From the NCBI RefSeq assembly GCF_040499845.1, contig NZ_CP159342.1:1364001-1428000 (forward strand): 64,000 nt of DNA, written 5' to 3'. This stretch comes from Micromonospora sp. CCTCC AA 2012012. GTDB taxonomy: Bacteria > Actinomycetota > Actinomycetes > Mycobacteriales > Micromonosporaceae. Position numbers and translations under genes: made by a program. The notes beneath the pieces are model-generated. The model had not been told where the DNA came from and ran no database searches. It saw nothing but the letters and a program-made list of their open reading frames with translations. The number at the start of each line of letters is the position of its first letter. Within the stretch, counting starts at the first letter, position 1. Shown in pieces: positions 1 to 64,000 of the stretch.

Positions 1-811
<811 letters not shown>

Positions 812-816
812 CCTCA

Positions 817-856
817 GGCGGGCCCCGGCGAACCGTCCGCGTCGCCGGGGCCCGCC
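817..856 (+). terminator. Hairpin terminator after xylanase gene
   Basis: A perfect 15-bp inverted repeat (817-831 with 842-856, 10-nt loop) begins 5 bases after the stop codon. There is no T-tract, as is common in high-GC actinobacteria. Confidence 0.75.
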
Positions 857-951
857 GTCTACGGTGGGTTAGAAGATCGCGCGTGGGGTACCACCCGCTG
901 CACGACGAACCCCGACGCACGGCGGGGCGGCACACCCGAGGGAGCACACCC

Positions 952-1257
952 ATGGCACTCAATGACGACGACATGCAGACCACCAGCGGCGGCGGCCTCG
1001 AAGGCCCGGCCGACGGTGGGGCGACCCCGGGCCACCAGGACGGCGGCGCGGACGGTGGCGCCGAGGGCCCGGCCGACGGTGGGGCGACCCCGGGCCACCA
1101 GGACGGCGGCGCGGACGGTGGCGCCGAGGGCCCGGCCGACGGTGGCGCGACGCCCGGTCAGCAGGACGGCGGTGCCGACGGTGGCGCCGAGGGTCCCGCC
1201 GACGGTGGCGCGACCCCGGGCCAGCAGGACGGCGGCGCCGACGGCAGCGCGAGCTGA
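952..1257 (+). CDS. Repeat peptide, 4 x 21-aa Asp/Gly-rich units (possible modified-peptide precursor)
   Basis: This 101-aa, very acidic protein has a short N-terminal part (MALNDDDMQTTSGGGLE) followed by four tandem 21-aa units of the form GPADGGATPG(H/Q)QDGGADGGAE, ending GSAS. Units 1 and 2 have His in the variable position, units 3 and 4 have Gln. It has no signal peptide, membrane segment or Cys. The ATG at 952 has a GAGGGA ribosome-binding site and is the first start in frame after the xylanase terminator. The stop is 1 base before the GTG start of a JmjC-family oxygenase, so the two are almost certainly co-translated. I infer that it may be a substrate of that oxygenase; no family is recognised. 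Confidence 0.75.
   Translation: MALNDDDMQTTSGGGLEGPADGGATPGHQDGGADGGAEGPADGGATPGHQDGGADGGAEGPADGGATPGQQDGGADGGAEGPADGGATPGQQDGGADGSAS
1003..1254 (+). repeat. Four in-frame 63-bp tandem repeats
   Basis: The units are 1003-1065, 1066-1128, 1129-1191 and 1192-1254. Units 1 and 2 are identical at all 63 bases, which suggests recent duplication; units 3 and 4 differ mainly at third positions and by the His-to-Gln codon change. Confidence 0.95.
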
Positions 1258-1258
1258 C

Positions 1259-2530
1259 GTGACGTACCTCGACCCGCCGGACGGCCACGGCCGTCCGGCG
1301 GTTCCGTCTCCGGCCGCCGACGCCCTCGCCCGCTGCATCAGCGTCGAGCCGGCCAAGTTCGCCGCCGCGCACTGGGGACGCGCGCCGCTGCTGTCCCGCG
1401 CCGCCGAACTGCCCAACCCGCGGGGCTTCACCGACCTGCTCAGCCCCGCCGACGCCGACGAACTGCTCAGCCGGCGGGGACTGCGTACCCCGTTCCTGCG
1501 GGTGGCGAAGGACGGCCAGCTCGTGCCGGCGGCCCGGTGGACCGGCGGCGGCGGCGCCGGCGCCGAGATCGGCGACCAGGTCCTCGACGAGCGCATCCTG
1601 GCGCAGTACGCCGGCGGCGCGACCCTGGTGCTGCAGGGCCTGCACCGGATCTGGCCGGCCCTGGTCGACTTCGCCCGCGACCTCGGCACCGCGCTGCGCC
1701 AGCCGTTGCAGGTCAACGCCTACCTGACGCCGGCCGGCAGCCAGGGCTTCGCCACCCACTACGACACCCACGACGTCTTCGTGCTCCAGGTCGACGGCCG
1801 CAAGCACTGGCGGATCCACCCGCCGGTGCTGCCCGACCCGCTGGAGAAGCAGCCCTGGGGCGGCCGGGCCGACGAGGTCTCCGCCACCGCCGACGGGTCC
1901 GCCGCGCTCGACGTGGTGCTGGAGCCGGGCGACGCGCTCTATCTGCCCCGCGGCTGGCTGCACAGCGCGCAGGCGCAGGAGTCCGCCTCGCTGCACCTCA
2001 CCGTCGGCATCCGGGCGCTGACCCGCTACGCCATGGTCGAGGAGCTGCTCGCGCTCGCCGCCGAGGACGCCCGCCTGCGCGCCGGGCTGCCCTTCGGCAC
2101 CGACGTGACCGACCCGGACGCGATCGAGCCGGAGCTGACCGAGACGGTCGAGGCGCTGCGCGACTGGCTGCTGCGGGCCGACCCCGCCGCCGTCGCCGCC
2201 CGGCTGCGCGACCGGGCCTGGCCGGCCGCCCGTCCGGCCCCCATCCGCCCGCTGGCCCAGGCGGCGGCCCTGGCCGCCCTCGACCCGGACAGCCGGGTCG
2301 CCCTCCGGGCCGGCCTGCGCTGGCAGCTCGCCCCCACCGGCGACGGGAAGGTCGCGCTGCGGCTCTTCGACCGCACCATCACCCTGCCCGGCACCTGCGA
2401 GCCGGCGCTGCGCGTCCTGCTCGGTGGCGAGGTGACCCGGGTCGGTGACCTGCCCGGCCTCGACGACGACGCCGACCGCCTCGTGCTGGCCCGCCGGCTG
2501 CTCACCGAAGCCGTCCTGACGCCCGCCTGA
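1259..2530 (+). CDS. JmjC/cupin-type 2-oxoglutarate-Fe(II) oxygenase, ribosomal-oxygenase-like
   Basis: This 423-aa protein resembles the Cupin_4/ROX family (YcfD, NO66, MINA53), which hydroxylates Arg or His residues on proteins. The Fe-binding HxD is visible in ATHYDTHDVF (about residue 166), the distal His in PRGWLHSA (about 238), and the KHWRIHPP strand typical of the family lies just after the HxD. The C-terminal 150 residues would correspond to the dimerisation and winged-helix parts. The GTG at 1259 begins 1 base after the stop of the repeat-peptide gene, so translation is coupled. The family call is strong. The substrate is unknown; the adjacent repeat peptide is the obvious candidate, but a ribosomal protein is the alternative. 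Confidence 0.85.
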   Translation: MTYLDPPDGHGRPAVPSPAADALARCISVEPAKFAAAHWGRAPLLSRAAELPNPRGFTDLLSPADADELLSRRGLRTPFLRVAKDGQLVPAARWTGGGGAGAEIGDQVLDERILAQYAGGATLVLQGLHRIWPALVDFARDLGTALRQPLQVNAYLTPAGSQGFATHYDTHDVFVLQVDGRKHWRIHPPVLPDPLEKQPWGGRADEVSATADGSAALDVVLEPGDALYLPRGWLHSAQAQESASLHLTVGIRALTRYAMVEELLALAAEDARLRAGLPFGTDVTDPDAIEPELTETVEALRDWLLRADPAAVAARLRDRAWPAARPAPIRPLAQAAALAALDPDSRVALRAGLRWQLAPTGDGKVALRLFDRTITLPGTCEPALRVLLGGEVTRVGDLPGLDDDADRLVLARRLLTEAVLTPA

Positions 2531-2537
2531 GCACCGT

Positions 2538-2569
2538 CGGTCGGCGACCCCGTCCCGGGTCGCCGACCG
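2538..2569. terminator. Bidirectional hairpin between convergent genes
   Basis: A 13-bp perfect stem (2538-2550 with 2557-2569), extended by AGCAC/GTGCT outer pairs, sits between the oxygenase stop and the stop of the convergent membrane-protein gene. Confidence 0.75.
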
Positions 2570-2576
2570 GTCGTGC

Positions 2577-3242
2577 TCAGCGGGTCAGCACGAGCAGGGC
2601 GATGGTGGTCAGCAGGCCCGCGACCAGCACCACGATGATCGGACGCGGGCCCAGCACCGCGTGCCGGCGGTCCGCCAGCAGCCGGGCCGGCGCCAATCCG
2701 AGCAGCGGACCGACCAGCGTCACCACCAGCGCCAGCACCGGCATGCCCACCGCCAGGTCGCCGCCGCTGCCCGCGCCGACCGCCCGGGCCCCCGCCCCGA
2801 GGGCGTACGCGGCCACCGAACCGCCGATGCCGCAGAACGCCAGCAGCGGGTTCACCGAGCCGGGCAGCTCACCCGGCTGACGGGTCCGGTCCAGCAGCTC
2901 CCGCACCCCGCGCAGCAGCGGCACCGGGTCACCCTCGGCGTCCCGCGCCGGCCCCGGCGGGTCACCCAGCCGCCGGCCGCCCCCACCGAGCCGCAGCCGC
3001 AGCTGCTGCCACAGGTGGGTCGCCTCGGCGTCGACCCGCTCGACCAGCTCCCGCGCCTCGACCACCGCCGCCTCCGCGCGGCGTACCTCCTCGGTGGCCT
3101 CGGCGACGGCCCGCTCGGCGGCGGCGCACTGCTGCGCGTACCAGTCGTGCGCCTCGGCGCGCTGGGTGGCCACCCGGGCGGTCAGCTCGGCGAGCCGACG
3201 CAGCTGGGCGGCGTACGTGTCACTGGTGACCGGTTCGTTCAT
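2577..3242 (-). CDS. Membrane protein with N-terminal coiled coil, last gene of FtsK-like operon
   Basis: This 221-aa protein has an Ala/Glu/Arg-rich coiled coil (about residues 10-85) and a hydrophobic C-terminal half with about three membrane segments (from roughly NPLLAFCGIGG to the IIVVLVAGLLTTIALLVL end). It has no recognised domain. The ATG at 3242 overlaps the stop of the FtsK-like gene by four bases (ATGA), so the two are translationally coupled. I infer that it anchors or opens a membrane path for the ATPase complex; this rests only on the linkage and topology. Confidence 0.8.
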   Translation of the reverse strand: MNEPVTSDTYAAQLRRLAELTARVATQRAEAHDWYAQQCAAAERAVAEATEEVRRAEAAVVEARELVERVDAEATHLWQQLRLRLGGGGRRLGDPPGPARDAEGDPVPLLRGVRELLDRTRQPGELPGSVNPLLAFCGIGGSVAAYALGAGARAVGAGSGGDLAVGMPVLALVVTLVGPLLGLAPARLLADRRHAVLGPRPIIVVLVAGLLTTIALLVLTR

Positions 3243-5911
3243 CGGGACGGACCATAAGGGATGATCACCTGTCCGGTGCGGTGCACCGCCCGGTCGAAGT
3301 AGAGACCCCGCCACGGCCGGGGATACCAGTCCGGGCCACCGCTGCCCGGATAGAGCGAGGAGCCCAGCTCGCCGCCCTGCACGTCCAGCGCCACCCACGC
3401 CCCGATCTGGTCGGTACGGGCCGCCGGCCCGCCCAGGTCCACCCGCATCCGGGCCACGCCCCGCCACCACGCCAGCACGTGCGTACGCCGTTCCGGCCCG
3501 TCGTGCAGGATCCGCCGCAGCTGCTCCAGCCCGGTCCGCCGCCCGGCTCGCCCGGCGAGTTGACCAGCCGCCGCGTCGACCGCGTAGAGCAGCAGGTAGT
3601 GCGGCGTGTTCGCGGCACCCGGCGCGCCCAGCGAGTCGCCCACCTCGGCCATCAGCTCCGACACGCTGTCCTCGTCGTACCAGGCGGCGTCGTCGGCGAG
3701 GTCCTCGTACAGCTCGCGGGCGGCCGGGTCGGCGTCCGGGTCGAGGCAGGCGATGGAGAACCGGGCCGTGCCGGGGCGGTGCTGGCGGGCCAGGGAGCGG
3801 GCGGCGGCGTCCAGCACCGCGCAGGCCTCGTCGACCCGGGTGCCCAGCACCGCCAGGTTCCGCCCGGGGGCGCGGGGCAGCCGCAGCGCCGCCGACCGGG
3901 CCTGCACGTCGATGATCTCCCCGAGCAGCGCCACCGGGCTGCGCGGCACCCCCTGCTCCGGCGCGGAGAGGGCCCGGAAGTCCGGGGCGTCGGCCAGCCG
4001 CGGGATCGCGTCGCCGTCGAAGAGCCGGGCCGGGGCGGCGTCGGCGGGGCGCATCCGCCACAGCCGGTGCTGCAACTCGCTCCAACTCTCCCAGTCGCTG
4101 GCGGACGGGATCCGGGCCACCTCGTTCCCCTCGGCCAGCCCGGACTCGGCGTTGACCACCGCGTGGTGCCGGGGGAGCGACTGCGCGGCGTCGTTGCGTT
4201 CGGCCAGGATGCGCAGCGCCTTCGGCAGCGCGATCCGCAGGGTGAACTGGGCGACCAGCGCCGGCCGCCCCCACAGCGCCTCGATGCCGCGTACGTCCTG
4301 CGAGGCCAGCACCAGGTGGATGCCCTGCGACCGGCCCCGCCGGGCCAGGTCCTCCAGCAGGTCGGCGGCCTCCCGGGCGACCACGTCCCGGCCGGCCAGC
4401 AGCGCCTGGAACTCGTCGACCACCGCGACGATCCGGGGCCAGTGCCCGGTCGGGTCGACCGCCCGCAGCTCGGCCAGCTTGGTGACCTCGTGCTTCTTCG
4501 CGGCGTCCGCCCGGCGGCGCAGCTCCTCGGCGAGGAAGCGCAGCAGCGCCAGCCCGAACTCCCGGTCGGTGTTGACGTTGATGCCGACCAGCCGCATGTG
4601 CGGCAGCCAGCTCGGGTCCCGCCGGCCCTTCGCGAACCGGGCGAAGGACACCCCCTCCTTGAAGTCCAGCAGATAGAACTCCAGCTCGGTGGGGGAGTAG
4701 CGGGACGCCAACGCGCCGATCCAGGCGAAGATCAGGTTGGTCTTGCCGGTGCCGGACGGGCCGCCGATCAGCGCGTGCGGCGGATAGTCGCCGAGGGTCA
4801 GCAGCACCGGCCGGCCGTGCGGGCCCTCCCCGATCGGGGCGGTCAGGCCGTGCGCCGAGTCCTCCTGCCAGAACCGGTCCGGTGGCGGCAGCAGGTCGCT
4901 GAACGGGGCCGGTGGGGGACCGGCGTTGACCCGCGACGCGACCTCCCGGCAGGTCTCGGTGACCATGGTGGCCGGGGGCGCGGCGTCCAGGGTGACCGGT
5001 AGCCCGGCGATTCGGGCGCCGTCGGGTTGCACCACCACCCGGGTCACCGTCGGGTGGTCGGGCAGGTCGATGCCGCGCACCACCAGGTGCACCCCGCAGG
5101 CCGCGCCGGTGCGGACCACCCGGTCCAGCTGGCCGCGTTCGTGCCGGTTCAGCTCGTCACCGCCGAGCAGCACCGCCACCCGCCACGGCTCCGGTCGCCG
5201 GCCGGTCGCCGTCGCCAGCTCGCGCAGCGAGCCGTGCTCGCCGGCCAGCACCGTCTCGTTGATCCGGCGGATCTGCTCCACCAGGTCGTCCAGCAGCCGG
5301 CCCAGTCCGCCGGGGCCCACGAAGGTGAGCAGTCCGGCGGTGCCCAGCGGGGCGAACCCGGCCAGGCCGCCGCCGAGGTGCTCGGGGTCGTACCCGAAGA
5401 GCCGGACGGTGCCGGGGTCGGCGCGGCCGACGGAGCGCAGCAGCAGCGCGGGCACCACCGCGGCGATGCCGTCGGTGTCGTCGCCGGCCAGGTGCACGTG
5501 CCCGGCGTCCAGCAGCGGCACCAGCGCCGGCACCGGTTCCGCGCCGGCGATCCGGACCGTGCCCACCCGCACCGCGCCGGGCGGCTCGGCCCGCCCGGCG
5601 GGCGTGGGCCGCCACCGCGACCACGGCGCCGACGCCGCGCCGGGTGCCTCCCGCTCCGCCGCCACCGCCGCCCGCCGGGCCAGCTCCGCGATCCGCGCGG
5701 TGTGCCGGGCGTCGATCTCGGCCAGCCGGCGGTCCCGGGCGGCACCCACCCGCTCGGGTACGGCGGCCGCGGCGCGGCGCACCCGCGCCAGCCGCTCCTC
5801 CCCGGCGGTCAGCTCCGCGCCGGCCGTGGCCAGCCGGTTCCGGGTGGCGCCCAGCGCCTCGGAGAGCATTCCCCGAACCCGGGTCACGAGCTGGGTGCGT
5901 ACGTCAGCCAT
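3239..5911 (-). CDS. FtsK/SpoIIIE-like ATPase with N-terminal coiled coil
   Basis: This 890-aa protein has an N-terminal coiled coil (about residues 15-90), a middle region of about 250 residues without a clear assignment, an FtsK/SpoIIIE P-loop domain with Walker A GGPSGTGKTN (about 383) and Walker B IVAVVDEFQALL (about 494), then a second NTPase-like domain around NLAVLGTRVDEA that lacks a GKT motif. An active plus a degenerate domain recalls EccC-type ATPases, but there are no FtsK membrane helices. ATG at 5911 has a GGGAG site. It overlaps the upstream gene by 8 bases and the downstream gene by 4. It could move DNA or protein; the sequence does not decide which. Confidence 0.85.
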   Translation of the reverse strand: MADVRTQLVTRVRGMLSEALGATRNRLATAGAELTAGEERLARVRRAAAAVPERVGAARDRRLAEIDARHTARIAELARRAAVAAEREAPGAASAPWSRWRPTPAGRAEPPGAVRVGTVRIAGAEPVPALVPLLDAGHVHLAGDDTDGIAAVVPALLLRSVGRADPGTVRLFGYDPEHLGGGLAGFAPLGTAGLLTFVGPGGLGRLLDDLVEQIRRINETVLAGEHGSLRELATATGRRPEPWRVAVLLGGDELNRHERGQLDRVVRTGAACGVHLVVRGIDLPDHPTVTRVVVQPDGARIAGLPVTLDAAPPATMVTETCREVASRVNAGPPPAPFSDLLPPPDRFWQEDSAHGLTAPIGEGPHGRPVLLTLGDYPPHALIGGPSGTGKTNLIFAWIGALASRYSPTELEFYLLDFKEGVSFARFAKGRRDPSWLPHMRLVGINVNTDREFGLALLRFLAEELRRRADAAKKHEVTKLAELRAVDPTGHWPRIVAVVDEFQALLAGRDVVAREAADLLEDLARRGRSQGIHLVLASQDVRGIEALWGRPALVAQFTLRIALPKALRILAERNDAAQSLPRHHAVVNAESGLAEGNEVARIPSASDWESWSELQHRLWRMRPADAAPARLFDGDAIPRLADAPDFRALSAPEQGVPRSPVALLGEIIDVQARSAALRLPRAPGRNLAVLGTRVDEACAVLDAAARSLARQHRPGTARFSIACLDPDADPAARELYEDLADDAAWYDEDSVSELMAEVGDSLGAPGAANTPHYLLLYAVDAAAGQLAGRAGRRTGLEQLRRILHDGPERRTHVLAWWRGVARMRVDLGGPAARTDQIGAWVALDVQGGELGSSLYPGSGGPDWYPRPWRGLYFDRAVHRTGQVIIPYGPSR

Positions 5912-6791
5912 GGTTCTCCCGGCCGGTGTCCCGTTCGGTGGTCTCCGGCGGCAGGTCCCGACCCAGCCGCGCCAGCAGCACGCCCGTGAGCACCCCGGCG
6001 GTGACCGCCGGATCGGCCGCGTGCGGCTGCTCCTGGTCGCCGGAGCGGCGCGGCGGGGGCATCCGGCACACCCGGGTCAGCAGGCCCTCCAGCACCGGCG
6101 GCGGCAGCCCCGGCAGCAGGTCCCGCACCCGGCCGTCCAGCTCCCGGCGCAGCCGGCCCAGGTCGTCGGCCCGGGGCGGATGCCCGAGCAGCTCCCCGGC
6201 CAGGTCGCGCAGCAGCGGCGGGGCGACCGCGGCCAGCCCCAGGCCGACGTCCGCGTGCGCCCGGCGCAGCTCCCGGTGCAGCCGGTCCCGGTCGCCCGAG
6301 CGCACCCCGGTGACCACCCGACGCAGCAGGTCCCGCGCGTCGGGCACCCGCTCGTCCGGCTCGTCCGGCGGCCCCTCCCGCCCGCCGGTCAGCTCCGCGA
6401 CCCGCACCGCCCACCAGCGCCGCATCGTCGGATCCGCGCCCGACTCGGGCGGCGGCCCCGCCGGCTCCGGCGCGGCGTCACGGGGCGCGTCGTGCTTCGG
6501 CCGGCGCTCCGGCGACCTCGGCGCGGGCGCGCCGTCGGCGGCCAGCCCGATCGCCGCCAGATAGCCGGCGAGCTGCTCCTGGGCGACCCGCAGCGCGTAC
6601 CCGGCGGTCTCGGCGTGCTCGGTGGCGGCGGAGAGCTCCGGCACGCCCATCGGGTTCGCCGACTCCTGCCGCACCCAGCGCAGCCGCTCGGCGGCCTGGC
6701 CGAACTTCTCCAGCGCCAGCGCGAGCGGGGCGAGCGGCAGCTCCTCGGCGGCGGCGCGCACCTGCGCCCCGATGTCCTCGACGATGGACAC
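5904..6791 (-). CDS. Helical protein of FtsK-like operon, unknown function
   Basis: This 295-aa protein starts with GTG at 6791, 9 bases after the stop of the small helical gene. Residues 1-90 look like a helical hairpin (around LALALEKFGQAAERLRWVRQ and the ALRVAQEQLAGYLAAIGL helix), of the size and style of WXG100-like proteins but without a clear W-x-G. A Pro-rich linker follows, then a second helical domain rich in Arg/Leu. The C-terminus overlaps the ATPase start. No domain is recognised with confidence; a partner or substrate of the ATPase is inferred from the tight coupling. Confidence 0.75.
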   Translation of the reverse strand: MSIVEDIGAQVRAAAEELPLAPLALALEKFGQAAERLRWVRQESANPMGVPELSAATEHAETAGYALRVAQEQLAGYLAAIGLAADGAPAPRSPERRPKHDAPRDAAPEPAGPPPESGADPTMRRWWAVRVAELTGGREGPPDEPDERVPDARDLLRRVVTGVRSGDRDRLHRELRRAHADVGLGLAAVAPPLLRDLAGELLGHPPRADDLGRLRRELDGRVRDLLPGLPPPVLEGLLTRVCRMPPPRRSGDQEQPHAADPAVTAGVLTGVLLARLGRDLPPETTERDTGRENHG

Positions 6792-6800
6792 GGCCTGTGC

Positions 6801-7061
6801 CTACAGCGTCGAGACGTAGAGCTGCGCCTGCTCGACCGCGACCAGTGTCGCGGCCAGACACTCCTCCAGCTCCTGGCTGGCCTGGGTCAGCGAGGCCTGG
6901 GCCGCCTCCACCGTCTCGTGGCCGCTGCCCTCCAACGCGCCGGCCAGGGTCTGCTGCGCCTCGGCCAGCTTCTCGCCGGCCGCCTGCACGGCTGACTGCC
7001 CGTCACCTATCTGCTGGAGGGCGACATCGATGGCTGCCTTCAGCTCGGCGACGCTCGCCAC
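6801..7061 (-). CDS. Small helical-hairpin protein, WXG100-like size, first gene of FtsK-like operon
   Basis: This 86-aa, almost entirely helical, Ala/Gln/Glu-rich protein lacks Pro and membrane segments, and its two predicted helices break near EGSGHETVE. Size and fold style match ESX/WXG100 proteins, but the W-x-G turn is absent, so membership is only suggestive. The start is GTG at 7061 with a perfect AGGAGGT site (7066-7072 on the minus strand), the strongest in the operon, so it is probably made in excess over the later genes. It opens the four-gene operon with the FtsK-like ATPase. Confidence 0.75.
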   Translation of the reverse strand: MASVAELKAAIDVALQQIGDGQSAVQAAGEKLAEAQQTLAGALEGSGHETVEAAQASLTQASQELEECLAATLVAVEQAQLYVSTL

Positions 7062-7284
7062 GGGGACCTCCTGGGGGCGGGGAGATCTCCATTACAACCC
7101 ATCCCACCGGGTGAGCGAACATCCGCCCTCGCGGTGTTCCTGCCCCACTGTCCGATTCCGCCCCTGACGTGCGCGAAGGCCCGCCGGCCCGAACCGACGC
7201 AGTCCCGTCGGCGCTCCGTCCGGTCCCGCCGGCGAGTCACCCGTGCGTCCCGCTGTGCGGAACCGGTGGCGCCGGCCCGGTGGG

Positions 7285-7680
7285 TCAGCCCCGGCCGCCG
7301 GGCTCCCGGCGCAGCCAGCGGGGGCCGTACACCTCGGCGCCCAGCGCGCCGACCCGGGCCCGCAGCTCCCGGTCGGCGGTGACCACCAGCCGGCGGCGCT
7401 CCGGCGCCGCCGCGACCAGCTCCACCATCGTGTCGTCGCCCGAACCGGGCGCGGCGACCACCCGCACCCCCGGTACGCCCGGCACGTCCCGGGCCGCCCC
7501 CTCCAGCACCAGGACCACCTCCACCGGCGGGTCCAGCTCCGGCGGCACCCCGCGCTCCGCGACCGGCAGCAGCGCGTCCCGCAGCCGGGCCGCGGCCCCC
7601 GCCCGGTCCCGCCACCAGCCGTCCGGGCGGGAACCCACCACGTTGGCGCCGTCGACGATCAGCAGTGGTCCGCTCTCCAT
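7285..7680 (-). CDS. NYN/PIN-like domain protein (putative ribonuclease)
   Basis: This 131-aa single-domain protein has the acidic residues of NYN/YacP-type nucleases in order: LLIVDGANVVG near the start, GSGDDTMVELV in the middle and LVVTADRELRARV near the end, followed by a GAEVYGPRWL strand. Such proteins cut RNA with a metal in a PIN-like fold. The gene is divergent from the ClpC-type gene with a 120-bp gap. ATG at 7680 has a CAGGCT box just upstream rather than a clear ribosome-binding site. The specific RNA target is unknown. Confidence 0.8.
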   Translation of the reverse strand: MESGPLLIVDGANVVGSRPDGWWRDRAGAAARLRDALLPVAERGVPPELDPPVEVVLVLEGAARDVPGVPGVRVVAAPGSGDDTMVELVAAAPERRRLVVTADRELRARVGALGAEVYGPRWLRREPGGRG

Positions 7681-7736
7681 GCCCCCAGCCTGCCACCCGG
7701 GGGAGTTTGTCGCGCCGACCGCCGGGTAGCCACCGC

Positions 7737-7784
7737 CGACCGTGCCGCGCCCGCGGTGTCGCTCCGGCGACCGTGCCGCGCCCG
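7737..7784 (+). repeat. 17-bp direct repeat upstream of ClpC-type gene
   Basis: The 17-mer cgaccgtgccgcgcccg occurs at 7737-7753 and 7768-7784, a 31-bp period, ending 16 bases before the start codon of the unfoldase gene. The position would suit an operator in the promoter or leader, which is an inference. Confidence 0.5.
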
Positions 7785-7800
7785 ACTGCGGAGGACAGAG

Positions 7801-10356
<2,556 letters not shown>

Positions 10357-10370
10357 ACCGGAGGGCCGGC

Positions 10371-10538
10371 ATGACCGAACCGGAGGAGACCCGGGAGGAC
10401 ACCGAGCGCAGCGAACCGATCGTCGCGCCACCGACGGCGAACCCGTCCCGGGTCAAGGTGCCGCCGGAGGGGCTGAAGCAGCAGACCGACGAGGGCGACC
10501 CGACGCCGTCCGGGCCGCCGGCCGAACAGGAGGCGTGA
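10371..10538 (+). CDS. Small acidic hydrophilic protein
   Basis: This 55-aa, Glu/Pro/Thr-rich protein appears disordered and has no known domain. An upstream ATG at 10353 overlaps the unfoldase stop, but the ATG at 10371 has a good GGAGGG site (10360-10365) and is preferred. Its stop overlaps the next ATG by one base (TGATG), placing it firmly in an operon with the ClpC-type gene and DUF3140. A role as adaptor or substrate is only a guess. Confidence 0.6.
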   Translation: MTEPEETREDTERSEPIVAPPTANPSRVKVPPEGLKQQTDEGDPTPSGPPAEQEA

Positions 10539-10888
10539 TGGTACGCGAGAAGCGGCTGGATCCCGAGGTCGAGGTGATCTGGGACGACTTCCACGCCCAG
10601 GTCAACGTCCCCTCCGAGCAGCTGCGGCAGTGGCTGCTCACCCGGGGGTCGGGCGAGGAGGCGTTCGGCCCCGACCCGGACCTGAACCTGCCCGAGCCGG
10701 GGCGGCAGATCCTGCACGTGCTGAGCAAGCGGAAGGTCGACCTGACCCCGGAGGACATCGAGGTGATGCGGGAGGCCGTCGACCGCATCCAGTCCCTGGT
10801 CGAGTCGAAGCCGAAGCGGGGCAACGCCGACGACGAGTGGCGGCACTCCCTGCTCGACCTCGGGCACGACGTCCTCGTCGAACGCTGA
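10538..10888 (+). CDS. DUF3140 family protein
   Basis: This 116-aa protein begins MVREKRLDPEVEVIWDDFHA and has the LRQWLLT segment typical of DUF3140. The C-terminal half is helical (LTPEDIEVMREAVDRIQSLV). AGGAGG lies 5 bases before the ATG, which overlaps the upstream stop. DUF3140 has no established function; I recall homologs as short stand-alone proteins in actinobacteria. It is the last gene before a strong terminator. Confidence 0.75.
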   Translation: MVREKRLDPEVEVIWDDFHAQVNVPSEQLRQWLLTRGSGEEAFGPDPDLNLPEPGRQILHVLSKRKVDLTPEDIEVMREAVDRIQSLVESKPKRGNADDEWRHSLLDLGHDVLVER

Positions 10889-10895
10889 CCACGCG

Positions 10896-10928
10896 GACGG
10901 CACCCGGGGTTCCGCCCCGGGTGCCGTC
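10896..10928. terminator. Hairpin terminator, 14-bp stem
   Basis: A perfect 14-bp stem (10896-10909 with 10915-10928) with a 5-nt loop lies between the DUF3140 stop and the convergent small gene, so it probably serves both directions. Confidence 0.8.
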
Positions 10929-10938
10929 TCCGTGCGCC

Positions 10939-11172
10939 CTACTCGGATTCCATGCTGGGCAGTTGCAGGCCGGCGGCGTCGGCCGCGTCCTGCCGGTCGC
11001 CGCGGGCCCGCTCCTCCCGGCTGAGCAGGGTGGCGTACTCGGTGATGTCGGCCGCGTCCGGCACCTCCGGCAGCCGGCGCAGGAACGTCTCGACGTCCTG
11101 GGACGCGGCGGTGTGCGCGGCGGCCGCCTGACGCAGCAGTTCCCGCTGGTCGACGGGCTGGGGATCGGTCAT
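10939..11172 (-). CDS. Hypothetical small protein
   Basis: This 77-aa, Ala/Glu-rich, apparently helical protein has no recognised domain (core LRRLPEVPDAADITEYATLL). The ATG at 11172 is 19 bases downstream of the LysR stop on the same strand, so it is probably read through from that gene. It lacks signal peptide and membrane segments. Confidence 0.55.
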   Translation of the reverse strand: MTDPQPVDQRELLRQAAAAHTAASQDVETFLRRLPEVPDAADITEYATLLSREERARGDRQDAADAAGLQLPSMESE

Positions 11173-11191
11173 GGGGGACAGGTACCCACCG

Positions 11192-12187
11192 TCAGGCGGT
11201 TCGCACCCCGCCACCGGGTCCGGACCGGGACGGCGGGATGCCGAAGCCCGGGTGCCGCAGCAGCCAGGCCAGGTAGTCCGGGTGGGCGGCCAGCGAATCG
11301 GTGTACGCGGCCAGCGCCGTCTCCAGCACCGTCTCGGCGACCCGGGCGGCCGGGGCGTCCGGGTGCCAGCCGAGCAGCAGCCGCCAGCGCAGCGGCGTAC
11401 CGGCCAGCCGCCGGGTGACCAGGCCGCTGACCGGGCGGAAGGTGGCCTGGCAGAGCGCCACCGCCTCGCCGGCGTCGACCAGGTCCAGACCGCCGCGCAC
11501 GTCCGTCTCGTAGACCTTGCGGGGGGTGAAGCCGGCGCGGGCGCAGGCGGCGGCGAAGCAGTCGCCGAAGCAGCCGTCACCCGGCGCCGCGACCCACTGC
11601 TCCCGGCGCAGGTCCACCAGGCGCACCTCGTCCCGGTCGGCCATCGGGTGGGTCTGCGGCAGCAGCACCAGGACCGGTTCCACGGCGACCTCCCGCCAGC
11701 TCAGCCCGAACTCGGCCGAGGGGCGGGAGTCGCCGCAGACACCGGTGAGCGCGAAGTCGAGCCGACCGCCGGCCACCAGCTGGGACAGCTCGTCGACCGA
11801 CCAGGAGGCGTACGTGGTGATCTGCACCTGCGGCTGCTCGGCGGCGAGCCGGTGCACCAGCCGCCCGAGGATGGGACTGTTCACCCCGCCGAACCGGTAC
11901 CGGCCCAGCGCGTCGTCGGACCCGGCCAGCCGGGCGGCCTCGTCCTGCAGGCCCTTCATCGCCGGCAGCAGCACCCGGGCCCGGGCCAGCACCAGCTCGC
12001 CGAGCGCGGTCGGCCGCGCCCCGCGCCGGTCCCGTTCGAACAACGGCCCGCCCAGGGTCCGCTCGATCCGCTGGAGCTGGGCGGTCAGGGCCGGCTGGGC
12101 CAGGCCGAGCGTGGACGCCGCCTTGGTCACGCTCCCCGTCTCCGCGATCGCGCAGACCACCCGCAGGTGTCGCAGCTCCAGATTCAT
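11192..12187 (-). CDS. LysR-family transcriptional regulator
   Basis: This 331-aa regulator has the N-terminal winged HTH (residues 1-60: LRHLRVVCAIAETGSVTKAA, then LAQPALTAQLQRIE) and a periplasmic-binding-like effector domain from about residue 90. A TACGGT box ends 6 bases before the ATG with no Shine-Dalgarno, so a leaderless transcript is likely. There is no divergent catabolic gene: the hemerythrin gene upstream is on the same strand, so the target is not obvious from context. Confidence 0.9.
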   Translation of the reverse strand: MNLELRHLRVVCAIAETGSVTKAASTLGLAQPALTAQLQRIERTLGGPLFERDRRGARPTALGELVLARARVLLPAMKGLQDEAARLAGSDDALGRYRFGGVNSPILGRLVHRLAAEQPQVQITTYASWSVDELSQLVAGGRLDFALTGVCGDSRPSAEFGLSWREVAVEPVLVLLPQTHPMADRDEVRLVDLRREQWVAAPGDGCFGDCFAAACARAGFTPRKVYETDVRGGLDLVDAGEAVALCQATFRPVSGLVTRRLAGTPLRWRLLLGWHPDAPAARVAETVLETALAAYTDSLAAHPDYLAWLLRHPGFGIPPSRSGPGGGVRTA

Positions 12188-12296
12188 ACGGTGACCGTAG
12201 GGCCACGCAGCGGTCGACGGAAGGCCCGGACGGCATCGGCCTTCCCCGATGCGTACCCCGGTCCGGGCCGCCGGCCACCGCCGGTGCGTGCCCGGG

Positions 12297-12914
12297 TCAG
12301 GACTTCGGTCGCCGCTCCAGGTCGGACAGTTGGGTCCGCCGGCCGGTCACCGCGTCACGCAGCTTGTCGACCACGCCCACCGCCGGCTCGACGATCTTGT
12401 TCCAGGGCGGCGTGGCCGGCGTGCCCGGGTGCGGCCGGGTCGGGGCCGCCTCCTCGGCGATCTGCCACCGGTTGCCCAGCCGGATCAGCTCCGCGTCGGT
12501 GGCCACCTCGCGCAGCGGGCCGACCAGCGCGGTGAGCCGGCTGACGTGCCGGCGGACCCGCTCGGCCACCTCGACCAGCGTCGGGTCGTCCGCGCCGGAG
12601 AGTCCCTTCAGGGCGGTCAGCAGCGCGGCGTCCGCCTCGATCTCCCGGTCGACCAGCTCGGCGCTCTCCGGCACCGCCGCCCGGACGGCGGGGAAGAGGT
12701 ACTGCTCCTCCGCGGACAGGTGCCGGGACACCGCCGCGGTCAGCACGTCCAGCACCTCGCGTCGCCGCTGCGGCGTGAGGTCCGCGTCGGTGACCCGGTC
12801 GGCCAGCTCGCACAGCTGCCGGTGCTCCCGGTCCACGATGTCGGCCAGGCTCCGGCCGCCGGGACGGTAGGTGTCGTCGGCGGTGGGCGGCAGCGGGGGC
12901 AGGGGGACGGTCAT
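12297..12914 (-). CDS. Hemerythrin domain protein
   Basis: This 205-aa protein has a four-helix hemerythrin/HHE domain in residues 20-150. Candidate diiron ligands are visible in DREHRQL, SRHLSAEEQYLF, VDREIEADAAL and RRHVSRL. Such proteins bind oxygen, NO or iron. The C-terminal tail (PPWNKIVEPAVGVVDKLRDA) is an extension without assignment. ATG at 12914 has a GAGGAGGG site. It stands alone upstream of the LysR gene; whether LysR controls it cannot be seen. Confidence 0.85.
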   Translation of the reverse strand: MTVPLPPLPPTADDTYRPGGRSLADIVDREHRQLCELADRVTDADLTPQRRREVLDVLTAAVSRHLSAEEQYLFPAVRAAVPESAELVDREIEADAALLTALKGLSGADDPTLVEVAERVRRHVSRLTALVGPLREVATDAELIRLGNRWQIAEEAAPTRPHPGTPATPPWNKIVEPAVGVVDKLRDAVTGRRTQLSDLERRPKS

Positions 12915-13111
12915 TGGTGCCCTCCTCGACTGGTGGCCGGCGGAACCCGGCGGCCCGGCGGGCGGTGTGGGGACGCAGCGGCGGTACCCGGATGCTCGTG
13001 CGGCGAAACGCGGTGCTCCATCGACGGACGGCACCCCCACCCGCCCGGGCGACAACGGCACGAGCCGGACGGGGCACGCCACCGGACCCCCTGGGCTGGT
13101 ATGAAGGGCCC

Positions 13112-14440
13112 ATGACGAGCGACGCCGCTTCCGCCCGACCCGACCCCGTCGACGAGGTCGTCGACCTCTGCCGCGACCTGCTGCGGATCGACACCACCAA
13201 CACCGGCGACAACGACACCAGCGTCGGCGAACGGCGCGCCGCGGAGTACGTCGCGGAGAAGCTGGCCGAGGTCGGCATCGACGCCGAGTTGCACGAGTCG
13301 GCGCCCGGCCGGGCCAACCTGGTCGCCCGCATCCCCGGCACCGACCCGGGCCGCGACGCGCTGCTGGTGCACGGCCACCTCGACGTGGTCCCCGCCGACC
13401 CCGACGAGTGGTCGGTCCACCCGTTCTCCGGGGAGATCCGCGACGGTTACCTGTGGGGTCGCGGCGCGATCGACATGAAGGACTTCGACGCGATGGTGCT
13501 CGCCGTGGTCCGCGGCTGGCAGCGCACCGGGGTCCGTCCGGAGCGCGACGTCGTGCTCGCCTTCACCGCCGACGAGGAGGCCGGCAGCGACTACGGCGCG
13601 CACTTCCTGGCCCAGCGGCACCGGGGCCTCTTCGACGGCTGCACCGAGGCGATCGGCGAGGTGGGCGGCTTCTCCTACTCGATCAACGAGTCGTCTCGGC
13701 TCTATCTGATCGAGACCGCCGAGAAGGGCATCGACTGGCTGCGGCTGCACGCCAAGGGCCGGCCCGGGCACGGGTCGTTCCTGCACGACGACAACGCGGT
13801 GACCGCGCTCGCCGAGGCGGTCGCCCGGATCGGCCGGCACCGCTTCCCGGTGACCGTGACCGACACCGTGCGGGCCTTCCTGGAGGAGGTCTCCGACGTG
13901 CTCGGCATCGAGATCGACCCGGACGACCCGGAGACCGCCATCGCCAAGCTCGGCCCGATCGCCAATATCATCGGCGCGACGATCCGCAGCACCGCCAACC
14001 CGACCCGGCTGGCCGCCGGCTACAAGGACAACGTGATCCCCGGCCGGGCCACCGCCACCATCGACTGCCGCAGCCTGCCCGGCCAGTCCGAGATGCTGGA
14101 GGCGCAGCTGCGCGAGCTGGTCGGCCCGGACATCGACATCGAGTACATCCAGCGTCAGCCGGCCCTGGAGACCACCTTCGACGGCGACCTGGTCGAGGCG
14201 ATGTCGGCCGCGCTGCGCGCCGAGGACCCGGGCGCCCGCCCGGTTCCCTACATGCTCTCCGGCGGCACGGACGCCAAGGCGTTCTCCCAGCTCGGCATCC
14301 GCTGCTTCGGGTTCGCGCCGCTGCGGCTGCCCGCCGACCTCAATTTCTCCGGGCTCTTCCATGGCATCGACGAGCGGGTCCCGGTGGACGGGCTACAGTT
14401 CGGCGTGCGGGTTCTCGACCGGTTTCTCCGCAGTTGCTAA
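13112..14440 (+). CDS. M20 family metallopeptidase (dipeptidase/deacylase type)
   Basis: This 442-aa cytoplasmic hydrolase has zinc ligands in HGHLDVVPAD, the GRGAIDMKD motif, and the catalytic Glu region TADEEAG. The dimerisation domain follows (residues about 200-320) and the last ligand region is in SGGTDAKAFS. M20 enzymes hydrolyse peptides or N-acyl amino acids. ATG at 13112 has AAGGG just upstream. The M. tuberculosis region with this synteny has an M20 peptidase (Rv2141c, dapE2) in a similar place, which supports orthology, but true succinyl-diaminopimelate desuccinylase activity is not established here. Confidence 0.9.
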   Translation: MTSDAASARPDPVDEVVDLCRDLLRIDTTNTGDNDTSVGERRAAEYVAEKLAEVGIDAELHESAPGRANLVARIPGTDPGRDALLVHGHLDVVPADPDEWSVHPFSGEIRDGYLWGRGAIDMKDFDAMVLAVVRGWQRTGVRPERDVVLAFTADEEAGSDYGAHFLAQRHRGLFDGCTEAIGEVGGFSYSINESSRLYLIETAEKGIDWLRLHAKGRPGHGSFLHDDNAVTALAEAVARIGRHRFPVTVTDTVRAFLEEVSDVLGIEIDPDDPETAIAKLGPIANIIGATIRSTANPTRLAAGYKDNVIPGRATATIDCRSLPGQSEMLEAQLRELVGPDIDIEYIQRQPALETTFDGDLVEAMSAALRAEDPGARPVPYMLSGGTDAKAFSQLGIRCFGFAPLRLPADLNFSGLFHGIDERVPVDGLQFGVRVLDRFLRSC

Positions 14441-14500
14441 CCGTGTCCACGGCGTCACCGCCGGCGCGGATCCTCCCCCATCGCGAAGGGACTGCCTCAC

Positions 14501-15151
14501 ATGACCGACCAGCACGGTGAGCTGGACGCCGCCCTCGAGCGGGTGATCGACACGGCCCGTGCCCACCTGGCCGCCGTTCGCGCCGCCCAGGGCCGGATCG
14601 ACGACGACAACGTCTGGCAGGCGTACGTCGCCCTGAACAACGCCTCCTTCGCCTACGACGAGCAGCTGCTCGACGCCTTCGGCGAGGTGACCCCCTGGGA
14701 TGTCGAGTCGATCGACCCCGACGAGGCCGACGAGCGCTTCGGCGGCGAGGGCGTCGAGGCGACCGACCCGCATCCGCGGGTCATCTCGGTGCGGCAGCGC
14801 CGCGACTACCGGGTGCCGAGCGTGGCCGCCCTGCTGCGGGTGGCCGAGGCGGCCCGCCGCGAGGGCACCCCGGAGGAGGACGAGCCGGCACCCGTCGAGG
14901 GGGTAGGCGAGGCCGTGCTCGAGCTGCTGCAGAGCGGCGACGGCTCGCTGAGCGCGCTCGACGTGCCGGAGCTGGAGCCGCTCGACGGGGTGGTCATGGT
15001 CAGCGAGGTCGGCACCCCGGTCGACCTGGAGTCGTTCGACGACGACGACCCGGTGGGCCCGTTCCAGCCCGCCGCCGACGACCGGCTGGTGGGCCGCCTC
15101 GACGAGCACCCGTTCCTGGAGCTGGACGAGGAGCACGACCACGCCCACTAG
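14501..15151 (+). CDS. Acidic hypothetical protein
   Basis: This 216-aa, very acidic protein has a helical N-terminal region (to about residue 50, containing DNVWQAYVALNNASFAYDEQ), a short basic segment RVISVRQRRDYRVPSVAALLR, and an acidic tail ending in HDHAH. No domain, signal or membrane segment is seen. ATG at 14501 has AAGGG about 10 bases upstream. It lies 60 bp after the peptidase gene and ends at a strong terminator. Function unknown. Confidence 0.8.
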   Translation: MTDQHGELDAALERVIDTARAHLAAVRAAQGRIDDDNVWQAYVALNNASFAYDEQLLDAFGEVTPWDVESIDPDEADERFGGEGVEATDPHPRVISVRQRRDYRVPSVAALLRVAEAARREGTPEEDEPAPVEGVGEAVLELLQSGDGSLSALDVPELEPLDGVVMVSEVGTPVDLESFDDDDPVGPFQPAADDRLVGRLDEHPFLELDEEHDHAH

Positions 15152-15156
15152 GCCGT

Positions 15157-15201
15157 GACGCCCCCGGGGCCCGACCGTGCGGTCCGGGCCCCGGGGGCGT
15201 C
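15157..15201. terminator. Hairpin terminator, 17-bp stem
   Basis: A perfect 17-bp GC stem (15157-15173 with 15185-15201, 11-nt loop with further ACCG/CGGT pairing) lies between convergent genes. Confidence 0.85.
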
Positions 15202-15232
15202 GGCGTCCACCCGGGTACGGCTCGCGCCGCGC

Positions 15233-15424
15233 TCAGTACGACAGACCCGGCTGCGGCTGGTTCACCAGGCGCCGGCGCAGCATGACCTGCCGCGTGCCGT
15301 CCCGGTACAGCCGCACCCGGGCCAACTCCCATCCGGAGAACTCCGCCTGGATCGCCAGCTGCGCCGCGGCGGTCAGCCGGTCGACGTTCGAGGGCAGCCG
15401 CAGCGGCGCGTATTCGTAGTCCAT
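15233..15424 (-). CDS. DUF5703 family protein
   Basis: This 63-aa protein matches the short actinobacterial DUF5703 pattern: MDYEYAPLRLP at the start, then LTAAAQLAIQAEFSGWELAR and RLYRDGTRQVMLRRRL. The ATG at 15424 gives the usual MDYEY start; another ATG at 15433 would add MDR. Function is unknown. A protein of this kind is found near the M20 peptidase and uppP in related genomes, consistent with conserved synteny. Confidence 0.8.
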   Translation of the reverse strand: MDYEYAPLRLPSNVDRLTAAAQLAIQAEFSGWELARVRLYRDGTRQVMLRRRLVNQPQPGLSY

Positions 15425-15500
15425 GCGATCCATGCTGCCCAGCCCGGGCGTGGTTCGCCACCCCCTGACCGTGATCCGCGTCCCGTCCCGCCGACCGGCC

Positions 15501-16472
15501 TCAGCCGTCGCGCTCCGGATAGCCCACCGGCACCGCCGAGACGTCGTCCAGCGCGGTGACGATCTCGTCCGGCAGCGTCACCCGCTCCACCTGGAGCGCG
15601 CCGAGGAGCTGCCCGACGGTGCGGGCGCCGAGGATCGGGGCGGTCACCCCGGGCCGGTCCCGGATCCAGGCCAGCGCCACCTCCAGCGGCGACACCCCCA
15701 GCCCACCCGCCGCGGTGGCCACCGCCTCCACGATGCTGGAGCAGCGCGGCTCCAGGTACGTCGCGACGAACCGCTCGAAGTGCGGCGAGGCGGCCCGCGA
15801 GTCCGCCGGCCGGCCGTGCCGGTACTTCCCGGTGAGCACCCCCCGACCCAACGGCGACCAGGGCAGCACACCCAGCCCCAACGCCTCGCAGGCCGGCAGC
15901 ACCTCCCGCTCCACGCCCCGCTCCAGCAGCGAGTACTCCACCTGGGCGGCGACCACCGGGGCCCGGCCCGGCCAGGCCGCCTGCCAGGCGGCGGCCCGGG
16001 CGGTCTGCCAGCCGGCGAAGTTCGACACCCCCACGTACCGGGCGCGCCCGCTGGTCACCGCGTGGTCCAGGGCGGAGAGGGTCTCCTCCAGCGGGGTGTC
16101 CGGGTCGTAACCGTGCACCTGCCACAGGTCGACGTGGTCGGTGCCGAGGCGCCGCAGCGAGGCGTCCAGGGTGCGCAACAGGTGACCCCGCGAGCCGTCC
16201 CGCCGCCGCCCGCTGCCCGGCCGCAGCCCCGCCTTGGTGGCGATGAGCAGCTCGTCGCGGGGGACCAGGCCGCCCAGCAGCGAGCCGATCACCGACTCCG
16301 CGTCGCCGTCGGCGTACACGTCGGCGGTGTCCACGAGGTTGCCCCCGGCGTCCAGGTAACTCTTGAGTTGGGCGGCCGCGTCATCGGCGTCGGTGTCCCG
16401 GCCCCACGTCATGGTGCCGAGCGCGAGCCGCGAAACCGCCAGCCCGCTTCGGCCGAGCGGTCGCTGTTGCAT
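15501..16472 (-). CDS. Aldo/keto reductase
   Basis: This 323-aa NAD(P)H-dependent oxidoreductase has a TIM-barrel with the catalytic tetrad visible: Asp and Tyr in NLVDTADVYADG, Lys in LIATKAGLR, and His in LWQVHGYD. The AKR signature RYVGVSNFAGWQ and the NADP-binding region near the C-terminus are present. A TAAGGT box ends 6 bases before the ATG with no ribosome-binding site, suggesting a leaderless mRNA. The substrate cannot be predicted. Confidence 0.92.
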   Translation of the reverse strand: MQQRPLGRSGLAVSRLALGTMTWGRDTDADDAAAQLKSYLDAGGNLVDTADVYADGDAESVIGSLLGGLVPRDELLIATKAGLRPGSGRRRDGSRGHLLRTLDASLRRLGTDHVDLWQVHGYDPDTPLEETLSALDHAVTSGRARYVGVSNFAGWQTARAAAWQAAWPGRAPVVAAQVEYSLLERGVEREVLPACEALGLGVLPWSPLGRGVLTGKYRHGRPADSRAASPHFERFVATYLEPRCSSIVEAVATAAGGLGVSPLEVALAWIRDRPGVTAPILGARTVGQLLGALQVERVTLPDEIVTALDDVSAVPVGYPERDG

Positions 16473-16639
16473 GGGTGAACCTTATTTCGAACCCGGCGTC
16501 ACGGATATCCTCGCCCGCAGTCAACTTCCTGCCCGACCTGCCGGTCGGGTGTGACGCGTTCGAGGTGAGCCGGTGGTCCGCCGCTGCACCCGCATTGCGT
16601 AACCTGATGCGACCTGTGGTGCGGACGGTGGGAGGACCA

Positions 16640-17692
16640 GTGCGACTCGGGCTCAGCCTCGGATACCAGACGGCGTGGAGCACGCCGGCCGACCACCTGG
16701 CTCTTGCCCAGGAGGCGGACCGGCTCGGCTACTCGGTGGTGTGGGCGGCGGAGGCCTACGGCTCCGACTCGCCCAGCATGCTGGCCTGGATGGCCGGCCA
16801 GACCGAACGCATCGACGTGGGCAGCGCGGTGATGCAGATCCCCGCCCGCACCCCGGCGATGACCGCGATGACCGCCGCCACCATCGACGCCCTTTCCGGC
16901 GGCCGGTTCCGGCTCGGCCTCGGGGTCTCCGGCCCGCAGGTCTCCGAGGGCTGGCACGGTGTCCGGTTCGCCAAGCCCCTCGCGCGCACCCGGGAGTACG
17001 TCGACATCGTCAAGCTGGCGATCGCCCGCAAGGAGGTCGCGTACGACGGCGAGCACTACACCCTGCCGCTGCCCGACGGCCCCGGCAAGGCCCTGCGGCT
17101 CGGGTTCCACCCGCCGCGCGAGCACATCCCGATCTACCTCGCCGCCGTCGGCCCCAAGAACCTCGAACTCGCCGGTGAGATCGCCGACGGCTGGCTGGCC
17201 GTCTTCTACGCCCCCGAGTTCGCCGACGAGCAGCTCGCCTCGGTGCGCGCCGGCCGGGCGAAGGCCGGCAAGGAACTGGCCGGCTTCGACGTGGTGCCGT
17301 CCGTTCCCGTCGTGGTCGGCGACGACATCGCCACCTGCGCCGAGCTGGTCCGCTGGTACGCCGCCCTCTACGTCGGCGGCATGGGCAGTCGGCAGCAGAA
17401 CTTCTACAACCAGCTCGCCACCCGGATGGGCTACGGCGACGCCGCGCGCGAGGTGCAGGACCTCTACCTGGCCAAGCGGCAGCGCGACGCAGCCGCCGCG
17501 ATCCCGATGGAGTTCATCGACCGCACCTCGCTGCTCGGACCGAAGGAGCGCATCGCCGAGCGGATGCGGGAGTACGCCGCCGCCGGCGTCACCACTCTCT
17601 CGGTGACCCTCTTCGTGGCGGACCGGGACAGCGGTGTGCAGACCCTGCGTACCGTCGCCGAGGCCCTGGACCTCTCCGGAGTCGGCGAGTGA
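16640..17692 (+). CDS. LLM-class F420-dependent oxidoreductase
   Basis: This 350-aa TIM-barrel protein of the luciferase-like monooxygenase superfamily probably uses F420 rather than FMN, as usual in actinobacteria. Characteristic segments are [20 protein letters not shown], the [16 protein letters not shown] region and [20 protein letters not shown]. The reading frame is open further upstream, but GTG at 16640 has GGAGGA 4-5 bases before it and starts at the usual first beta strand. A TAACCT box near 16602 could be the -10. The stop overlaps uppP (GTGA), so the two are co-translated. Confidence 0.88.
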
Positions 17693-18525
17693 CCTGGGTC
17701 GAGGCCATCGTCCTGGGCATCGTCCAGGGGCTCACGGAATTCCTGCCCGTCTCCTCGTCGGGTCACCTGCGAATCACCTCGGCCATCTTCTTCGGCCGGG
17801 ACGCGGGCGCGTCGTTCACCGCCGTCACCCAGCTCGGCACCGAGGCCGCCGTGCTGATCTACTTCTTCAAGGACATCTGGCGCATCGTCCGCACCTGGTT
17901 CCTCGGCCTGCGGGACCGCTCGGTCCGCAGCAGCCTGGACTACCGGATGGGCTGGTACGTCATCGTCGGCACCATCCCGATCGGTGTCCTCGGTCTGCTG
18001 TTCAAGGACACCATCCGCGAGGGCGCGCGGAACCTCTACCTGATCTCCTTCACGCTGATCTTCTTCGCGCTGGTGCTGGCCTTCGCCGAGTACTGGGGGC
18101 GACAGACCCGCACGCTGGAGAACTTCCGGATGCGCGACGGCATCATCATGGGCTTCGCCCAGGCGATGGCGCTGATCCCCGGCGTCTCCCGCTCCGGCGG
18201 CACGCTGACCTTCGGTCTGCTGCTCAACCTCACCCGGGAGACGGCGGCCCGGTACTCGTTCCTGCTGGCCATCCCCGCCGTGGTGCTGTCGGGTGTGTTC
18301 AGCCTCGGCGACGTCTTCCAGCCCGCCGAGCCGGGCACGGCGGCACCGAGCGTCGCGCAGATGGTCGTCGCCACCCTGATCGCCTTCGCCATCGGGTACG
18401 CGGCCATCGCCTGGCTGCTGCGGTACGTCGCCCACCACACCCTGTACCTCTTCGTGCTCTACCGGGTGGCGCTGGGCACCCTGGTCCTCTGCCTGCTCCT
18501 CACCGGCACGATCAGCGCCACCTGA
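17689..18525 (+). CDS. uppP: Undecaprenyl-diphosphatase UppP (BacA)
   Basis: This 278-aa integral membrane enzyme dephosphorylates undecaprenyl pyrophosphate, recycling the lipid carrier for peptidoglycan and wall polymers. The family motifs are [14 protein letters not shown] near the N-terminus and PGVSRSGGT in the middle, with about eight hydrophobic segments. GTG at 17689 overlaps the stop of the oxidoreductase gene by four bases. It corresponds to Rv2136c in the M. tuberculosis region with this synteny. A strong bidirectional terminator follows. Confidence 0.95.
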
Positions 18526-18550
18526 CCGGACCCCTCCGAGCCGTCCTCAT

Positions 18551-18593
18551 GCCGCTGGCCGGCACCCCGTGATGCGGGGTGCCGGCCAGCGGC
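18551..18593. terminator. Bidirectional hairpin terminator, 18-bp stem
   Basis: A perfect 18-bp inverted repeat (18551-18568 with 18576-18593, 7-nt loop) lies between uppP and the convergent transglycosylase-like gene. Confidence 0.88.
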
Positions 18594-18606
18594 GTTACTG
18601 CTTCGA

Positions 18607-19197
18607 TCAGCTGTTCCAGTGGGTGGCGACGAGGTCGGCGGCCTGCTGCTCCCACTGCGCGTACGCGTCCGGGTAGGCCGACACCTGCACGGTCTGGGCG
18701 GCCTCGGTCAGCGGCATGTCCTGCCACCCGTCGACCTGCTTCAGACCCTTCTCAAACGCCAGGGTCGCGTACTCGGGGTCGGTGATCTGCTCCGGCGTGC
18801 CCCAACCACTGGACGGGCGCTGCTGGAACAGGCCCAGCGAGTCGTGGTCGTTCTTGTCGCCGAGGTGGCCGAGGTTCTCCAGCTTCGACTCCTGCAGGCT
18901 GGTGGCGATCGAGATGACCGCGGCCCGCTCGGGCAGGCCGGCCTTCTTGGTGGCGGCGATGATCGCCTTGGCGTTCGACACCTGCTCGTCGTTCAGGTCG
19001 ATCTTCGACTGCTTGCCCTGCACACCGTGCGGGATCAACTTGCCCGTGTCGGGCTTGTCGGCCTGCACCGCGACCGCGACGGGCTTGGCGCTGGTGACCG
19101 GGGTGTCGGCGTGGGCGGCGATCGGACCGGCGAACACACCACCGGTGAAAGCCAGACCAGCAATACCGAGAACGCTCTTACGGAAGATCGTGCTCAT
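18607..19197 (-). CDS. Secreted lytic-transglycosylase-like protein
   Basis: This 196-aa protein has a signal peptide (SIFR-like start, hydrophobic LGIAGLAFTGGVFAGPIA, cleavage near AAHA-DT) and a lysozyme-like domain in the C-terminal 120 residues. The putative catalytic Glu is in ATSLQESKLENLG and the segment SLGLFQQRPSSGWG is typical of actinobacterial SLT-like proteins. It would act on cell-wall glycan outside the membrane. ATG at 19197 has GGAG upstream and gives the proper signal peptide; a longer frame to 19254 is less likely. The upstream region is unusually long and structured. Confidence 0.82.
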   Translation of the reverse strand: MSTIFRKSVLGIAGLAFTGGVFAGPIAAHADTPVTSAKPVAVAVQADKPDTGKLIPHGVQGKQSKIDLNDEQVSNAKAIIAATKKAGLPERAAVISIATSLQESKLENLGHLGDKNDHDSLGLFQQRPSSGWGTPEQITDPEYATLAFEKGLKQVDGWQDMPLTEAAQTVQVSAYPDAYAQWEQQAADLVATHWNS

Positions 19198-19403
19198 GAG
19201 GGGTAGCTCCATTCGGGGGTCGGCGCTCCCCGCCGGGGGGACGGGGGAACGCAAGCACCGTCAGGCGCTCATACACGCACAAGGGGGAAAGTCTTCGACC
19301 GGCTTGGGCTCGCGGGGCAGGGGGCCTCTTCGCGGCGCCGGGACCATGTGTAACGACCGACCGGCCACCTGCATTCCAGGGGCCGGGCCACGTCCACCAG
19401 GCC

Positions 19404-19525
19404 GATGTTCGGCGGTGGTACTCGGTCGTACGGTGGGTGTAACGACCGCGGCCCCGCCACGATTCCGGCCTGACGATGCCCCGGGTCACACCCGGAACCG
19501 GACACCCGGCGCACCGCCGAACATC
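19404..19525 (-). promoter_or_regulatory. Possible structured 5' leader RNA of transglycosylase-like gene
   Basis: Read on the minus strand, gatgttcggcggtg at 19525-19512 pairs perfectly with 19417-19404, closing a 94-nt interior. The interior contains at least two hairpins, CCGGGT-GTG-ACCCGG and CGGTCGT...ACGACCG. It ends about 200 bases before the start codon. Long leaders with riboswitches are known for actinobacterial wall-hydrolase genes (c-di-AMP/ydaO class), but I do not see the conserved ydaO sequences. An RNA element is inferred, not shown. Confidence 0.4.
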
Positions 19526-19810
19526 CTTTCCCGATCCACCGGCGCACGGGCTGGGGCCGGGCGGGCGGCACGGACGCTACGAACTTGATTACATCAATGG
19601 GTCAGGCCCGGATTTTCGTCACCGTACAGAGGAAACCACCCATCCGGTCAGCGGCGACGGGAGACCGTCGTGCCCGGCGCGCTGCTCAGCCCCGAATCGC
19701 TATGAATCGGGCGCACGGGGGCGCACCGCCAGCCGGCGTACCCGCAGTCCTGCCCCCAGTGCCCCCGCTCCCATCCGCAGTCCACTGCGCCTCCACCGTC
19801 TCCAGTCCGC

Positions 19811-19898
19811 CACGCAAGATCGCGCTCGATTCTGAATCGAGTGGCATCGGACGCATTTCGACCCCACTACTTCCTGGATCGAGCACGATCTTGGCGTG
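19811..19898. repeat. Imperfect inverted repeat, possible intergenic palindromic element
   Basis: Arm 19811-19830 (cacgcaagatcgcgctcgat) pairs with 19878-19898 with one mismatch and one single-base gap. A smaller palindrome CGATTC-T-GAATCG sits inside the left arm's end. Such elements occur between genes in actinobacteria. Confidence 0.6.
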
Positions 19899-19932
19899 GG
19901 GCGTGGGGCGTGGGGCGTGGGGCGTGGGGCGT
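19894..19932 (+). repeat. Heptamer tandem repeat (gcgtggg)5
   Basis: Five perfect copies of gcgtggg (19894-19928) and a partial sixth lie upstream of the phosphomutase-like gene, beginning inside the right arm of the inverted repeat. Copy number is likely to vary between strains. Confidence 0.9.
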
Positions 19933-20016
19933 CACACCCGCGTACCCGAGGAGAGAGGACCGGGCGCGGAGCCGGCACGGCCCGCGACCGCCCACCCCCT
20001 CCGGACCGGCAGGCCC

Positions 20017-20022
20017 TAGGGT
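20017..20022 (+). promoter_or_regulatory. -10 box TAGGGT, leaderless start
   Basis: TAGGGT lies 7 bases before the GTG at 20030, and an identical box lies 7 bases before the next gene's ATG (20834-20839), so both probably have leaderless transcripts. Confidence 0.55.
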
Positions 20023-20029
20023 GGTCAGC

Positions 20030-20734
20030 GTGGCAACCCTTCTGCTTCTGCGACACGGCCGGACCACCGCGAACGCCGACGGCGGGCTGGCCGGCCGCCA
20101 ACCGGTCGAGCTGGACGACACCGGTCGCGCGCAGGCCTCGGCGGTCGGTGAGCGGCTGCGCGGGCTGCCCCTGGCCGCCGTGGTGACCAGCCCGCTGATC
20201 CGCTGCCGGCAGACCCTGGAGCTGGCCCTGCCGCAGGCCGAGCCGGTGGTGGAGGAGGGGCTGATCGAGTGCGGGTACGGCAGCTGGGAGGGGCAGCCGC
20301 TGAAGAAGCTCGCCAAGGAGCCGCTCTGGCCGGTGGTCCAGCAGCATCCCAGCGCGGCGGTCTTCCCGGACGGTGAGTCGATGGCCGGGATGGCGGCGCG
20401 GGCGGTGGCGGCGGTGCGTTCCTGGGACGCCCGGATCACCGCCGAGCACGGGCCCGAGGCGGTCTGGCTGGCGTGCAGCCACGGCGATGTGATCAAGGCC
20501 ATCGTGGCGGACGCGCTCGGCGTACACCTGGATCTCTTCCAGCGGATCGTGGCGGACCCGGCGTCGGTGACGGCGATCCGCTACACGCCGATGCGACCGT
20601 TCCTGATGCGGCTCAACGACACCGGCGGTGACCTGGCCGCGCTGGTGCCGCCGCCGCGCAAGCGGCGCCGGCGGGCGAGCCGGGCGGCCGACTCGGACGC
20701 GGCGGTGGGTGGTGGCGCGGGGGCGGCCGGGTGA
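20030..20734 (+). CDS. MSMEG_4193-type histidine phosphatase / phosphomutase-like protein
   Basis: This 234-aa protein of the histidine phosphatase superfamily has the phospho-His motif LLRHGRTTANADGGLAGR at the very N-terminus and the second catalytic His in ACSHGDVIKAI. A basic RKRRRRAS stretch and disordered tail end the protein. GTG at 20030 is chosen because it puts the RHG motif close to the N-terminus and has a TAGGGT box 7 bases upstream. It begins a run (DUF3090, SCO1664 family, mshC) conserved across actinobacteria; the substrate is unknown. Confidence 0.88.
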   Translation: MATLLLLRHGRTTANADGGLAGRQPVELDDTGRAQASAVGERLRGLPLAAVVTSPLIRCRQTLELALPQAEPVVEEGLIECGYGSWEGQPLKKLAKEPLWPVVQQHPSAAVFPDGESMAGMAARAVAAVRSWDARITAEHGPEAVWLACSHGDVIKAIVADALGVHLDLFQRIVADPASVTAIRYTPMRPFLMRLNDTGGDLAALVPPPRKRRRRASRAADSDAAVGGGAGAAG

Positions 20735-20846
20735 GCGGCGTCGCCACGCCCGGGACGGCGCGGCGCGGCCGCCGGTGTTTCGCCTTCGGCGGAACCGGCC
20801 TCGGTGCGGTGCGCGACTGTTCCACCCGCCGGATAGGGTCGTGGGT

Positions 20847-21437
20847 ATGACCCACCAGGTGCACGCCTTCGAACCGCCGGAGCGGTTCGTCGCCGGGACC
20901 GTCGGCCCGCCGGGGGAGCGCACGTTCTTCCTTCAGGCGCGGGGCGGTGGCCGGCTGGTCAGCGTCGCGCTGGAGAAGGTCCAGGTGTCCCTGCTCGCCG
21001 AGAAGCTGGAGGAACTGCTCTCCGAGGCGCAGCGCCGGTTCGGCGTGGACCTGCCGGAGGCGGTGCCGGTCGTCGGCGACAACGACCCGCTGGACACCCC
21101 GGTCGACGAGGAGTTCCGGGTCGGGACGCTGGGCCTGGCCTTCGACGTGGACACCGCCACCGTGGTGATCGAGGCGATCGCCGTGGGTGAGGCGGAGGTC
21201 GAGGTCGAGCTCGGCGGCGCCGAGGACGACGAGGAAGACGACGAGGACACCGAGCCGGAGGAGCCGGACGAGGACCTCGACCGGCTGCGGGTGCGGCTGA
21301 CCCCCGAGGCGACGCGCGAGTTCATCGAGCGCGCCCGCCGGGTGGTCAACGCGGGCCGCCCGCCCTGCCCGCTCTGCGGCCAGCCGCTGGATCCCGCCGG
21401 GCACCTCTGCCCGCGGCACAACGGTTACCACCGGTGA
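20847..21437 (+). CDS. DUF3090 family protein (TIGR03847)
   Basis: This 196-aa protein has an N-terminal beta-rich domain (FEPPERFVAGTVGPPGERTFF...ARGGGRLVSVALEK), a very acidic stretch near residues 125-145 and a C-terminal zinc-ribbon-like CPLCGQPLDPAGHLCPRH. These features define the actinobacterial DUF3090 family. It has a TAGGGT box 7 bases before the ATG. It overlaps the next gene by four bases and is a fixed neighbour of the phosphatase-like and SCO1664-like genes; function unknown. Confidence 0.88.
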   Translation: MTHQVHAFEPPERFVAGTVGPPGERTFFLQARGGGRLVSVALEKVQVSLLAEKLEELLSEAQRRFGVDLPEAVPVVGDNDPLDTPVDEEFRVGTLGLAFDVDTATVVIEAIAVGEAEVEVELGGAEDDEEDDEDTEPEEPDEDLDRLRVRLTPEATREFIERARRVVNAGRPPCPLCGQPLDPAGHLCPRHNGYHR

Positions 21438-22252
21438 CGTCGTCCGAACTCCAGCCCCGCCAGGACGGTGCCGAGACGCTGCGGCTGCTCACCGAGGGTG
21501 AGCTCGATCTGGAGGGGCGGCTGGTCGACGCCTCCAACACCACCCTGCGCGGCATCCTCACCCTGGACGGCATGACGGCCCGGTGCGTCTACAAGCCGGT
21601 GCGCGGAGAGCGGCCGCTGTGGGACTTCCCGGACGGCACGCTCGCCGGTCGGGAGGTCTCCGCGTACCTGGTCTCCCGGGCCACCGGGTGGGACCTGGTG
21701 CCGCCGACCGTGCTGCGGGACGGCCCGTTCGGGCCCGGCTCGTGCCAGCTCTGGATCGACGAGCCGGAGGAGGCGGAGCCGCTGGTCGGGTTCGTGCCGG
21801 CGGACGCGCTGCCGCCGCGCTGGTTCCCGGTCGCCGCGGCCCGCGACGACGACGGGTCGGCGTACGCCCTGGCGCACGCCGACGATCCGCGGCTGGCCCG
21901 GCTCGCGGTCCTCGACGCGGTGCTCAACAACGCCGACCGCAAGGGCGGCCACGTGCTGATCGGGCCGGACGACCGGATCTACGGCGTGGACCACGGCGTG
22001 TGTTTCCACGTCGAGGAGAAGCTGCGCACCGTGCTCTGGGGCTGGGCCGGCCGGGAGTTGCCGCCGGACGCGCTGGAGGCGCTGGACGCGCTGGCCGGGC
22101 AGGTCGCGGGTGGCCTCGGCGAGGAGCTGGCCGAGCACCTGACGATCGGTGAGGTCGCCGCGGTGGCCGAGCGGATCGACCGGCTGCGTCGGACCCGTCG
22201 CTTCCCGCAACCGCCCGAGGACTGGCCGGCGATGCCCTGGCCGCCCATCTGA
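21434..22252 (+). CDS. SCO1664 family protein (TIGR03843, kinase-like fold)
   Basis: This 272-aa protein belongs to the actinobacterial SCO1664 family, which has distant similarity to PI3/4-kinase-like folds. Visible features are CVYKPVRGERPLWDFP (a putative nucleotide-binding Lys), LAVLDAVLNNADRKGGHVL and IYGVDHGVCFH, which resemble catalytic and metal-binding loops. GTG at 21434 overlaps the DUF3090 stop, so the two are coupled. Its place next to mshC is conserved in many actinobacteria; the phosphoryl acceptor is not known. Confidence 0.85.
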   Translation: MTSSELQPRQDGAETLRLLTEGELDLEGRLVDASNTTLRGILTLDGMTARCVYKPVRGERPLWDFPDGTLAGREVSAYLVSRATGWDLVPPTVLRDGPFGPGSCQLWIDEPEEAEPLVGFVPADALPPRWFPVAAARDDDGSAYALAHADDPRLARLAVLDAVLNNADRKGGHVLIGPDDRIYGVDHGVCFHVEEKLRTVLWGWAGRELPPDALEALDALAGQVAGGLGEELAEHLTIGEVAAVAERIDRLRRTRRFPQPPEDWPAMPWPPI

Positions 22253-22319
22253 GCCGCTGTCGTGTTGATCACCGCAGGGCCGGCTCCCGGCCGCCTGACG
22301 GATCGTTAGGCTGGCTTTC

Positions 22320-23558
22320 ATGGAGTCTTGGGTGGGACACGAGGTGCCGCGGCTGCCGGGCGACGGCACGACACTGAACCTGTACGACTCGGCGCGCCAG
22401 GGCCCGCAGGCCAGCCGGCCCGACGGCACCGCCTCGATGTACGTCTGCGGGATCACCCCGTATGACGCCACCCACCTCGGTCACGCCGCCACCATGATCA
22501 CTTTTGACCTGGTGCAGCGGATGTGGCGGGACGCGGGCCTGACCGTGCGGTACGTGCAGAACGTCACCGACATCGACGACCCGCTGCTGGAGCGCGCGGC
22601 CCGCGACGGCGAGGACTGGAAGGTCCTGGCCATGCGGGAGACCGCGCTGTTCCGGGAGGACATGGAGGCGCTGCGGATCATCCCGCCGGCGCACTACGTG
22701 GGGGCGGTCGAGTCCATCCCGGACATCGCCGAGAAGGTCCTCGTGCTGCTCAAGGACGGCGCCGCGTACCGCCTCGACGACGGCACCGGTGACGTCTACT
22801 TCGACGTCAGCGCCGCGCCCCGGTTCGGCTACGAGTCGAACCTGTCCCGGCAGGAGATGCTGGAGATCTTCCCGGAGCGCGGCGGCGACCCGGACCGGGC
22901 CGGCAAGCGGGACCCGCTGGACCCGCTGCTGTGGCGCGGCGCGCGCGAGGGCGAGCCGTCCTGGCCCGGTGGGGAGCTGGGCGCCGGCCGGCCGGGCTGG
23001 CACATCGAGTGCGCGGTCATCGCGCTGAACCTGCTGGGTGACCGGATCGACGTCCAGGGCGGCGGCAACGACCTGCTCTTCCCGCACCACGAGTGTTCCG
23101 CCGCGCACGCCGAGCGGCTGACCGGCGTCGCGCCCTTCGCCGACCACTACGTGCACGCCGGCATGATCGGCCTGGACGGCGAGAAGATGTCCAAGTCCAA
23201 GGGCAACCTGGTCTTCGTCTCCCGGCTGCGCGCCGACCAGGTGGACCCGATGGCGGTCCGGTTGGCCCTGATCAGCGGCCACTACCGCGCCGACCGCTCG
23301 TGGACCGACGAGTTGCTCACCGCCGCGCAGGAGCGGCTGGCCCGCTGGCGTCGCGCCGCCGCGGCCCCCGCCGGGCCGTCCGGGGCCGACCTGCTGGCCG
23401 GGGTACGCGCCTGCCTCGCCGACGACCTGGACACCCCGGGCGCCCTGGCGGTGGCCGACGCGTGGGTCGAGCAGACCCTCGCCGGCGTCGCCGACGACGC
23501 GTACGCCCCGGAGCTCTTCGCCGACACCGTCGACGCGCTCCTGGGCATCCGCCTGTAG
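22320..23558 (+). CDS. mshC: Cysteine-GlcN-Ins ligase MshC (mycothiol biosynthesis)
   Basis: This 412-aa enzyme joins Cys to 1-D-myo-inosityl-2-amino-2-deoxyglucopyranoside with ATP, the penultimate step of mycothiol synthesis. It has the class I Cys-tRNA-synthetase-like catalytic fold: [18 protein letters not shown] (zinc Cys and HIGH-type motif), [20 protein letters not shown] (zinc ligands) and the KMSKS loop in [10 protein letters not shown]. It lacks the tRNA anticodon domain of CysS and has the MshC-type length. A TAGGCT box (22307-22312) lies 7 bases before the ATG, so the message is probably leaderless. Confidence 0.95.
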
Positions 23559-23564
23559 GGCGGC

Positions 23565-24356
23565 TCAGCCGAGGACGAGGCCGGGGTCCGGGTCGGGGTC
23601 GGCCGCCGGGGCGGGGATCTGGTACTCCTCGGTCAGGGTGGTCATCGGGCCGGGCCAGGTGGCCTGCGCGACCTCGATCGGCTTGCGGTGCGCGTCGTAC
23701 GCGACGTGCAGCAGGTGCAGCACCGGGGTATCGGGGCGGATCTGCAGGATCTCCGCCTCCTCCCGGCTGGGCTGCCGGGCGCTGATCGTGTCGGTGGCGG
23801 TGACGTACCGGCGGCCGGTGGCCTCCTCGGCCTCCTGGTAGAGCGGGCGGCCGAACGCCTCGGCGCGTTCCAGCGAGGTGCCGGCGGTGTCGGCGGGCAG
23901 GAACCAGGAGGCGCCGACCTCGACGGGTGAATCGTCGGTGCGGACCAGGTGCCGCCGGCAGAGCAGGTCGGTGCCGTCGGGCACCCCGAACGCGTCGGCG
24001 ACCTCGGGCGGGGCGGGGGAGCGGCCGACGGAGACGAGCTGCTGCCGGTACCGGGCGGCCAGGTCGGTGTGGTAGCCGCGGAAGCCGCCGTACCGGCCGC
24101 GGGCGAGCCGGTTGAGCCGCCGCCGGGTGCCCCGGACGTACGTACCGGAGCCGGGTTTGGTGATCAGGATGCCCTCGACCCGCAGCTGGTCGACGGCGCG
24201 CTGCACGGTCTGTTTCGCGACGCCGAACATCTCGGCGATGGCCGGGATGGACGGCAGCCGCTCGCCGGGTGCCCAGTCGCCGCGGCGGACCTGGGCCTTG
24301 AGCTGCGCGGCGATCTGCCGGTGCGGGAACTCGGCCGCCCCCGGGTTGATCTGCAT
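23565..24356 (-). CDS. GntR-family regulator, HutC subfamily
   Basis: This 263-aa regulator has an N-terminal winged HTH (residues 8-75: HRQIAAQLKAQVRRGDWAPG, then SIPAIAEMFGVAKQTVQRAV) and a UTRA ligand-binding domain (about 95-235). The ATG at 24356 has GAGGAGG upstream. A CTAGG-TT-CCTAG palindrome 20 bases upstream of the start suggests autoregulation. It is convergent with mshC; no other likely target lies nearby. Confidence 0.9.
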   Translation of the reverse strand: MQINPGAAEFPHRQIAAQLKAQVRRGDWAPGERLPSIPAIAEMFGVAKQTVQRAVDQLRVEGILITKPGSGTYVRGTRRRLNRLARGRYGGFRGYHTDLAARYRQQLVSVGRSPAPPEVADAFGVPDGTDLLCRRHLVRTDDSPVEVGASWFLPADTAGTSLERAEAFGRPLYQEAEEATGRRYVTATDTISARQPSREEAEILQIRPDTPVLHLLHVAYDAHRKPIEVAQATWPGPMTTLTEEYQIPAPAADPDPDPGLVLG

Positions 24357-24375
24357 GCCCGCCTCCTCATGGCAG

Positions 24376-24387
24376 CTAGGTTCCTAG
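24376..24387. promoter_or_regulatory. Palindrome CTAGG-TT-CCTAG, probable GntR operator
   Basis: A perfect 5+2+5 palindrome lies 20 bp upstream of the GntR start, with a related CCTAG at 24393-24397. Its position is right for an autoregulatory site; binding is inferred. Confidence 0.5.
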
Positions 24388-24455
24388 GATGCCCTAGCGG
24401 GTGTGACGGCGCCACCCCGGACACGCCGGTACCGGCCTTCAAGACGAGGAGACCC

Positions 24456-24836
24456 TCAGCAGGGCGGGCGGCGGCAGGTGTCGAGTCGGCCGGGGCGGGG
24501 GCCGAGGTCGCCCGTTCGCCACCGGTCGGCCCAGTTCTGCACCTCGCCGAAGAGCGGGCGCAGCGCCTCGCCCTTGGCGGTGGGGCGGTAGGTGACGTGA
24601 CCGCCGCCGTCGTCGGAGCGATGGATCACGCCCTCGCGTTCGAGTTCGCCCAGCCGCTCGGTGAGCAGCCGGTCCGACAGGCCCGGTACGGCGCAGCGGA
24701 TCTCGCCGAAGCGCAGGTCGGGGCGGGCCAGCAGCACCCGGAGCACGGACGCGGTCCAGCGCCGTCCCAGCATCTCCATGGCGTGCTGGACGTAGGGGCA
24801 GTAGCCGGCCGCGTCGGGCGTGACCTCGGACGTCAC
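24456..24836 (-). CDS. HxlR-family transcriptional regulator
   Basis: This 126-aa winged-HTH protein has the conserved Cys near the N-terminus (AAGYCPYVQHAMEMLGRRWT) and the HxlR core LRFGEIRCAVPGLSDRLLTE, then REGVIHR. Such regulators often sense electrophiles or quinones through the Cys. It is divergent from the azoreductase gene. A TATGCT box 6 bases before the GTG suggests a leaderless mRNA, and the tandem operator-like repeats overlap its -35 region, so it probably represses both itself and azoR. Confidence 0.88.
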   Translation of the reverse strand: MTSEVTPDAAGYCPYVQHAMEMLGRRWTASVLRVLLARPDLRFGEIRCAVPGLSDRLLTERLGELEREGVIHRSDDGGGHVTYRPTAKGEALRPLFGEVQNWADRWRTGDLGPRPGRLDTCRRPPC

Positions 24837-24857
24837 CGGGACAGCATACCTTGACTC

Positions 24858-24886
24858 ACCTTTCGTAAGCGCTTACCTTTCGTAAG
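24858..24886. promoter_or_regulatory. Tandem HxlR operator in divergent promoter
   Basis: The 12-mer acctttcgtaag occurs at 24858-24869 and 24875-24886, a 17-bp period. Between them GTAAGC-GCTTAC (24865-24876) is a perfect 12-bp palindrome, and CTTAC...GTAAG flanks the second copy. The arrangement between hxlR and azoR fits a dimer-of-dimers operator. Confidence 0.65.
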
Positions 24887-24928
24887 TGCCAGCGGGTCGG
24901 CCGCCGGCGATGTCGAAAGGGCTCACCC

Positions 24929-25564
24929 GTGTCCCACAACGGTTCTGATCACGACTCCGCGCCGGTCCGGATCCTGCGCGTCGACAGCAGCGGGCGGTAC
25001 GGCGACTCACTCAGTCGTCGGCTCACCGGCCGGCTCACCGAGGCGCTCGGGCGGCGGCACCCCGACGCGGTGGTGGTGAACCGGGACGTCGCCCAGGGCG
25101 TGCCGTTCCTCACCGAGACCACCATCGCGGCGAGCTTCACCCCGCCGGCCGACCGGACCCCCGGCCAGGCGCAGGCGCTCTCCACCTCCGACCACCTGGT
25201 CGCCGAGCTGCTCAGCGCGGACTACCTGGTGATCGGCGTGCCGATCTACAACTTCTCGGTGCCCGCCACGCTCAAGGCGTACTTCGACCAGGTCGCCCGG
25301 GCCGGCGTCACGTTCAGCTACTCACCGGAGGGGCCGACGGGCCTGGTCACCCGGGTACGGACCGCCTACGTCGCGCTGACCAGCAACGGTGTGCGGCTCG
25401 GCTCCGAGGCCGATCACGCCTCGGCGTTCATCCGGCAGTTCCTCGGCTTCCTCGGCATCACCGACGTCCGCTTCGTCGACGGCAGCGGGCTGCTCTTCGG
25501 CGGCAACGGCCACGAGGAGCAGCTCATCGGCGCGGTCGACGGGCTCGTCCCGGTCGCCGCCTGA
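24929..25564 (+). CDS. FMN-dependent NAD(P)H azoreductase/quinone reductase
   Basis: This 211-aa flavodoxin-fold enzyme begins with ILRVDSSGRYGDSLSR (FMN phosphate-binding loop) and contains the AzoR signature VPIYNFSVPATLKAYFDQV followed by RAGVTFSY. It reduces quinones or azo compounds using NAD(P)H and FMN. GTG at 24929 is supported by an AAAGG site. Its divergent HxlR neighbour and shared operator suggest induction by electrophiles. Confidence 0.9.
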   Translation: MSHNGSDHDSAPVRILRVDSSGRYGDSLSRRLTGRLTEALGRRHPDAVVVNRDVAQGVPFLTETTIAASFTPPADRTPGQAQALSTSDHLVAELLSADYLVIGVPIYNFSVPATLKAYFDQVARAGVTFSYSPEGPTGLVTRVRTAYVALTSNGVRLGSEADHASAFIRQFLGFLGITDVRFVDGSGLLFGGNGHEEQLIGAVDGLVPVAA

Positions 25565-25573
25565 GCAGCTCCG

Positions 25574-25610
25574 CGACGGCGCCGGTGGGTCAGCCCCGCC
25601 GGCGCCGTCG
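25574..25610. terminator. Bidirectional hairpin terminator
   Basis: A 12-bp stem (25574-25585 with 25599-25610) lies between the convergent azoreductase and PAC2 genes. Confidence 0.75.
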
Positions 25611-25621
25611 TGCGGGCCGAC

Positions 25622-26491
25622 TCACCAGGAGCCGGCGGTGGGGCCGGCCGAACCGCCCCGACGGCGCAGGTACTTCTCGAACTCCTGGGCGATCTCGTCA
25701 CCGGTCAACGGGGTGATCCCGGCGTCACCGACCCGCTCCTCCAGCTCGCGCACGTACTCGCCCAGCTCGGCGTCCTGCTCGGCGGCGCTGCGCACCCGCT
25801 GCTCCCACTCGGCGGCCTCCTCGGCCAGGTCGGCCATCGGCACCGGCAGGTCGAGCACCTCCTCGACGCGGTGCAGCAGCGCGAGGGTCGCCTTGGGGCA
25901 GGGCGGGTTGTTGGCGTAGTGCGGCACGTGCACCCAGAACGACACCGCGTCGACCTCGGCCCGGGTGCAGGCGTCGTGCAGCACGCCCACGATGCCGGTC
26001 GGCCCGTCGTAGCGGGTGGGGGTGAGCTGGTAGCGCTGGGCGGCCTCCGCGTCCGACGCGCTGCCGCTGATCGGCAGCGGCCGGGTGTACGGCACGTCGG
26101 CCAGCAGCGCACCGAGCAGCACCACCCGCTCGACCTCCAGGCTGTGGCAGATCTCCAGGACCTGCTCGCAGAAGGTCCGCCAGCGCATGCTCGGCTCGAT
26201 GCCGCGGATCAGCACCACGTCCCGTTCGGTGCCCTCCGGACTGGCCACCATGAACCGGGTGGTGGGCCACTCGACCCGGCGGGTCTCGCCGTCGGCCATG
26301 GTGATGGTGGGGCGGCTCACCTGGAAGTCGTAGAAGTCCTCCGGGTCCAGTTCGGTCACCTGCCGGGACTGCCAGACCTGCTCCAGGTGCTCCACGGCGG
26401 CGGTGGAGGCGTCCGCGGCGTCGTTCCAGCCCTCGAAGGCCGCGATGGCCACCGGGGACCGCAGCACCGGCAGCCCGTCGAACTCCGTCAC
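25622..26491 (-). CDS. PAC2 family protein (proteasome assembly chaperone-like)
   Basis: This 289-aa protein has the PAC2 start IAAFEGWNDAADASTAAVEHL and the segments RDVVLIRGIEPSMRWRTF and VSFWVHVPHYANNPPCPKA. PAC2 proteins in eukaryotes help assemble 20S proteasomes; the actinobacterial function is not established. The acidic helical C-terminus follows. GTG at 26491 overlaps the stop of a short upstream ORF. It is divergent from metH, as in M. tuberculosis (Rv2125/Rv2124c). Confidence 0.88.
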   Translation of the reverse strand: MTEFDGLPVLRSPVAIAAFEGWNDAADASTAAVEHLEQVWQSRQVTELDPEDFYDFQVSRPTITMADGETRRVEWPTTRFMVASPEGTERDVVLIRGIEPSMRWRTFCEQVLEICHSLEVERVVLLGALLADVPYTRPLPISGSASDAEAAQRYQLTPTRYDGPTGIVGVLHDACTRAEVDAVSFWVHVPHYANNPPCPKATLALLHRVEEVLDLPVPMADLAEEAAEWEQRVRSAAEQDAELGEYVRELEERVGDAGITPLTGDEIAQEFEKYLRRRGGSAGPTAGSW

Positions 26492-26583
26492 GCCGTCACC
26501 TCACCCTGCTCGTCGGGGACGGCACCGGGCCGGGGCCCGGTCGTCCGCCCGCCGTGCACGGTGGCGTCCCTGATGTCCTTCAC
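26488..26583 (-). CDS. Putative leaderless 31-aa ORF coupled to PAC2 gene
   Basis: A GTG at 26583 is preceded by TAGGCT (26596-26591 on the minus strand) with a 7-base gap, the same arrangement as other leaderless genes here. It encodes 31 residues starting VKDIRDATVHGGRTTG, and its TGA overlaps the PAC2 GTG. No other promoter-like box was seen immediately before the PAC2 gene, so this ORF may be the true first cistron. It may act as a coupling or attenuation peptide, or be a short protein of its own. Confidence 0.45.
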   Translation of the reverse strand: MKDIRDATVHGGRTTGPRPGAVPDEQGEVTA

Positions 26584-26739
26584 GTCCGTCAGCCTACGTG
26601 CCGGGACGGGATGCGGCCCGTCGGCCGCGCCGGTCACCGGCCCGACCCGCCAACCGAAACAGGCGAACCGGACACGGTGATCCGGCTGACAGTATGTGGG
26701 AAGGCAGGCGTGCGGTAACCAGCGCTCGGATGATCGCAC

Positions 26740-26745
26740 TAACCT
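26740..26745 (+). promoter_or_regulatory. -10 box TAACCT, leaderless metH start
   Basis: TAACCT ends 6 bases before the metH GTG and no Shine-Dalgarno is present. No cobalamin riboswitch sequence is visible upstream. Confidence 0.55.
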
Positions 26746-26751
26746 GACTCT

Positions 26752-29700
26752 GTGCGGACTTCGTTGCTGAATGTGCTGGCGGATCGGATCCTCGTGGCCG
26801 ACGGGGCGATGGGGACGATGCTCCAGGCGGCCGACCTCACCCTCGACGACTTCGAGGGCCTCGAAGGCTGCAACGAGATCCTCAACGTCACCCGGCCCGA
26901 CGTCGTCCGCGGCGTCCACGAGGCCTACCTCGCCGCCGGTGCCGACTGCGTGGAGACCAACACCTTCGGCGCCAACCTCGCCAACCTGGCCGAGTACGAC
27001 ATCCCGCACCGGATCCGCGAGCTCTCCGAGGCGGGTGCCCGGATCGCCCGGGAGGCCGCCGACGCGTACGGGACGGCGGAGCGGCCCCGGTTCGTGCTCG
27101 GCTCGATCGGCCCCGGCACCAAGCTGCCCACCCTCGGGCACGCCGCGTACGCGACGCTGCGCGACGCGTACCAGGAGAACGCCGCCGGGCTGATCGCCGG
27201 TGGGGCGGACGCCCTGATCGTGGAGACCTGCCAGGACCTGCTCCAGGTCAAGGCGGCGGTGGTCGGCTCGCAGCGGGCGATGGCCGAGACGGGCGTACGC
27301 GTCCCGCTGATCTGCCACGTCACGGTGGAGACCACCGGCACCATGCTGCTGGGCAGCGAGATCGGTGCCGCGCTGACCGCGATCGAGCCGCTCGGGGTGG
27401 ACCTGATCGGGCTGAACTGCGCGACCGGCCCGGCCGAGATGAGCGAACACCTGCGCTACCTGTCGCAGCACGCCCGGGTGCCCCTGTCGGTGATGCCGAA
27501 CGCCGGCCTGCCGCAGCTCACCGCCGACGGCGCGGTCTACCCGCTGACCCCGGTGGAGCTGGCCGACGCCCTGGAACGCTTCGTCACCGAGTACGGCCTG
27601 GCCCTGGTCGGCGGCTGCTGCGGCACCACCCCCGAACACATCCGGGTGGTGGCGGAACGGCTGCACGGTGTCCGCCCGGGCCCCCGGGAGCCCCGGCAGG
27701 AGCCGGGTGTCTCCTCGATCTACCACCACGTGCCGTTCGCCCAGGACGCCAGCGTGCTGATGGTGGGGGAGCGGACCAACGCCAACGGCTCGAAGGCGTT
27801 CCGTGAGGCGATGCTCGCCGGTGACTGGCAGGCCTGCGTCGAGATCGCCCGCAGTCAGGCGCGGGACGGCTCGCACCTGCTGGACCTCTGCGTCGACTAC
27901 GTCGGCCGGGACGGCACGCAGGACATGCGCGAGCTGGCCGGCCGCTTCGCGACCGCCTCCACCCTGCCGATCATGCTCGACTCGACCGAGCCGCCGGTGG
28001 TCGAGGCCGGGTTGGAGATGCTCGGCGGGCGCTGCGTGGTCAACTCGGTCAACTTCGAGGACGGCGACGGCCCCGAGTCCCGCTACGCCCGGGTCATGCC
28101 GGTGGTCAAGGAGCACGGCGCCGCCGTGGTGGCCCTGCTGATCGACGAGGAGGGGCAGGCGCGGACGAAGGAGTGGAAGGTCCGGGTCGCCGGCCGGCTG
28201 ATCGAGGACCTGACCACCCGCTGGGGTCTGCGCCGCGCCGACATCCTCATCGACGCGCTGACCTTCCCGATCGCCACCGGCCAGGAGGAGACCCGCCGGG
28301 ACGGCATCGAGACCATCGAGGCGATCCGGGAGATCGCGGCCCGCTGGCCGGGGGTCAACTTCACCCTCGGCATCTCCAACATCTCGTTCGGCCTGAACCC
28401 GGCCGCCCGGCAGGTGCTCAACTCGGTCTTCCTGCACGAGTGCGTGCAGGCCGGGCTGACCTCGGCGATCGTGCACGCCAGCAAGATCCTGCCGATGTCG
28501 AAGATCCCCGACGAGCAGCGCGAGATCGCCCTCGACCTGGTCTACGACCGGCGCCGGGAGGGCTACGACCCGGTGCAGCGGTTCATCGAGGTCTTCGAAG
28601 GGGTGGACGCCGCGTCCGCGCGGGCCACCCGGGCCGAGGAGCTGGCCGCCCTGCCGCTGGACGAGCGGCTCAAGCGGCGGATCATCGACGGCGAGCGCAA
28701 CGGCCTGGAGGCCGACCTGGACGCCGCGATGGCGGGCGGCCGGTCACCGCTGTCCATCATCAACGACCTGCTGCTGGACGGCATGAAGGTGGTCGGTGAG
28801 CTGTTCGGCTCGGGCCAGATGCAGCTGCCGTTCGTGCTCCAGTCCGCCGAGGTGATGAAGACCGCGGTGGCCTACCTGGAGCCGCACATGGAGAAGGCCG
28901 ACGACGGCGGCAAGGGTCGCATCGTGCTCGCCACGGTCAAGGGCGACGTGCACGACATCGGCAAGAACCTGGTCGACATCATCCTGTCCAACAACGGCTA
29001 CGAGGTCGTCAACATCGGCATCAAGCAGCCGATCAACGCCATCCTCGACGCCGCCGAGGAGCACCGGGCCGATGCGATCGGCATGTCCGGGCTGCTGGTC
29101 AAGAGCACGGTCATCATGAAGGACAACCTGGCCGAGATGGCGTCGCGCGGGGTCGCGGAGCGCTGGCCCGTCCTGCTGGGTGGGGCGGCGCTCACCCGGG
29201 CGTACGTCGAGGACGACCTGCGGTCGATGTTCCCCGGCCAGGTGCACTACGCCCGGGACGCGTTCGAGGGACTCTCTCTCATGGACCGGGTGATGACGGC
29301 CAAGCGCGGTGGCGCGCCGGTGATCGACCCCGAGCGGGAGGCGGCGCTGGCGGCGCGGCGGGCCCGGCGGGAGCGGCAGCGGGCCATGGTCAGCGAGGCG
29401 CTGCCCGAGCTGGACGACGCGTCGGTCCGCTCCGACGTCGCCGCCGACGTCGCGGTGCCCACCCCGCCGTTCCTCGGTACCCGGGTGATCAAGGGCGTGC
29501 CGCTGGCCGACTACGCGGCGCTGCTCGACGAGCGGGCGACCTTCCTCGGCCAGTGGGGGCTGCGCGGTTCCCGCGGCGGCCAGGGCCCGTCGTACGAGGA
29601 GCTGGTGGAGGCCGAGGGTCGGCCCCGGCTGCGTTACTGGCTGGACCGGCTGATCGCCGACCAGGTCCTCGAAGCCGCCGTCGTCTACGGCTACTTCCCC

Positions 29701-30267
29701 GCGTACGCCGAGGGCAACGACCTGGTGGTGCTGGACGAGAACGGCAACGCCGAGCGGGCCCGGTTCTCCTTCCCGCGTCAGCGGCAGGAGCGTCGGCTCT
29801 GCCTGGCCGACTTCTTCCGCCCGAAGGGCGACGAGCTGGACGTGGTGGCGTTGCAGCTGGTCACCGTCGGGCAGCCGATCAGCGAGTACACGGCGAAGAT
29901 GTTCGCCGCCAACTCCTACCGGGACTACCTGGAGGTGCACGGCCTCTCCGTGCAGCTCACCGAGGCCCTCGCCGAGTACTGGCACCGGCGGATCCGGTCG
30001 GAGCTGGTGCTGCCGGGTGGCCGTACGGTCGCCGACGACGACCCGGCGGACCTGGCCGGGCTGCTGCGCACCGACTACCGCGGCTGCCGGTACGCGTTCG
30101 GCTACCCGGCCTGCCCGGACCTGGAGGACCGGGCGAAGATCGTGGAGCTGCTGGGCGCGGAGCGGATCGGGGTGCGGCTGTCCGAGGAGTTCCAGCTGGA
30201 GCCGGAGCAGGCCACGGACGCGATCGTGGTCCACCACCCGGAGGCCAGCTACTTCAACGCCAAGTGA
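26752..30267 (+). CDS. metH: Cobalamin-dependent methionine synthase MetH
   Basis: This 1171-aa enzyme transfers methyl from methyltetrahydrofolate to homocysteine through cobalamin. Domains in order are: Hcy-binding (1 to about 325, zinc Cys in IGLNCATG and GGCCGTTPEH), pterin-binding (about 330-600, VGERTNANGSKAF), cobalamin-binding (about 640-880, with the axial His in GDVHDIGKNLVD, about residue 733) and the SAM-binding reactivation domain to the C-terminus. Full length for the family. The start is GTG with a leaderless-type promoter. Its last codons (NAK-stop) form the attachment site of a downstream integrated island but are intact. Confidence 0.96.
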   Translation: MRTSLLNVLADRILVADGAMGTMLQAADLTLDDFEGLEGCNEILNVTRPDVVRGVHEAYLAAGADCVETNTFGANLANLAEYDIPHRIRELSEAGARIAREAADAYGTAERPRFVLGSIGPGTKLPTLGHAAYATLRDAYQENAAGLIAGGADALIVETCQDLLQVKAAVVGSQRAMAETGVRVPLICHVTVETTGTMLLGSEIGAALTAIEPLGVDLIGLNCATGPAEMSEHLRYLSQHARVPLSVMPNAGLPQLTADGAVYPLTPVELADALERFVTEYGLALVGGCCGTTPEHIRVVAERLHGVRPGPREPRQEPGVSSIYHHVPFAQDASVLMVGERTNANGSKAFREAMLAGDWQACVEIARSQARDGSHLLDLCVDYVGRDGTQDMRELAGRFATASTLPIMLDSTEPPVVEAGLEMLGGRCVVNSVNFEDGDGPESRYARVMPVVKEHGAAVVALLIDEEGQARTKEWKVRVAGRLIEDLTTRWGLRRADILIDALTFPIATGQEETRRDGIETIEAIREIAARWPGVNFTLGISNISFGLNPAARQVLNSVFLHECVQAGLTSAIVHASKILPMSKIPDEQREIALDLVYDRRREGYDPVQRFIEVFEGVDAASARATRAEELAALPLDERLKRRIIDGERNGLEADLDAAMAGGRSPLSIINDLLLDGMKVVGELFGSGQMQLPFVLQSAEVMKTAVAYLEPHMEKADDGGKGRIVLATVKGDVHDIGKNLVDIILSNNGYEVVNIGIKQPINAILDAAEEHRADAIGMSGLLVKSTVIMKDNLAEMASRGVAERWPVLLGGAALTRAYVEDDLRSMFPGQVHYARDAFEGLSLMDRVMTAKRGGAPVIDPEREAALAARRARRERQRAMVSEALPELDDASVRSDVAADVAVPTPPFLGTRVIKGVPLADYAALLDERATFLGQWGLRGSRGGQGPSYEELVEAEGRPRLRYWLDRLIADQVLEAAVVYGYFPAYAEGNDLVVLDENGNAERARFSFPRQRQERRLCLADFFRPKGDELDVVALQLVTVGQPISEYTAKMFAANSYRDYLEVHGLSVQLTEALAEYWHRRIRSELVLPGGRTVADDDPADLAGLLRTDYRGCRYAFGYPACPDLEDRAKIVELLGAERIGVRLSEEFQLEPEQATDAIVVHHPEASYFNAK

Positions 30268-30292
30268 TCACCGCAGGTGCCCTGACCTGCGG
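30253..30292 (+). other. Attachment-site copy 1 at metH 3' end (att-like)
   Basis: The metH terminus ttcaacgccaagtga (30253-30267) plus the following tcaccgcagg recurs with few changes at 34804, and its core caacgccaagtga recurs exactly at 33346-33358. An integrase pseudogene ends 58 bp away. The same segment also holds an 8-bp hairpin (30271-30278 with 30285-30292) that may terminate metH. Confidence 0.7.
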
Positions 30293-30324
30293 CGGGACAC
30301 CCGGAACACCCCTGATTTGCAAGA

Positions 30325-31110
30325 TCATGCCGTTTCGAGGCCGTCGGGGGTCTGCGGATCGTCGGCGAACGCGTGGTCGATCGCGCGGCGGGTGCGGTCC
30401 TCGCTGGCCGGTAGCAGGTGGGTGTTGATCCGGAGGGTGAAGCCGGGATCGGCGTGACCGAGGTACGCCGAGAGGGCCTTGACGCTTTCGCCGGCGTCGA
30501 GCAGCACCGAAGCGTAGGTGTGCCGGAGCACGTGCATGCCGTTGTGCCGGTTGTCGGGGACGCCCGTGGCGCGGATGGCGGGCTTCCAGACGCCCGAGTT
30601 GAAGCCCGTCCGGCTCAGAGCCGTACCGGCCGGGGTCGTCAGGTAGAGCGTCACGTTCCGCGGCTCGCCGGTCGAGGTGCCCCATGGAAGTGTGACGTCA
30701 ACCGGCGGGTACCGCTTGGCGTGCTCGGCCAGCCGGCGTGACACCGAGTCCGGCAGTGGAACGTCGCGGACCTTACCGCCTTGGGTGGCGCGAAGATCAG
30801 GCGTCCTCGGACGAGCTTGACCTGACGCATCACGTGCAGGACCGGCCGCGCGGGGTCGATGTCGTCCGGGCTGACGCCGAAGATCTCACCCTGCCGCAGG
30901 CCGCAGCCGGCGCCTAGGTCGACGCTGATCCGGTAGCGGTCGGCCAGGGCGGCGCGGAAGCGGGCGCGTAGGTCGTTGGGCCAGGGGACCACCTTGGGTG
31001 CTTGGTACTTGGGTGGCCGGATCGTCTTGGCCGCGAACGGGTTGCTGACCACCTTCCGATCATCGACCGCGGCGTTGAAGATCATCGAGACGTCGTTCAA
31101 GGCGGCCCGC
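30325..31110 (-). pseudogene. Tyrosine site-specific integrase, degenerate
   Basis: The C-terminal catalytic domain is clear: LGAGCGLRQGEIFGVSPDDI (first Arg of the RHRY set), then in another frame HVLRHTYASVLLDAGESVKA, YLGHADPG and RINTHLL. The two frames join near 30780, where the sequence reads AAGGCGGTAAG instead of the expected AAGGGCGGTAAG, a one-base loss. The N-terminal arm-binding domain is missing; homology fades upstream of AALNDVSMIFNAAVDD (about 31106). The gene sits beside attachment-site copy 1, as expected for an element integrated in metH. It is probably inactive unless the frameshift is a sequencing error. Confidence 0.85.
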
Positions 31111-31224
31111 TTCGCAGGCCGCGCGCGCCGCCGAACCAGGCCCGGGCCGATGGCCCGCCGCCGCGCCTCTGGCCTTCGGCCGCCAGCGCGTCGGTGATAG
31201 CCCGCCGGCGGCGCGACATACGAA

Positions 31225-31266
31225 GAAGCCCCGAGCCGCCATGATCGATGGCAGTTCCGGGGCTTC
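31225..31266. terminator. Hairpin near integrase remnant
   Basis: GAAGCCCCG (31225-31233) pairs with CGGGGCTTC (31258-31266), with an inner GCCAT/ATGGC pair. It may terminate transcription from the membrane-protein gene before the integrase remnant. Confidence 0.4.
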
Positions 31267-31370
31267 ACGTTGGTCGAGACACAAACAGTGCCTCCGGCGG
31301 GGCGCTCGGGCACTCCGGGATGATGGCACCATCCCGCCAACCTCCGTCCGGGCAGGCCCCACCTGCTCCA

Positions 31371-31399
31371 CGGTGTGCGGACGAAGGCCGACGGGATGG
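31371..31399. repeat. Direct repeat copy A flanking the 285-aa gene
   Basis: cggtgtgc, a variable 5 bases, then aaggccgacgggatgg. Copy B is at 32395-32421 with a 3-base variable part. On the minus strand each copy lies just after a stop codon (15 nt after the 285-aa gene, 1 nt after the 251-aa gene). Confidence 0.75.
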
Positions 31400-31413
31400 A
31401 ACTGGCGGAAACG

Positions 31414-32271
31414 CTATGCGCTCGGTGGGACGGGTGGCCGTAGCCGCTTAACCGATCCTGACGGTAGGTCTGGCTCGAAGGGGACCTCCAACCTTGAAAC
31501 ACCGGGAGGCTTTGGCTCGTCTCTGGAAACCAAGGTCTTCGGCAGCTTCTTAAGTGTTTTTAGCTTCCGGGTGCTCAACGTGCACTTTTCCTTCGTCTGA
31601 TAAGCCTTGACAACCTCGGTCGGGTCATCCCTCCGTCGAAACCACGAGACTCGGGTGGGCAGGTCCCAGCTCTGCTTCACAAGAGATATGGCTTCCCCGG
31701 CTTCAAGCGGATATCTGACGCCAAGTCCATCGACGACGCCGAAAAAGGTGATCTCGTTGTCGATGTCGATGTGCTCCTTCTGGAAGCTGACTTGAACTGA
31801 CGTATAGGGATCGACTACTAGTGGCAGTGGTGGCGGCTCAATCTGGCGAATGTGTATCGTGTCGCCATCTCTGGACTCGATGAGAACCGCTAGAACCTGC
31901 ACGGGGCGTTCGCCGGTATTCAGAATTTTCATCGTTATCAGGATCTGCGCGTCCATAATGTCGCGACCCTGCGTGACTTTAATTGGCGTCCCGTGGGGGT
32001 TGTCATCGTCCGAATGTCGAAGCGGCGTATCGATCCGAGCCTCAAGATCCAGCTTTGCTTCAGGCTTTCTCTCACGTCCAGCCCACGAGCCCATGGCGGC
32101 AGCGGTCACGGCACTCAAGATCGCGGCCAATCCGATGGCATTATCGTTTCGGAGAGCTTCCATGCCGCCGGAGCCCTGCGGGAAGCCCCACAGGTTCCAT
32201 GTAGACCAAGCTGCGCCTGCCACGATTACGGTCGACAAAAACACCATAATCCAACGTGCGAAGGTCTTCAT
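31414..32271 (-). CDS. Membrane-anchored protein, island cargo, unknown function
   Basis: This 285-aa protein has two N-terminal membrane segments (IMVFLSTVIVAGAAWSTW and AIGLAAILSAVTAAAMGSWAG), then a soluble domain of about 200 residues with no recognised family (core DAQILITMKILNTGERPVQV, an Ig-like beta pattern). GC content and codon use are visibly lower than in neighbouring chromosome genes, a sign of transfer. ATG at 32271. It lies between two copies of a direct repeat and next to a membrane-anchored nuclease-like gene; a joint defence role is speculation. Confidence 0.75.
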   Translation of the reverse strand: MKTFARWIMVFLSTVIVAGAAWSTWNLWGFPQGSGGMEALRNDNAIGLAAILSAVTAAAMGSWAGRERKPEAKLDLEARIDTPLRHSDDDNPHGTPIKVTQGRDIMDAQILITMKILNTGERPVQVLAVLIESRDGDTIHIRQIEPPPLPLVVDPYTSVQVSFQKEHIDIDNEITFFGVVDGLGVRYPLEAGEAISLVKQSWDLPTRVSWFRRRDDPTEVVKAYQTKEKCTLSTRKLKTLKKLPKTLVSRDEPKPPGVSRLEVPFEPDLPSGSVKRLRPPVPPSA

Positions 32272-32394
32272 CTGCTCCTACTCGAAGTGCACCCGCCAGT
32301 TCCGCCCGGCGGAGCCGGGCAGGTGCGCCTGCCCGGACACGGTCGTTCAGCCGCTGGATGCTTCACCTTTGACCGTGCAGCCATCAGTCACTCC

Positions 32395-32421
32395 CGGTGT
32401 GCACCAAGGCCGACGGGATGG
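32395..32421. repeat. Direct repeat copy B
   Basis: This copy matches the 31371-31399 repeat (cggtgtgc plus aaggccgacgggatgg) and directly abuts the stop codon of the 251-aa gene. The spacing of about 1 kb brackets the 285-aa gene like a cassette. Confidence 0.75.
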
Positions 32422-33177
32422 CTAGCGGGCGTTGCGGGCGAGGGCCCTCGCTAGGAGCCCATCGTCACGAGAGTCATTCCAGGTAATGGCCTCGACGCCG
32501 TCGCCAGCGGGCGATATCGCTGCGTTGAAGGCCCGAGCGTCCTCGGAGAGGGGGGCGTTGGTCACGAGCAAGAAGCCGCCGTCGAAGCCCGACTCTCGGA
32601 CGATCGCAGCTGCGTGCTGGATATCTCTTGCCCCCAGTGATCCCCGGCGGCGCAGCTTGACTTGGACGTTAACCTTCCCGGCGCCAACTTGGACGCGAGC
32701 GTCAACGCCGTTGTCACCGGCTCCGGGCCGGTGGGTGGGGTCAAGCACTGCTCCTGTCCGCCGTATCGCGTGGAGGACCGCGGCCTCGTAGGCCTCGTAG
32801 GCCTGTAGCGGCGACAGGCTTGAAGGGGCGATTGTCTCGACTGCCTCAGCAACTGCCGCAGCTACCTCCGGAGGCTGTTCCTGGGCTGCCCTCTCGACTG
32901 CGCGTGCCGCTCTTTGTCGGACAGCGGCAAGCTCGATGGTGTTGTCACCATGCCCGAAGCGACGCAGCGGTGTTCCCTGCACGCCGACCAGCAAGAGGAC
33001 TGCGCCGATGAGGAGCAGGACGGCTGTTCCTGCTTGGTTGTCGGAAGAAAAGACTGCCCAGCCGCCGATGCCGGTGCCGGCGAGCCCGAAGATGCTGGCA
33101 ACGACGCGAGCGCGGGTGGAGAGGACGTCAGAGGACTCCTCCTCGTGGTGTGGTGGCTCTCCAGTCGGGTTGGTCAC
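32422..33177 (-). CDS. Membrane-anchored Mrr-like restriction-endonuclease-domain protein
   Basis: This 251-aa protein has two N-terminal membrane segments (VVASIFGLAGTGIGGWAVF and AVLLLIGAVLLLVGVQG), a helical linker (about 85-135) and a C-terminal PD-(D/E)xK-like domain: GAGDNGVDARVQV (Asp), VNVQVKLRR (Q-x-K), DIQHAAAIVRESGFDGGFLLV and an NAPLSEDARAFN helix. This is the pattern of Mrr-cat/RecB-like nucleases, which cut foreign or modified DNA. ATG at 33177. It is island cargo and a good candidate defence gene; the specificity cannot be seen. Confidence 0.78.
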   Translation of the reverse strand: MTNPTGEPPHHEEESSDVLSTRARVVASIFGLAGTGIGGWAVFSSDNQAGTAVLLLIGAVLLLVGVQGTPLRRFGHGDNTIELAAVRQRAARAVERAAQEQPPEVAAAVAEAVETIAPSSLSPLQAYEAYEAAVLHAIRRTGAVLDPTHRPGAGDNGVDARVQVGAGKVNVQVKLRRRGSLGARDIQHAAAIVRESGFDGGFLLVTNAPLSEDARAFNAAISPAGDGVEAITWNDSRDDGLLARALARNAR

Positions 33178-33212
33178 GGCTGTCCATCCTATCGATGCGA
33201 GGCTAGGCGCCC

Positions 33213-33240
33213 AAGATCATGCCGTCTACAGGCCGTCTGA
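33213..33240 (-). repeat. Short remnant of integrase 3' end
   Basis: This 28-bp stretch matches the last codons and stop region of the integrase at 30321-30348 (aagatcatgccgt and aggccgtc conserved). It lies 36 bp upstream of the nuclease-like gene start and is a scar of a further integrase copy or recombination. Confidence 0.5.
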
Positions 33241-33345
33241 GGTGAACCAACGGCGACCAACGATGACGATCGACGGTAGACCCGAACGCAGGTCAGCGGC
33301 CGTTCGGTCCGGTTGACGTTGGTATGCCGAACGCCTTCCACATTG

Positions 33346-33358
33346 CAACGCCAAGTGA
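33346..33358 (+). other. Attachment-site copy 2 (core caacgccaagtga)
   Basis: These 13 bases are identical to the metH end and are followed by CCGCC as in copy 3. A second integrase remnant ends 47 bp downstream, repeating the att-then-integrase order seen at metH. Confidence 0.6.
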
Positions 33359-33404
33359 CCGCCTTGCCCTTCCGGAGCTGCGCAAGCACGGTTTCGTCAC
33401 CTCG

Positions 33405-33572
33405 CTAGGCCGTCGTCACGCCGTCGTGGTCGGTCGGGCGGTGCCTGAAGGGGGCGTCGATCGCCCGGCGGGTGCGGTCCTCGCTGGTGGGCAACAGGTG
33501 AATGTAGACCCGCAGCGTGAAGCCCGGGGTCGGCGTGGCCGAGGCGCAGGGACAGCGCCAGCGGATGTTGAA
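33405..33572 (-). pseudogene. Integrase C-terminal remnant (second element)
   Basis: The minus strand encodes SLRLGHADPG in one frame and FTLRVYIHLLPTSEDRTRRAID in another, matching the end of the first integrase (YLGHADPGFTLRINTHLLPASEDRTRRAID) at protein level. An extra G in the CCCGGGCTTC stretch near 33521-33527 causes the frameshift. Everything upstream of LRLGHADPG is gone and is replaced by the SUKH gene's end. The last residues (DGVTTA-stop) replace DGLETA of copy one. Confidence 0.8.
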
Positions 33573-33595
33573 TGAAGATCCGTAGGACCGGATCC

Positions 33596-34171
33596 TCAGG
33601 TCCAGTGGAGTCTGCCGTCCTCGACGATCTCGGTCCGCGACGGGTCGTCGAGCTGGTCGGCGACGTCGTCGAGCATTGCCGCCGTTCCGCCCCAGCCGGT
33701 CTCGAAGTACCCCTCGTCCGCATGCCACTCTGTGATGCGGCCGTGGCGCGGACCACCGCGCAGGTCCACCAGGAGCATGCCGCCGCCCAGGGACCAGCAG
33801 ATCGGGACGGTGGCGGTGCAGAACCCGAACATCCGTTGCCCGGCCACGGTGGCATGCGCCCCGCCCGGACCGCAGCAGTCCCGGTTGGAGTACCGCGAGA
33901 GTTCGGCGAACCGTTCGCGCACGCCGACCACCGGTAGCGGCATGTAGAAGGTGGGGATCGGGGACCCGCCCCGGTAGTCGGCATCAGCGATGCCGTCCAT
34001 CAGCCCCCACCACGCGAGCAGGTCTTCCGGCAGCGCACGTCCCATCACCTCCTCGGTACGGCGGACCTCTGCAGCGCCTGCCGGTGGGCGAATCGCTGCC
34101 GCAGTCACCGGCGCGTGGTGCGCCAGCCAGGTGGTGATACGCCGCCATGATTCGTCGACCCGCATGTTCAC
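33596..34171 (-). CDS. SUKH (SMI1/KNR4) domain protein
   Basis: This 191-aa single-domain protein has SUKH features: VRRTEEVMGRALPEDLLAWWGLMDG near residue 45-70, YMPLPVVGVRERFAELS, then WSLGGGMLLVDLRGG and a C-terminal helix (AAMLDDVADQLDD). SUKH proteins are often immunity proteins against polymorphic toxins, but many are stand-alone. GTG at 34171 is preferred because TAGGGT lies 7 bases upstream; the ATG at 34165 is the alternative. No toxin gene is found in the window, so it would be an orphan. Confidence 0.82.
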   Translation of the reverse strand: MNMRVDESWRRITTWLAHHAPVTAAAIRPPAGAAEVRRTEEVMGRALPEDLLAWWGLMDGIADADYRGGSPIPTFYMPLPVVGVRERFAELSRYSNRDCCGPGGAHATVAGQRMFGFCTATVPICWSLGGGMLLVDLRGGPRHGRITEWHADEGYFETGWGGTAAMLDDVADQLDDPSRTEIVEDGRLHWT

Positions 34172-34180
34172 CCGGCGCAC

Positions 34181-34803
34181 CCTACCCAGCCCGGACCGTC
34201 GGCAGGTACCGGTTCGACGCCCTGCAAATCGGCGGAAGCGGATGGCCGTGTCGACCAGAAGAAGACACCTCCGCGCCCTCCCCGGGACGAGCCGCGAGCC
34301 GACGAGCCGGTGGGTGACTAGCGGGGTGACGTCCGCGACGGATGCTGGCGCACGACCCCATCCCGGGGGACCGGCGTAGCAGCTAGGCCCATGAGGAGCC
34401 GCAGGTCATGGACCCGAGTTGGTTGCCTGGGGATCAAGGAGTCGGGGCTACTCACCGAGGCGCAGGCTTGACCTCAAGCACGGTTGAGCTACCAGTCTCG
34501 GCGTCATGCGATGACTCATCCATGCCATCACGGGTGCTCTACCTGCGCGCAGGCAGGCGGAGTGGAACCGCGCTGCCCGTATAACGGCGGCCGCTGACCC
34601 GACTGTGCCCCCGCTGGCGCGTTTCCTGCTGCTCGCACCTGAGCTGTACGGGTCGACTGCCGAACAACCCGGGCGGTGGGAGTAGGCAACAGGAGCCGGC
34701 GACAGCAACCAGCCGAGACGAGGACAGCCGCCAGCGGCTCGACGCGAACACGTGCCGAGGTCTCGGCGCGTCCTTTTCCCATTTGGTCTGCACCCGGCGA
34801 TAG
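34181..34803. other. Noncoding or decayed end of the second element
   Basis: About 620 bp without a credible gene: the open frames are short, lack domains and have mixed codon use. No tRNA or clear hairpin was recognised. It is bounded by the SUKH gene and attachment-site copy 3. Confidence 0.6.
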
Positions 34804-34840
34804 TTCAACGCCAGGTGACCGCCGCAGGCGCGCTGACCAC
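34804..34840 (+). other. Attachment-site copy 3 (distal end of island)
   Basis: ttcaacgccaggtga (34804-34818) differs from the metH end by one base, and similarity continues: ccgccgcagg against tcaccgcagg, then CTGACC in both. About 33 of 40 positions match overall. Its place fits the chromosomal half of the integration site, with original downstream DNA beginning after it. Confidence 0.68.
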
Positions 34841-34870
34841 AGCCGAGGAGGTGGTTCGGAGGTCGTGCGT

Positions 34871-35227
34871 ATGGTCGCTCGGGTGACCACCGATGAAGGC
34901 CGCGCCCGCCTCGCCGAACAGCTTGTGGCGTTACCGGTCCACGAACTCGTGGACGTGTTGCGACGGGTCCTGCCGCACTACACCGAGGACGAGCCCGGCC
35001 TCCGAACGACGTTGGTCCTGGCAACGGCGACCACGGACGAGGACACCCCGGACGTGGCTGAACTCGCCCTCGTCGCCTGGCCGGACCGGAACCACCACGA
35101 GGGTGGTCTCGGAGCGGACCAGGGACTGTGGAACGAAGGGGACTGTGCGACGTGTGCGGTGACCCTGACCTCGAACGCGAAGCGCGGGCACTGCCCGGTC
35201 TGTGGCTCTGGGTGTGGCCTGACCTAA
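34871..35227 (+). CDS. Hypothetical protein with C-terminal zinc ribbon
   Basis: This 118-aa protein has a short helical N-terminus (LAEQLVALPVHELVDVLRRV), an acidic middle and a C-terminal CATCAVTLTSNAKRGHCPVCGSGC motif typical of zinc ribbons. The frame is open further upstream, but ATG at 34871 has GGAGG 8 bases before it. It is the first gene beyond the distal att copy. Function unknown. Confidence 0.7.
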   Translation: MVARVTTDEGRARLAEQLVALPVHELVDVLRRVLPHYTEDEPGLRTTLVLATATTDEDTPDVAELALVAWPDRNHHEGGLGADQGLWNEGDCATCAVTLTSNAKRGHCPVCGSGCGLT

Positions 35228-35241
35228 GCAGCCGGTCCGGG

Positions 35242-35976
35242 TCACTGCGGCCGGGCGGACCCGGTCTCCGGGGTCGACCGTCTCCGGCGGGACGCGCCGA
35301 GGGCGGTCAGGCCGACGCCCCAGATCAGCAGGACCGCGCACCACTGCGCCCAGGCCGCCGCGTCCATCCGGCCGGAGAGCAGGTGACGGACCGAGGCGTA
35401 CGGGGTGAGGGCCTGGGCGGGCCGGAGCACGTCGACCGCACCGAGCACCGCCCAGCAGCCCAACGGCAGCACGATGGTGCCGAGGAACGCCAGGACGGTC
35501 GACCGCAGCAGCAGCCCCAGTCCGATGCCGACCAGCACGGCCACGACCTGCACCAGCACTCCGCCGAGCGCGATGGTGCCGGCGTGCCGCCACGGATCGG
35601 AGGCGGTGCCCGACGGGACGAGGGCCAGCGCGACGACGCAGGCGAGGGTGCCGAAGACACCGACGGCGGCGGCCACCAGGACTCCCGCCAGCAGGGTGGG
35701 GGTGAGTCGAGTCGTCCGGGGTGCGTGGCGCAGGTCGTGGGCCAGCAGAATGCCGATCAACGGCACGGCGACCGACATCAGGCTCTGCACCGGGTCGGCC
35801 ATCGCGTCGAGGGTACGGTCGCCGGGCTGCCCTGCCGCGCTCAGCGCCACGGCGGCCGTCAGCCCCAGCAGCAGGGTGCCCGCGAGCAGCCACTTCCGGC
35901 GTCGCGTCCCGACGGCACGGCGGAGCGCGTCGAGGGTCGACTCGTCCGGCCCGATGTCCACGAGGTCCCGTCCCAT
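35242..35976 (-). CDS. ABC-2-type permease-like membrane protein
   Basis: This 244-aa protein has about six hydrophobic segments (for example WLLAGTLLLGLTAAVAL, LMSVAVPLIGILLAHDL, VAVLVGIGLGLLL and AVLLIWGVGLTALGA). Topology and length resemble ABC-2 permease subunits, but no ATPase gene is adjacent, so transport is uncertain. ATG at 35976 has GGAGG. It is convergent with the zinc-ribbon gene with only 14 bp between stops. Confidence 0.7.
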   Translation of the reverse strand: MGRDLVDIGPDESTLDALRRAVGTRRRKWLLAGTLLLGLTAAVALSAAGQPGDRTLDAMADPVQSLMSVAVPLIGILLAHDLRHAPRTTRLTPTLLAGVLVAAAVGVFGTLACVVALALVPSGTASDPWRHAGTIALGGVLVQVVAVLVGIGLGLLLRSTVLAFLGTIVLPLGCWAVLGAVDVLRPAQALTPYASVRHLLSGRMDAAAWAQWCAVLLIWGVGLTALGASRRRRSTPETGSARPQ

Positions 35977-36189
35977 GCGTCCTCCCTGACGTCAGGCTTC
36001 CGGTCGGGGCGGGGCGGCGCTGTCCCGTACGCCGGATCGTGCCCGAACCGTGCCCGGCGCGGCCGGCCGGTGCCGACGGCGGCCGGGACGGGTCGTGTCC
36101 CGGACGGCCGGCGGGCCGTTGAAGCAGCAGGGGCACGGGCCGCTCTCCACCGGTCGGTGCCGACAGTCACGGCTGTGAGGGAGTGGCCC

Positions 36190-36831
36190 GTGCGTGAGGC
36201 GGCGGCGAAGGTCCTCGACCGGCACCCGTTCACCCGGCTGCTGGTGACGTTGGTCGGTCTCATCGCGGTCGGCGGCATCCTGCTGACGGCCCTCTACGCC
36301 TGGCAGGAGCGCTCGGCGGCGGTCTTCGCGGCCGGGGCGCTCGTCGCGGGGGCGGCCGGCGCGGTCGGGGCGCTCGGCGGGTTCCTGTTCGGCCTGCCGC
36401 GCTTCTCCCCGGCGCGGGTGGTGGAGGCGGCGAAGGAGGTGGCCGCCCCGCAGGCGTTGTCGGCGACCAGTGTGCTGACGCCCGGAACGAACCTGGAACA
36501 GGTCTCCGACTGGCTCACCAAGCTGCTGCTGGGTGCCGGTCTCACGCAGCTCGGCCGCCTCGGGAGCGGCTTCGGTTCCCTGGCCGACACGCTCGCCCGC
36601 GCCCTGACCGGCGGCGACGCCGCCGGTCCGGCGCCGACCGCGCGCGTCCTGGCCGGCAGCCTCGTCCTGCTCTACCTGGTGGTCGGCTTCCTGTTCGGTT
36701 ACGTGATGACCGCCCTGTGGTACTACCGGCGGCTCAAGGACCTGCTGGAGCCGGCCCCGCCCGACCGCGCCGCCGACGTGCCGTCGCCCGAGCCGGGTCG
36801 ACCGGTCGTTCCGGCGCAGCCCGTCCCGTAG
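36190..36831 (+). CDS. Membrane protein, unknown function
   Basis: This 213-aa protein has two N-terminal membrane segments (LLVTLVGLIAVGGILLTALY and AAVFAAGALVAGAAGAVGALGGFLFGL), a soluble middle with SVLTPGTNLEQVSDWLTKLL, one more segment (VLAGSLVLLYLVVGFLFGY) and a Pro-rich tail. GTG at 36190 is chosen because GAGGGAG lies 6 bases upstream; GTG at 36175 is possible. The long frame upstream is a shadow of the opposite-strand permease-like gene. No family is recognised. Confidence 0.7.
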   Translation: MREAAAKVLDRHPFTRLLVTLVGLIAVGGILLTALYAWQERSAAVFAAGALVAGAAGAVGALGGFLFGLPRFSPARVVEAAKEVAAPQALSATSVLTPGTNLEQVSDWLTKLLLGAGLTQLGRLGSGFGSLADTLARALTGGDAAGPAPTARVLAGSLVLLYLVVGFLFGYVMTALWYYRRLKDLLEPAPPDRAADVPSPEPGRPVVPAQPVP

Positions 36832-36874
36832 CGAGGGGGCAGCCGGGAGGATTCGTGCGGCGTACGGTCGCGGG

Positions 36875-37465
36875 ATGGCCTTCGACGACGACGCGTGGGA
36901 TCCGTGGCCGCCTGAGGTGGTCGCCGACCGGCTGGCCGGTGTGGACGTGCCGTGGTGCGTGGCCGGGGGCTGGGCCCTCGACCTGTTCCGTGGTGCGACG
37001 ACCCGCAGCCACGGTGACCTGGAGATCGCCGTGCCGGCCGACCGGTTCGCCGAGGTGGCCGCGCGCTTTCCCGAGTGCGAGTTCCGGGTCGCCGGTGGCG
37101 GTCGGACGGTGCCGCTGTCGGCGGAGGCCCTGCGGGCGCACCACCAGACGTGGGCGTGGGAGCGGGACGCCGACGTGTGGCGCTTCGACGTGTTCCGCGA
37201 GCCGCACGACGGGGACACCTGGATCTGTCGGCGGGACGCGCGGCTGCGCCTGCCCTATGCGGAACTCATCCGGCGGGATCCGCAGGGTGTGCCGTACCTG
37301 CGGCCGGAGGTGGTGCTGTTGTTCAAGGCCAAGGCGCTGCGGGACAAGGACCGGGTCGACTTCGACGCCGTCCTGCCGCTGCTGTCGACCCCGCAGCGAC
37401 GGTGGCTGGACGACGCGCTGGCGCTGGTGCACCCGGCCCACGAGTGGCGGCGTCAGCTGAGCTGA
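36875..37465 (+). CDS. Nucleotidyltransferase-like protein (aminoglycoside/lincosamide adenylyltransferase fold)
   Basis: This 196-aa protein contains CVAGGWALDLFRGATTRSHGDLEIAV, the pattern of minimal nucleotidyltransferases such as lincosamide and 2''-aminoglycoside adenylyltransferases, where the usual motif is G-G-W...H-x-D-x-(D/E). The second acidic residue here is Glu. The C-terminal part has the VVLLFKAKALRDKDRVDFDAVL helix typical of the group. TACGGT lies 6 bases before the ATG (leaderless). Resistance activity is possible but not shown. Confidence 0.75.
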   Translation: MAFDDDAWDPWPPEVVADRLAGVDVPWCVAGGWALDLFRGATTRSHGDLEIAVPADRFAEVAARFPECEFRVAGGGRTVPLSAEALRAHHQTWAWERDADVWRFDVFREPHDGDTWICRRDARLRLPYAELIRRDPQGVPYLRPEVVLLFKAKALRDKDRVDFDAVLPLLSTPQRRWLDDALALVHPAHEWRRQLS

Positions 37466-37498
37466 GTCCGGGGTGCGGGCCGGTCCTACCGTGACGGC

Positions 37499-37711
37499 AT
37501 GACGACGATACTGACGGTGTTGGCGGTGCTGGCCGTCATCCTCGCGGCCGTCTTCGGTCACCTGGCGTTGCGGGACCGGCGGCGGCGCGGCACCGACGAG
37601 GACCGGGCCGCGGTGCGGGACGCCCACGCCACCCGGCACCGGGAGACGGCGCAGTGGCAGCACCCGGAGAGCGACGGCATCCGTCGCCCCCACCTGGGTG
37701 GCGGGGGATGA
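37499..37711 (+). CDS. Small single-span membrane protein
   Basis: This 70-aa protein has one N-terminal membrane segment (ILTVLAVLAVILAAVFGHLAL) followed by a charged RDRRRRGTDEDRAAVRDAHA region and His-containing tail. TACCGT lies 6 bases before the ATG, so it has its own leaderless promoter. No known family; function unknown. Confidence 0.65.
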   Translation: MTTILTVLAVLAVILAAVFGHLALRDRRRRGTDEDRAAVRDAHATRHRETAQWQHPESDGIRRPHLGGGG

Positions 37712-37716
37712 CCGGG

Positions 37717-38139
37717 TCAGCGGGCGACGCCGGCACCGGCGTCGCCCAGCGCGTCCCGCCAGCGGCGCATCCGCCAGGCCGCCGCACCGTTGAGCAGCTG
37801 GTCGACCAGGCCCGGCCGGTCGGTCGGGGCCGGCTCCGGGTGCCGGGTCCGAAAATCGGTGTACGCCCGCTGCTGCTCGGCGGTGGGGGAGGGCGCCTGC
37901 GCGCCGCCCCGGCCGACGAGGTGGAAGGCCTGCCCGCCGACGGTGAGCAGCAACGTGCCGAACCGGGACAGCCGGCCGGTGACCTGGCCGGGCGCGACGG
38001 CGAAGAGTTCCCGGCCGGCGCGGTCCCGGGCGCGCAGCCGTCCCTCGTGCAGGGTCATCAGGATCGGCTCGCAGCGGGCGCCGTTCCACCTGCTGCGTCG
38101 CCAGTAGACGATGCTGGCGTGAACCGGTTCGTGAGGCAC
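37717..38139 (-). CDS. Hypothetical protein
   Basis: This 140-aa protein has a beta-rich N-terminal part (CEPILMTLHEGRLRARDRAG, then ELFAVAPGQVTGRLSRFGTL) that resembles short PH/GRAM-like membrane-regulation domains, and a C-terminal basic helix (AAWRMRRWRDAL). GTG at 38139 is supported by a TACAGT box 6 bases upstream and no ribosome-binding site. It is divergent from the metallopeptidase gene. The domain comparison is tentative. Confidence 0.68.
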   Translation of the reverse strand: MPHEPVHASIVYWRRSRWNGARCEPILMTLHEGRLRARDRAGRELFAVAPGQVTGRLSRFGTLLLTVGGQAFHLVGRGGAQAPSPTAEQQRAYTDFRTRHPEPAPTDRPGLVDQLLNGAAAWRMRRWRDALGDAGAGVAR

Positions 38140-38286
38140 GGGCGCACTGTACCGGGAGGGTGCCACCGGCCGCTCGGCGGCGGAACCGCTGAACGACAAC
38201 GGGCGGTGGTGCGTGCTCAGGGGTGGCATCACCCGTCGGTGGACGGGGTAAGGGTGCCAACCAGGAGCGAGGCCGGGGAGGGCACC

Positions 38287-39039
38287 GTGGGGGAGCGCGC
38301 GCGAGGTCGGCAGCCGGGGCTGCTCGCCGGTCTGCTGGTGGCGGCGATGGTGGCCGGCGGCTGCATGGTGGGTGGGGTGAGCAGCCAGGGCGAGCCCGCG
38401 CAGCCCCGGCCGCAGCAGCCCCGGCAGCCCGCCTCGCCGGGCGCGCAGACCACCCGGGCCGACGGCACGACCAGCGTCGCCGAGTTCAAGCAGGACTTCA
38501 ACGACGCGCTGGGCGGCGCGCAGAGCTACTGGACCGCCCAGTTCCGGAAGTCCGGCAAGCGGTTCCAGCCGGTCCGCCGCGTGGTGCCGTACACCCGGGC
38601 GGGCGAGGTGTCCTGCGGTGGCCAGGGGCTGCCGCGCAACAACGCCGTCTACTGCTCGGCCGGCGACTTCATCGCCTACGACGTGAACTGGTCGGTGGCG
38701 GCGTTCCGGCAGGTCGGTGACGCGTTCCTGTTCTATCTGCTCGGCCACGAGTACGCCCACGGCGTGCAGGTGCGCCTCGGCATCCGCTACACCTACACCA
38801 TCCAGCAGGAACTCCAGGCCGACTGCATGGCCGGGGCGTACCTCGGTGACTCGGTCCGGGACGGCAGCCTGCGGCTGGAGGACGGCGACCTGGAGGAGTT
38901 CCGGGAGGGGCTGCTGGCGGTGGGCGACGACCCGGACCAGCCGTGGTTCGCGGAGGGCTCGCACGGCAGCGCCGAGCAGCGCACCGACTCCTTCTTCCGG
39001 GGGTACGAGAAGTCCCTCGGCGCCTGCGGGCTGAACTGA
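38287..39039 (+). CDS. Neutral zinc metallopeptidase, lipoprotein (YpfJ-like)
   Basis: This 250-aa protein has a lipoprotein signal peptide (GLLAGLLVAAMVAGGC, lipobox AGGC near residue 29), a Pro/Gln-rich linker and a putative neutral zinc metallopeptidase domain with HEYAH in LLGHEYAHGVQVR and a third-ligand Glu in QQELQADCMAGAYLG. Two Cys in SCGGQGLPRNNAVYCSAGDF probably form a disulfide. GTG at 38287 has GGGGAGG 5 bases upstream and gives the cleanest signal peptide. It would act at the outer face of the membrane; substrate unknown. Confidence 0.87.
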   Translation: MGERARGRQPGLLAGLLVAAMVAGGCMVGGVSSQGEPAQPRPQQPRQPASPGAQTTRADGTTSVAEFKQDFNDALGGAQSYWTAQFRKSGKRFQPVRRVVPYTRAGEVSCGGQGLPRNNAVYCSAGDFIAYDVNWSVAAFRQVGDAFLFYLLGHEYAHGVQVRLGIRYTYTIQQELQADCMAGAYLGDSVRDGSLRLEDGDLEEFREGLLAVGDDPDQPWFAEGSHGSAEQRTDSFFRGYEKSLGACGLN

Positions 39040-39139
39040 CGCGAGGATGCCGCAGGTCACGCCGGGGCGGGACGGGCGGTGCCGGGCCGCGCGGGGCTGA
39101 GAGGATCCCCGGGTACGCCCGCACGCCGAGGAGGCTCCG

Positions 39140-39817
39140 CTGAGCAGCACCCACCCCGCCGCCGTGCTCTTCGACATGGACGGCACGCTGGTCGACAGCG
39201 AGAAACTCTGGGACGTCGCGCTCGAGGAGCTGGCCGCCGAGTACGGTGGCACCCTCTCCGCCGCGGCCCGGCGCGCGATCGTCGGCACCAGCATGGCGGC
39301 CTCGATGCGGATCCTGCACGACGACCTCGGTCAGCCGGGCCGGGATCCCGAGGTGAGCGCCGCCTGGATCAACGCCCGCATCCTGGAGCTGTTCCGCACC
39401 GGCCTGAGCTGGCGGCCCGGTGCGTCCGCTTTGCTGCGGGCGGTACGCGCCGCCGGCATCCCGACCGCGCTGGTCACCTCCAGCGGGCGGGCGCTGGTGG
39501 AGATCGCGCTGGACACGCTGGGGCGGGACAGTTTCGACGTGGTGGTCTGCGGCGACGAGGTGGACGCGGCCAAGCCGCACCCGGAGCCGTACCTGACCGC
39601 CGCTCGGCTGCTGGGCGTGCCGATCGAGCGGTGTGTGGCGATCGAGGACTCGCCGACGGGGGTGACCAGCGCGCTCGCCGCCGGTGCGGCGGTGCTGGCC
39701 GTACCGCTGGACGTGCCGGTGCCAGCGGCGGACGGCGTACACCAGGTGACGAGCCTGACCGCGGCGGACCTGGAGCTGCTGGCCGCCCTGCTCGGCGAGC
39801 CGCCCCCCGGTCGGTGA
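39140..39817 (+). CDS. HAD-superfamily phosphatase (beta-phosphoglucomutase-like)
   Basis: This 225-aa hydrolase has the HAD motifs: nucleophile in VLFDMDGTLVDSE, motif II in TALVTSSGRA, Lys in AAKPHPEPYL and motif IV in AIEDSPTGVTSA. The cap is the helical type of phosphoglucomutase-like and sugar-phosphate phosphatases. GAGGAGG at 39128-39134 points to a CTG start at 39140, which gives the normal N-terminal extension; GTG at 39164 would begin directly at the nucleophile strand with no ribosome-binding site. Confidence 0.88.
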   Translation: MSSTHPAAVLFDMDGTLVDSEKLWDVALEELAAEYGGTLSAAARRAIVGTSMAASMRILHDDLGQPGRDPEVSAAWINARILELFRTGLSWRPGASALLRAVRAAGIPTALVTSSGRALVEIALDTLGRDSFDVVVCGDEVDAAKPHPEPYLTAARLLGVPIERCVAIEDSPTGVTSALAAGAAVLAVPLDVPVPAADGVHQVTSLTAADLELLAALLGEPPPGR

Positions 39818-39831
39818 CCGGAGGGCGGCTC
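39797..39831. terminator. Hairpin overlapping HAD gene stop
   Basis: A 16-bp inverted repeat with one mismatch (39797-39812 with 39816-39831) spans the stop codon, between convergent genes. Confidence 0.65.
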
Positions 39832-39844
39832 GCCCGGCTCACCC

Positions 39845-42394
39845 TCAGTCGTGGGCGATGGCGTTCAGCACGTTGATCCGGGCGGCCCGGACGGCGGGCA
39901 GCACCGCGGCGATCACGCCGATGATCGCGGCGAGCCCCAGGAAGAGCCCCATCTGGCCCCACGGCAGGACCAGGTCGGTGATGCCCTCGTCCTTGAGCGC
40001 CCGGACCACGGCGGCGCCGAGTCCGGTGCCGACCGTGACGCCGAGCAGCGCCCCGAAGATCGAGATCACCACCGCCTCGACGGTGATCATCCGCATGGTC
40101 TGCGCCCGGCGCAGCCCGATCGCCCGCAGCAGGCCCAGCTCCCGGGTCCGCTCCAGCACCGACAGGGCGAGGGTGTTGATGATGCCGAGCACGGCGATCA
40201 CGATGGCCAGCGCCAGCAGGATCTGGATCATCCGCAGCGGGGTGTCGAGCTGGCTGGTCTGCTGCTTGATGAACGCGTCCCGGTCCGCCACCGACACCTC
40301 GGGGCTGTCGGCCAGCAACGACTTCACCTGCGGCTGCACGTCGTCGACCCGCGCGCCGGGCGCGAGCTGCACGAAGCCCTGGATGGGCTGCGGGATGGCG
40401 AAGTCCTTCGCCGCCTGCGCCGGCAGCATCACCGGGTTGGTGACCTGGGAGCTTTCGTAGATGCCGCTGACCGTGTAGGTCTTCGGCTCGCCGCGGGACA
40501 GCTGCACCGTCAGCTGGGAGCCGACCGACACGTTGCGGGACTTCGCGGTGTCGGAGCTGACCAGGATCTGGTCCGGGCCGAGCCGGCTGATGTCACCGGC
40601 GGTGGCCTTCGCGCCGAAGATCCGCTCCAGCGCGGCGACGTCGCTGGACGCCCCCACGAAGGTGCGGGTGCCGTTGACGGTGGCCATGTCGCCGTACTCG
40701 CCGTCGACGATCTGCACGCCCGGGATCGCCGCGGCCTTCTCCAGCACCGCCGGGTCGAAGCTCGGCGGGCGCGGCCCGCTCTGCGCCCCGGAGATCACCA
40801 GCTCGGCCTTGATGGTGTCGGCGGCGACCTTGCTGATGCTGCCCTTGGCCGAGTCGAGGATCACCGTCACGCCGGTGACCAGCGCGATGCCGACCATCAG
40901 CGCGGCCGCCGTGATGGCGGTGCGACGGGGGTTGCGGCCGGAGTTCAGCCGGCCCAGCCGGCCCGGCACCGACCAGGCGAAGATCGCCCCGAGCAGCGAC
41001 ACCACCGGCCGGCTGATCAGCGGGGTCAGCAGCGCCACCCCGATGAAGGCGAACAGCACGCCGGCGAGGATGGTGGCCAGGGTGTTGTCGCCGGCGTGGC
41101 CGTCCAGGCCGAGGAAGAGCAGCACCGCGCCGATCGCGGTCACCACCGCGCCGGCCACGGTGACCTTGGTCAGCGGCCGGTCCGGGGTGGCCACGTCCTG
41201 CATCGCGGCGATCGGCGGGATCCGGGACGCCCGCAGCGCCGGCAGCAGCGCCGCCACCACGGTGATCACCAGGCCGACGCCGAACGCCCCGATCACGGCC
41301 GCGGCCGGCACGCCCAGCGACGACAGCGCGAGGCCGCCCGCCAGCTTGCCGAAGAGGTACGCCAGCAGCGCGCCCACGCCGATGCCGGCGGCGAGCCCCA
41401 GCACCGACGCGATCAGGCCCACCATGACGGCCTCCAGCACCACCGAGCCGATGATCTGCCGGCCGCTGGCGCCGATGGCACGCATCAGGGCCAGCTCCCG
41501 GGTCCGCTGCGCCACGATGATCGAGAAGGTGTTGAGGATCAGGAAGGTGCCCACCAGCAGCGCCACCGCGGCGAAACCGAGCAGGATCTTGTTGAAGAAG
41601 GAGAGCCCCTCCTTCAGCCCGGCGGAGGCGTCGGCGGAGACCTGCTTGCCGGTCTTCACCTCGTAGTCGCCGCCGACCGCGCGGGCCACGTCGTCCCGCA
41701 GCGCGCTGTCGGTCACCCCGGCGGCGGCCTTGACGGTGATGTTGTTGAACACGTCCCGCTGGCCGAGCATCAGCTGCTGGGCGACCGGGGTGGTGAAGGC
41801 GACCTCGTTGACGCCGCCGACGGAGTCCCGGTCGCCGCTGTAGCCGAAGACACCGACCAGGGTGAACACCTTCTTCGGCGCCAGGGTCAGCACGCCGACC
41901 CGGTCACCGACCTTGACCTTCGCGGCCTTCGCCAGCGCCGCGTTCACCACGATCTCGTCGTCGGCGCGCGGCTCCCGACCCTCCCGCAGCTTCAGCAGGT
42001 CGCTCTCGCCCTGCCAGTTCTCGCCCAGCTGCGGCGGCCCGAACGAGGTGACCACCTTGCCGTCGCTGCCGATCAGCCGGGCGCCGTCGGTGGCGACCAC
42101 ACCGGTCGCCTCGGCCACCCCGGGGACCGCGCGGACCTTCTCCAGCGTGGCGGCCGGCACGGGCGCGGCGACCTGCTCGCCCTCGCTCTCGCCCACCGCG
42201 ACCTTCGGCTTCGCCGCCACGTTCACGTCGACGCCCTGGTACGCGTCGGCGAAGACCGCGTCGAAGGACCGGCCGAGGGTGTCGGTGAGCACGAACGCGC
42301 CGGAGACGAACATGACGCCCAGCACCACGGCCAGGCCGGAGAGGAGCAGCCGGACCTTCCGGGCCAGCAGGCTCTTCAACGTCGCGCGGAACAT
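39845..42394 (-). CDS. ABC transporter permease, two FtsX domains (MacB/LolE-type)
   Basis: This 849-aa protein has the duplicated FtsX layout: an N-terminal membrane helix, a large extracytoplasmic domain, three helices near residues 270-400, another block of helices, a second extracytoplasmic domain, and three C-terminal helices (from AIVIAVLGIINTLALSVLERT). Such permeases drive mechanotransmission or export of lipids, peptides or drugs rather than simple uptake. ATG at 42394 overlaps the ATPase stop by one base. It pairs with the LolD/MacB-type ATPase. Confidence 0.92.
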   Translation of the reverse strand: MFRATLKSLLARKVRLLLSGLAVVLGVMFVSGAFVLTDTLGRSFDAVFADAYQGVDVNVAAKPKVAVGESEGEQVAAPVPAATLEKVRAVPGVAEATGVVATDGARLIGSDGKVVTSFGPPQLGENWQGESDLLKLREGREPRADDEIVVNAALAKAAKVKVGDRVGVLTLAPKKVFTLVGVFGYSGDRDSVGGVNEVAFTTPVAQQLMLGQRDVFNNITVKAAAGVTDSALRDDVARAVGGDYEVKTGKQVSADASAGLKEGLSFFNKILLGFAAVALLVGTFLILNTFSIIVAQRTRELALMRAIGASGRQIIGSVVLEAVMVGLIASVLGLAAGIGVGALLAYLFGKLAGGLALSSLGVPAAAVIGAFGVGLVITVVAALLPALRASRIPPIAAMQDVATPDRPLTKVTVAGAVVTAIGAVLLFLGLDGHAGDNTLATILAGVLFAFIGVALLTPLISRPVVSLLGAIFAWSVPGRLGRLNSGRNPRRTAITAAALMVGIALVTGVTVILDSAKGSISKVAADTIKAELVISGAQSGPRPPSFDPAVLEKAAAIPGVQIVDGEYGDMATVNGTRTFVGASSDVAALERIFGAKATAGDISRLGPDQILVSSDTAKSRNVSVGSQLTVQLSRGEPKTYTVSGIYESSQVTNPVMLPAQAAKDFAIPQPIQGFVQLAPGARVDDVQPQVKSLLADSPEVSVADRDAFIKQQTSQLDTPLRMIQILLALAIVIAVLGIINTLALSVLERTRELGLLRAIGLRRAQTMRMITVEAVVISIFGALLGVTVGTGLGAAVVRALKDEGITDLVLPWGQMGLFLGLAAIIGVIAAVLPAVRAARINVLNAIAHD

Positions 42395-43161
42395 CAGTTG
42401 CTCACCTCGGCCGGGGTGTCCAGCTTCTTCATCGTGTCCAGCACCGTCTCGGCGGTCGGCTCGATCAGCTCGGAGACGATCTGCCCGTCGGCGAGGAAGA
42501 CCACCCGGTCGGCGTACGCGGCGGCGGTCGGGTCGTGGGTCACCATCACGATGGTCTGGCCGTGCTCGCGTACGGAGTTGCGTAGGAAGTTCAGCACCTC
42601 CGCGCCGGAGCGGGAGTCCAGGTTGCCGGTCGGCTCGTCGGCGAAGATCACCTCGGGGCGGGAGACCAGCGCCCGGGCGCAGGCGACCCGCTGCTGCTGG
42701 CCGCCGGAGAGCTGCGCCGGACGGTGCCCGAGCCGGTCCCGCAGACCGACCGTGTCGATCACCGTGTCGTACCAGGCCCGGTCGGGCTTGCGCCCGGCGA
42801 TCGACAGCGGCAGCAGGATGTTCTCCTCCGCGGTCAGCGTGGGCAGCAGGTTGAACTGCTGGAAGATGAAGCCGACCTTGTCGCGGCGCAGCTTCGTCAG
42901 CCCGGCGTCGCCGAGCCCCGTCACGGTGGTGTCGCCGATCGCCACGGTGCCCTTGGTGACCGAGTCGAGGCCGGCCAGGCAGTGCATCAGCGTCGACTTG
43001 CCGGAGCCGGACGGCCCCATGATCGCCGTGAACCGGCCGCGTTCGAACTCCGCGCTGACTCCGCGCAGGGCGGCCACCTGGGCCTCACCGCTGCCGTACA
43101 CCTTCCACACGTCGTTGGCCCGGGCCGCGGCCTGCGCCTGCTGGCCTACCGTCGCCGTCAC
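42394..43161 (-). CDS. ABC transporter ATP-binding protein (LolD/MacB-type)
   Basis: This 255-aa ATPase has Walker A GPSGSGKST, the signature LSGGQQQRVACARAL, Walker B VIFADEPTG and the switch His in MVTHDPTAAAYADR. GTG at 43161 has a weak GAGG site. It is co-transcribed with the FtsX permease. A promoter-like pair on the minus strand (TTGACC at 43408-43403, TAGCGT at 43383-43378, 19-bp gap) suggests a leader of about 200 nt. The two-component genes upstream on the same strand are likely regulators. Confidence 0.93.
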   Translation of the reverse strand: MTATVGQQAQAAARANDVWKVYGSGEAQVAALRGVSAEFERGRFTAIMGPSGSGKSTLMHCLAGLDSVTKGTVAIGDTTVTGLGDAGLTKLRRDKVGFIFQQFNLLPTLTAEENILLPLSIAGRKPDRAWYDTVIDTVGLRDRLGHRPAQLSGGQQQRVACARALVSRPEVIFADEPTGNLDSRSGAEVLNFLRNSVREHGQTIVMVTHDPTAAAYADRVVFLADGQIVSELIEPTAETVLDTMKKLDTPAEVSN

Positions 43162-43466
43162 GTCATCTACCTCTTCCGTCCGCTGCTGATCCGCACCGCC
43201 CCCGTGGTCGGTGCGGCAGATCCCATCCTCGGTGCCACCGGCGGTGAATCCGTCCGACCCCGGGCGTAGCCGGGCCGGAAATCTCACTGCGGGTCGCCCC
43301 CGATGCCGACTCAGGGTCGCCCCCGAGACGTCGCCCGAACGACCGGTTTTCCGGCGCGCGGGACGCCTGCGCCGTCGACGCTAGGACCTGACGTCGCGTC
43401 ATGGTCAACCGCGCCGCGCCCCCGACGGTCACGGTAGGTGACGACGACAACATGCCCCGGCGGTGC
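43162..43466 (-). promoter_or_regulatory. 305-bp intergenic region upstream of ABC exporter
   Basis: No gene is seen. It contains the putative -35/-10 pair described for the ABC ATPase (TTGACC and TAGCGT) and a GACCTGACGTCGCGTC stretch between and beside them (43385-43400) that could be a regulator site. The response regulator gene ends at 43467. Confidence 0.4.
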
Positions 43467-44153
43467 TCACCCGCGCGGGCGGACCAGGCCCGTCTCGTAC
43501 GCCAGCACGACCGCCTGCACCCGGTCGCGCAGGCCCAGCTTGGTCAGCACGTGCCCCACGTGCGTCTTGATCGTCGTCTCGCTGACCGACAGCGCTCGGG
43601 CGATCTCGGCGTTGGACAGCCCCCGGGCGACCTGCACCAGCACCTCCCGTTCCCGTTCGGTGAGCGTGCCGAGCGCCTTCGGCGGACCCGCCGACGGGTC
43701 CGGCAGGACGTCGGCGAAGCGGTCCAGCAGCCGCTTGAGGATGCGCGGCGCGACCACCGCCTCCCCGGCGGCGACCGTGCGGATCGCGGTCACCAGGTCC
43801 TCCGCCGGGACGTCCTTGGCCAGGAAACCGCTCGCCCCGGCCCGCAACGCGCCGACCACGTACTCGTCCAGGTCGAAGGTGGTGAGGATCAGCACCCGCA
43901 CCGGCAGTCGGGCGTCGACGATCGCCCGGGTGGCGGCGACCCCGTCCATCCGCGGCATCCGGATGTCCATCAGCACCACGTCCGGCAGCAGTCGGCGGGA
44001 CAGCTCGACCGCCTCCGCGCCGTCCCCGGCCTCCGCGACGATGTCCAGGTCCTCCTCGATGCCCAGCACCATCCGGAAGCCGGTCCGCAGCAGCGGCTGG
44101 TCGTCGGCGAGCAGGATCCGTACCGGCCGCTTCGGCGCCGTGCCCTCGGTCAT
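43467..44153 (-). CDS. NarL/LuxR-family response regulator
   Basis: This 228-aa regulator has a receiver domain with acidic pocket LLADDQPLLR, phospho-acceptor Asp in DVVLMDIRMPRMDG and Lys in LAKDVPAED, followed by a LuxR HTH (LTEREREVLVQVARGLSNAE, then SVSETTIKTHVGHVLTKL). ATG at 44153. It lies 93 bp after the kinase gene on the same strand. It probably controls the neighbouring ABC exporter, as such pairs commonly do. Confidence 0.93.
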   Translation of the reverse strand: MTEGTAPKRPVRILLADDQPLLRTGFRMVLGIEEDLDIVAEAGDGAEAVELSRRLLPDVVLMDIRMPRMDGVAATRAIVDARLPVRVLILTTFDLDEYVVGALRAGASGFLAKDVPAEDLVTAIRTVAAGEAVVAPRILKRLLDRFADVLPDPSAGPPKALGTLTEREREVLVQVARGLSNAEIARALSVSETTIKTHVGHVLTKLGLRDRVQAVVLAYETGLVRPRG

Positions 44154-44246
44154 CGTGTCCCCCGTCGTGCTGGTCGTCGTGCGCGTCCCCGGCCCTGGCC
44201 CGCCGCCCGGGCCCGCCGGTCCGCCCGGTCCCGGCCGGCGGGGCGC

Positions 44247-45440
44247 TCACGCCGGCACCGTCCCGAGCGGCTCCACCGGGATCCGGGCGGAGACCCGGAA
44301 GCCGCCGCCCGGCCGGGCGCCGGTCCGCAGGGACCCACCGTAGAGGGCCACCCGCTCCCGCATGCCGACCAGACCGTGCCCGACCCGGTCGGGTGCCGGG
44401 GCCGGGCCCCGCCCCGTGTCGTCCACCACCACCGTCACGTCTCCGTCGGCGAACCCGAGCCGCACCGACGCGGTCGCCGTCCCGGCGTGCTTGAGCGCGT
44501 TGGTCAGCGCCTCCTGCACGATCCGGTAGACGGTCAGCGCCACGCCCTGCTCCATCGGGCCGGGCGTGCCGTCGACCTGCAGGGCCACCGGCAGCCCCGC
44601 CTCGCGGACCTGCTCCACCAGCGATTCGATGCCGGCCAGGCCGGGCTGCGGCGCCAGGTCGGCGGCCGGCTCCGCCTCGGTACGCAGCACGTCCAGCAGT
44701 CGGCGCAGCTCCCGCAGGGTGGCCCGGCTGGTGTCCTCGATGGTGGCGATCGCCCCGTCCGCGGCGTCCGGGTCCCGCCGCAGCACCCGGCGGGCGCCGG
44801 TGGCCAGCACCCCCATCACGCTGACGTGGTGCGCCACCACGTCGTGCAGCTCCCGGGCGATGCGGCGGCGTTCGTCCGCCACCGCCTGCTCCGCGAGGGC
44901 CCGCTGGGTGCGCTCGGCCACCCGGGCCCGCTCGCGCAGCACCTGCGTCGACTGGCGGCGGGCGTGCACCGCCCGGCCCACCGCGTACGCCACCGTGGCG
45001 GTGAGCGCGTTGTTGAGCACCAGGTAGGCGGTGCCGATCTCCAGCGGGCCCTCCATCGGCGCCACCGCGTTGGTGACCGCCACCGGCACCCAGAGCAGCA
45101 CGGTGGCCAGCACTGCCGGACGCGCCGACCGGTGCGCCGCCATCGTGTACGTCAGCACGACGAACGTCAGGCTCTGCGTGGTCGGCGCGTGCCCGAGCAG
45201 CGCCGGCACCGCGAGGGTGGCCACCGCGGCGCCCACCGCCGGCCACGGCGCGACCCGGCGCAGGGCCACCGGCGCCGCGCCGAGCGCACTCCAGCCCAAC
45301 GCGGCCGGCAGCCGCGCGGGCCAGAACTCCCGCGGCGTGAGCAGGATGAACAGGACCTCCAGCAGCACCAGCCCGACCGCGAAGAGCCCGTCGGCGGCCA
45401 GCGGCCGGCGACGCGCCCACGCCTTCAGCCGGTCGGTCAT
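44247..45440 (-). CDS. Sensor histidine kinase (DesK/NarX-type)
   Basis: This 397-aa kinase has a membrane sensor region with about five to six hydrophobic segments (residues 15-165), a short coiled coil, a HisKA_3 dimerisation domain with phospho-His in RIARELHDVVAHHVSVMG, and an HATPase with N box EALTNALKHAGTA and G boxes VDDTGRGPAP and GHGLVGMRERVALYGG. A TAGCGT box 6 bases before the ATG at 45440 indicates a leaderless start; GTG at 45446 overlaps that box and is rejected. The signal is probably membrane stress. Confidence 0.92.
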   Translation of the reverse strand: MTDRLKAWARRRPLAADGLFAVGLVLLEVLFILLTPREFWPARLPAALGWSALGAAPVALRRVAPWPAVGAAVATLAVPALLGHAPTTQSLTFVVLTYTMAAHRSARPAVLATVLLWVPVAVTNAVAPMEGPLEIGTAYLVLNNALTATVAYAVGRAVHARRQSTQVLRERARVAERTQRALAEQAVADERRRIARELHDVVAHHVSVMGVLATGARRVLRRDPDAADGAIATIEDTSRATLRELRRLLDVLRTEAEPAADLAPQPGLAGIESLVEQVREAGLPVALQVDGTPGPMEQGVALTVYRIVQEALTNALKHAGTATASVRLGFADGDVTVVVDDTGRGPAPAPDRVGHGLVGMRERVALYGGSLRTGARPGGGFRVSARIPVEPLGTVPA

Positions 45441-45516
45441 GCGCACACGCTAACCGCCCGGGCGGCCGATCCCTCGTCGCCGGAGCCGAACCCGGCGTCC
45501 TCCCCGAGGAGGAGGG

Positions 45517-46431
45517 TCACTCGTCCGCGCCGGGGGCGGCCGGCCCGGACCGGGCGTCGCGCAGCGGGTCGGCGGGAGCGGCCACCGGGAAGGGCGGCGG
45601 GGTGCCGCCGAAGCTCGGGCAGAGCGCCTGGTGGTTGCACCAGTCGCAGAGCCGGCTCGGCCGGGGCCGGAAGTCCTGCCGCGCGGTGGCCTGCTCGATC
45701 GCCTGCCAGAGCGCCACCACCGTGCGCTCGAAGCGCAGCAGCTCCTCGGCGTCGGGGGTGTAGTCGCACACCTCGGCGTCCTTGAGGTAGAGCAGCCGCA
45801 GCACCCGCGGCACCACGCCCCGGGTCCGCCACAGCACCAGGGCGTAGAACTTCAGCTGGAACAGCGCCCGCGCCTCGAACGCCTCCCGGGGCGCCCCGCC
45901 GGTCTTGTAGTCGACCACCCGCAGCGCCCCGTCCGGGGCGACGTCGAGGCGGTCCAGGTAGCCCCGGATCAGCAGCTCGTCGTCGACCACGGCGGAGATC
46001 AACGCCTCCCGCTCGGCCGGTTCCAACCGGCGTGGGTCCTCCACCGCGAAGTAGCCCTCCAGCAGGGCGGTGGCCGAGCGGAGGAACTCGGCGGCGCCGA
46101 CCGCGTCACCGTCGGCGAAGAGCCCCGCCAGCTCGGGCTGCTCGGTGACCAGCCGGTCCCACTGCGGGCTCACCAGGTCACCCGCCGACTCCGGCGTGCG
46201 GGCCGCCGCCGGCAGGTCGAACAGCCGCTCCAGCACGGCGTGCACCAGGGTGCCCCGGGCCTGCTCGACGCTCGGCCGCTCGGGCAGCCGGTCGATGCTG
46301 CGGAACCGGTAGAGCAGCGGACACGTCTTGAAATCCGCCGCCCGCGACGGCGACAGCGACGCCCGCACCGTGGGCGGCACCGCCGCCGGAACGAGGGTGT
46401 CCTGCGTGTCGATCACCGGTTCCGCCGTCAT
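45517..46431 (-). CDS. RecB-family PD-(D/E)xK exonuclease-like protein
   Basis: This 304-aa nuclease-like protein has the RecB/Cas4-type core: SLSPSRAADFKTCPLLYRFR, the GTLVHAVLERLF motif, Asp in YLDRLDV, then RVVDYKTGG (D-x-K). Four Cys, one near the N-terminus (TCPLL) and three near the C-terminus (LCDWCNHQALCPSF), are placed for a 4Fe-4S cluster as in Cas4 and AddB. A homolog (Rv2119) lies in the same place beside trmI in M. tuberculosis. TAACCT lies 7 bases before the ATG (leaderless); divergent from the M50 gene. Confidence 0.87.
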   Translation of the reverse strand: MTAEPVIDTQDTLVPAAVPPTVRASLSPSRAADFKTCPLLYRFRSIDRLPERPSVEQARGTLVHAVLERLFDLPAAARTPESAGDLVSPQWDRLVTEQPELAGLFADGDAVGAAEFLRSATALLEGYFAVEDPRRLEPAEREALISAVVDDELLIRGYLDRLDVAPDGALRVVDYKTGGAPREAFEARALFQLKFYALVLWRTRGVVPRVLRLLYLKDAEVCDYTPDAEELLRFERTVVALWQAIEQATARQDFRPRPSRLCDWCNHQALCPSFGGTPPPFPVAAPADPLRDARSGPAAPGADE

Positions 46432-46512
46432 GCCCGGAAGGTTAGGGCACCGGTCCGACACCCGCTCCGTCGCCGCACCGGCACATGATCGCCGCCGCGT
46501 ACCATCGGTGCG

Positions 46513-48647
<2,135 letters not shown>

Positions 48648-48666
48648 CGCGAACGGAGGCGGTGGC

Positions 48667-49239
48667 ATGAGCCGGCCCGGGTTCGGCAACGGTGACCTGC
48701 CGGCGGTCTTCCCGGACTGGTCGCCCTACACCGACCTCGAATCCGCCGCGCGGGCCTACCTGCGCGACCCGGACGTGGCCCTGGAGGCGCTCGGCGGGGT
48801 GCTGCGCGGCGCCTCGGTGCTCGGTTTCACCCTGGAGCGCTTCGTCAACGAGGTCAACGGGGTGTGGCAGGAGGTCGTCGTCTGCGACGGCAGCCGCCTG
48901 GTGCTCTGGCACGGCGAGGACGTCCCGCCGGGGGAGGGCCCGCCCGGGTCGATGACCTCGTCGCTGCGGGTGGTGCCCGTCTCCACGGTCACCGAGGTCG
49001 GCTGCCGGCGGCGGCTCACCCGCGCCGACACCGGGGAGATCCGGGTCGACAGCATCGACGTCTATCTGCTGCTGACGTCGCTGGACGAGGCGCCGCCCGG
49101 CGACGAGATCGCCGGTACGCCGCGGCACGACGCGCTGCGCTTCGGCAAGACCATCGACGACGGCGGGGCCGGTCAGATCGCCCGCCTGGAGGAGTTCGCC
49201 CGGCTGGTCGCCTCGGTGGTCGGCCGCCCGGTGCTCTGA
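48667..49239 (+). CDS. Conserved hypothetical protein next to trmI
   Basis: This 190-aa protein has a helical start (LESAARAYLRDPDVALEALGG), a mixed alpha/beta core (EVVVCDGSRLVLWHGEDVPP) and a C-terminal helix (IARLEEFARLVASVVG). No domain name is recognised. The ATG at 48667 has GGAGG upstream and is 19 bases after trmI, so it is in the M50-trmI operon. It might correspond to the small protein at this position in other actinobacteria, which is not verified. Confidence 0.8.
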   Translation: MSRPGFGNGDLPAVFPDWSPYTDLESAARAYLRDPDVALEALGGVLRGASVLGFTLERFVNEVNGVWQEVVVCDGSRLVLWHGEDVPPGEGPPGSMTSSLRVVPVSTVTEVGCRRRLTRADTGEIRVDSIDVYLLLTSLDEAPPGDEIAGTPRHDALRFGKTIDDGGAGQIARLEEFARLVASVVGRPVL

Positions 49240-49250
49240 GTCGTACCGCT

Positions 49251-49281
49251 CGCCTGCCGGCCCCGTCCGGGCCGGCAGGCG
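49251..49281. terminator. Bidirectional hairpin terminator
   Basis: A 13-bp perfect stem (49251-49263 with 49269-49281) lies between the convergent trmI-operon end and the ferredoxin gene. Confidence 0.8.
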
Positions 49282-49286
49282 GCGGG

Positions 49287-49595
49287 TCAGTCCTCCTCGG
49301 CCTCCGGGCCGGCCACCTCGACGCCGTCGCCGCGCACCACGTGGATGCACTCGCCCGGGCACTCCTTCGCCGAGTCGATCACCTCGAGGCGCAGGTGCTC
49401 GGGCACGTCGACCCGGCTGCCCGGGGCCAGCCGCAGCTCGCCGTCGGCGCCCTTGACGTACGCCAGGCCGTCGACGTCGAACTCGAAGACCTCCGGGGCG
49501 TACTGGACGCAGAGTCCGTCGCCCGTGCAGAGATCCTGATCCACCCAGACCTGAAGCTGGTCCGTCGCGACCTCCGCCACCGGTGCACCCCCCAT
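49287..49595 (-). CDS. Ferredoxin, single iron-sulfur cluster
   Basis: This 102-aa acidic ferredoxin has cluster Cys in [16 protein letters not shown] and [10 protein letters not shown]. The non-Cys residue at the position often filled by the second Cys (C-T-G-D-G) points to a [3Fe-4S] or labile [4Fe-4S] type, like ferredoxins that feed P450s. ATG at 49595 has a GGGAG site; a TACCGT box about 20 bases upstream could be its -10. It is divergent from mpa, a common arrangement in actinobacteria. Confidence 0.85.
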
Positions 49596-49758
49596 GTTCT
49601 CCCGTCCCACACTCCGACGGTACCCGAACCGCCGTACCGGCCCGTCGACCAGGCCTTGGCGATCAAGCTTCGGTGACGAGCGCGTTGCATGGGACCGAAT
49701 CGGGCTCATAGCGGCTAGTGTTAGCTCAGAACGTTCAAGCCCCCCGGGGAGGTGGGAC

Positions 49759-51540
49759 GTGGCACGCAGCGACGACGCGGACTCGCGCGCCGCACGGTGG
49801 GAGAAGGAGGCCCACGATCTCTCCACGCAGGTCGCGTTCCTTCAAGAGGAACTCGCTCTGGTGCGGCGCAAGTTGACCGAAAGCCCCCGACACGTCCGGC
49901 AGCTCGAAGAGCGGCTGGCGGCCACCCAGGCGCAGTTGGCGCGGCTGACCGAGAACAACGAACGGCTCGTGAGCACCCTCAAGGAGGCTCGCGCGCAGAT
50001 CGTGACGCTCAAGGAGGAGATCGACCGCCTCGCGCAACCGCCGAGCGGCTACGGCGTCTTCCTGGCGAAGCACGACGACGGCACGGTGGACGTGTTCACC
50101 GGCGGGCGTAAGCTCCGCGTCGCCGTCTCGCCCTCGCTGGAGGTCGACGAGCTGCGACGCGGCCAGGAGGTCCTGCTCAACGACGCGCTCAACATCGTCG
50201 ACGCGTTCGGCTTCGAGCGGGTCGGTGAGGTCGTGATGCTCAAGGAGATCCTCGTGGGTCCCGACGGTGCCCCGGGTGACCGGGCCCTGGTGGTCTCGCA
50301 CTCCGACGAGGAGCGGATCGTGCACCTGGCCGAGACCCTGATCGGTTCGCCGATCCGGGCCGGTGACTCGCTCATGATCGAGCCCCGCTCGGCGTACGCG
50401 TACGAGCGGATCCCGAAGAGCGAGGTCGAGGAGCTGGTCCTGGAGGAGGTGCCCGACGTCGACTACACCGACATCGGTGGCCTCCAGTCGCAGATCGAGC
50501 AGATCCGCGACGCGGTGGAACTGCCCTTCCTGCACGCCGACCTGTTCCGTGAGCACCAGCTCCGGCCGCCGAAGGGCATCCTGCTCTACGGCCCGCCGGG
50601 CTGCGGCAAGACGTTGATCGCCAAGGCGGTGGCCAACTCGCTGGCGAAGAAGATCGCCGAGCGGGAGGGCAAGGAGAGGCACACCAGCTTCTTCCTCAAC
50701 ATCAAGGGCCCCGAGCTGCTCAACAAGTACGTCGGCGAGACCGAGCGGCACATCCGGCTGATCTTCCAGCGGGCGCGGGAGAAGGCCGGCGAGGGCACCC
50801 CGGTGATCGTGTTCTTCGACGAGATGGACTCGATCTTCCGGACCCGCGGCTCCGGTGTCTCCTCCGACGTGGAGAACACCATCGTCCCGCAGCTGCTCAG
50901 CGAGATCGACGGTGTCGAGGGGCTGGAGAACGTCATCGTCATCGGCGCCTCCAACCGGGAAGACATGATCGACCCGGCGATCCTGCGCCCCGGCCGACTC
51001 GACGTGAAGATCAAGATCGAGCGACCGGACGCCGAGGCGGCCAAGGACATCTTCTCCAAGTACGTCCTCTCCGGGCTGCCCCTGCACCCGGACGACCTGG
51101 CCGAGCACGGCGGCGACCCGCTGGCCACCGTCGCGGCCATGATCGACGCGGTCGTCCTGCGGATGTACTCGGAGACCGAGGAGAACCGCTTCCTCGAGGT
51201 CACCTACGCCAACGGCGACAAGGAAGTCCTCTACTTCAAGGACTTCAACTCCGGCGCGATGATCCAGAACATCGTCGACCGGGGCAAGAAGATGGCCATC
51301 AAGGAGTTCCTCACCTCCGGGCGCAAGGGGCTGCGGCTGCAGCACCTGCTCGACGCCTGCGTCGACGAGTTCCGGGAGAACGAGGACCTGCCCAACACCA
51401 CCAACCCCGACGACTGGGCCCGCATCTCCGGCAAGAAGGGCGAACGGATCGTCTACATCCGTACGCTCGTCTCCGGCGGCAAGGGCACCGAGGCCGGCCG
51501 GTCGATAGAGACCGCCAGCAACACCGGCCAGTACCTCTGA
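49759..51540 (+). CDS. mpa: Proteasome-associated AAA ATPase Mpa/ARC
   Basis: This 593-aa ATPase unfolds pupylated proteins and feeds the 20S proteasome. It has an N-terminal coiled coil that binds Pup (about 10-95), OB domains (about 95-240), an AAA domain with Walker A GPPGCGKT (about 277), Walker [10 protein letters not shown] (about 350), and the C-terminal GQYL that docks into the proteasome alpha ring. GTG at 49759 has GGGGAGG just upstream. A TAGTGT box near 49715 could be the -10 of the operon promoter. A strong terminator follows, so mpa is transcribed alone. Confidence 0.96.
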
Positions 51541-51551
51541 TCCACGACGAC

Positions 51552-51585
51552 AAGCGGCGGGCCACCTCCGGGTGGCCCGCCGCTT
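51552..51585. terminator. Hairpin terminator after mpa
   Basis: A 15-bp perfect stem (51552-51566 with 51571-51585) with a TCCG tetraloop, followed by a C/T-rich stretch, lies between convergent genes. Confidence 0.85.
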
Positions 51586-51606
51586 CGTCGTCGTCAGCCC
51601 GTCGGC

Positions 51607-52914
51607 TCAGGTCAGCAGCGACGGGAAGAACAGGGTCCCCATCCGGTACGCCAGCGGCACCAGCAGCACCACCAGCGGCCACAGCAGCCACGCCGGCAGG
51701 TGCCGCAGCACCAGCAGCCCCGGCACCAGCAGCGTGTGCGACCGGTACTGCACCACCTGGTTGCCCACCACCAGCGGCGCCACGAACATCGCCACCATGA
51801 AGACGGTCAGCCCGGCGTCCACCGCCGTCAGCCGGTCCCGCCGCGCGCCGACCACCGCCGCCGCCACGACCAGCAGCACCAGCGCCAACGCCACCCAGAT
51901 GCTCAGCCGCACCGTCTCGTGCAGCCGCGCCACCAGGTGCGGATCCGGATCCACCACCCACACCCGCGCCGGACGGGCCACCTCCCACCGGAAGTTACCC
52001 ACCGGGTTGTGCCCCCGGCCGCCCGAATAGTGCTCCTGGATCAGGAAGTAGCCGTTCCAGTGCCCGACGGTCACCTGGAGCACGGCGAACACCGCCAGCA
52101 TCCCGGCCGCCGGCAGCGCGCACACCGCCGCCAGCACGCCCACCGCCCGGCCCGCCGTCAACCGCCGGCGGGCCACCAGCACCCCGACCGCGACCAGACC
52201 CACGACCGCCACCAGCCCACCGATCGGGTACGCCGCGGTCGCCAACGCCCCCGCCAGGCCCGCCGCCACCCACCGCCGCCGCGCCAGGAACAGCACGTAC
52301 GCCATCGACGCCGCCACGGCCAGCGACATCGGGAAGTTGGCGTGGAAGTACACCGCACCCGGAATGAGCAGCACGAGCGCGAGGACCGCCAGCGTACGGG
52401 CCGGCGCACCGTCGCGCCCGGAGCCGGGCCCGGCGACCCCCTGCCCCTCCTCGGCGGGCAGCGCCTGCGACAGCGCCCACCACGCCAGGAGCACCAGCGA
52501 CAGGGTGGCCAGCTCGGTCACCACGAAGCCGGCCCCGTCCAGGCTCAGCCCCGTCACCCGACGCAGCAGCGCCACCAGCCCGCTGTACAGCGGGAACCAG
52601 CCGGCGTTGCCGCACCACGAGTCCGCACCGTAGTTCGCCGCCAGCCGCGCGTTCACCCCGCAGCTGAACATCTCGTACCCCCGGTCGGCGATCCCCAGGT
52701 ACTGGACCGAGTCGAACCGGGTGTGCACCGAGGCGTCCAGGTAGTGGTAGCCGCCCCGCGCGGCCGCCACCGCGTACATCAGGTTGCTGGCCAGGAACGC
52801 GACGAGCGGTGGGCCCCACCGCCACAGCAGGCGGCGGCCGGTCGGTCGGGGCGCGTCCGGCGGGCCCGCCTCCGGTGCCGGCGCCCGCACCGCTGTCCGC
52901 GTCGAATCCTCCAC
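51607..52914 (-). CDS. Polytopic membrane glycosyltransferase-like protein (PIG-V/GT-C type)
   Basis: This 435-aa protein has about nine hydrophobic segments and the PIG-V/GT-C layout: an N-terminal membrane helix ([17 protein letters not shown]), an extracytoplasmic loop with acidic residues in [17 protein letters not shown], and [17 protein letters not shown] enzymes use polyprenyl-phosphate mannose to build lipoglycans. GTG at 52914 has GAGAGG 6 bases upstream; other in-frame GTGs lie 6 bases earlier. The gene is convergent with mpa and divergent from dop. In M. tuberculosis this position holds an integral membrane protein (Rv2113). Confidence 0.8.
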
Positions 52915-53024
52915 GACCACCCTCTCCTGGCAGAAAGACGCCCGCCCGAGGCCCTGGGCGGGCACCGGACGGCTTGGCGCAGACTACTCTCGACGGCAGG
53001 GGCGAGCGGATCGAAGGTGGCGGT

Positions 53025-54542
53025 GTGAGCGTACGACGGATCATGGGCACCGAGGTCGAGTACGGCATCTCCGTGCCCGGCCAGGCCGGAGCCAACCCGA
53101 TGGTCACCTCCTCCCAGGTGGTCAACGCCTACGGGGCGCGGCCCGAACTCAACCGGGGCGGACGCGCCCGCTGGGACTACGAGGAGGAGTCGCCACTGCG
53201 CGACGCCCGCGGCTTCACCTACTCCGGGGCGGCGTACGACCCGGCCGAGGCGCTCGCCGACGAGGACCTGGGGCTCGCCAACGTCATACTCACCAACGGC
53301 GCCCGGCTCTACGTCGACCACGCGCACCCCGAATACTCCACGCCCGAGGTGACCAACCCCCTCGACATCGTGCGCTGGGACAAGGCGGGGGAGCGGGTGA
53401 TGGCCGAGGCGGCCCGGCGCGCCGCCACGATCCCCGGCACCCACCCGATCCACCTGTACAAGAACAACACCGACAACAAGGGCGCCAGCTACGGCGCCCA
53501 CGAGAACTACCTGATGCGGCGGCAGACGCCGTTCGCCGACATCGTGGCGTACCTGACGCCGTTCTTCGTCACCCGGCAGATCGTCTGCGGCGCCGGCCGG
53601 GTCGGCATCGGCCAGGACGGCGGCCAGAGCGGCTTCCAGATCTCCCAGCGTGCCGACTTCTTCGAGGTCGAGGTGGGGCTGGAGACCACCCTCAAGCGGC
53701 CCATCATCAACACCCGCGACGAGCCGCACGCCGACGCCGACAAGTACCGCCGGCTGCACGTCATCATCGGCGACGCGAACCTGTCGGAGATCTCCACCTA
53801 CCTGAAGGTCGGCACCACCGCGCTGATCCTCACCATGATCGAGGAGAAGGCGCTCGGCGCCGACCTGGGCATCGCCGACCCGGTCAGCGAGCTGCGCGCG
53901 GTCAGCCACGACCCGTCGCTCAAGCACCTGATGCGGCTGCGCGACGGCCGGCGGCTGACCGCCCTGGACGTCCAGTGGGCCTACCTGGAGCGGGTGCGGT
54001 CCTTCGTGGACGACCGCTACGGCAGCGACGTCGACGCGCAGACCGCCGACGTGCTGAACCGTTGGGAGAGCGTGCTGGACCGGCTCGGCCGCGACGCGTT
54101 CGAGTGCGCCGACGAGCTGGACTGGGTGGCCAAGCTGCGGCTGCTGGAGGGCTACCGGGAGCGGGAGAAGCTCGGCTGGGGCTCGCACAAGCTCCAACTG
54201 GTCGACCTGCAGTACTCCGATGTCCGGCCGGAGAAGGGCCTGTATCACCGGCTGGTGTCGCGCGGCTCGATGAAGACCCTGCTGACCGACGAGCAGACCC
54301 GCACCGCGATGACCGAGCCGCCGGAGGACACCCGCGCCTACTTCCGCGGTCGCTGCCTCGCCCAGTACGCCTCCGAGGTGGTCGCCGCGAGCTGGGACTC
54401 CGTCATTTTCGACGTGGGCCGGGAATCGCTGGTCCGGGTGCCGATGATGGAGCCGGAGCGGGGCACCCGGGCGCACGTCGGCGCGCTCTTCGACCGGTGC
54501 GTCAGCGCCAAGGACCTGCTGGAGACCCTGACCGGCGGCTGA
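53025..54542 (+). CDS. dop: Pup deamidase/depupylase Dop
   Basis: This 505-aa carboxylate-amine-ligase-like enzyme deamidates Pup's C-terminal Gln to Glu and can remove Pup from substrates. It begins [16 protein letters not shown], has catalytic and metal residues in [12 protein letters not shown] and [10 protein letters not shown], and the [20 protein letters not shown] motif shared with PafA. The extra loop rich in Glu after about residue 40 ([11 protein letters not shown]) is the Dop-specific insertion. GTG at 53025 has AAGGTGG; TACTCT (52984-52989) is a likely -10. A strong terminator separates it from pup. Confidence 0.96.
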
Positions 54543-54568
54543 CCCCTGCCATACGCGGGCCCGTCGCG

Positions 54569-54603
54569 CGCCGGAACCCGGCGCGCGACGGGCTTTTCGT
54601 CGC
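54569..54603 (+). terminator. Intrinsic terminator after dop
   Basis: A 16-bp perfect stem (54569-54584 with 54588-54603, 3-nt loop) is followed by TTTT, the only classic stem plus T-tract terminator in the window. Confidence 0.92.
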
Positions 54604-54650
54604 TCCCGCGAGGTAAGTTCATCGCAGGCGATCGTGGAGGAGGCACCGAG

Positions 54651-54863
54651 ATGGCGACGCAAGAAGGCGGCCAGACCCAGTCCGGCAAGTCGACCCAGGG
54701 CGAGGAGATCGAGGACGTCACCGCGCAGGCCAACCCCGAGGTTGCCGAGCGGCACGCGGAGATCACCGAGGACGTCGACGACCTCCTCGACGAGATCGAC
54801 TCCGTCCTCGAGGAGAACGCCGAGGAATTCGTGAGGGGCTATGTGCAGAAAGGGGGCCAATAG
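54651..54863 (+). CDS. pup: Prokaryotic ubiquitin-like protein Pup
   Basis: This 70-aa intrinsically disordered tag ends GYVQKGGQ: the final Gln must be deamidated by Dop before PafA can attach it to lysines. The central segment (AEITEDVDDLLDEIDSVLEE) forms the helix that binds Mpa's coiled coil. ATG at 54651 has GGAGGAGG upstream; a TAAGTT box near 54614 may be the -10. It lies 108 bp after dop and, unusually, is separated from prcB by an HNH endonuclease gene. Confidence 0.97.
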   Translation: MATQEGGQTQSGKSTQGEEIEDVTAQANPEVAERHAEITEDVDDLLDEIDSVLEENAEEFVRGYVQKGGQ

Positions 54864-54885
54864 GGCATAGTCAGGCAAACCGGAC

Positions 54886-55572
54886 ATGCCCAGAGCGTTA
54901 GATGATCGAGACGGACATCGTCGTTGCCGAGACTGCGATGAGTGGAAGCCGCTCGATGAGTTCTGTGCGAACACCCGTCGGCCGGATGGTCGCGGCAGCT
55001 ATTGCAAGCCTTGCTTCAACGTGCGCTCCAAGGCGAGCTACGCCAAGCGTCTGAAGGAGAAGCAGGGTCGGGAGGTTCGCGAGCTGCCGGTGGTTCCGGA
55101 TGGTCACCGCCGCTGCCCGACATGTGGTGAGACGAAAGCGCTCGATGACTTTCCCCGTAACCGGTCGGGGAGAGGTGGCTACGGCCGATACTGCAAGCCT
55201 TGCCACAACGAGAAGGGCAAGGAGAGCAAGATCCGGTTGCACGGCGGGTCTCGGGAATACCATCTGCGCCGCCGCTACGGGGTGGGGGAGAAGGAGTTCC
55301 AGGAGCTCCTCGCCGAGCAGGGCGGCGTGTGCGCGATCTGCGGCGGTGAAGATCCGCAACATCTGGACCACGATCATCGCACCGGCTGGGTGCGCGGGAT
55401 ACTCTGCTTCAACTGCAACGGTGGTCTTGGCCAGTTCCGTGACAGTCCCGCGAGGCTGGCCAGGGCGATCACGTACCTGAGAGGAACCACGTGGCAGCGG
55501 GTTTTGATCCATCCGGGCGTCTTCCAGATGTGTTCACCAACGCGGGGACGTCCTCCTTCACAGCGTTCCTGA
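54886..55572 (+). CDS. HNH endonuclease VII-like protein inserted between pup and prcB
   Basis: This 228-aa protein has two N-terminal zinc-knuckle-like repeats ([13 protein letters not shown]...YCKPC and [13 protein letters not shown]...YCKPC) and a recombination endonuclease VII domain: [23 protein letters not shown] then [14 protein letters not shown], with a conserved C-terminal helix ending near RAITYLRG. The last 27 residues are an out-of-frame reading of the prcB start, an 82-bp overlap, so the natural stop seems to have been lost. Codon use is less GC-biased than pup and prcB. It resembles free-standing HNH homing or phage resolvase-type endonucleases. Confidence 0.85.
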
Positions 55573-56330
55573 GCAAGGCGGCCCCCGAGATGCTGCCCGG
55601 CCGACGGCCGCTGCCGCCCGGCATGGCCGCCGACCTGGCGCCGCACGCGACCACCATCGTGGCCATCTCGGCCGCCGGTGGCGTGGTGATGGCCGGCGAC
55701 CGGCGGGCCACGATGGGCAACCTGATCGCCCAGCGCGACATCGAGAAGGTGCACCCCGCCGACGCGTACTCGCTGGTGGGCATCGCGGGCACCGCCGGCA
55801 TCGGCATCGAGCTGATGCGACTGTTCCAGGTGGAGCTGGAGCACTACGAGAAGATCGAGGGCGCGATGCTCTCCCTCGACGGCAAGGCCAACCGGCTGGC
55901 CTCGATGATCCGGGGCAACCTGGGCGCGGCGATGCAGGGCCTCGCGGTGATCCCGCTCTTCGCCGGGTTCGACCTGGCCGCGAGCGACCCGGCGCGGGCC
56001 GGTCGGATCTTCAGCTTCGACGTCACCGGCGGCCCCTACGAGGAGACCGGCTACGACGCGATCGGCTCCGGCTCGCTGTTCGCGAAGTCGGCGCTGAAGA
56101 AGCGGTTCCGGACCGGCCTGTCGATCGACGACGCGGTGCTGCTCGCGGTCGAGGCGCTCTACGACGCGGCCGACGACGACACGGCGACCGGCGGCCCGGA
56201 CCTGACCCGGCGGATCTACCCGGTGGTGATGACCGCGACGGCCGAGGGCACGCACCGGCTCACCGACGCCGAGACGGCGGCGGTCGCCGAGGGCGTCGTG
56301 TCCCGCCGGATGGAGAACCCGGGCGGCTGA
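55491..56330 (+). CDS. prcB: 20S proteasome beta subunit PrcB
   Basis: This 279-aa protein is made as a propeptide of 53 residues that is removed to expose catalytic Thr54 ([14 protein letters not shown]). Asp and Lys of the active site are in DRRATMGN and EKVHPAD. Threonine protease subunits form the two inner heptameric rings. GTG at 55491 has GAGAGGAA and gives a typical propeptide start ([11 protein letters not shown]). The start overlaps the HNH gene by 82 bases, so translation may be coupled to it. Confidence 0.96.
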
Positions 56331-56388
56331 TCCCGCTCCCGCACCACACTCAGCAGTCGCCCGCACAGCTTGAAGGAGAACCGCCGCC

Positions 56389-57228
56389 GTGGCCATGCAG
56401 TTCTACGCCTCGCCCGAGCAGATCATGCGCGACCGCTCCGAGCTGGCCCGCAAGGGCATCGCCCGGGGTCGCAGCGCCGTGGTGCTGAGCTACTCCGGTG
56501 GGGTGCTCTTCGTCGCGGAGAACCTCTCCAGCACCCTGCACAAGGTCAGTGAGATCTACGACCGGATCGGCTTCGCCGCCGTGGGCCGGTACAACGAGTT
56601 CGAGAACCTGCGCCGCGCCGGCGTGCGGATGGCCGACCTGAACGGCCTGAGCTACGACCGCCGCGACGTGAACGGGCTGGCCCTGGCGAACGCGTACGCG
56701 CAGACGCTGGGCGCGATCTTCACCGAGCAGTCGAAGCCGTTCGAGGTGGAGATCTGCGTGGCGGAGGTGGGTGCCACGCCGGAGGACGACGCGCTCTACC
56801 GGCTCACGTACGACGGCTCGGTGAACGACGAGCCGGGCCGGATGGCGATGGGCGGCCAGGCGGAGGCGATCTCCGGGGTGCTCAAGGCGGAGCACCGGCC
56901 GGACATGTCGATCGGTGAGGCGGTCCGGGTGGCGGTGCAGGCGCTCGGCAGCGTCGGCGGTGAGGGCGGGGCGGCCCGGTCGATCGCCGCCCACCAGCTG
57001 GAGGTGGCGGTCCTGGACCGGCGCCGGGTGGGGCGGACGTTCCGCCGGATCACCGGGGCGGCGTTGACCGCGCTGCTGGACGGTGACGCCGACGCGGACG
57101 GTGCGCCGGCTCCGGGGCGGGCGAAGACGCCGACCGTGCCGACGGAGGAGGCGCACAAGCCGACCACGTCGGCCGCCTCCGCCGACCTGGAGGGTCAGCA
57201 GACGGAGACGGAGCAGCCGGAGGCCTAG
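56389..57228 (+). CDS. prcA: 20S proteasome alpha subunit PrcA
   Basis: This 279-aa subunit forms the outer gating rings and has the alpha-type N-terminus [22 protein letters not shown] and a fold matching PrcB without a catalytic Thr. The last 50 residues are a Thr/Ala/Glu-rich disordered tail. GTG at 56389 has AAGGAG 10 bases upstream; ATG at 56395 is an alternative. It lies 58 bp after prcB on the same strand. Confidence 0.96.
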
Positions 57229-57244
57229 CCGAGGGGGGAGCCCG

Positions 57245-58222
57245 TCAGCGGCGCGGCGTGAGGGGCTCCCACCAGGCGCGGTGGGTGCGGTACCAGTCGA
57301 CGGTGTCGGTCAGCCCGCGGTCGATGTCGACGGTGGGGGACCAGCCGAGTTCCCGCCGGCTGGTGCCGGTGTCGAGCGAGTAGCGCCGGTCGTGGCCCTT
57401 GCGGTCGGCGACCGGCCGGACCCGGTCCCAGCCGGCCCCGCAGGCGGCCAGCAGCCGGCCGGTGAGGTCCCGGTTGGTCAGTTCGGCGCCGCCACCGAGG
57501 TGGTAGACGCCGCCGGGACGTCCCCGGGACAGGGCCAGGGCGATGCCGTGGCAGTGGTCGTCGACGTGCAGCCAGTCCCGGATGTTGCCGCCGTCGCCGT
57601 AGAGCGGCACGTCGTGCCCGTCGAGCAGGTTCGTGACGAAGAGCGGCACGATCTTCTCCGGGTACTGCCAGGGCCCGTACGTGTTGGCGCCGCGGGTGAC
57701 CACGACGTCGAGGCCGTGGGTGCGGTGCTGGGCGAGGGCGAGCAGGTCCGCGCCGGCCTTCGACGCCGAGTAGGGCGAGCTGGGGTCCAGCGGCGCGTGC
57801 TCGGTCCAGGAGCCGGTGTCGATGGAGCCGTAGACCTCGTCGGTGGAGACGTGCACGAAGCGGTGGGTGCCGTGCCGCCGGGCGGCGTCCAGCAGGTTCT
57901 GGGTGCCGACCACGTTGGTGGTGACGAAGGCGGCGGCACCGGTGATGGAGCGGTCCACGTGGGACTCGGCGGCGAGGTGGACGACGACGTCGTGGCCGGC
58001 GACGGTGGCGTCGACCAGCGGCGCGTCGCGGATGTCGCCGCGGACGACGCGCAGCCGGGGGTCGGCGCGGACGGGGTCCAGGCTGCCCTCGGTGCCGGCG
58101 TAGGTGAACGCGTCGAGCACGGTGACGGCGTCGACGTCGAGGTCGGGTTCGGCGCCGGTGAGCAGCCGCCGGACGTACGCCGAGCCGATGAAGCCGGCAC
58201 CGCCGGTGACCAGGATCCGCAC
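57245..58222 (-). CDS. dTDP-glucose 4,6-dehydratase-like protein (RmlB family)
   Basis: This 325-aa short-chain dehydratase has the Rossmann motif TGGAGFIGSAYVRRLL and the catalytic TDE(V)YGS in HVSTDEVYGSID, YSASKAGAD (Y-x3-K), and the substrate segment RGANTYGPWQYPEK. It makes dTDP-4-keto-6-deoxyglucose, the precursor of rhamnose and other deoxysugars. GTG at 58222 has TACGGT 7 bases upstream (leaderless). It is convergent with prcA and divergent from pafA, without other sugar genes beside it. Confidence 0.9.
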   Translation of the reverse strand: MRILVTGGAGFIGSAYVRRLLTGAEPDLDVDAVTVLDAFTYAGTEGSLDPVRADPRLRVVRGDIRDAPLVDATVAGHDVVVHLAAESHVDRSITGAAAFVTTNVVGTQNLLDAARRHGTHRFVHVSTDEVYGSIDTGSWTEHAPLDPSSPYSASKAGADLLALAQHRTHGLDVVVTRGANTYGPWQYPEKIVPLFVTNLLDGHDVPLYGDGGNIRDWLHVDDHCHGIALALSRGRPGGVYHLGGGAELTNRDLTGRLLAACGAGWDRVRPVADRKGHDRRYSLDTGTSRRELGWSPTVDIDRGLTDTVDWYRTHRAWWEPLTPRR

Positions 58223-58333
58223 GGCTCGCACCGTACCGGCTCGCCGGTCGTGGCGGGGCGGGACGGGGCGGTGCGGGACGCCACCGGGTGACGTACGCCG
58301 ATGAGACGCTGCCCATCGGGGGCCTCGGGCGGC

Positions 58334-58339
58334 TAATGT
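58334..58339 (+). promoter_or_regulatory. -10 box TAATGT, leaderless pafA start
   Basis: TAATGT ends 6 bases before the pafA ATG with no Shine-Dalgarno, the clearest leaderless architecture in the window. Confidence 0.6.
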
Positions 58340-58345
58340 CACATC

Positions 58346-59704
58346 ATGGAGCGGCGAATCTTCGGCCTCGAGACCGAGTACGGCGTCACCTGCACCTACC
58401 GCGGGCAGCGCCGGCTTTCCCCCGACGAGGTCGCGCGGTACCTGTTCCGGCGGGTGGTGTCGTGGGGCCGGTCGAGCAACGTGTTCCTGCGCAACGGTGC
58501 CCGCCTCTATCTGGATGTGGGTTCGCACCCCGAGTACGCGACCCCCGAGTGCGACTCGGTCACCGACCTGGTGGCCCACGACCGGGCCGGCGAGCGGATC
58601 CTGGAGGGTCTGCTGGTCGACGCGGAGAAGCGGCTGCACGACGAGGGCATCGCCGGTGAGATCTACCTGTTCAAGAACAACACCGACTCGGCCGGCAACT
58701 CGTACGGCTGCCACGAGAACTACCTGGTGTCCCGGCACGGCGAGTTCGGCCGGCTCGCGGACGTGCTGATCCCGTTCCTGGTGACCCGGCAGTTGATCTG
58801 CGGGGCGGGCAAGGTGCTGCAGACCCCGCGGGGCGCGGTCTACTGCCTGTCGCAGCGGGCCGAGCACATCTGGGAGGGGGTGTCGTCGGCGACCACCCGG
58901 AGCCGGCCGATCATCAACACCCGGGACGAGCCGCACGCGGACGCGGAGCGCTACCGCCGGCTGCACGTGATCGTCGGCGACTCGAACATGAACGAGGTCA
59001 CCACGCTGCTGAAGGTCGGCACGGCCGACATCGTGCTGCGGATGATCGAGGCCGGGGTGGTGCTGCGGGACCTGACGCTGGAGAACCCGATCCGGGCGAT
59101 CCGGGAGGTGTCGCACGACATCACCGGCCGGCGCAAGGTGCGGCTGACCTCAGGCAAGGAGGTCAGCGCGCTGGAGATCCAGCAGGAATACCTGGCCAAG
59201 GCGACCGAGTTCGTGGAGCGGCGGGGCGGCGACCAGACCGCGAAGCGGGTGGTGGAGCTCTGGGGTCGGGTGCTGCGGGCGGTGGAGACGGGCGACCTGG
59301 ACCCGGTGGCCCGGGAGATCGACTGGGTGACGAAGCTGCGGTTGATCGAGCGGTACCAGCGCAAGCACGACCTGCCCTTGTCGCATCCGCGGGTGGCGCA
59401 GATGGACCTGGCGTACCACGACCTGCGGCGCGGGCGCGGCCTGTACGGGCTGCTGGAACGGCGCGGTGAGGTGGACCGGGTGGCGACCGACCCGGAGATC
59501 TTCGAGGCGAAGGAGACGCCGCCGCAGACGACCCGGGCGCGGCTGCGCGGTGAGTTCATCCGGCACGCGCAGGAGAAGCGGCGGGACTTCACCGTCGACT
59601 GGGTGCACCTGAAGCTGAACGACCAGGCGCAGCGCACGGTGCTGTGCAAGGACCCGTTCCGGGCGTACGACGAGCGGGTGGAGCGGCTGATCGCGAGCAT
59701 GTGA
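58346..59704 (+). CDS. pafA: Pup-protein ligase PafA
   Basis: This 452-aa ligase uses ATP to join the deamidated Pup C-terminus to substrate lysines. It starts [16 protein letters not shown] (Glu and metal-binding strand) and contains [26 protein letters not shown] and [20 protein letters not shown]; it lacks Dop's insertion loop. Full family length. It is divergent from the RmlB-like gene and 60 bp upstream of a small membrane-protein gene. Confidence 0.97.
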
Positions 59705-59764
59705 CGCGGTGGCGGCCGGTGCTGTGGGCACCGGCCGCACCCGCACCGGTACGCTGGCGACGCG

Positions 59765-59977
59765 ATGAACACTTCCGAACCCTCCGACCGCGGTCGCGGC
59801 GCCGAGAAGCCGACCGGTGCCGAGAAGCTGAACTGGATGGACCGCCGCCGGGAGAAGATCCGCGTCGAGGTCGAGCGCAACCGCCGGGGCGAGTACACGG
59901 TGCCGACCTGGGTGCTGGCGGCGGCGCTGATCCTGATCGTGGGCGCCTGGCTGGCGCTCATCTTCCTCGTCGGCTGA
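59765..59977 (+). CDS. Small C-terminal-anchored membrane protein
   Basis: This 70-aa protein has a basic middle (WMDRRREKIRVEVERNRRGE) and a single C-terminal membrane segment (WVLAAALILIVGAWLALIFLV). It probably sits in the cytoplasm anchored by its tail. A TACGCT box 9 bases before the ATG fits the promoter pattern but with a longer gap. Function unknown; neighbouring pafA may be incidental. Confidence 0.75.
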   Translation: MNTSEPSDRGRGAEKPTGAEKLNWMDRRREKIRVEVERNRRGEYTVPTWVLAAALILIVGAWLALIFLVG

Positions 59978-60001
59978 GCGCTGCGGGCGCGGCACGCCCT
60001 T

Positions 60002-60087
60002 GGCCGGCACGCTCTTGGCCGGCACGCTCTCGGCCGGCACGCCCTCGGCCGGCACGCCCTCGGCCGGCACGCCCTCGGCCGGCACGG
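60002..60087 (+). repeat. 15-bp tandem repeat array (VNTR)
   Basis: Five copies of ggccggcacgcYcty (60002-60076) plus a partial copy to 60087, following a partial ggcacgccct at 59991. The last three copies (60032-60076) are identical. It lies between the small membrane-protein gene and the AhpD-like gene. Confidence 0.9.
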
Positions 60088-60205
60088 CGGGCGGATTGCG
60101 CACGATCGGAGTTGCCGCGCGGGCGACACCGCTGGAAAGGTCTCCGCATCGACTGGAATCGACGCCGCCGGTGGGCGGTGGTCGATACGAGCGGAGTGGA
60201 GAGTC

Positions 60206-60754
60206 ATGGCGCACATCGACCTCGGTCTCGACGAGAAGACGCATCCCGGGATCAACGGGCCGATGTTGTACCGGCCGGAGACCGCGAAGCCGCTCAACGA
60301 GCTGGCCGAGGTGCTGCTGCGGACCCCGCATCCCACGCTGACCCCCGGCGAGCGGGAACTCATCGCCGCCTACGTCTCCGGTCTCAACGAGTGCGCGTTC
60401 TGCTGTTCGTCGCACTCGGCGTTCGCCGCCGCCCAGCTGCCGACCGGCATGGAGCTGGTGGACCAGGTCCGCCGGGACGTGTCGACCGCGCCGGTGAGCG
60501 ACAAGCTGCGCGCCCTGCTGCGGATCGCGGCGGCGGTGCAGCGCAGCGGCCGGGAGGTCACCGCCGACCTGGTCGGCGCGGCCCGGGCCGAGGGGGCGAC
60601 CGACCTGGAGATCCACGACACGGTGCTGATCGCCGCCGCGTTCTGCATGTACAACCGGTACGTCGACGGGCTGGGCACGTGGGCGCCGCAGGACCCCGAG
60701 ATGTACGCGCGTTCGGCCGAGCAGATCGTCGCGCACGGCTACCACGCCAGCTGA
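60206..60754 (+). CDS. AhpD/carboxymuconolactone decarboxylase-like peroxidase-related protein
   Basis: This 182-aa helical protein has the redox motif NECAFCCSSHSAFAA, the C-x2-C-x3-H pattern of AhpD-like alkylhydroperoxidases, with a conserved Glu upstream (LTPGERELIAAYVSGLNEC). The extra Cys adjoining the motif (FCCSSH) is unusual. ATG at 60206 has GGAGAG upstream. It is probably involved in peroxide detoxification; a redox partner is not visible nearby. Confidence 0.88.
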   Translation: MAHIDLGLDEKTHPGINGPMLYRPETAKPLNELAEVLLRTPHPTLTPGERELIAAYVSGLNECAFCCSSHSAFAAAQLPTGMELVDQVRRDVSTAPVSDKLRALLRIAAAVQRSGREVTADLVGAARAEGATDLEIHDTVLIAAAFCMYNRYVDGLGTWAPQDPEMYARSAEQIVAHGYHAS

Positions 60755-60796
60755 GCGCTCCCGTCGGCGCAGCCGGGTCGAGCACCGACGCCGACC

Positions 60797-60868
60797 CCGC
60801 GACGTGGCGGTGTCCGCGGCCGGACCGACTCGATCAGGGACCTGGCTCCGGATCCCGCCACGTCGCGG
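60797..60868. terminator. Long-loop inverted repeat between convergent genes
   Basis: A perfect 14-bp stem (60797-60810 with 60855-60868) with a 44-nt loop lies between convergent genes. The long loop makes it less certain as a terminator. Confidence 0.5.
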
Positions 60869-60882
60869 AGATGAACCGAGGG

Positions 60883-61968
60883 TCAGTGGGTGAGGGTGGC
60901 GGCGTACCGGCCGGCGGCGGCGGCCGCCAGGAAGTAGGCGTGGTCGGCGTCGAGGCCGCGTCCCATCGTCGACAGGCCGACCGGGCTGGCCCGCAGCGCC
61001 GCGTCGAGGCCGTCGGTCGGCACGGTGACGATCCGGTGCCGGTGGGCGAGGGGGGCCAGCGCCGTGTCCACCTCGGCGGCGAGGGCCGGGTCGAGGCCGT
61101 CCGGCACGACCAGCTCCGCCGGGGCGAGGGCGACCCGGCCGTACGCGGTGAGGCTGTGGTGGGAGACGCCGCGGTGCCGGGGGCGGGGGTCGGCGGCGGA
61201 GATCCGCAGCGAGCCGACCGGTCGGCCGCCCAGCGTGGCGACGGCGTTGACCGCCTCGCCGACGGCGACCCCGGAGAAGCCCCAGCGGGTGCCGGTGCCG
61301 AGGTTGCCGGGCCCCTGGGCGACGATCGCGACGTCGGCGTGGAGCACGTGCCGGGCGGCGAGCAGCCCGCTGTGCAGGGTGCTGGCCTCCAGGTCGCCGC
61401 CGAAGGCCTGGCCGACGCTGACCGTGCCGGCGAGCCGACCGGCGAGCCCGGCGAGGGTGCGGGAGAACCAGGCCGGCAGCGCACCGCCGTCGGTGAGCAG
61501 GTACGCCACCCGGGCGTCGGGGGCGTCGGCGTGGAGGCCGGCGAGGACGGCCGGCAGGGCGGAGTGCAGGTCGGCGGTGACCACCGGCATGCCGTCGAGG
61601 CTCTCGGCGGCGGCCAGCAGCTCGTGGTGCGGGGAGGCCTCCTCGTCGACGCCGAGCAGGATGGGTTGCAGCGGGGTGTAGCGGGCCTTCACCAGGTGGC
61701 CGGCGTCGCGGGTGTCGAGCGCCTGCGGCGGGTCCGGGGGCAGCCGGTCGGGGAGCGCGACGACCAGGGCGTAACCGCCGGTGCCGAGGCCCATCAGCAG
61801 GGCGCCGGCGTTGAGCAGCACCCGGTCGCCGGGCTCCGGGTCACCGACCAGGGCGGGATAGGCCAGGGCGCGTAGCCGGGTGCCGTCGGGCAGGTCGACG
61901 TCGAGTTCCGTCGCGCCGGCCCACCGTCGCCGTACCGCCGTGACCGTGCCGGATCGCCATCGCACCAT
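60883..61968 (-). CDS. DUF3866 family protein
   Basis: This 361-aa protein shows the DUF3866 layout: a beta-rich start (WRSGTVTAVRRRWAGATELD), GDRVLLNAGALLMGLGTGGYALV, then LVKARYTPLQPILLGVDEEASPHH and IVAQGPGNLGTGTRWGFSGV. No membrane segments are seen. Function is unknown. TAGCGT lies 7 bases before the ATG at 61968 (leaderless), which favours it over GTG at 61977. Confidence 0.85.
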   Translation of the reverse strand: MVRWRSGTVTAVRRRWAGATELDVDLPDGTRLRALAYPALVGDPEPGDRVLLNAGALLMGLGTGGYALVVALPDRLPPDPPQALDTRDAGHLVKARYTPLQPILLGVDEEASPHHELLAAAESLDGMPVVTADLHSALPAVLAGLHADAPDARVAYLLTDGGALPAWFSRTLAGLAGRLAGTVSVGQAFGGDLEASTLHSGLLAARHVLHADVAIVAQGPGNLGTGTRWGFSGVAVGEAVNAVATLGGRPVGSLRISAADPRPRHRGVSHHSLTAYGRVALAPAELVVPDGLDPALAAEVDTALAPLAHRHRIVTVPTDGLDAALRASPVGLSTMGRGLDADHAYFLAAAAAGRYAATLTH

Positions 61969-62011
61969 GCCGGGCACGCTATCGGCGTCCGTGCCGGCGG
62001 TGGTGCCCGGG

Positions 62012-63013
62012 TCAGGTCTGGCGGGCCTCCTGGTCCACCGGCCGGTCGTCCTCGTCCTGGGTGCGTCGGGCCCGGCCGCCGGTGCCGGGCATCGACCGGG
62101 TGGGGTCGAGGAAGACGTACCCGATCTCGGGGTAGCGCTCGGTGAGGCGGCGTTCGGCCTCGTCGGCGGCGGCCTCGATGTCGGCGCCGGTGGCGTCGTC
62201 CAGGAAGTCGACCTTGGCGGCGACGAGGATGTCGTCCGGGCCGAGCTGCATGGTCAGCAGGGTGTCGATCCGGTCGACGGTCGGCAGCCCGGCCAGGTCG
62301 TGCTCGATCTCCCGGTGCAGCCGCTCGGGGACGGCCCGGCCGACCAGCAGCGAGATGTTGCTCTTGGCCAGGACGACGGCGACCACCAGCAGCAGCAGGC
62401 CGATCAGGATGGAGGCGATGCCGTCGTAGAGCTCGTCGCCGGTGAGCTGGGACAGGCCGAGGCCGACGCCGGCGATGAGCAGGCCGGTCAGCGCGGCGCT
62501 GTCCTCGAGGAAGACGGCCTTGACGGCGGTGTCGGCGGTCAGCCGCAGGAACCGGCGCGGGGTGGTCCGCCAGCGGCGGGACTCGCCGCGGACCTGCTTG
62601 ACCGCCCGGGCCAGGGAGATCGACTCGATCGCGAAGGAGATGCCCAGCACGATGTACGACACCAGGTAGTTGCCGCTGTGTTCGTGCACGAGGATCGTGG
62701 TGACGCCGTGGGTGATGGCGAAGCCCGCCCCGGCCACGAAGGTGAACAGTGCGGCGAGGAACGCCCAGACGTAGCTCTCCTTGCCGTACCCGAAGGGGTG
62801 GCGGGTGTCGGCGGGCTTGGCGCCGCGGCGCAGCGCCAGGTAGAGCAGCACCTCGGTGGTGGTGTCGGCGACGGAGTGGGCGGCCTCGGAGAGCATCGCC
62901 GCGGAGCCGGAGATGAGCCCGGCGACCAGCTTGGCGACCGCGATGGCGAGGTTCGCCGCGCCGGCCACGACGACGGTGCCGACGCTCTCGGTCTTGACTT
63001 CCGCTTCCGACAT
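62012..63013 (-). CDS. Cation diffusion facilitator (CDF) family transporter
   Basis: This 333-aa efflux protein has six membrane segments and metal-site residues in SEAAHSVADTTTE and LTADTAVKAVFLED, the HPFGYGKE motif between helices, and a cytoplasmic C-terminal domain (about 215-310). CDF proteins export Zn, Mn, Co or Fe by proton antiport. ATG at 63013; the His-poor loop says little about the metal. Confidence 0.9.
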   Translation of the reverse strand: MSEAEVKTESVGTVVVAGAANLAIAVAKLVAGLISGSAAMLSEAAHSVADTTTEVLLYLALRRGAKPADTRHPFGYGKESYVWAFLAALFTFVAGAGFAITHGVTTILVHEHSGNYLVSYIVLGISFAIESISLARAVKQVRGESRRWRTTPRRFLRLTADTAVKAVFLEDSAALTGLLIAGVGLGLSQLTGDELYDGIASILIGLLLLVVAVVLAKSNISLLVGRAVPERLHREIEHDLAGLPTVDRIDTLLTMQLGPDDILVAAKVDFLDDATGADIEAAADEAERRLTERYPEIGYVFLDPTRSMPGTGGRARRTQDEDDRPVDQEARQT

Positions 63014-63162
63014 GCGCTCACCATATGGCCGTGACCGGCGGGCCGCGCGGCGAGCGGGGCCCGGCCGTGCCGGTGTGGCGCAGCTCGCCCCGGGTGCGGA
63101 CGTCAGGCGCGCCGCGCGGCGCGGGTGCACGCCCACGCGGCGCGGGCTGCTAGCGTTCACCC

Positions 63163-64000
63163 GTGTCGCGGACCCGCACCGAACGCCTGGTCAACCTGGT
63201 GATCTGCCTGCTGTCCACGCGACGGTTCCTGACCGCCGCGCAGATCGCCGCGACCGTGCCCGGTTACGAGCACGATCCGGACGACGCGAAGGACCACGAG
63301 GCCTTCCAGCGCAAGTTCGAACGCGACAAGGCCGAGCTGCGCGAGCTCGGGGTGCCGCTGGAGACCGGGACGGCGAGCGTCTTCGACGCCGAGCCGGGCT
63401 ACCGGATCGCCCACCGGGAGTACGCGTTGCCCGACATCCCCCTCGAACCGGACGAGGCCGCCGCCGTGGGCATCGCCGCCCGGCTCTGGCAGCACGCCGG
63501 CCTGGCCGCCGCCGCCTCGTCCGGGCTGGCGAAGCTGCGTGCCGCCGGGGTCGACGTGGACCCGCAGGCCACCCTGGGGCTGGAGCCGATGGTGACGGTC
63601 GACCCGGCGTTCGCCCCGCTGACTGCCGCCGCCCGGGACCGGCGTGAGGTCAACTTCGACTACCGCGTGCCGGACCGCGACGCGCCGACCCGCCGGCGGC
63701 TCCAGCCGTGGGGCGTGGTCTGCTGGCGCGGCCGGTGGTATGTGGTCGGCCACGACCTGGACCGGGCGGCGACCCGCTGCTTCCGGCTGTCCCGGGTGGT
63801 CGGCACGGTCCGGGTGACCGGCCGACCGGGCGCGTACGAGCCACCCGTCGGCGTCGACCTGATCAGCCATGTCGCCCGCTGGTCGGGGCCGGTGGAGCGG
63901 TCCGGGCGGGCCACCGTCCTGGTGGCTGCGGGGCGCGCGGCCGGGCTGCGCCGCTGGGCGGTGGAGACGACGTCGGGCCCGGAGGACGACCGGCTCGTCC
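63163..64000 (+). CDS. pafB: PafB, WYL-domain transcriptional regulator (3' partial)
   Basis: At least 279 residues are visible and the frame is open to the window end. It has an N-terminal HTH (TERLVNLVICLLSTRRFLTAAQ) and a WYL domain with LQPWGVVCWRGRWYVVGHD, then ATRCFRLSRV. PafB with PafC activates DNA-damage-response genes in mycobacteria; pafC would lie beyond the window. GTG at 63163 has TAGCGT 6 bases upstream (leaderless). Here three unrelated genes separate it from pafA, unlike the compact order in mycobacteria. Confidence 0.88.
   Translation, partial: MSRTRTERLVNLVICLLSTRRFLTAAQIAATVPGYEHDPDDAKDHEAFQRKFERDKAELRELGVPLETGTASVFDAEPGYRIAHREYALPDIPLEPDEAAAVGIAARLWQHAGLAAAASSGLAKLRAAGVDVDPQATLGLEPMVTVDPAFAPLTAAARDRREVNFDYRVPDRDAPTRRRLQPWGVVCWRGRWYVVGHDLDRAATRCFRLSRVVGTVRVTGRPGAYEPPVGVDLISHVARWSGPVERSGRATVLVAAGRAAGLRRWAVETTSGPEDDRLV

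Follow-up and report, generated by a model that had tools for sequence, protein, structure and literature searches.

The JmjC oxygenases of the ROX family (PF08007: NO66/RIOX1, MINA/RIOX2 and YcfD), for which beta-hydroxylation is the usual outcome, are the closest described relatives of the enzyme reported here, which is instead encoded together with a repeat peptide. The substrates of FIH are folded ankyrin repeats of other proteins; FIH is a much more distant enzyme and, unlike the case of the repeat peptide described below, its substrates are not co-encoded. According to the portions of the reports available to us, the biphenomycin enzymes BipG and PbsQ are likewise JmjC-type and hydroxylate a ribosomal precursor peptide (PMC12707348, PMC12257519), with BipG acting on Orn at the gamma carbon (PMC12707348); these enzymes modify one Orn in a small core, whereas the core found here has many repeats and is rich in Asp, and the biphenomycin cluster is larger (MNIO, radical SAM, arginase or TPR protein, protease, MFS) where the present one has one or two enzymes. 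Proteins that combine PF08007 with an RRE-like fold, as here, have also been described, and their bacterial homologues were placed in RiPP-like contexts by the authors (PMC12710340), although the passage on those contexts, in the part available, names neither an Asp-repeat precursor nor a Suc_Fer partner. Beta-hydroxylation of Asp in RiPP precursors is on record, in excerpts of the respective papers, for the MNIOs PflD and PesHI, for an alpha-KG HExxH enzyme (Asp and His) and for SmaO from a graspetide cluster (PMC13060819, PMC12636437, PMC13097080). For PflD and PesHI those excerpts name a single Asp, and the HExxH enzyme has another fold than the JmjC protein considered here. JmjC tailoring of RiPPs is already known, and multi-site Asp hydroxylation in a minimal RiPP-like system is our best reading of the locus. 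A literature search, which saw its sources partly in excerpt, returned nothing recognisable as a peptide-JmjC-Suc_Fer operon, and a prior description is possible.

The locus lies near the beginning of the window, by which we mean the whole stretch of 64,000 nucleotides analysed from Micromonospora sp. CCTCC AA 2012012. Its features are as follows.

855 to 896, + strand: conserved upstream element, promoter or operator candidate (best block in the consensus of 75 aligned Micromonosporaceae upstreams)
938 to 944, + strand: ribosome-binding-site-like GAGGGAG before the peptide start, read from the sequence
952 to 1257, + strand: repeat peptide gene, 101 aa, proposed substrate (ATG at 952, stop at 1255-1257)
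952 to 999, + strand: N-terminal leader-like part, residues 1-16 (MALNDDDMQTTSGGGL), with an acidic LxDDD[IM]-like start that recurs beside differing cores in other classes
1000 to 1251, + strand: proposed core of four 21-aa repeats, EGPADGGATPG(H/Q)QDGGADG(G/S)A, with 12 Asp
1000-1062, 1063-1125, 1126-1188 and 1189-1251, + strand: 21-aa units 1 to 4
1259 to 2530, + strand: JmjC/PF08007 Fe(II)- and 2-oxoglutarate-dependent oxygenase, 423 aa, GTG start
1757 to 1765, + strand: presumed iron-binding H167-x-D169
1802 to 1804, + strand: K182, presumed 2-oxoglutarate ligand
1961 to 1963, + strand: H235, presumed distal iron ligand
2294 to 2524, + strand: C-terminal winged-helix domain, RRE-like, candidate for leader binding (strands then helices, by DSSP of the predicted model)

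The first-pass annotation had described a 101-residue peptide of four 21-residue repeats, in two pairs differing His to Gln at one place, that ends one base before the oxygenase start; the sequence agrees on each point, with PGHQ in units 1 and 2, PGQQ in units 3 and 4, a further Gly to Ser change in unit 4, and a single base between the peptide stop codon and the GTG at 1259. At the DNA level TRF reports a tandem repeat of 63 nt, with a score of 401. Between any two units there are 1-9 nt differences, with 0-2 of them altering an amino acid, and the core has a pN/pS of 0.086 among 29 four-repeat Micromonosporaceae orthologues, indicating that the array is selected as protein. A chance repeat or slippage product was ruled out by this pN/pS together with conservation across genera. 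No Pfam or NCBIfam family matched the peptide at E up to 1, and the only database names seen for it were 'hypothetical protein' and 'BatC protein'; the latter, carried by some homologues, was taken as a mislabel, and the phrase was not found in the literature search. The window's genome has one match to the peptide profile described below. One homologue of the repeat peptide (P0134, 248 aa) has a PF08818 domain in the same protein.

The ROX-like identity proposed earlier for the JmjC protein was borne out by both the family profile and the fold, since the protein matched JmjC_2 (PF08007, E 4.1e-30) and Cupin_8 (PF13621, E 5.4e-11) and its nearest solved structures were NO66, MINA and YcfD. Compared with NO66, an HMMER alignment showed a conserved RxxPFxR segment and an LHR motif that NO66 does not have. 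The database names seen for the enzyme were 'cupin', 'JmjC', NO66/MINA-like and L16 Arg81 hydroxylase. In the enzyme alignment, H167-x-D169 and K182 are invariant in the 136 rows of the DGG group, the 27 other-core rows and the 2 rows of genus g106, and H235 is present in 135/136 (one row gapped), 27/27 and 2/2 of these rows, respectively. From what is known of the ROX/JmjC family we take H167, D169 and H235 to be the iron ligands, and K182 presumably serves as the 2-oxoglutarate ligand, as in ROX enzymes. R76 and R130 are both found in 136/136 DGG rows and 26/27 other-core rows, while among the JmjC rows without an Asp-rich repeat peptide R76 occurs in 2/9 and R130 in 4/9; plain descent may account for this sharing. 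The genome of the window contains two PF08007 matches, of which the window JmjC is the sole full-length one. The second gene, which is PF08007/cupin-like (L082, G000:C1:2262902-2263234), covers part of the family only (32% identity, residues 165-251), has aminotransferase-like and aldolase-like neighbours as read by eye, and does not look like a peptide-JmjC system.

The species-genome scan used the window JmjC and kept the best 80 of 339 relatives, all of which are Micromonosporaceae (Micromonospora, Verrucosispora, Salinispora, Plantactinospora, Phytohabitans, Actinoplanes, Paractinoplanes, Jidongwangia and Asanoa). Among these best 80 of 339, an acidic repeat peptide precedes the JmjC gene at every locus, 74 times complete and 6 times in part, the partial cases being those where a contig end or an N run intervenes and the repeat is visible in the same place. 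The complete peptides end 3-156 nt upstream of the matched JmjC start and contain four units in 36 cases, three in 35, two in 2 and six in 1 (L062, counted with three, contains an N run). A JmjC match at E up to 1e-3 was obtained in 228/300 Micromonosporaceae genomes from 25/44 genera, a figure that refers to JmjC alone and includes some weak matches.

Across the class, a profile built from 16 peptides and searched blind in 394 genomes had matches in 59, and 57 of these adjoin this JmjC (3 within Micromonosporaceae and 54 of the 56 outside). The JmjC proteins beside the 54 outside peptides share 43-60% identity with that of the window over the best segment, and the two matches with no JmjC nearby (L143 and L146) look like chance profile matches. 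The reverse search of the same 394 genomes with a JmjC profile gave 128 matches at E up to 1e-20; no score falls between 475 and 397 bits. The high-scoring group above this gap comprises 60 genomes, that is, 59 at 475 bits or more and the frame-broken G571; 57 of them are the peptide-profile matches, G326 has a DGG peptide unseen by the profile, and G570 and G380, from one genus, have an acidic peptide of a different kind with no DGG. An acidic peptide is thus adjacent in 60/60 high-scoring class genomes, and the co-occurrence of peptide and JmjC by genome (57, 3, 2, 332) gave a Fisher p of 2e-62, which is a guide only because the genomes are related. The peptide-JmjC feature is real, selected and tightly linked, and the earlier proposal of a conserved peptide-oxygenase pair with RiPP-like anatomy stands on 80/80 Micromonosporaceae loci (6 of them cut) and on all 60 class genomes. 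In the JmjC frame of L095 the assembly shows an interruption, by decay or sequencing error, while its peptide and Suc_Fer-like gene look intact. L148 and L149 (genus code g106) combine a high-scoring JmjC with an acidic peptide that has no DGG repeats and have no Suc_Fer-like gene; their enzymes are nested among DGG-linked ones, so the precursor seems to have been swapped.

The first-pass annotation had held that oxygenase homologues occurring widely without a repeat peptide would make the pairing incidental. In the close clade an acidic peptide was adjacent every time; more distantly related PF08007 proteins sometimes lack one, as seen when 20 class loci at or below the edge of the high-scoring group were examined. 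In 5/20 no peptide was found upstream (L154, L160, L163, L165 and L166), and one more (L157) is cut. Asp-rich repeats of other kinds, such as GDADTTD, SDGTDSDGTD and DADSTDAD, were found in 7/20 (L150-L153, L155, L161 and L162). In another 4/20 (L156, L158, L159 and L164) a different small acidic peptide lies upstream of a more distant JmjC; these peptides, with endings such as GDSDGTDSSSDFI and DPDPSDDCWIVCNPNYCY and with no Suc_Fer-like gene, are possibly further RiPP types. The remaining 3/20 are the loci of G326, G570 and G380 described above. Of 246 genomes searched across the phylum, 36 contain a JmjC match at E up to 1e-40. Of 20 loci taken from other classes, the upstream region was readable in 18, and 18/18 have an Asp-rich repeat peptide, whose common LTDEDIETV(W)-like start resembles the LNDDDMQTT of the window. 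One genome (G716) has a second JmjC gene (L180, 323 bits) with no Suc_Fer-like gene in its stretch and with its upstream region cut.

A third gene accompanies the pair at most loci outside Micromonosporaceae. The three representatives tested all match PF06999 (E 2e-17, 3e-19 and 8e-14), and the third gene lies directly downstream, on the same strand and within 400 nt, at 47/57 high-scoring loci outside Micromonosporaceae, these being the 55 with a DGG peptide together with L148 and L149. In L095 it lies at 441 nt because the JmjC gene is broken, and it is missing from L091, L108, L121, L126, L128, L132, L138, L148 and L149. It is also present in all 7 other-core class loci and in L157, and in 17/20 phylum loci, with one more weak match at 18 bits; among the phylum loci, L177 and L186 have an uncertain start and the L182 sequence stops at the JmjC gene. 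None of the 81 Micromonosporaceae stretches contains the gene (at least 1 kb of downstream sequence is present in 72 of the 80 fetched), and PF06999 found nothing in the genome of the window, so the gene cannot be essential to the system in this family. A PDB sequence search with one third-gene protein gave nothing significant. We take PF06999 proteins to be thioredoxin-like ferredoxins. The available part of one report describes SCO5830 of Streptomyces coelicolor as a putative thioredoxin-like ferredoxin of a predicted iron regulon with high expression under copper overload (PMC12161575). The third gene, the acidic start of the peptides and the spread through the phylum had all been missed by the first-pass annotation.

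The acidic start is found by pattern in 74/74 Micromonosporaceae peptides, in 33/55 other DGG peptides (7.2 expected after shuffling) and in 25/25 other-core peptides, where the starts were chosen with a similar pattern; across classes it recurs while the core changes. Within Micromonosporaceae the leader has a pN/pS of 0.46 compared with 0.086 for the core and is less constrained, the reverse of the usual RiPP pattern. The order of elements in the C-terminal domain of the predicted enzyme structure is that of an RRE, three strands before three helices, with four strands over 346-377 (DSSP of the model: E346-349, E356-359, E364-368, E373-377, H378-388, a short helix 395-397 and H404-416). By a looser pattern, set after the data had been seen, the acidic start occurs in 36/39 DGG peptides beside full-length JmjC C-termini and in 4/16 beside shortened ones; two of the three misses on the full-length side (L099 and L126) come from wrongly trimmed rows in which the start is present. 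Most peptides of one enzyme clade lack the acidic start. A quick enzyme tree of 85 rows, with weak support for 26/82 inner branches, groups the DGG-linked enzymes and nests the g106 pair among them; other-core enzymes branch outside this group, and enzymes whose C-terminus is shortened make up a single group. The covariation of leader and C-terminus therefore maps to one clade and counts as one event, which is weak evidence.

Upstream of the peptide gene, the element at 855-896 reads GTCTAC..GGTTAG..GATCG..GGGGTACCACCC in Micromonosporaceae, and a GAGG(G)AG-like element precedes the start in most of the Micromonosporaceae orthologues listed. IdeR/DmdR1-like iron-box patterns were found in 0/130 rows over 400 nt upstream, so iron control is not supported by a simple pattern scan. 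GTGN6CAC was rejected as a general element, as it occurs in 41/75 Micromonosporaceae upstreams against 2/55 others, with some starts set too far upstream. Clustering of neighbours (65 loci, about 4 kb each side, top 25 clusters listed) showed that those common to more than three families are JmjC, the third gene, the peptide and their other-frame shadows, the shadows being judged by eye. No protease or exporter is among the 25 clusters listed, leaving leader removal and export unsupported; the genes for them are possibly elsewhere. Read by eye, the neighbouring genes in the window look like the last part of a secreted xylanase-like enzyme that carries a carbohydrate-binding tail (1-811, + strand) and an FtsK/SpoIIIE-type ATPase (3239-5911, - strand), and neither belongs to the peptide-JmjC system.

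On balance we favour, at somewhat better than even confidence, the view that the two genes form a RiPP-like system in which the JmjC enzyme hydroxylates many of the Asp residues of the repeat peptide. The oxygenase would hold the acidic N-terminal start of the peptide, probably via its RRE-like C-terminal domain, and the JmjC centre, with Fe(II), 2-oxoglutarate and O2, would hydroxylate many Asp in the DGG(A) repeats, with C-beta the most likely position; the product would contain up to about 12 beta-hydroxyaspartates. Outside Micromonosporaceae, the Suc_Fer-like ferredoxin-type protein of the same operon may act as a redox partner, for example by keeping the iron reduced or by acting on the metal-loaded product. 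Such a dense (hydroxy)Asp array suggests a metal-binding peptide.

The choice of residue can be read from the cores. In the 29 four-repeat orthologues, drawn from the 74 complete peptides, the 12 core Asp codons have a pN of 0.000 at a pS of 0.637, that is, the residue never changed. The peptide had been called Asp/His-rich and His or Arg proposed as the modified residue; the Asp part of that description holds, and the His part fails, as His is variable and often absent from orthologues. Hydroxylation of His (or Arg), as in NO66, MINA and YcfD, does draw on the closest solved relatives, NO66 and MINA, being His hydroxylases, and on His often standing just before DGG (QH in 105/259 units of the 74 Micromonosporaceae peptides; GHDGG usual in L091-L102). 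However, the His/Gln positions, meaning the residue pair that precedes the first DGG(A) in each DGGADG, evolve almost freely (pN/pS 0.74; variants QH, QQ, HQ, QR, KQ and RQ in Micromonosporaceae peptides). A census of 154 cores (74 Micromonosporaceae, 55 DGG elsewhere and 25 other-core, leaving out L062, the six cut Micromonosporaceae loci, L148, L149 and the small peptides of L156, L158, L159 and L164) found no His in 53, 19 of them among the 74 from Micromonosporaceae, no Arg in 71 and neither in 21, with the same kind of enzyme adjacent, so that His or Arg cannot be the common target; we regard this alternative as the least probable of those weighed here. Modification of another core residue (Gly, Ala or Pro), or another oxidation such as desaturation, crosslinking or backbone cleavage, is unlikely to a lesser degree. 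Ala is present in 154/154 cores and Gly in all DGG cores, which it dominates, and a macrocyclising iron oxygenase, which reportedly appeared in Xia et al. 2025, counts on the same side. Iron oxygenases that cleave RiPP backbones have been published, as far as the available excerpt goes (PMC12636437). Yet some other-core peptides contain little Gly and one contains none, and Ala falls to a minimum of 3.4%, whereas Asp is in 154/154 cores at a minimum of 13.6% (the composition of the L099 and L126 rows is diluted because they include in-frame residues from upstream of the peptide) and would be the sole reactive residue abundant throughout. As judged from these sequences, Asp is the residue that fits.

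Two further explanations would detach the enzyme from the peptide. The JmjC protein might be a ribosomal oxygenase, acting for instance on uL16, with the peptide as a partner, regulator or metal-handling protein; its ROX fold and family, the several database names of ribosomal type (L16 Arg81 hydroxylase, NO66, MINA) and its standing as the sole full-length match in the genome speak for this. A universal ribosomal target is nevertheless hard to match with a spread as patchy as 60/394 class genomes in the high-scoring group, or with the strict link to a repeat peptide that is of different types in different enzyme clades, and we consider this explanation improbable. Slightly more improbable still is that the peptide is an unmodified low-complexity acidic protein, buffering calcium or iron for example, whose only tie to the redox genes is a common operon. 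Its composition alone could bind metals, and export or processing genes are absent from the 25 neighbour clusters listed; against this, the peptide has a leader-like start, and the oxygenase is adjacent at every locus of the clade that has upstream sequence.

Multi-site Asp hydroxylation by a co-encoded JmjC enzyme thus remains the reading we prefer. A wider proposal, which we offer tentatively and think rather doubtful as a whole, is a phylum-wide actinobacterial family of ribosomal poly(beta-hydroxyaspartate) peptides, in which the peptide-JmjC-ferredoxin operon would, through Asp hydroxylation at multiple sites, make multidentate iron- or calcium-binding polymers and the Suc_Fer-like partner would drive reductive metal loading or release. 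The operon, of two or three genes, occurs in 60/394 sampled class genomes, with other cores in further classes. The natural His-free, (ADGG)n and DGTD cores are ready-made specificity tests. If a dozen or more Asp are indeed hydroxylated per peptide, the locus would amount to a minimal RiPP system acting at multiple sites, would parallel in bacteria the hydroxylation of repeat proteins and would give tractable access to hydroxyaspartate-rich metal ligands.
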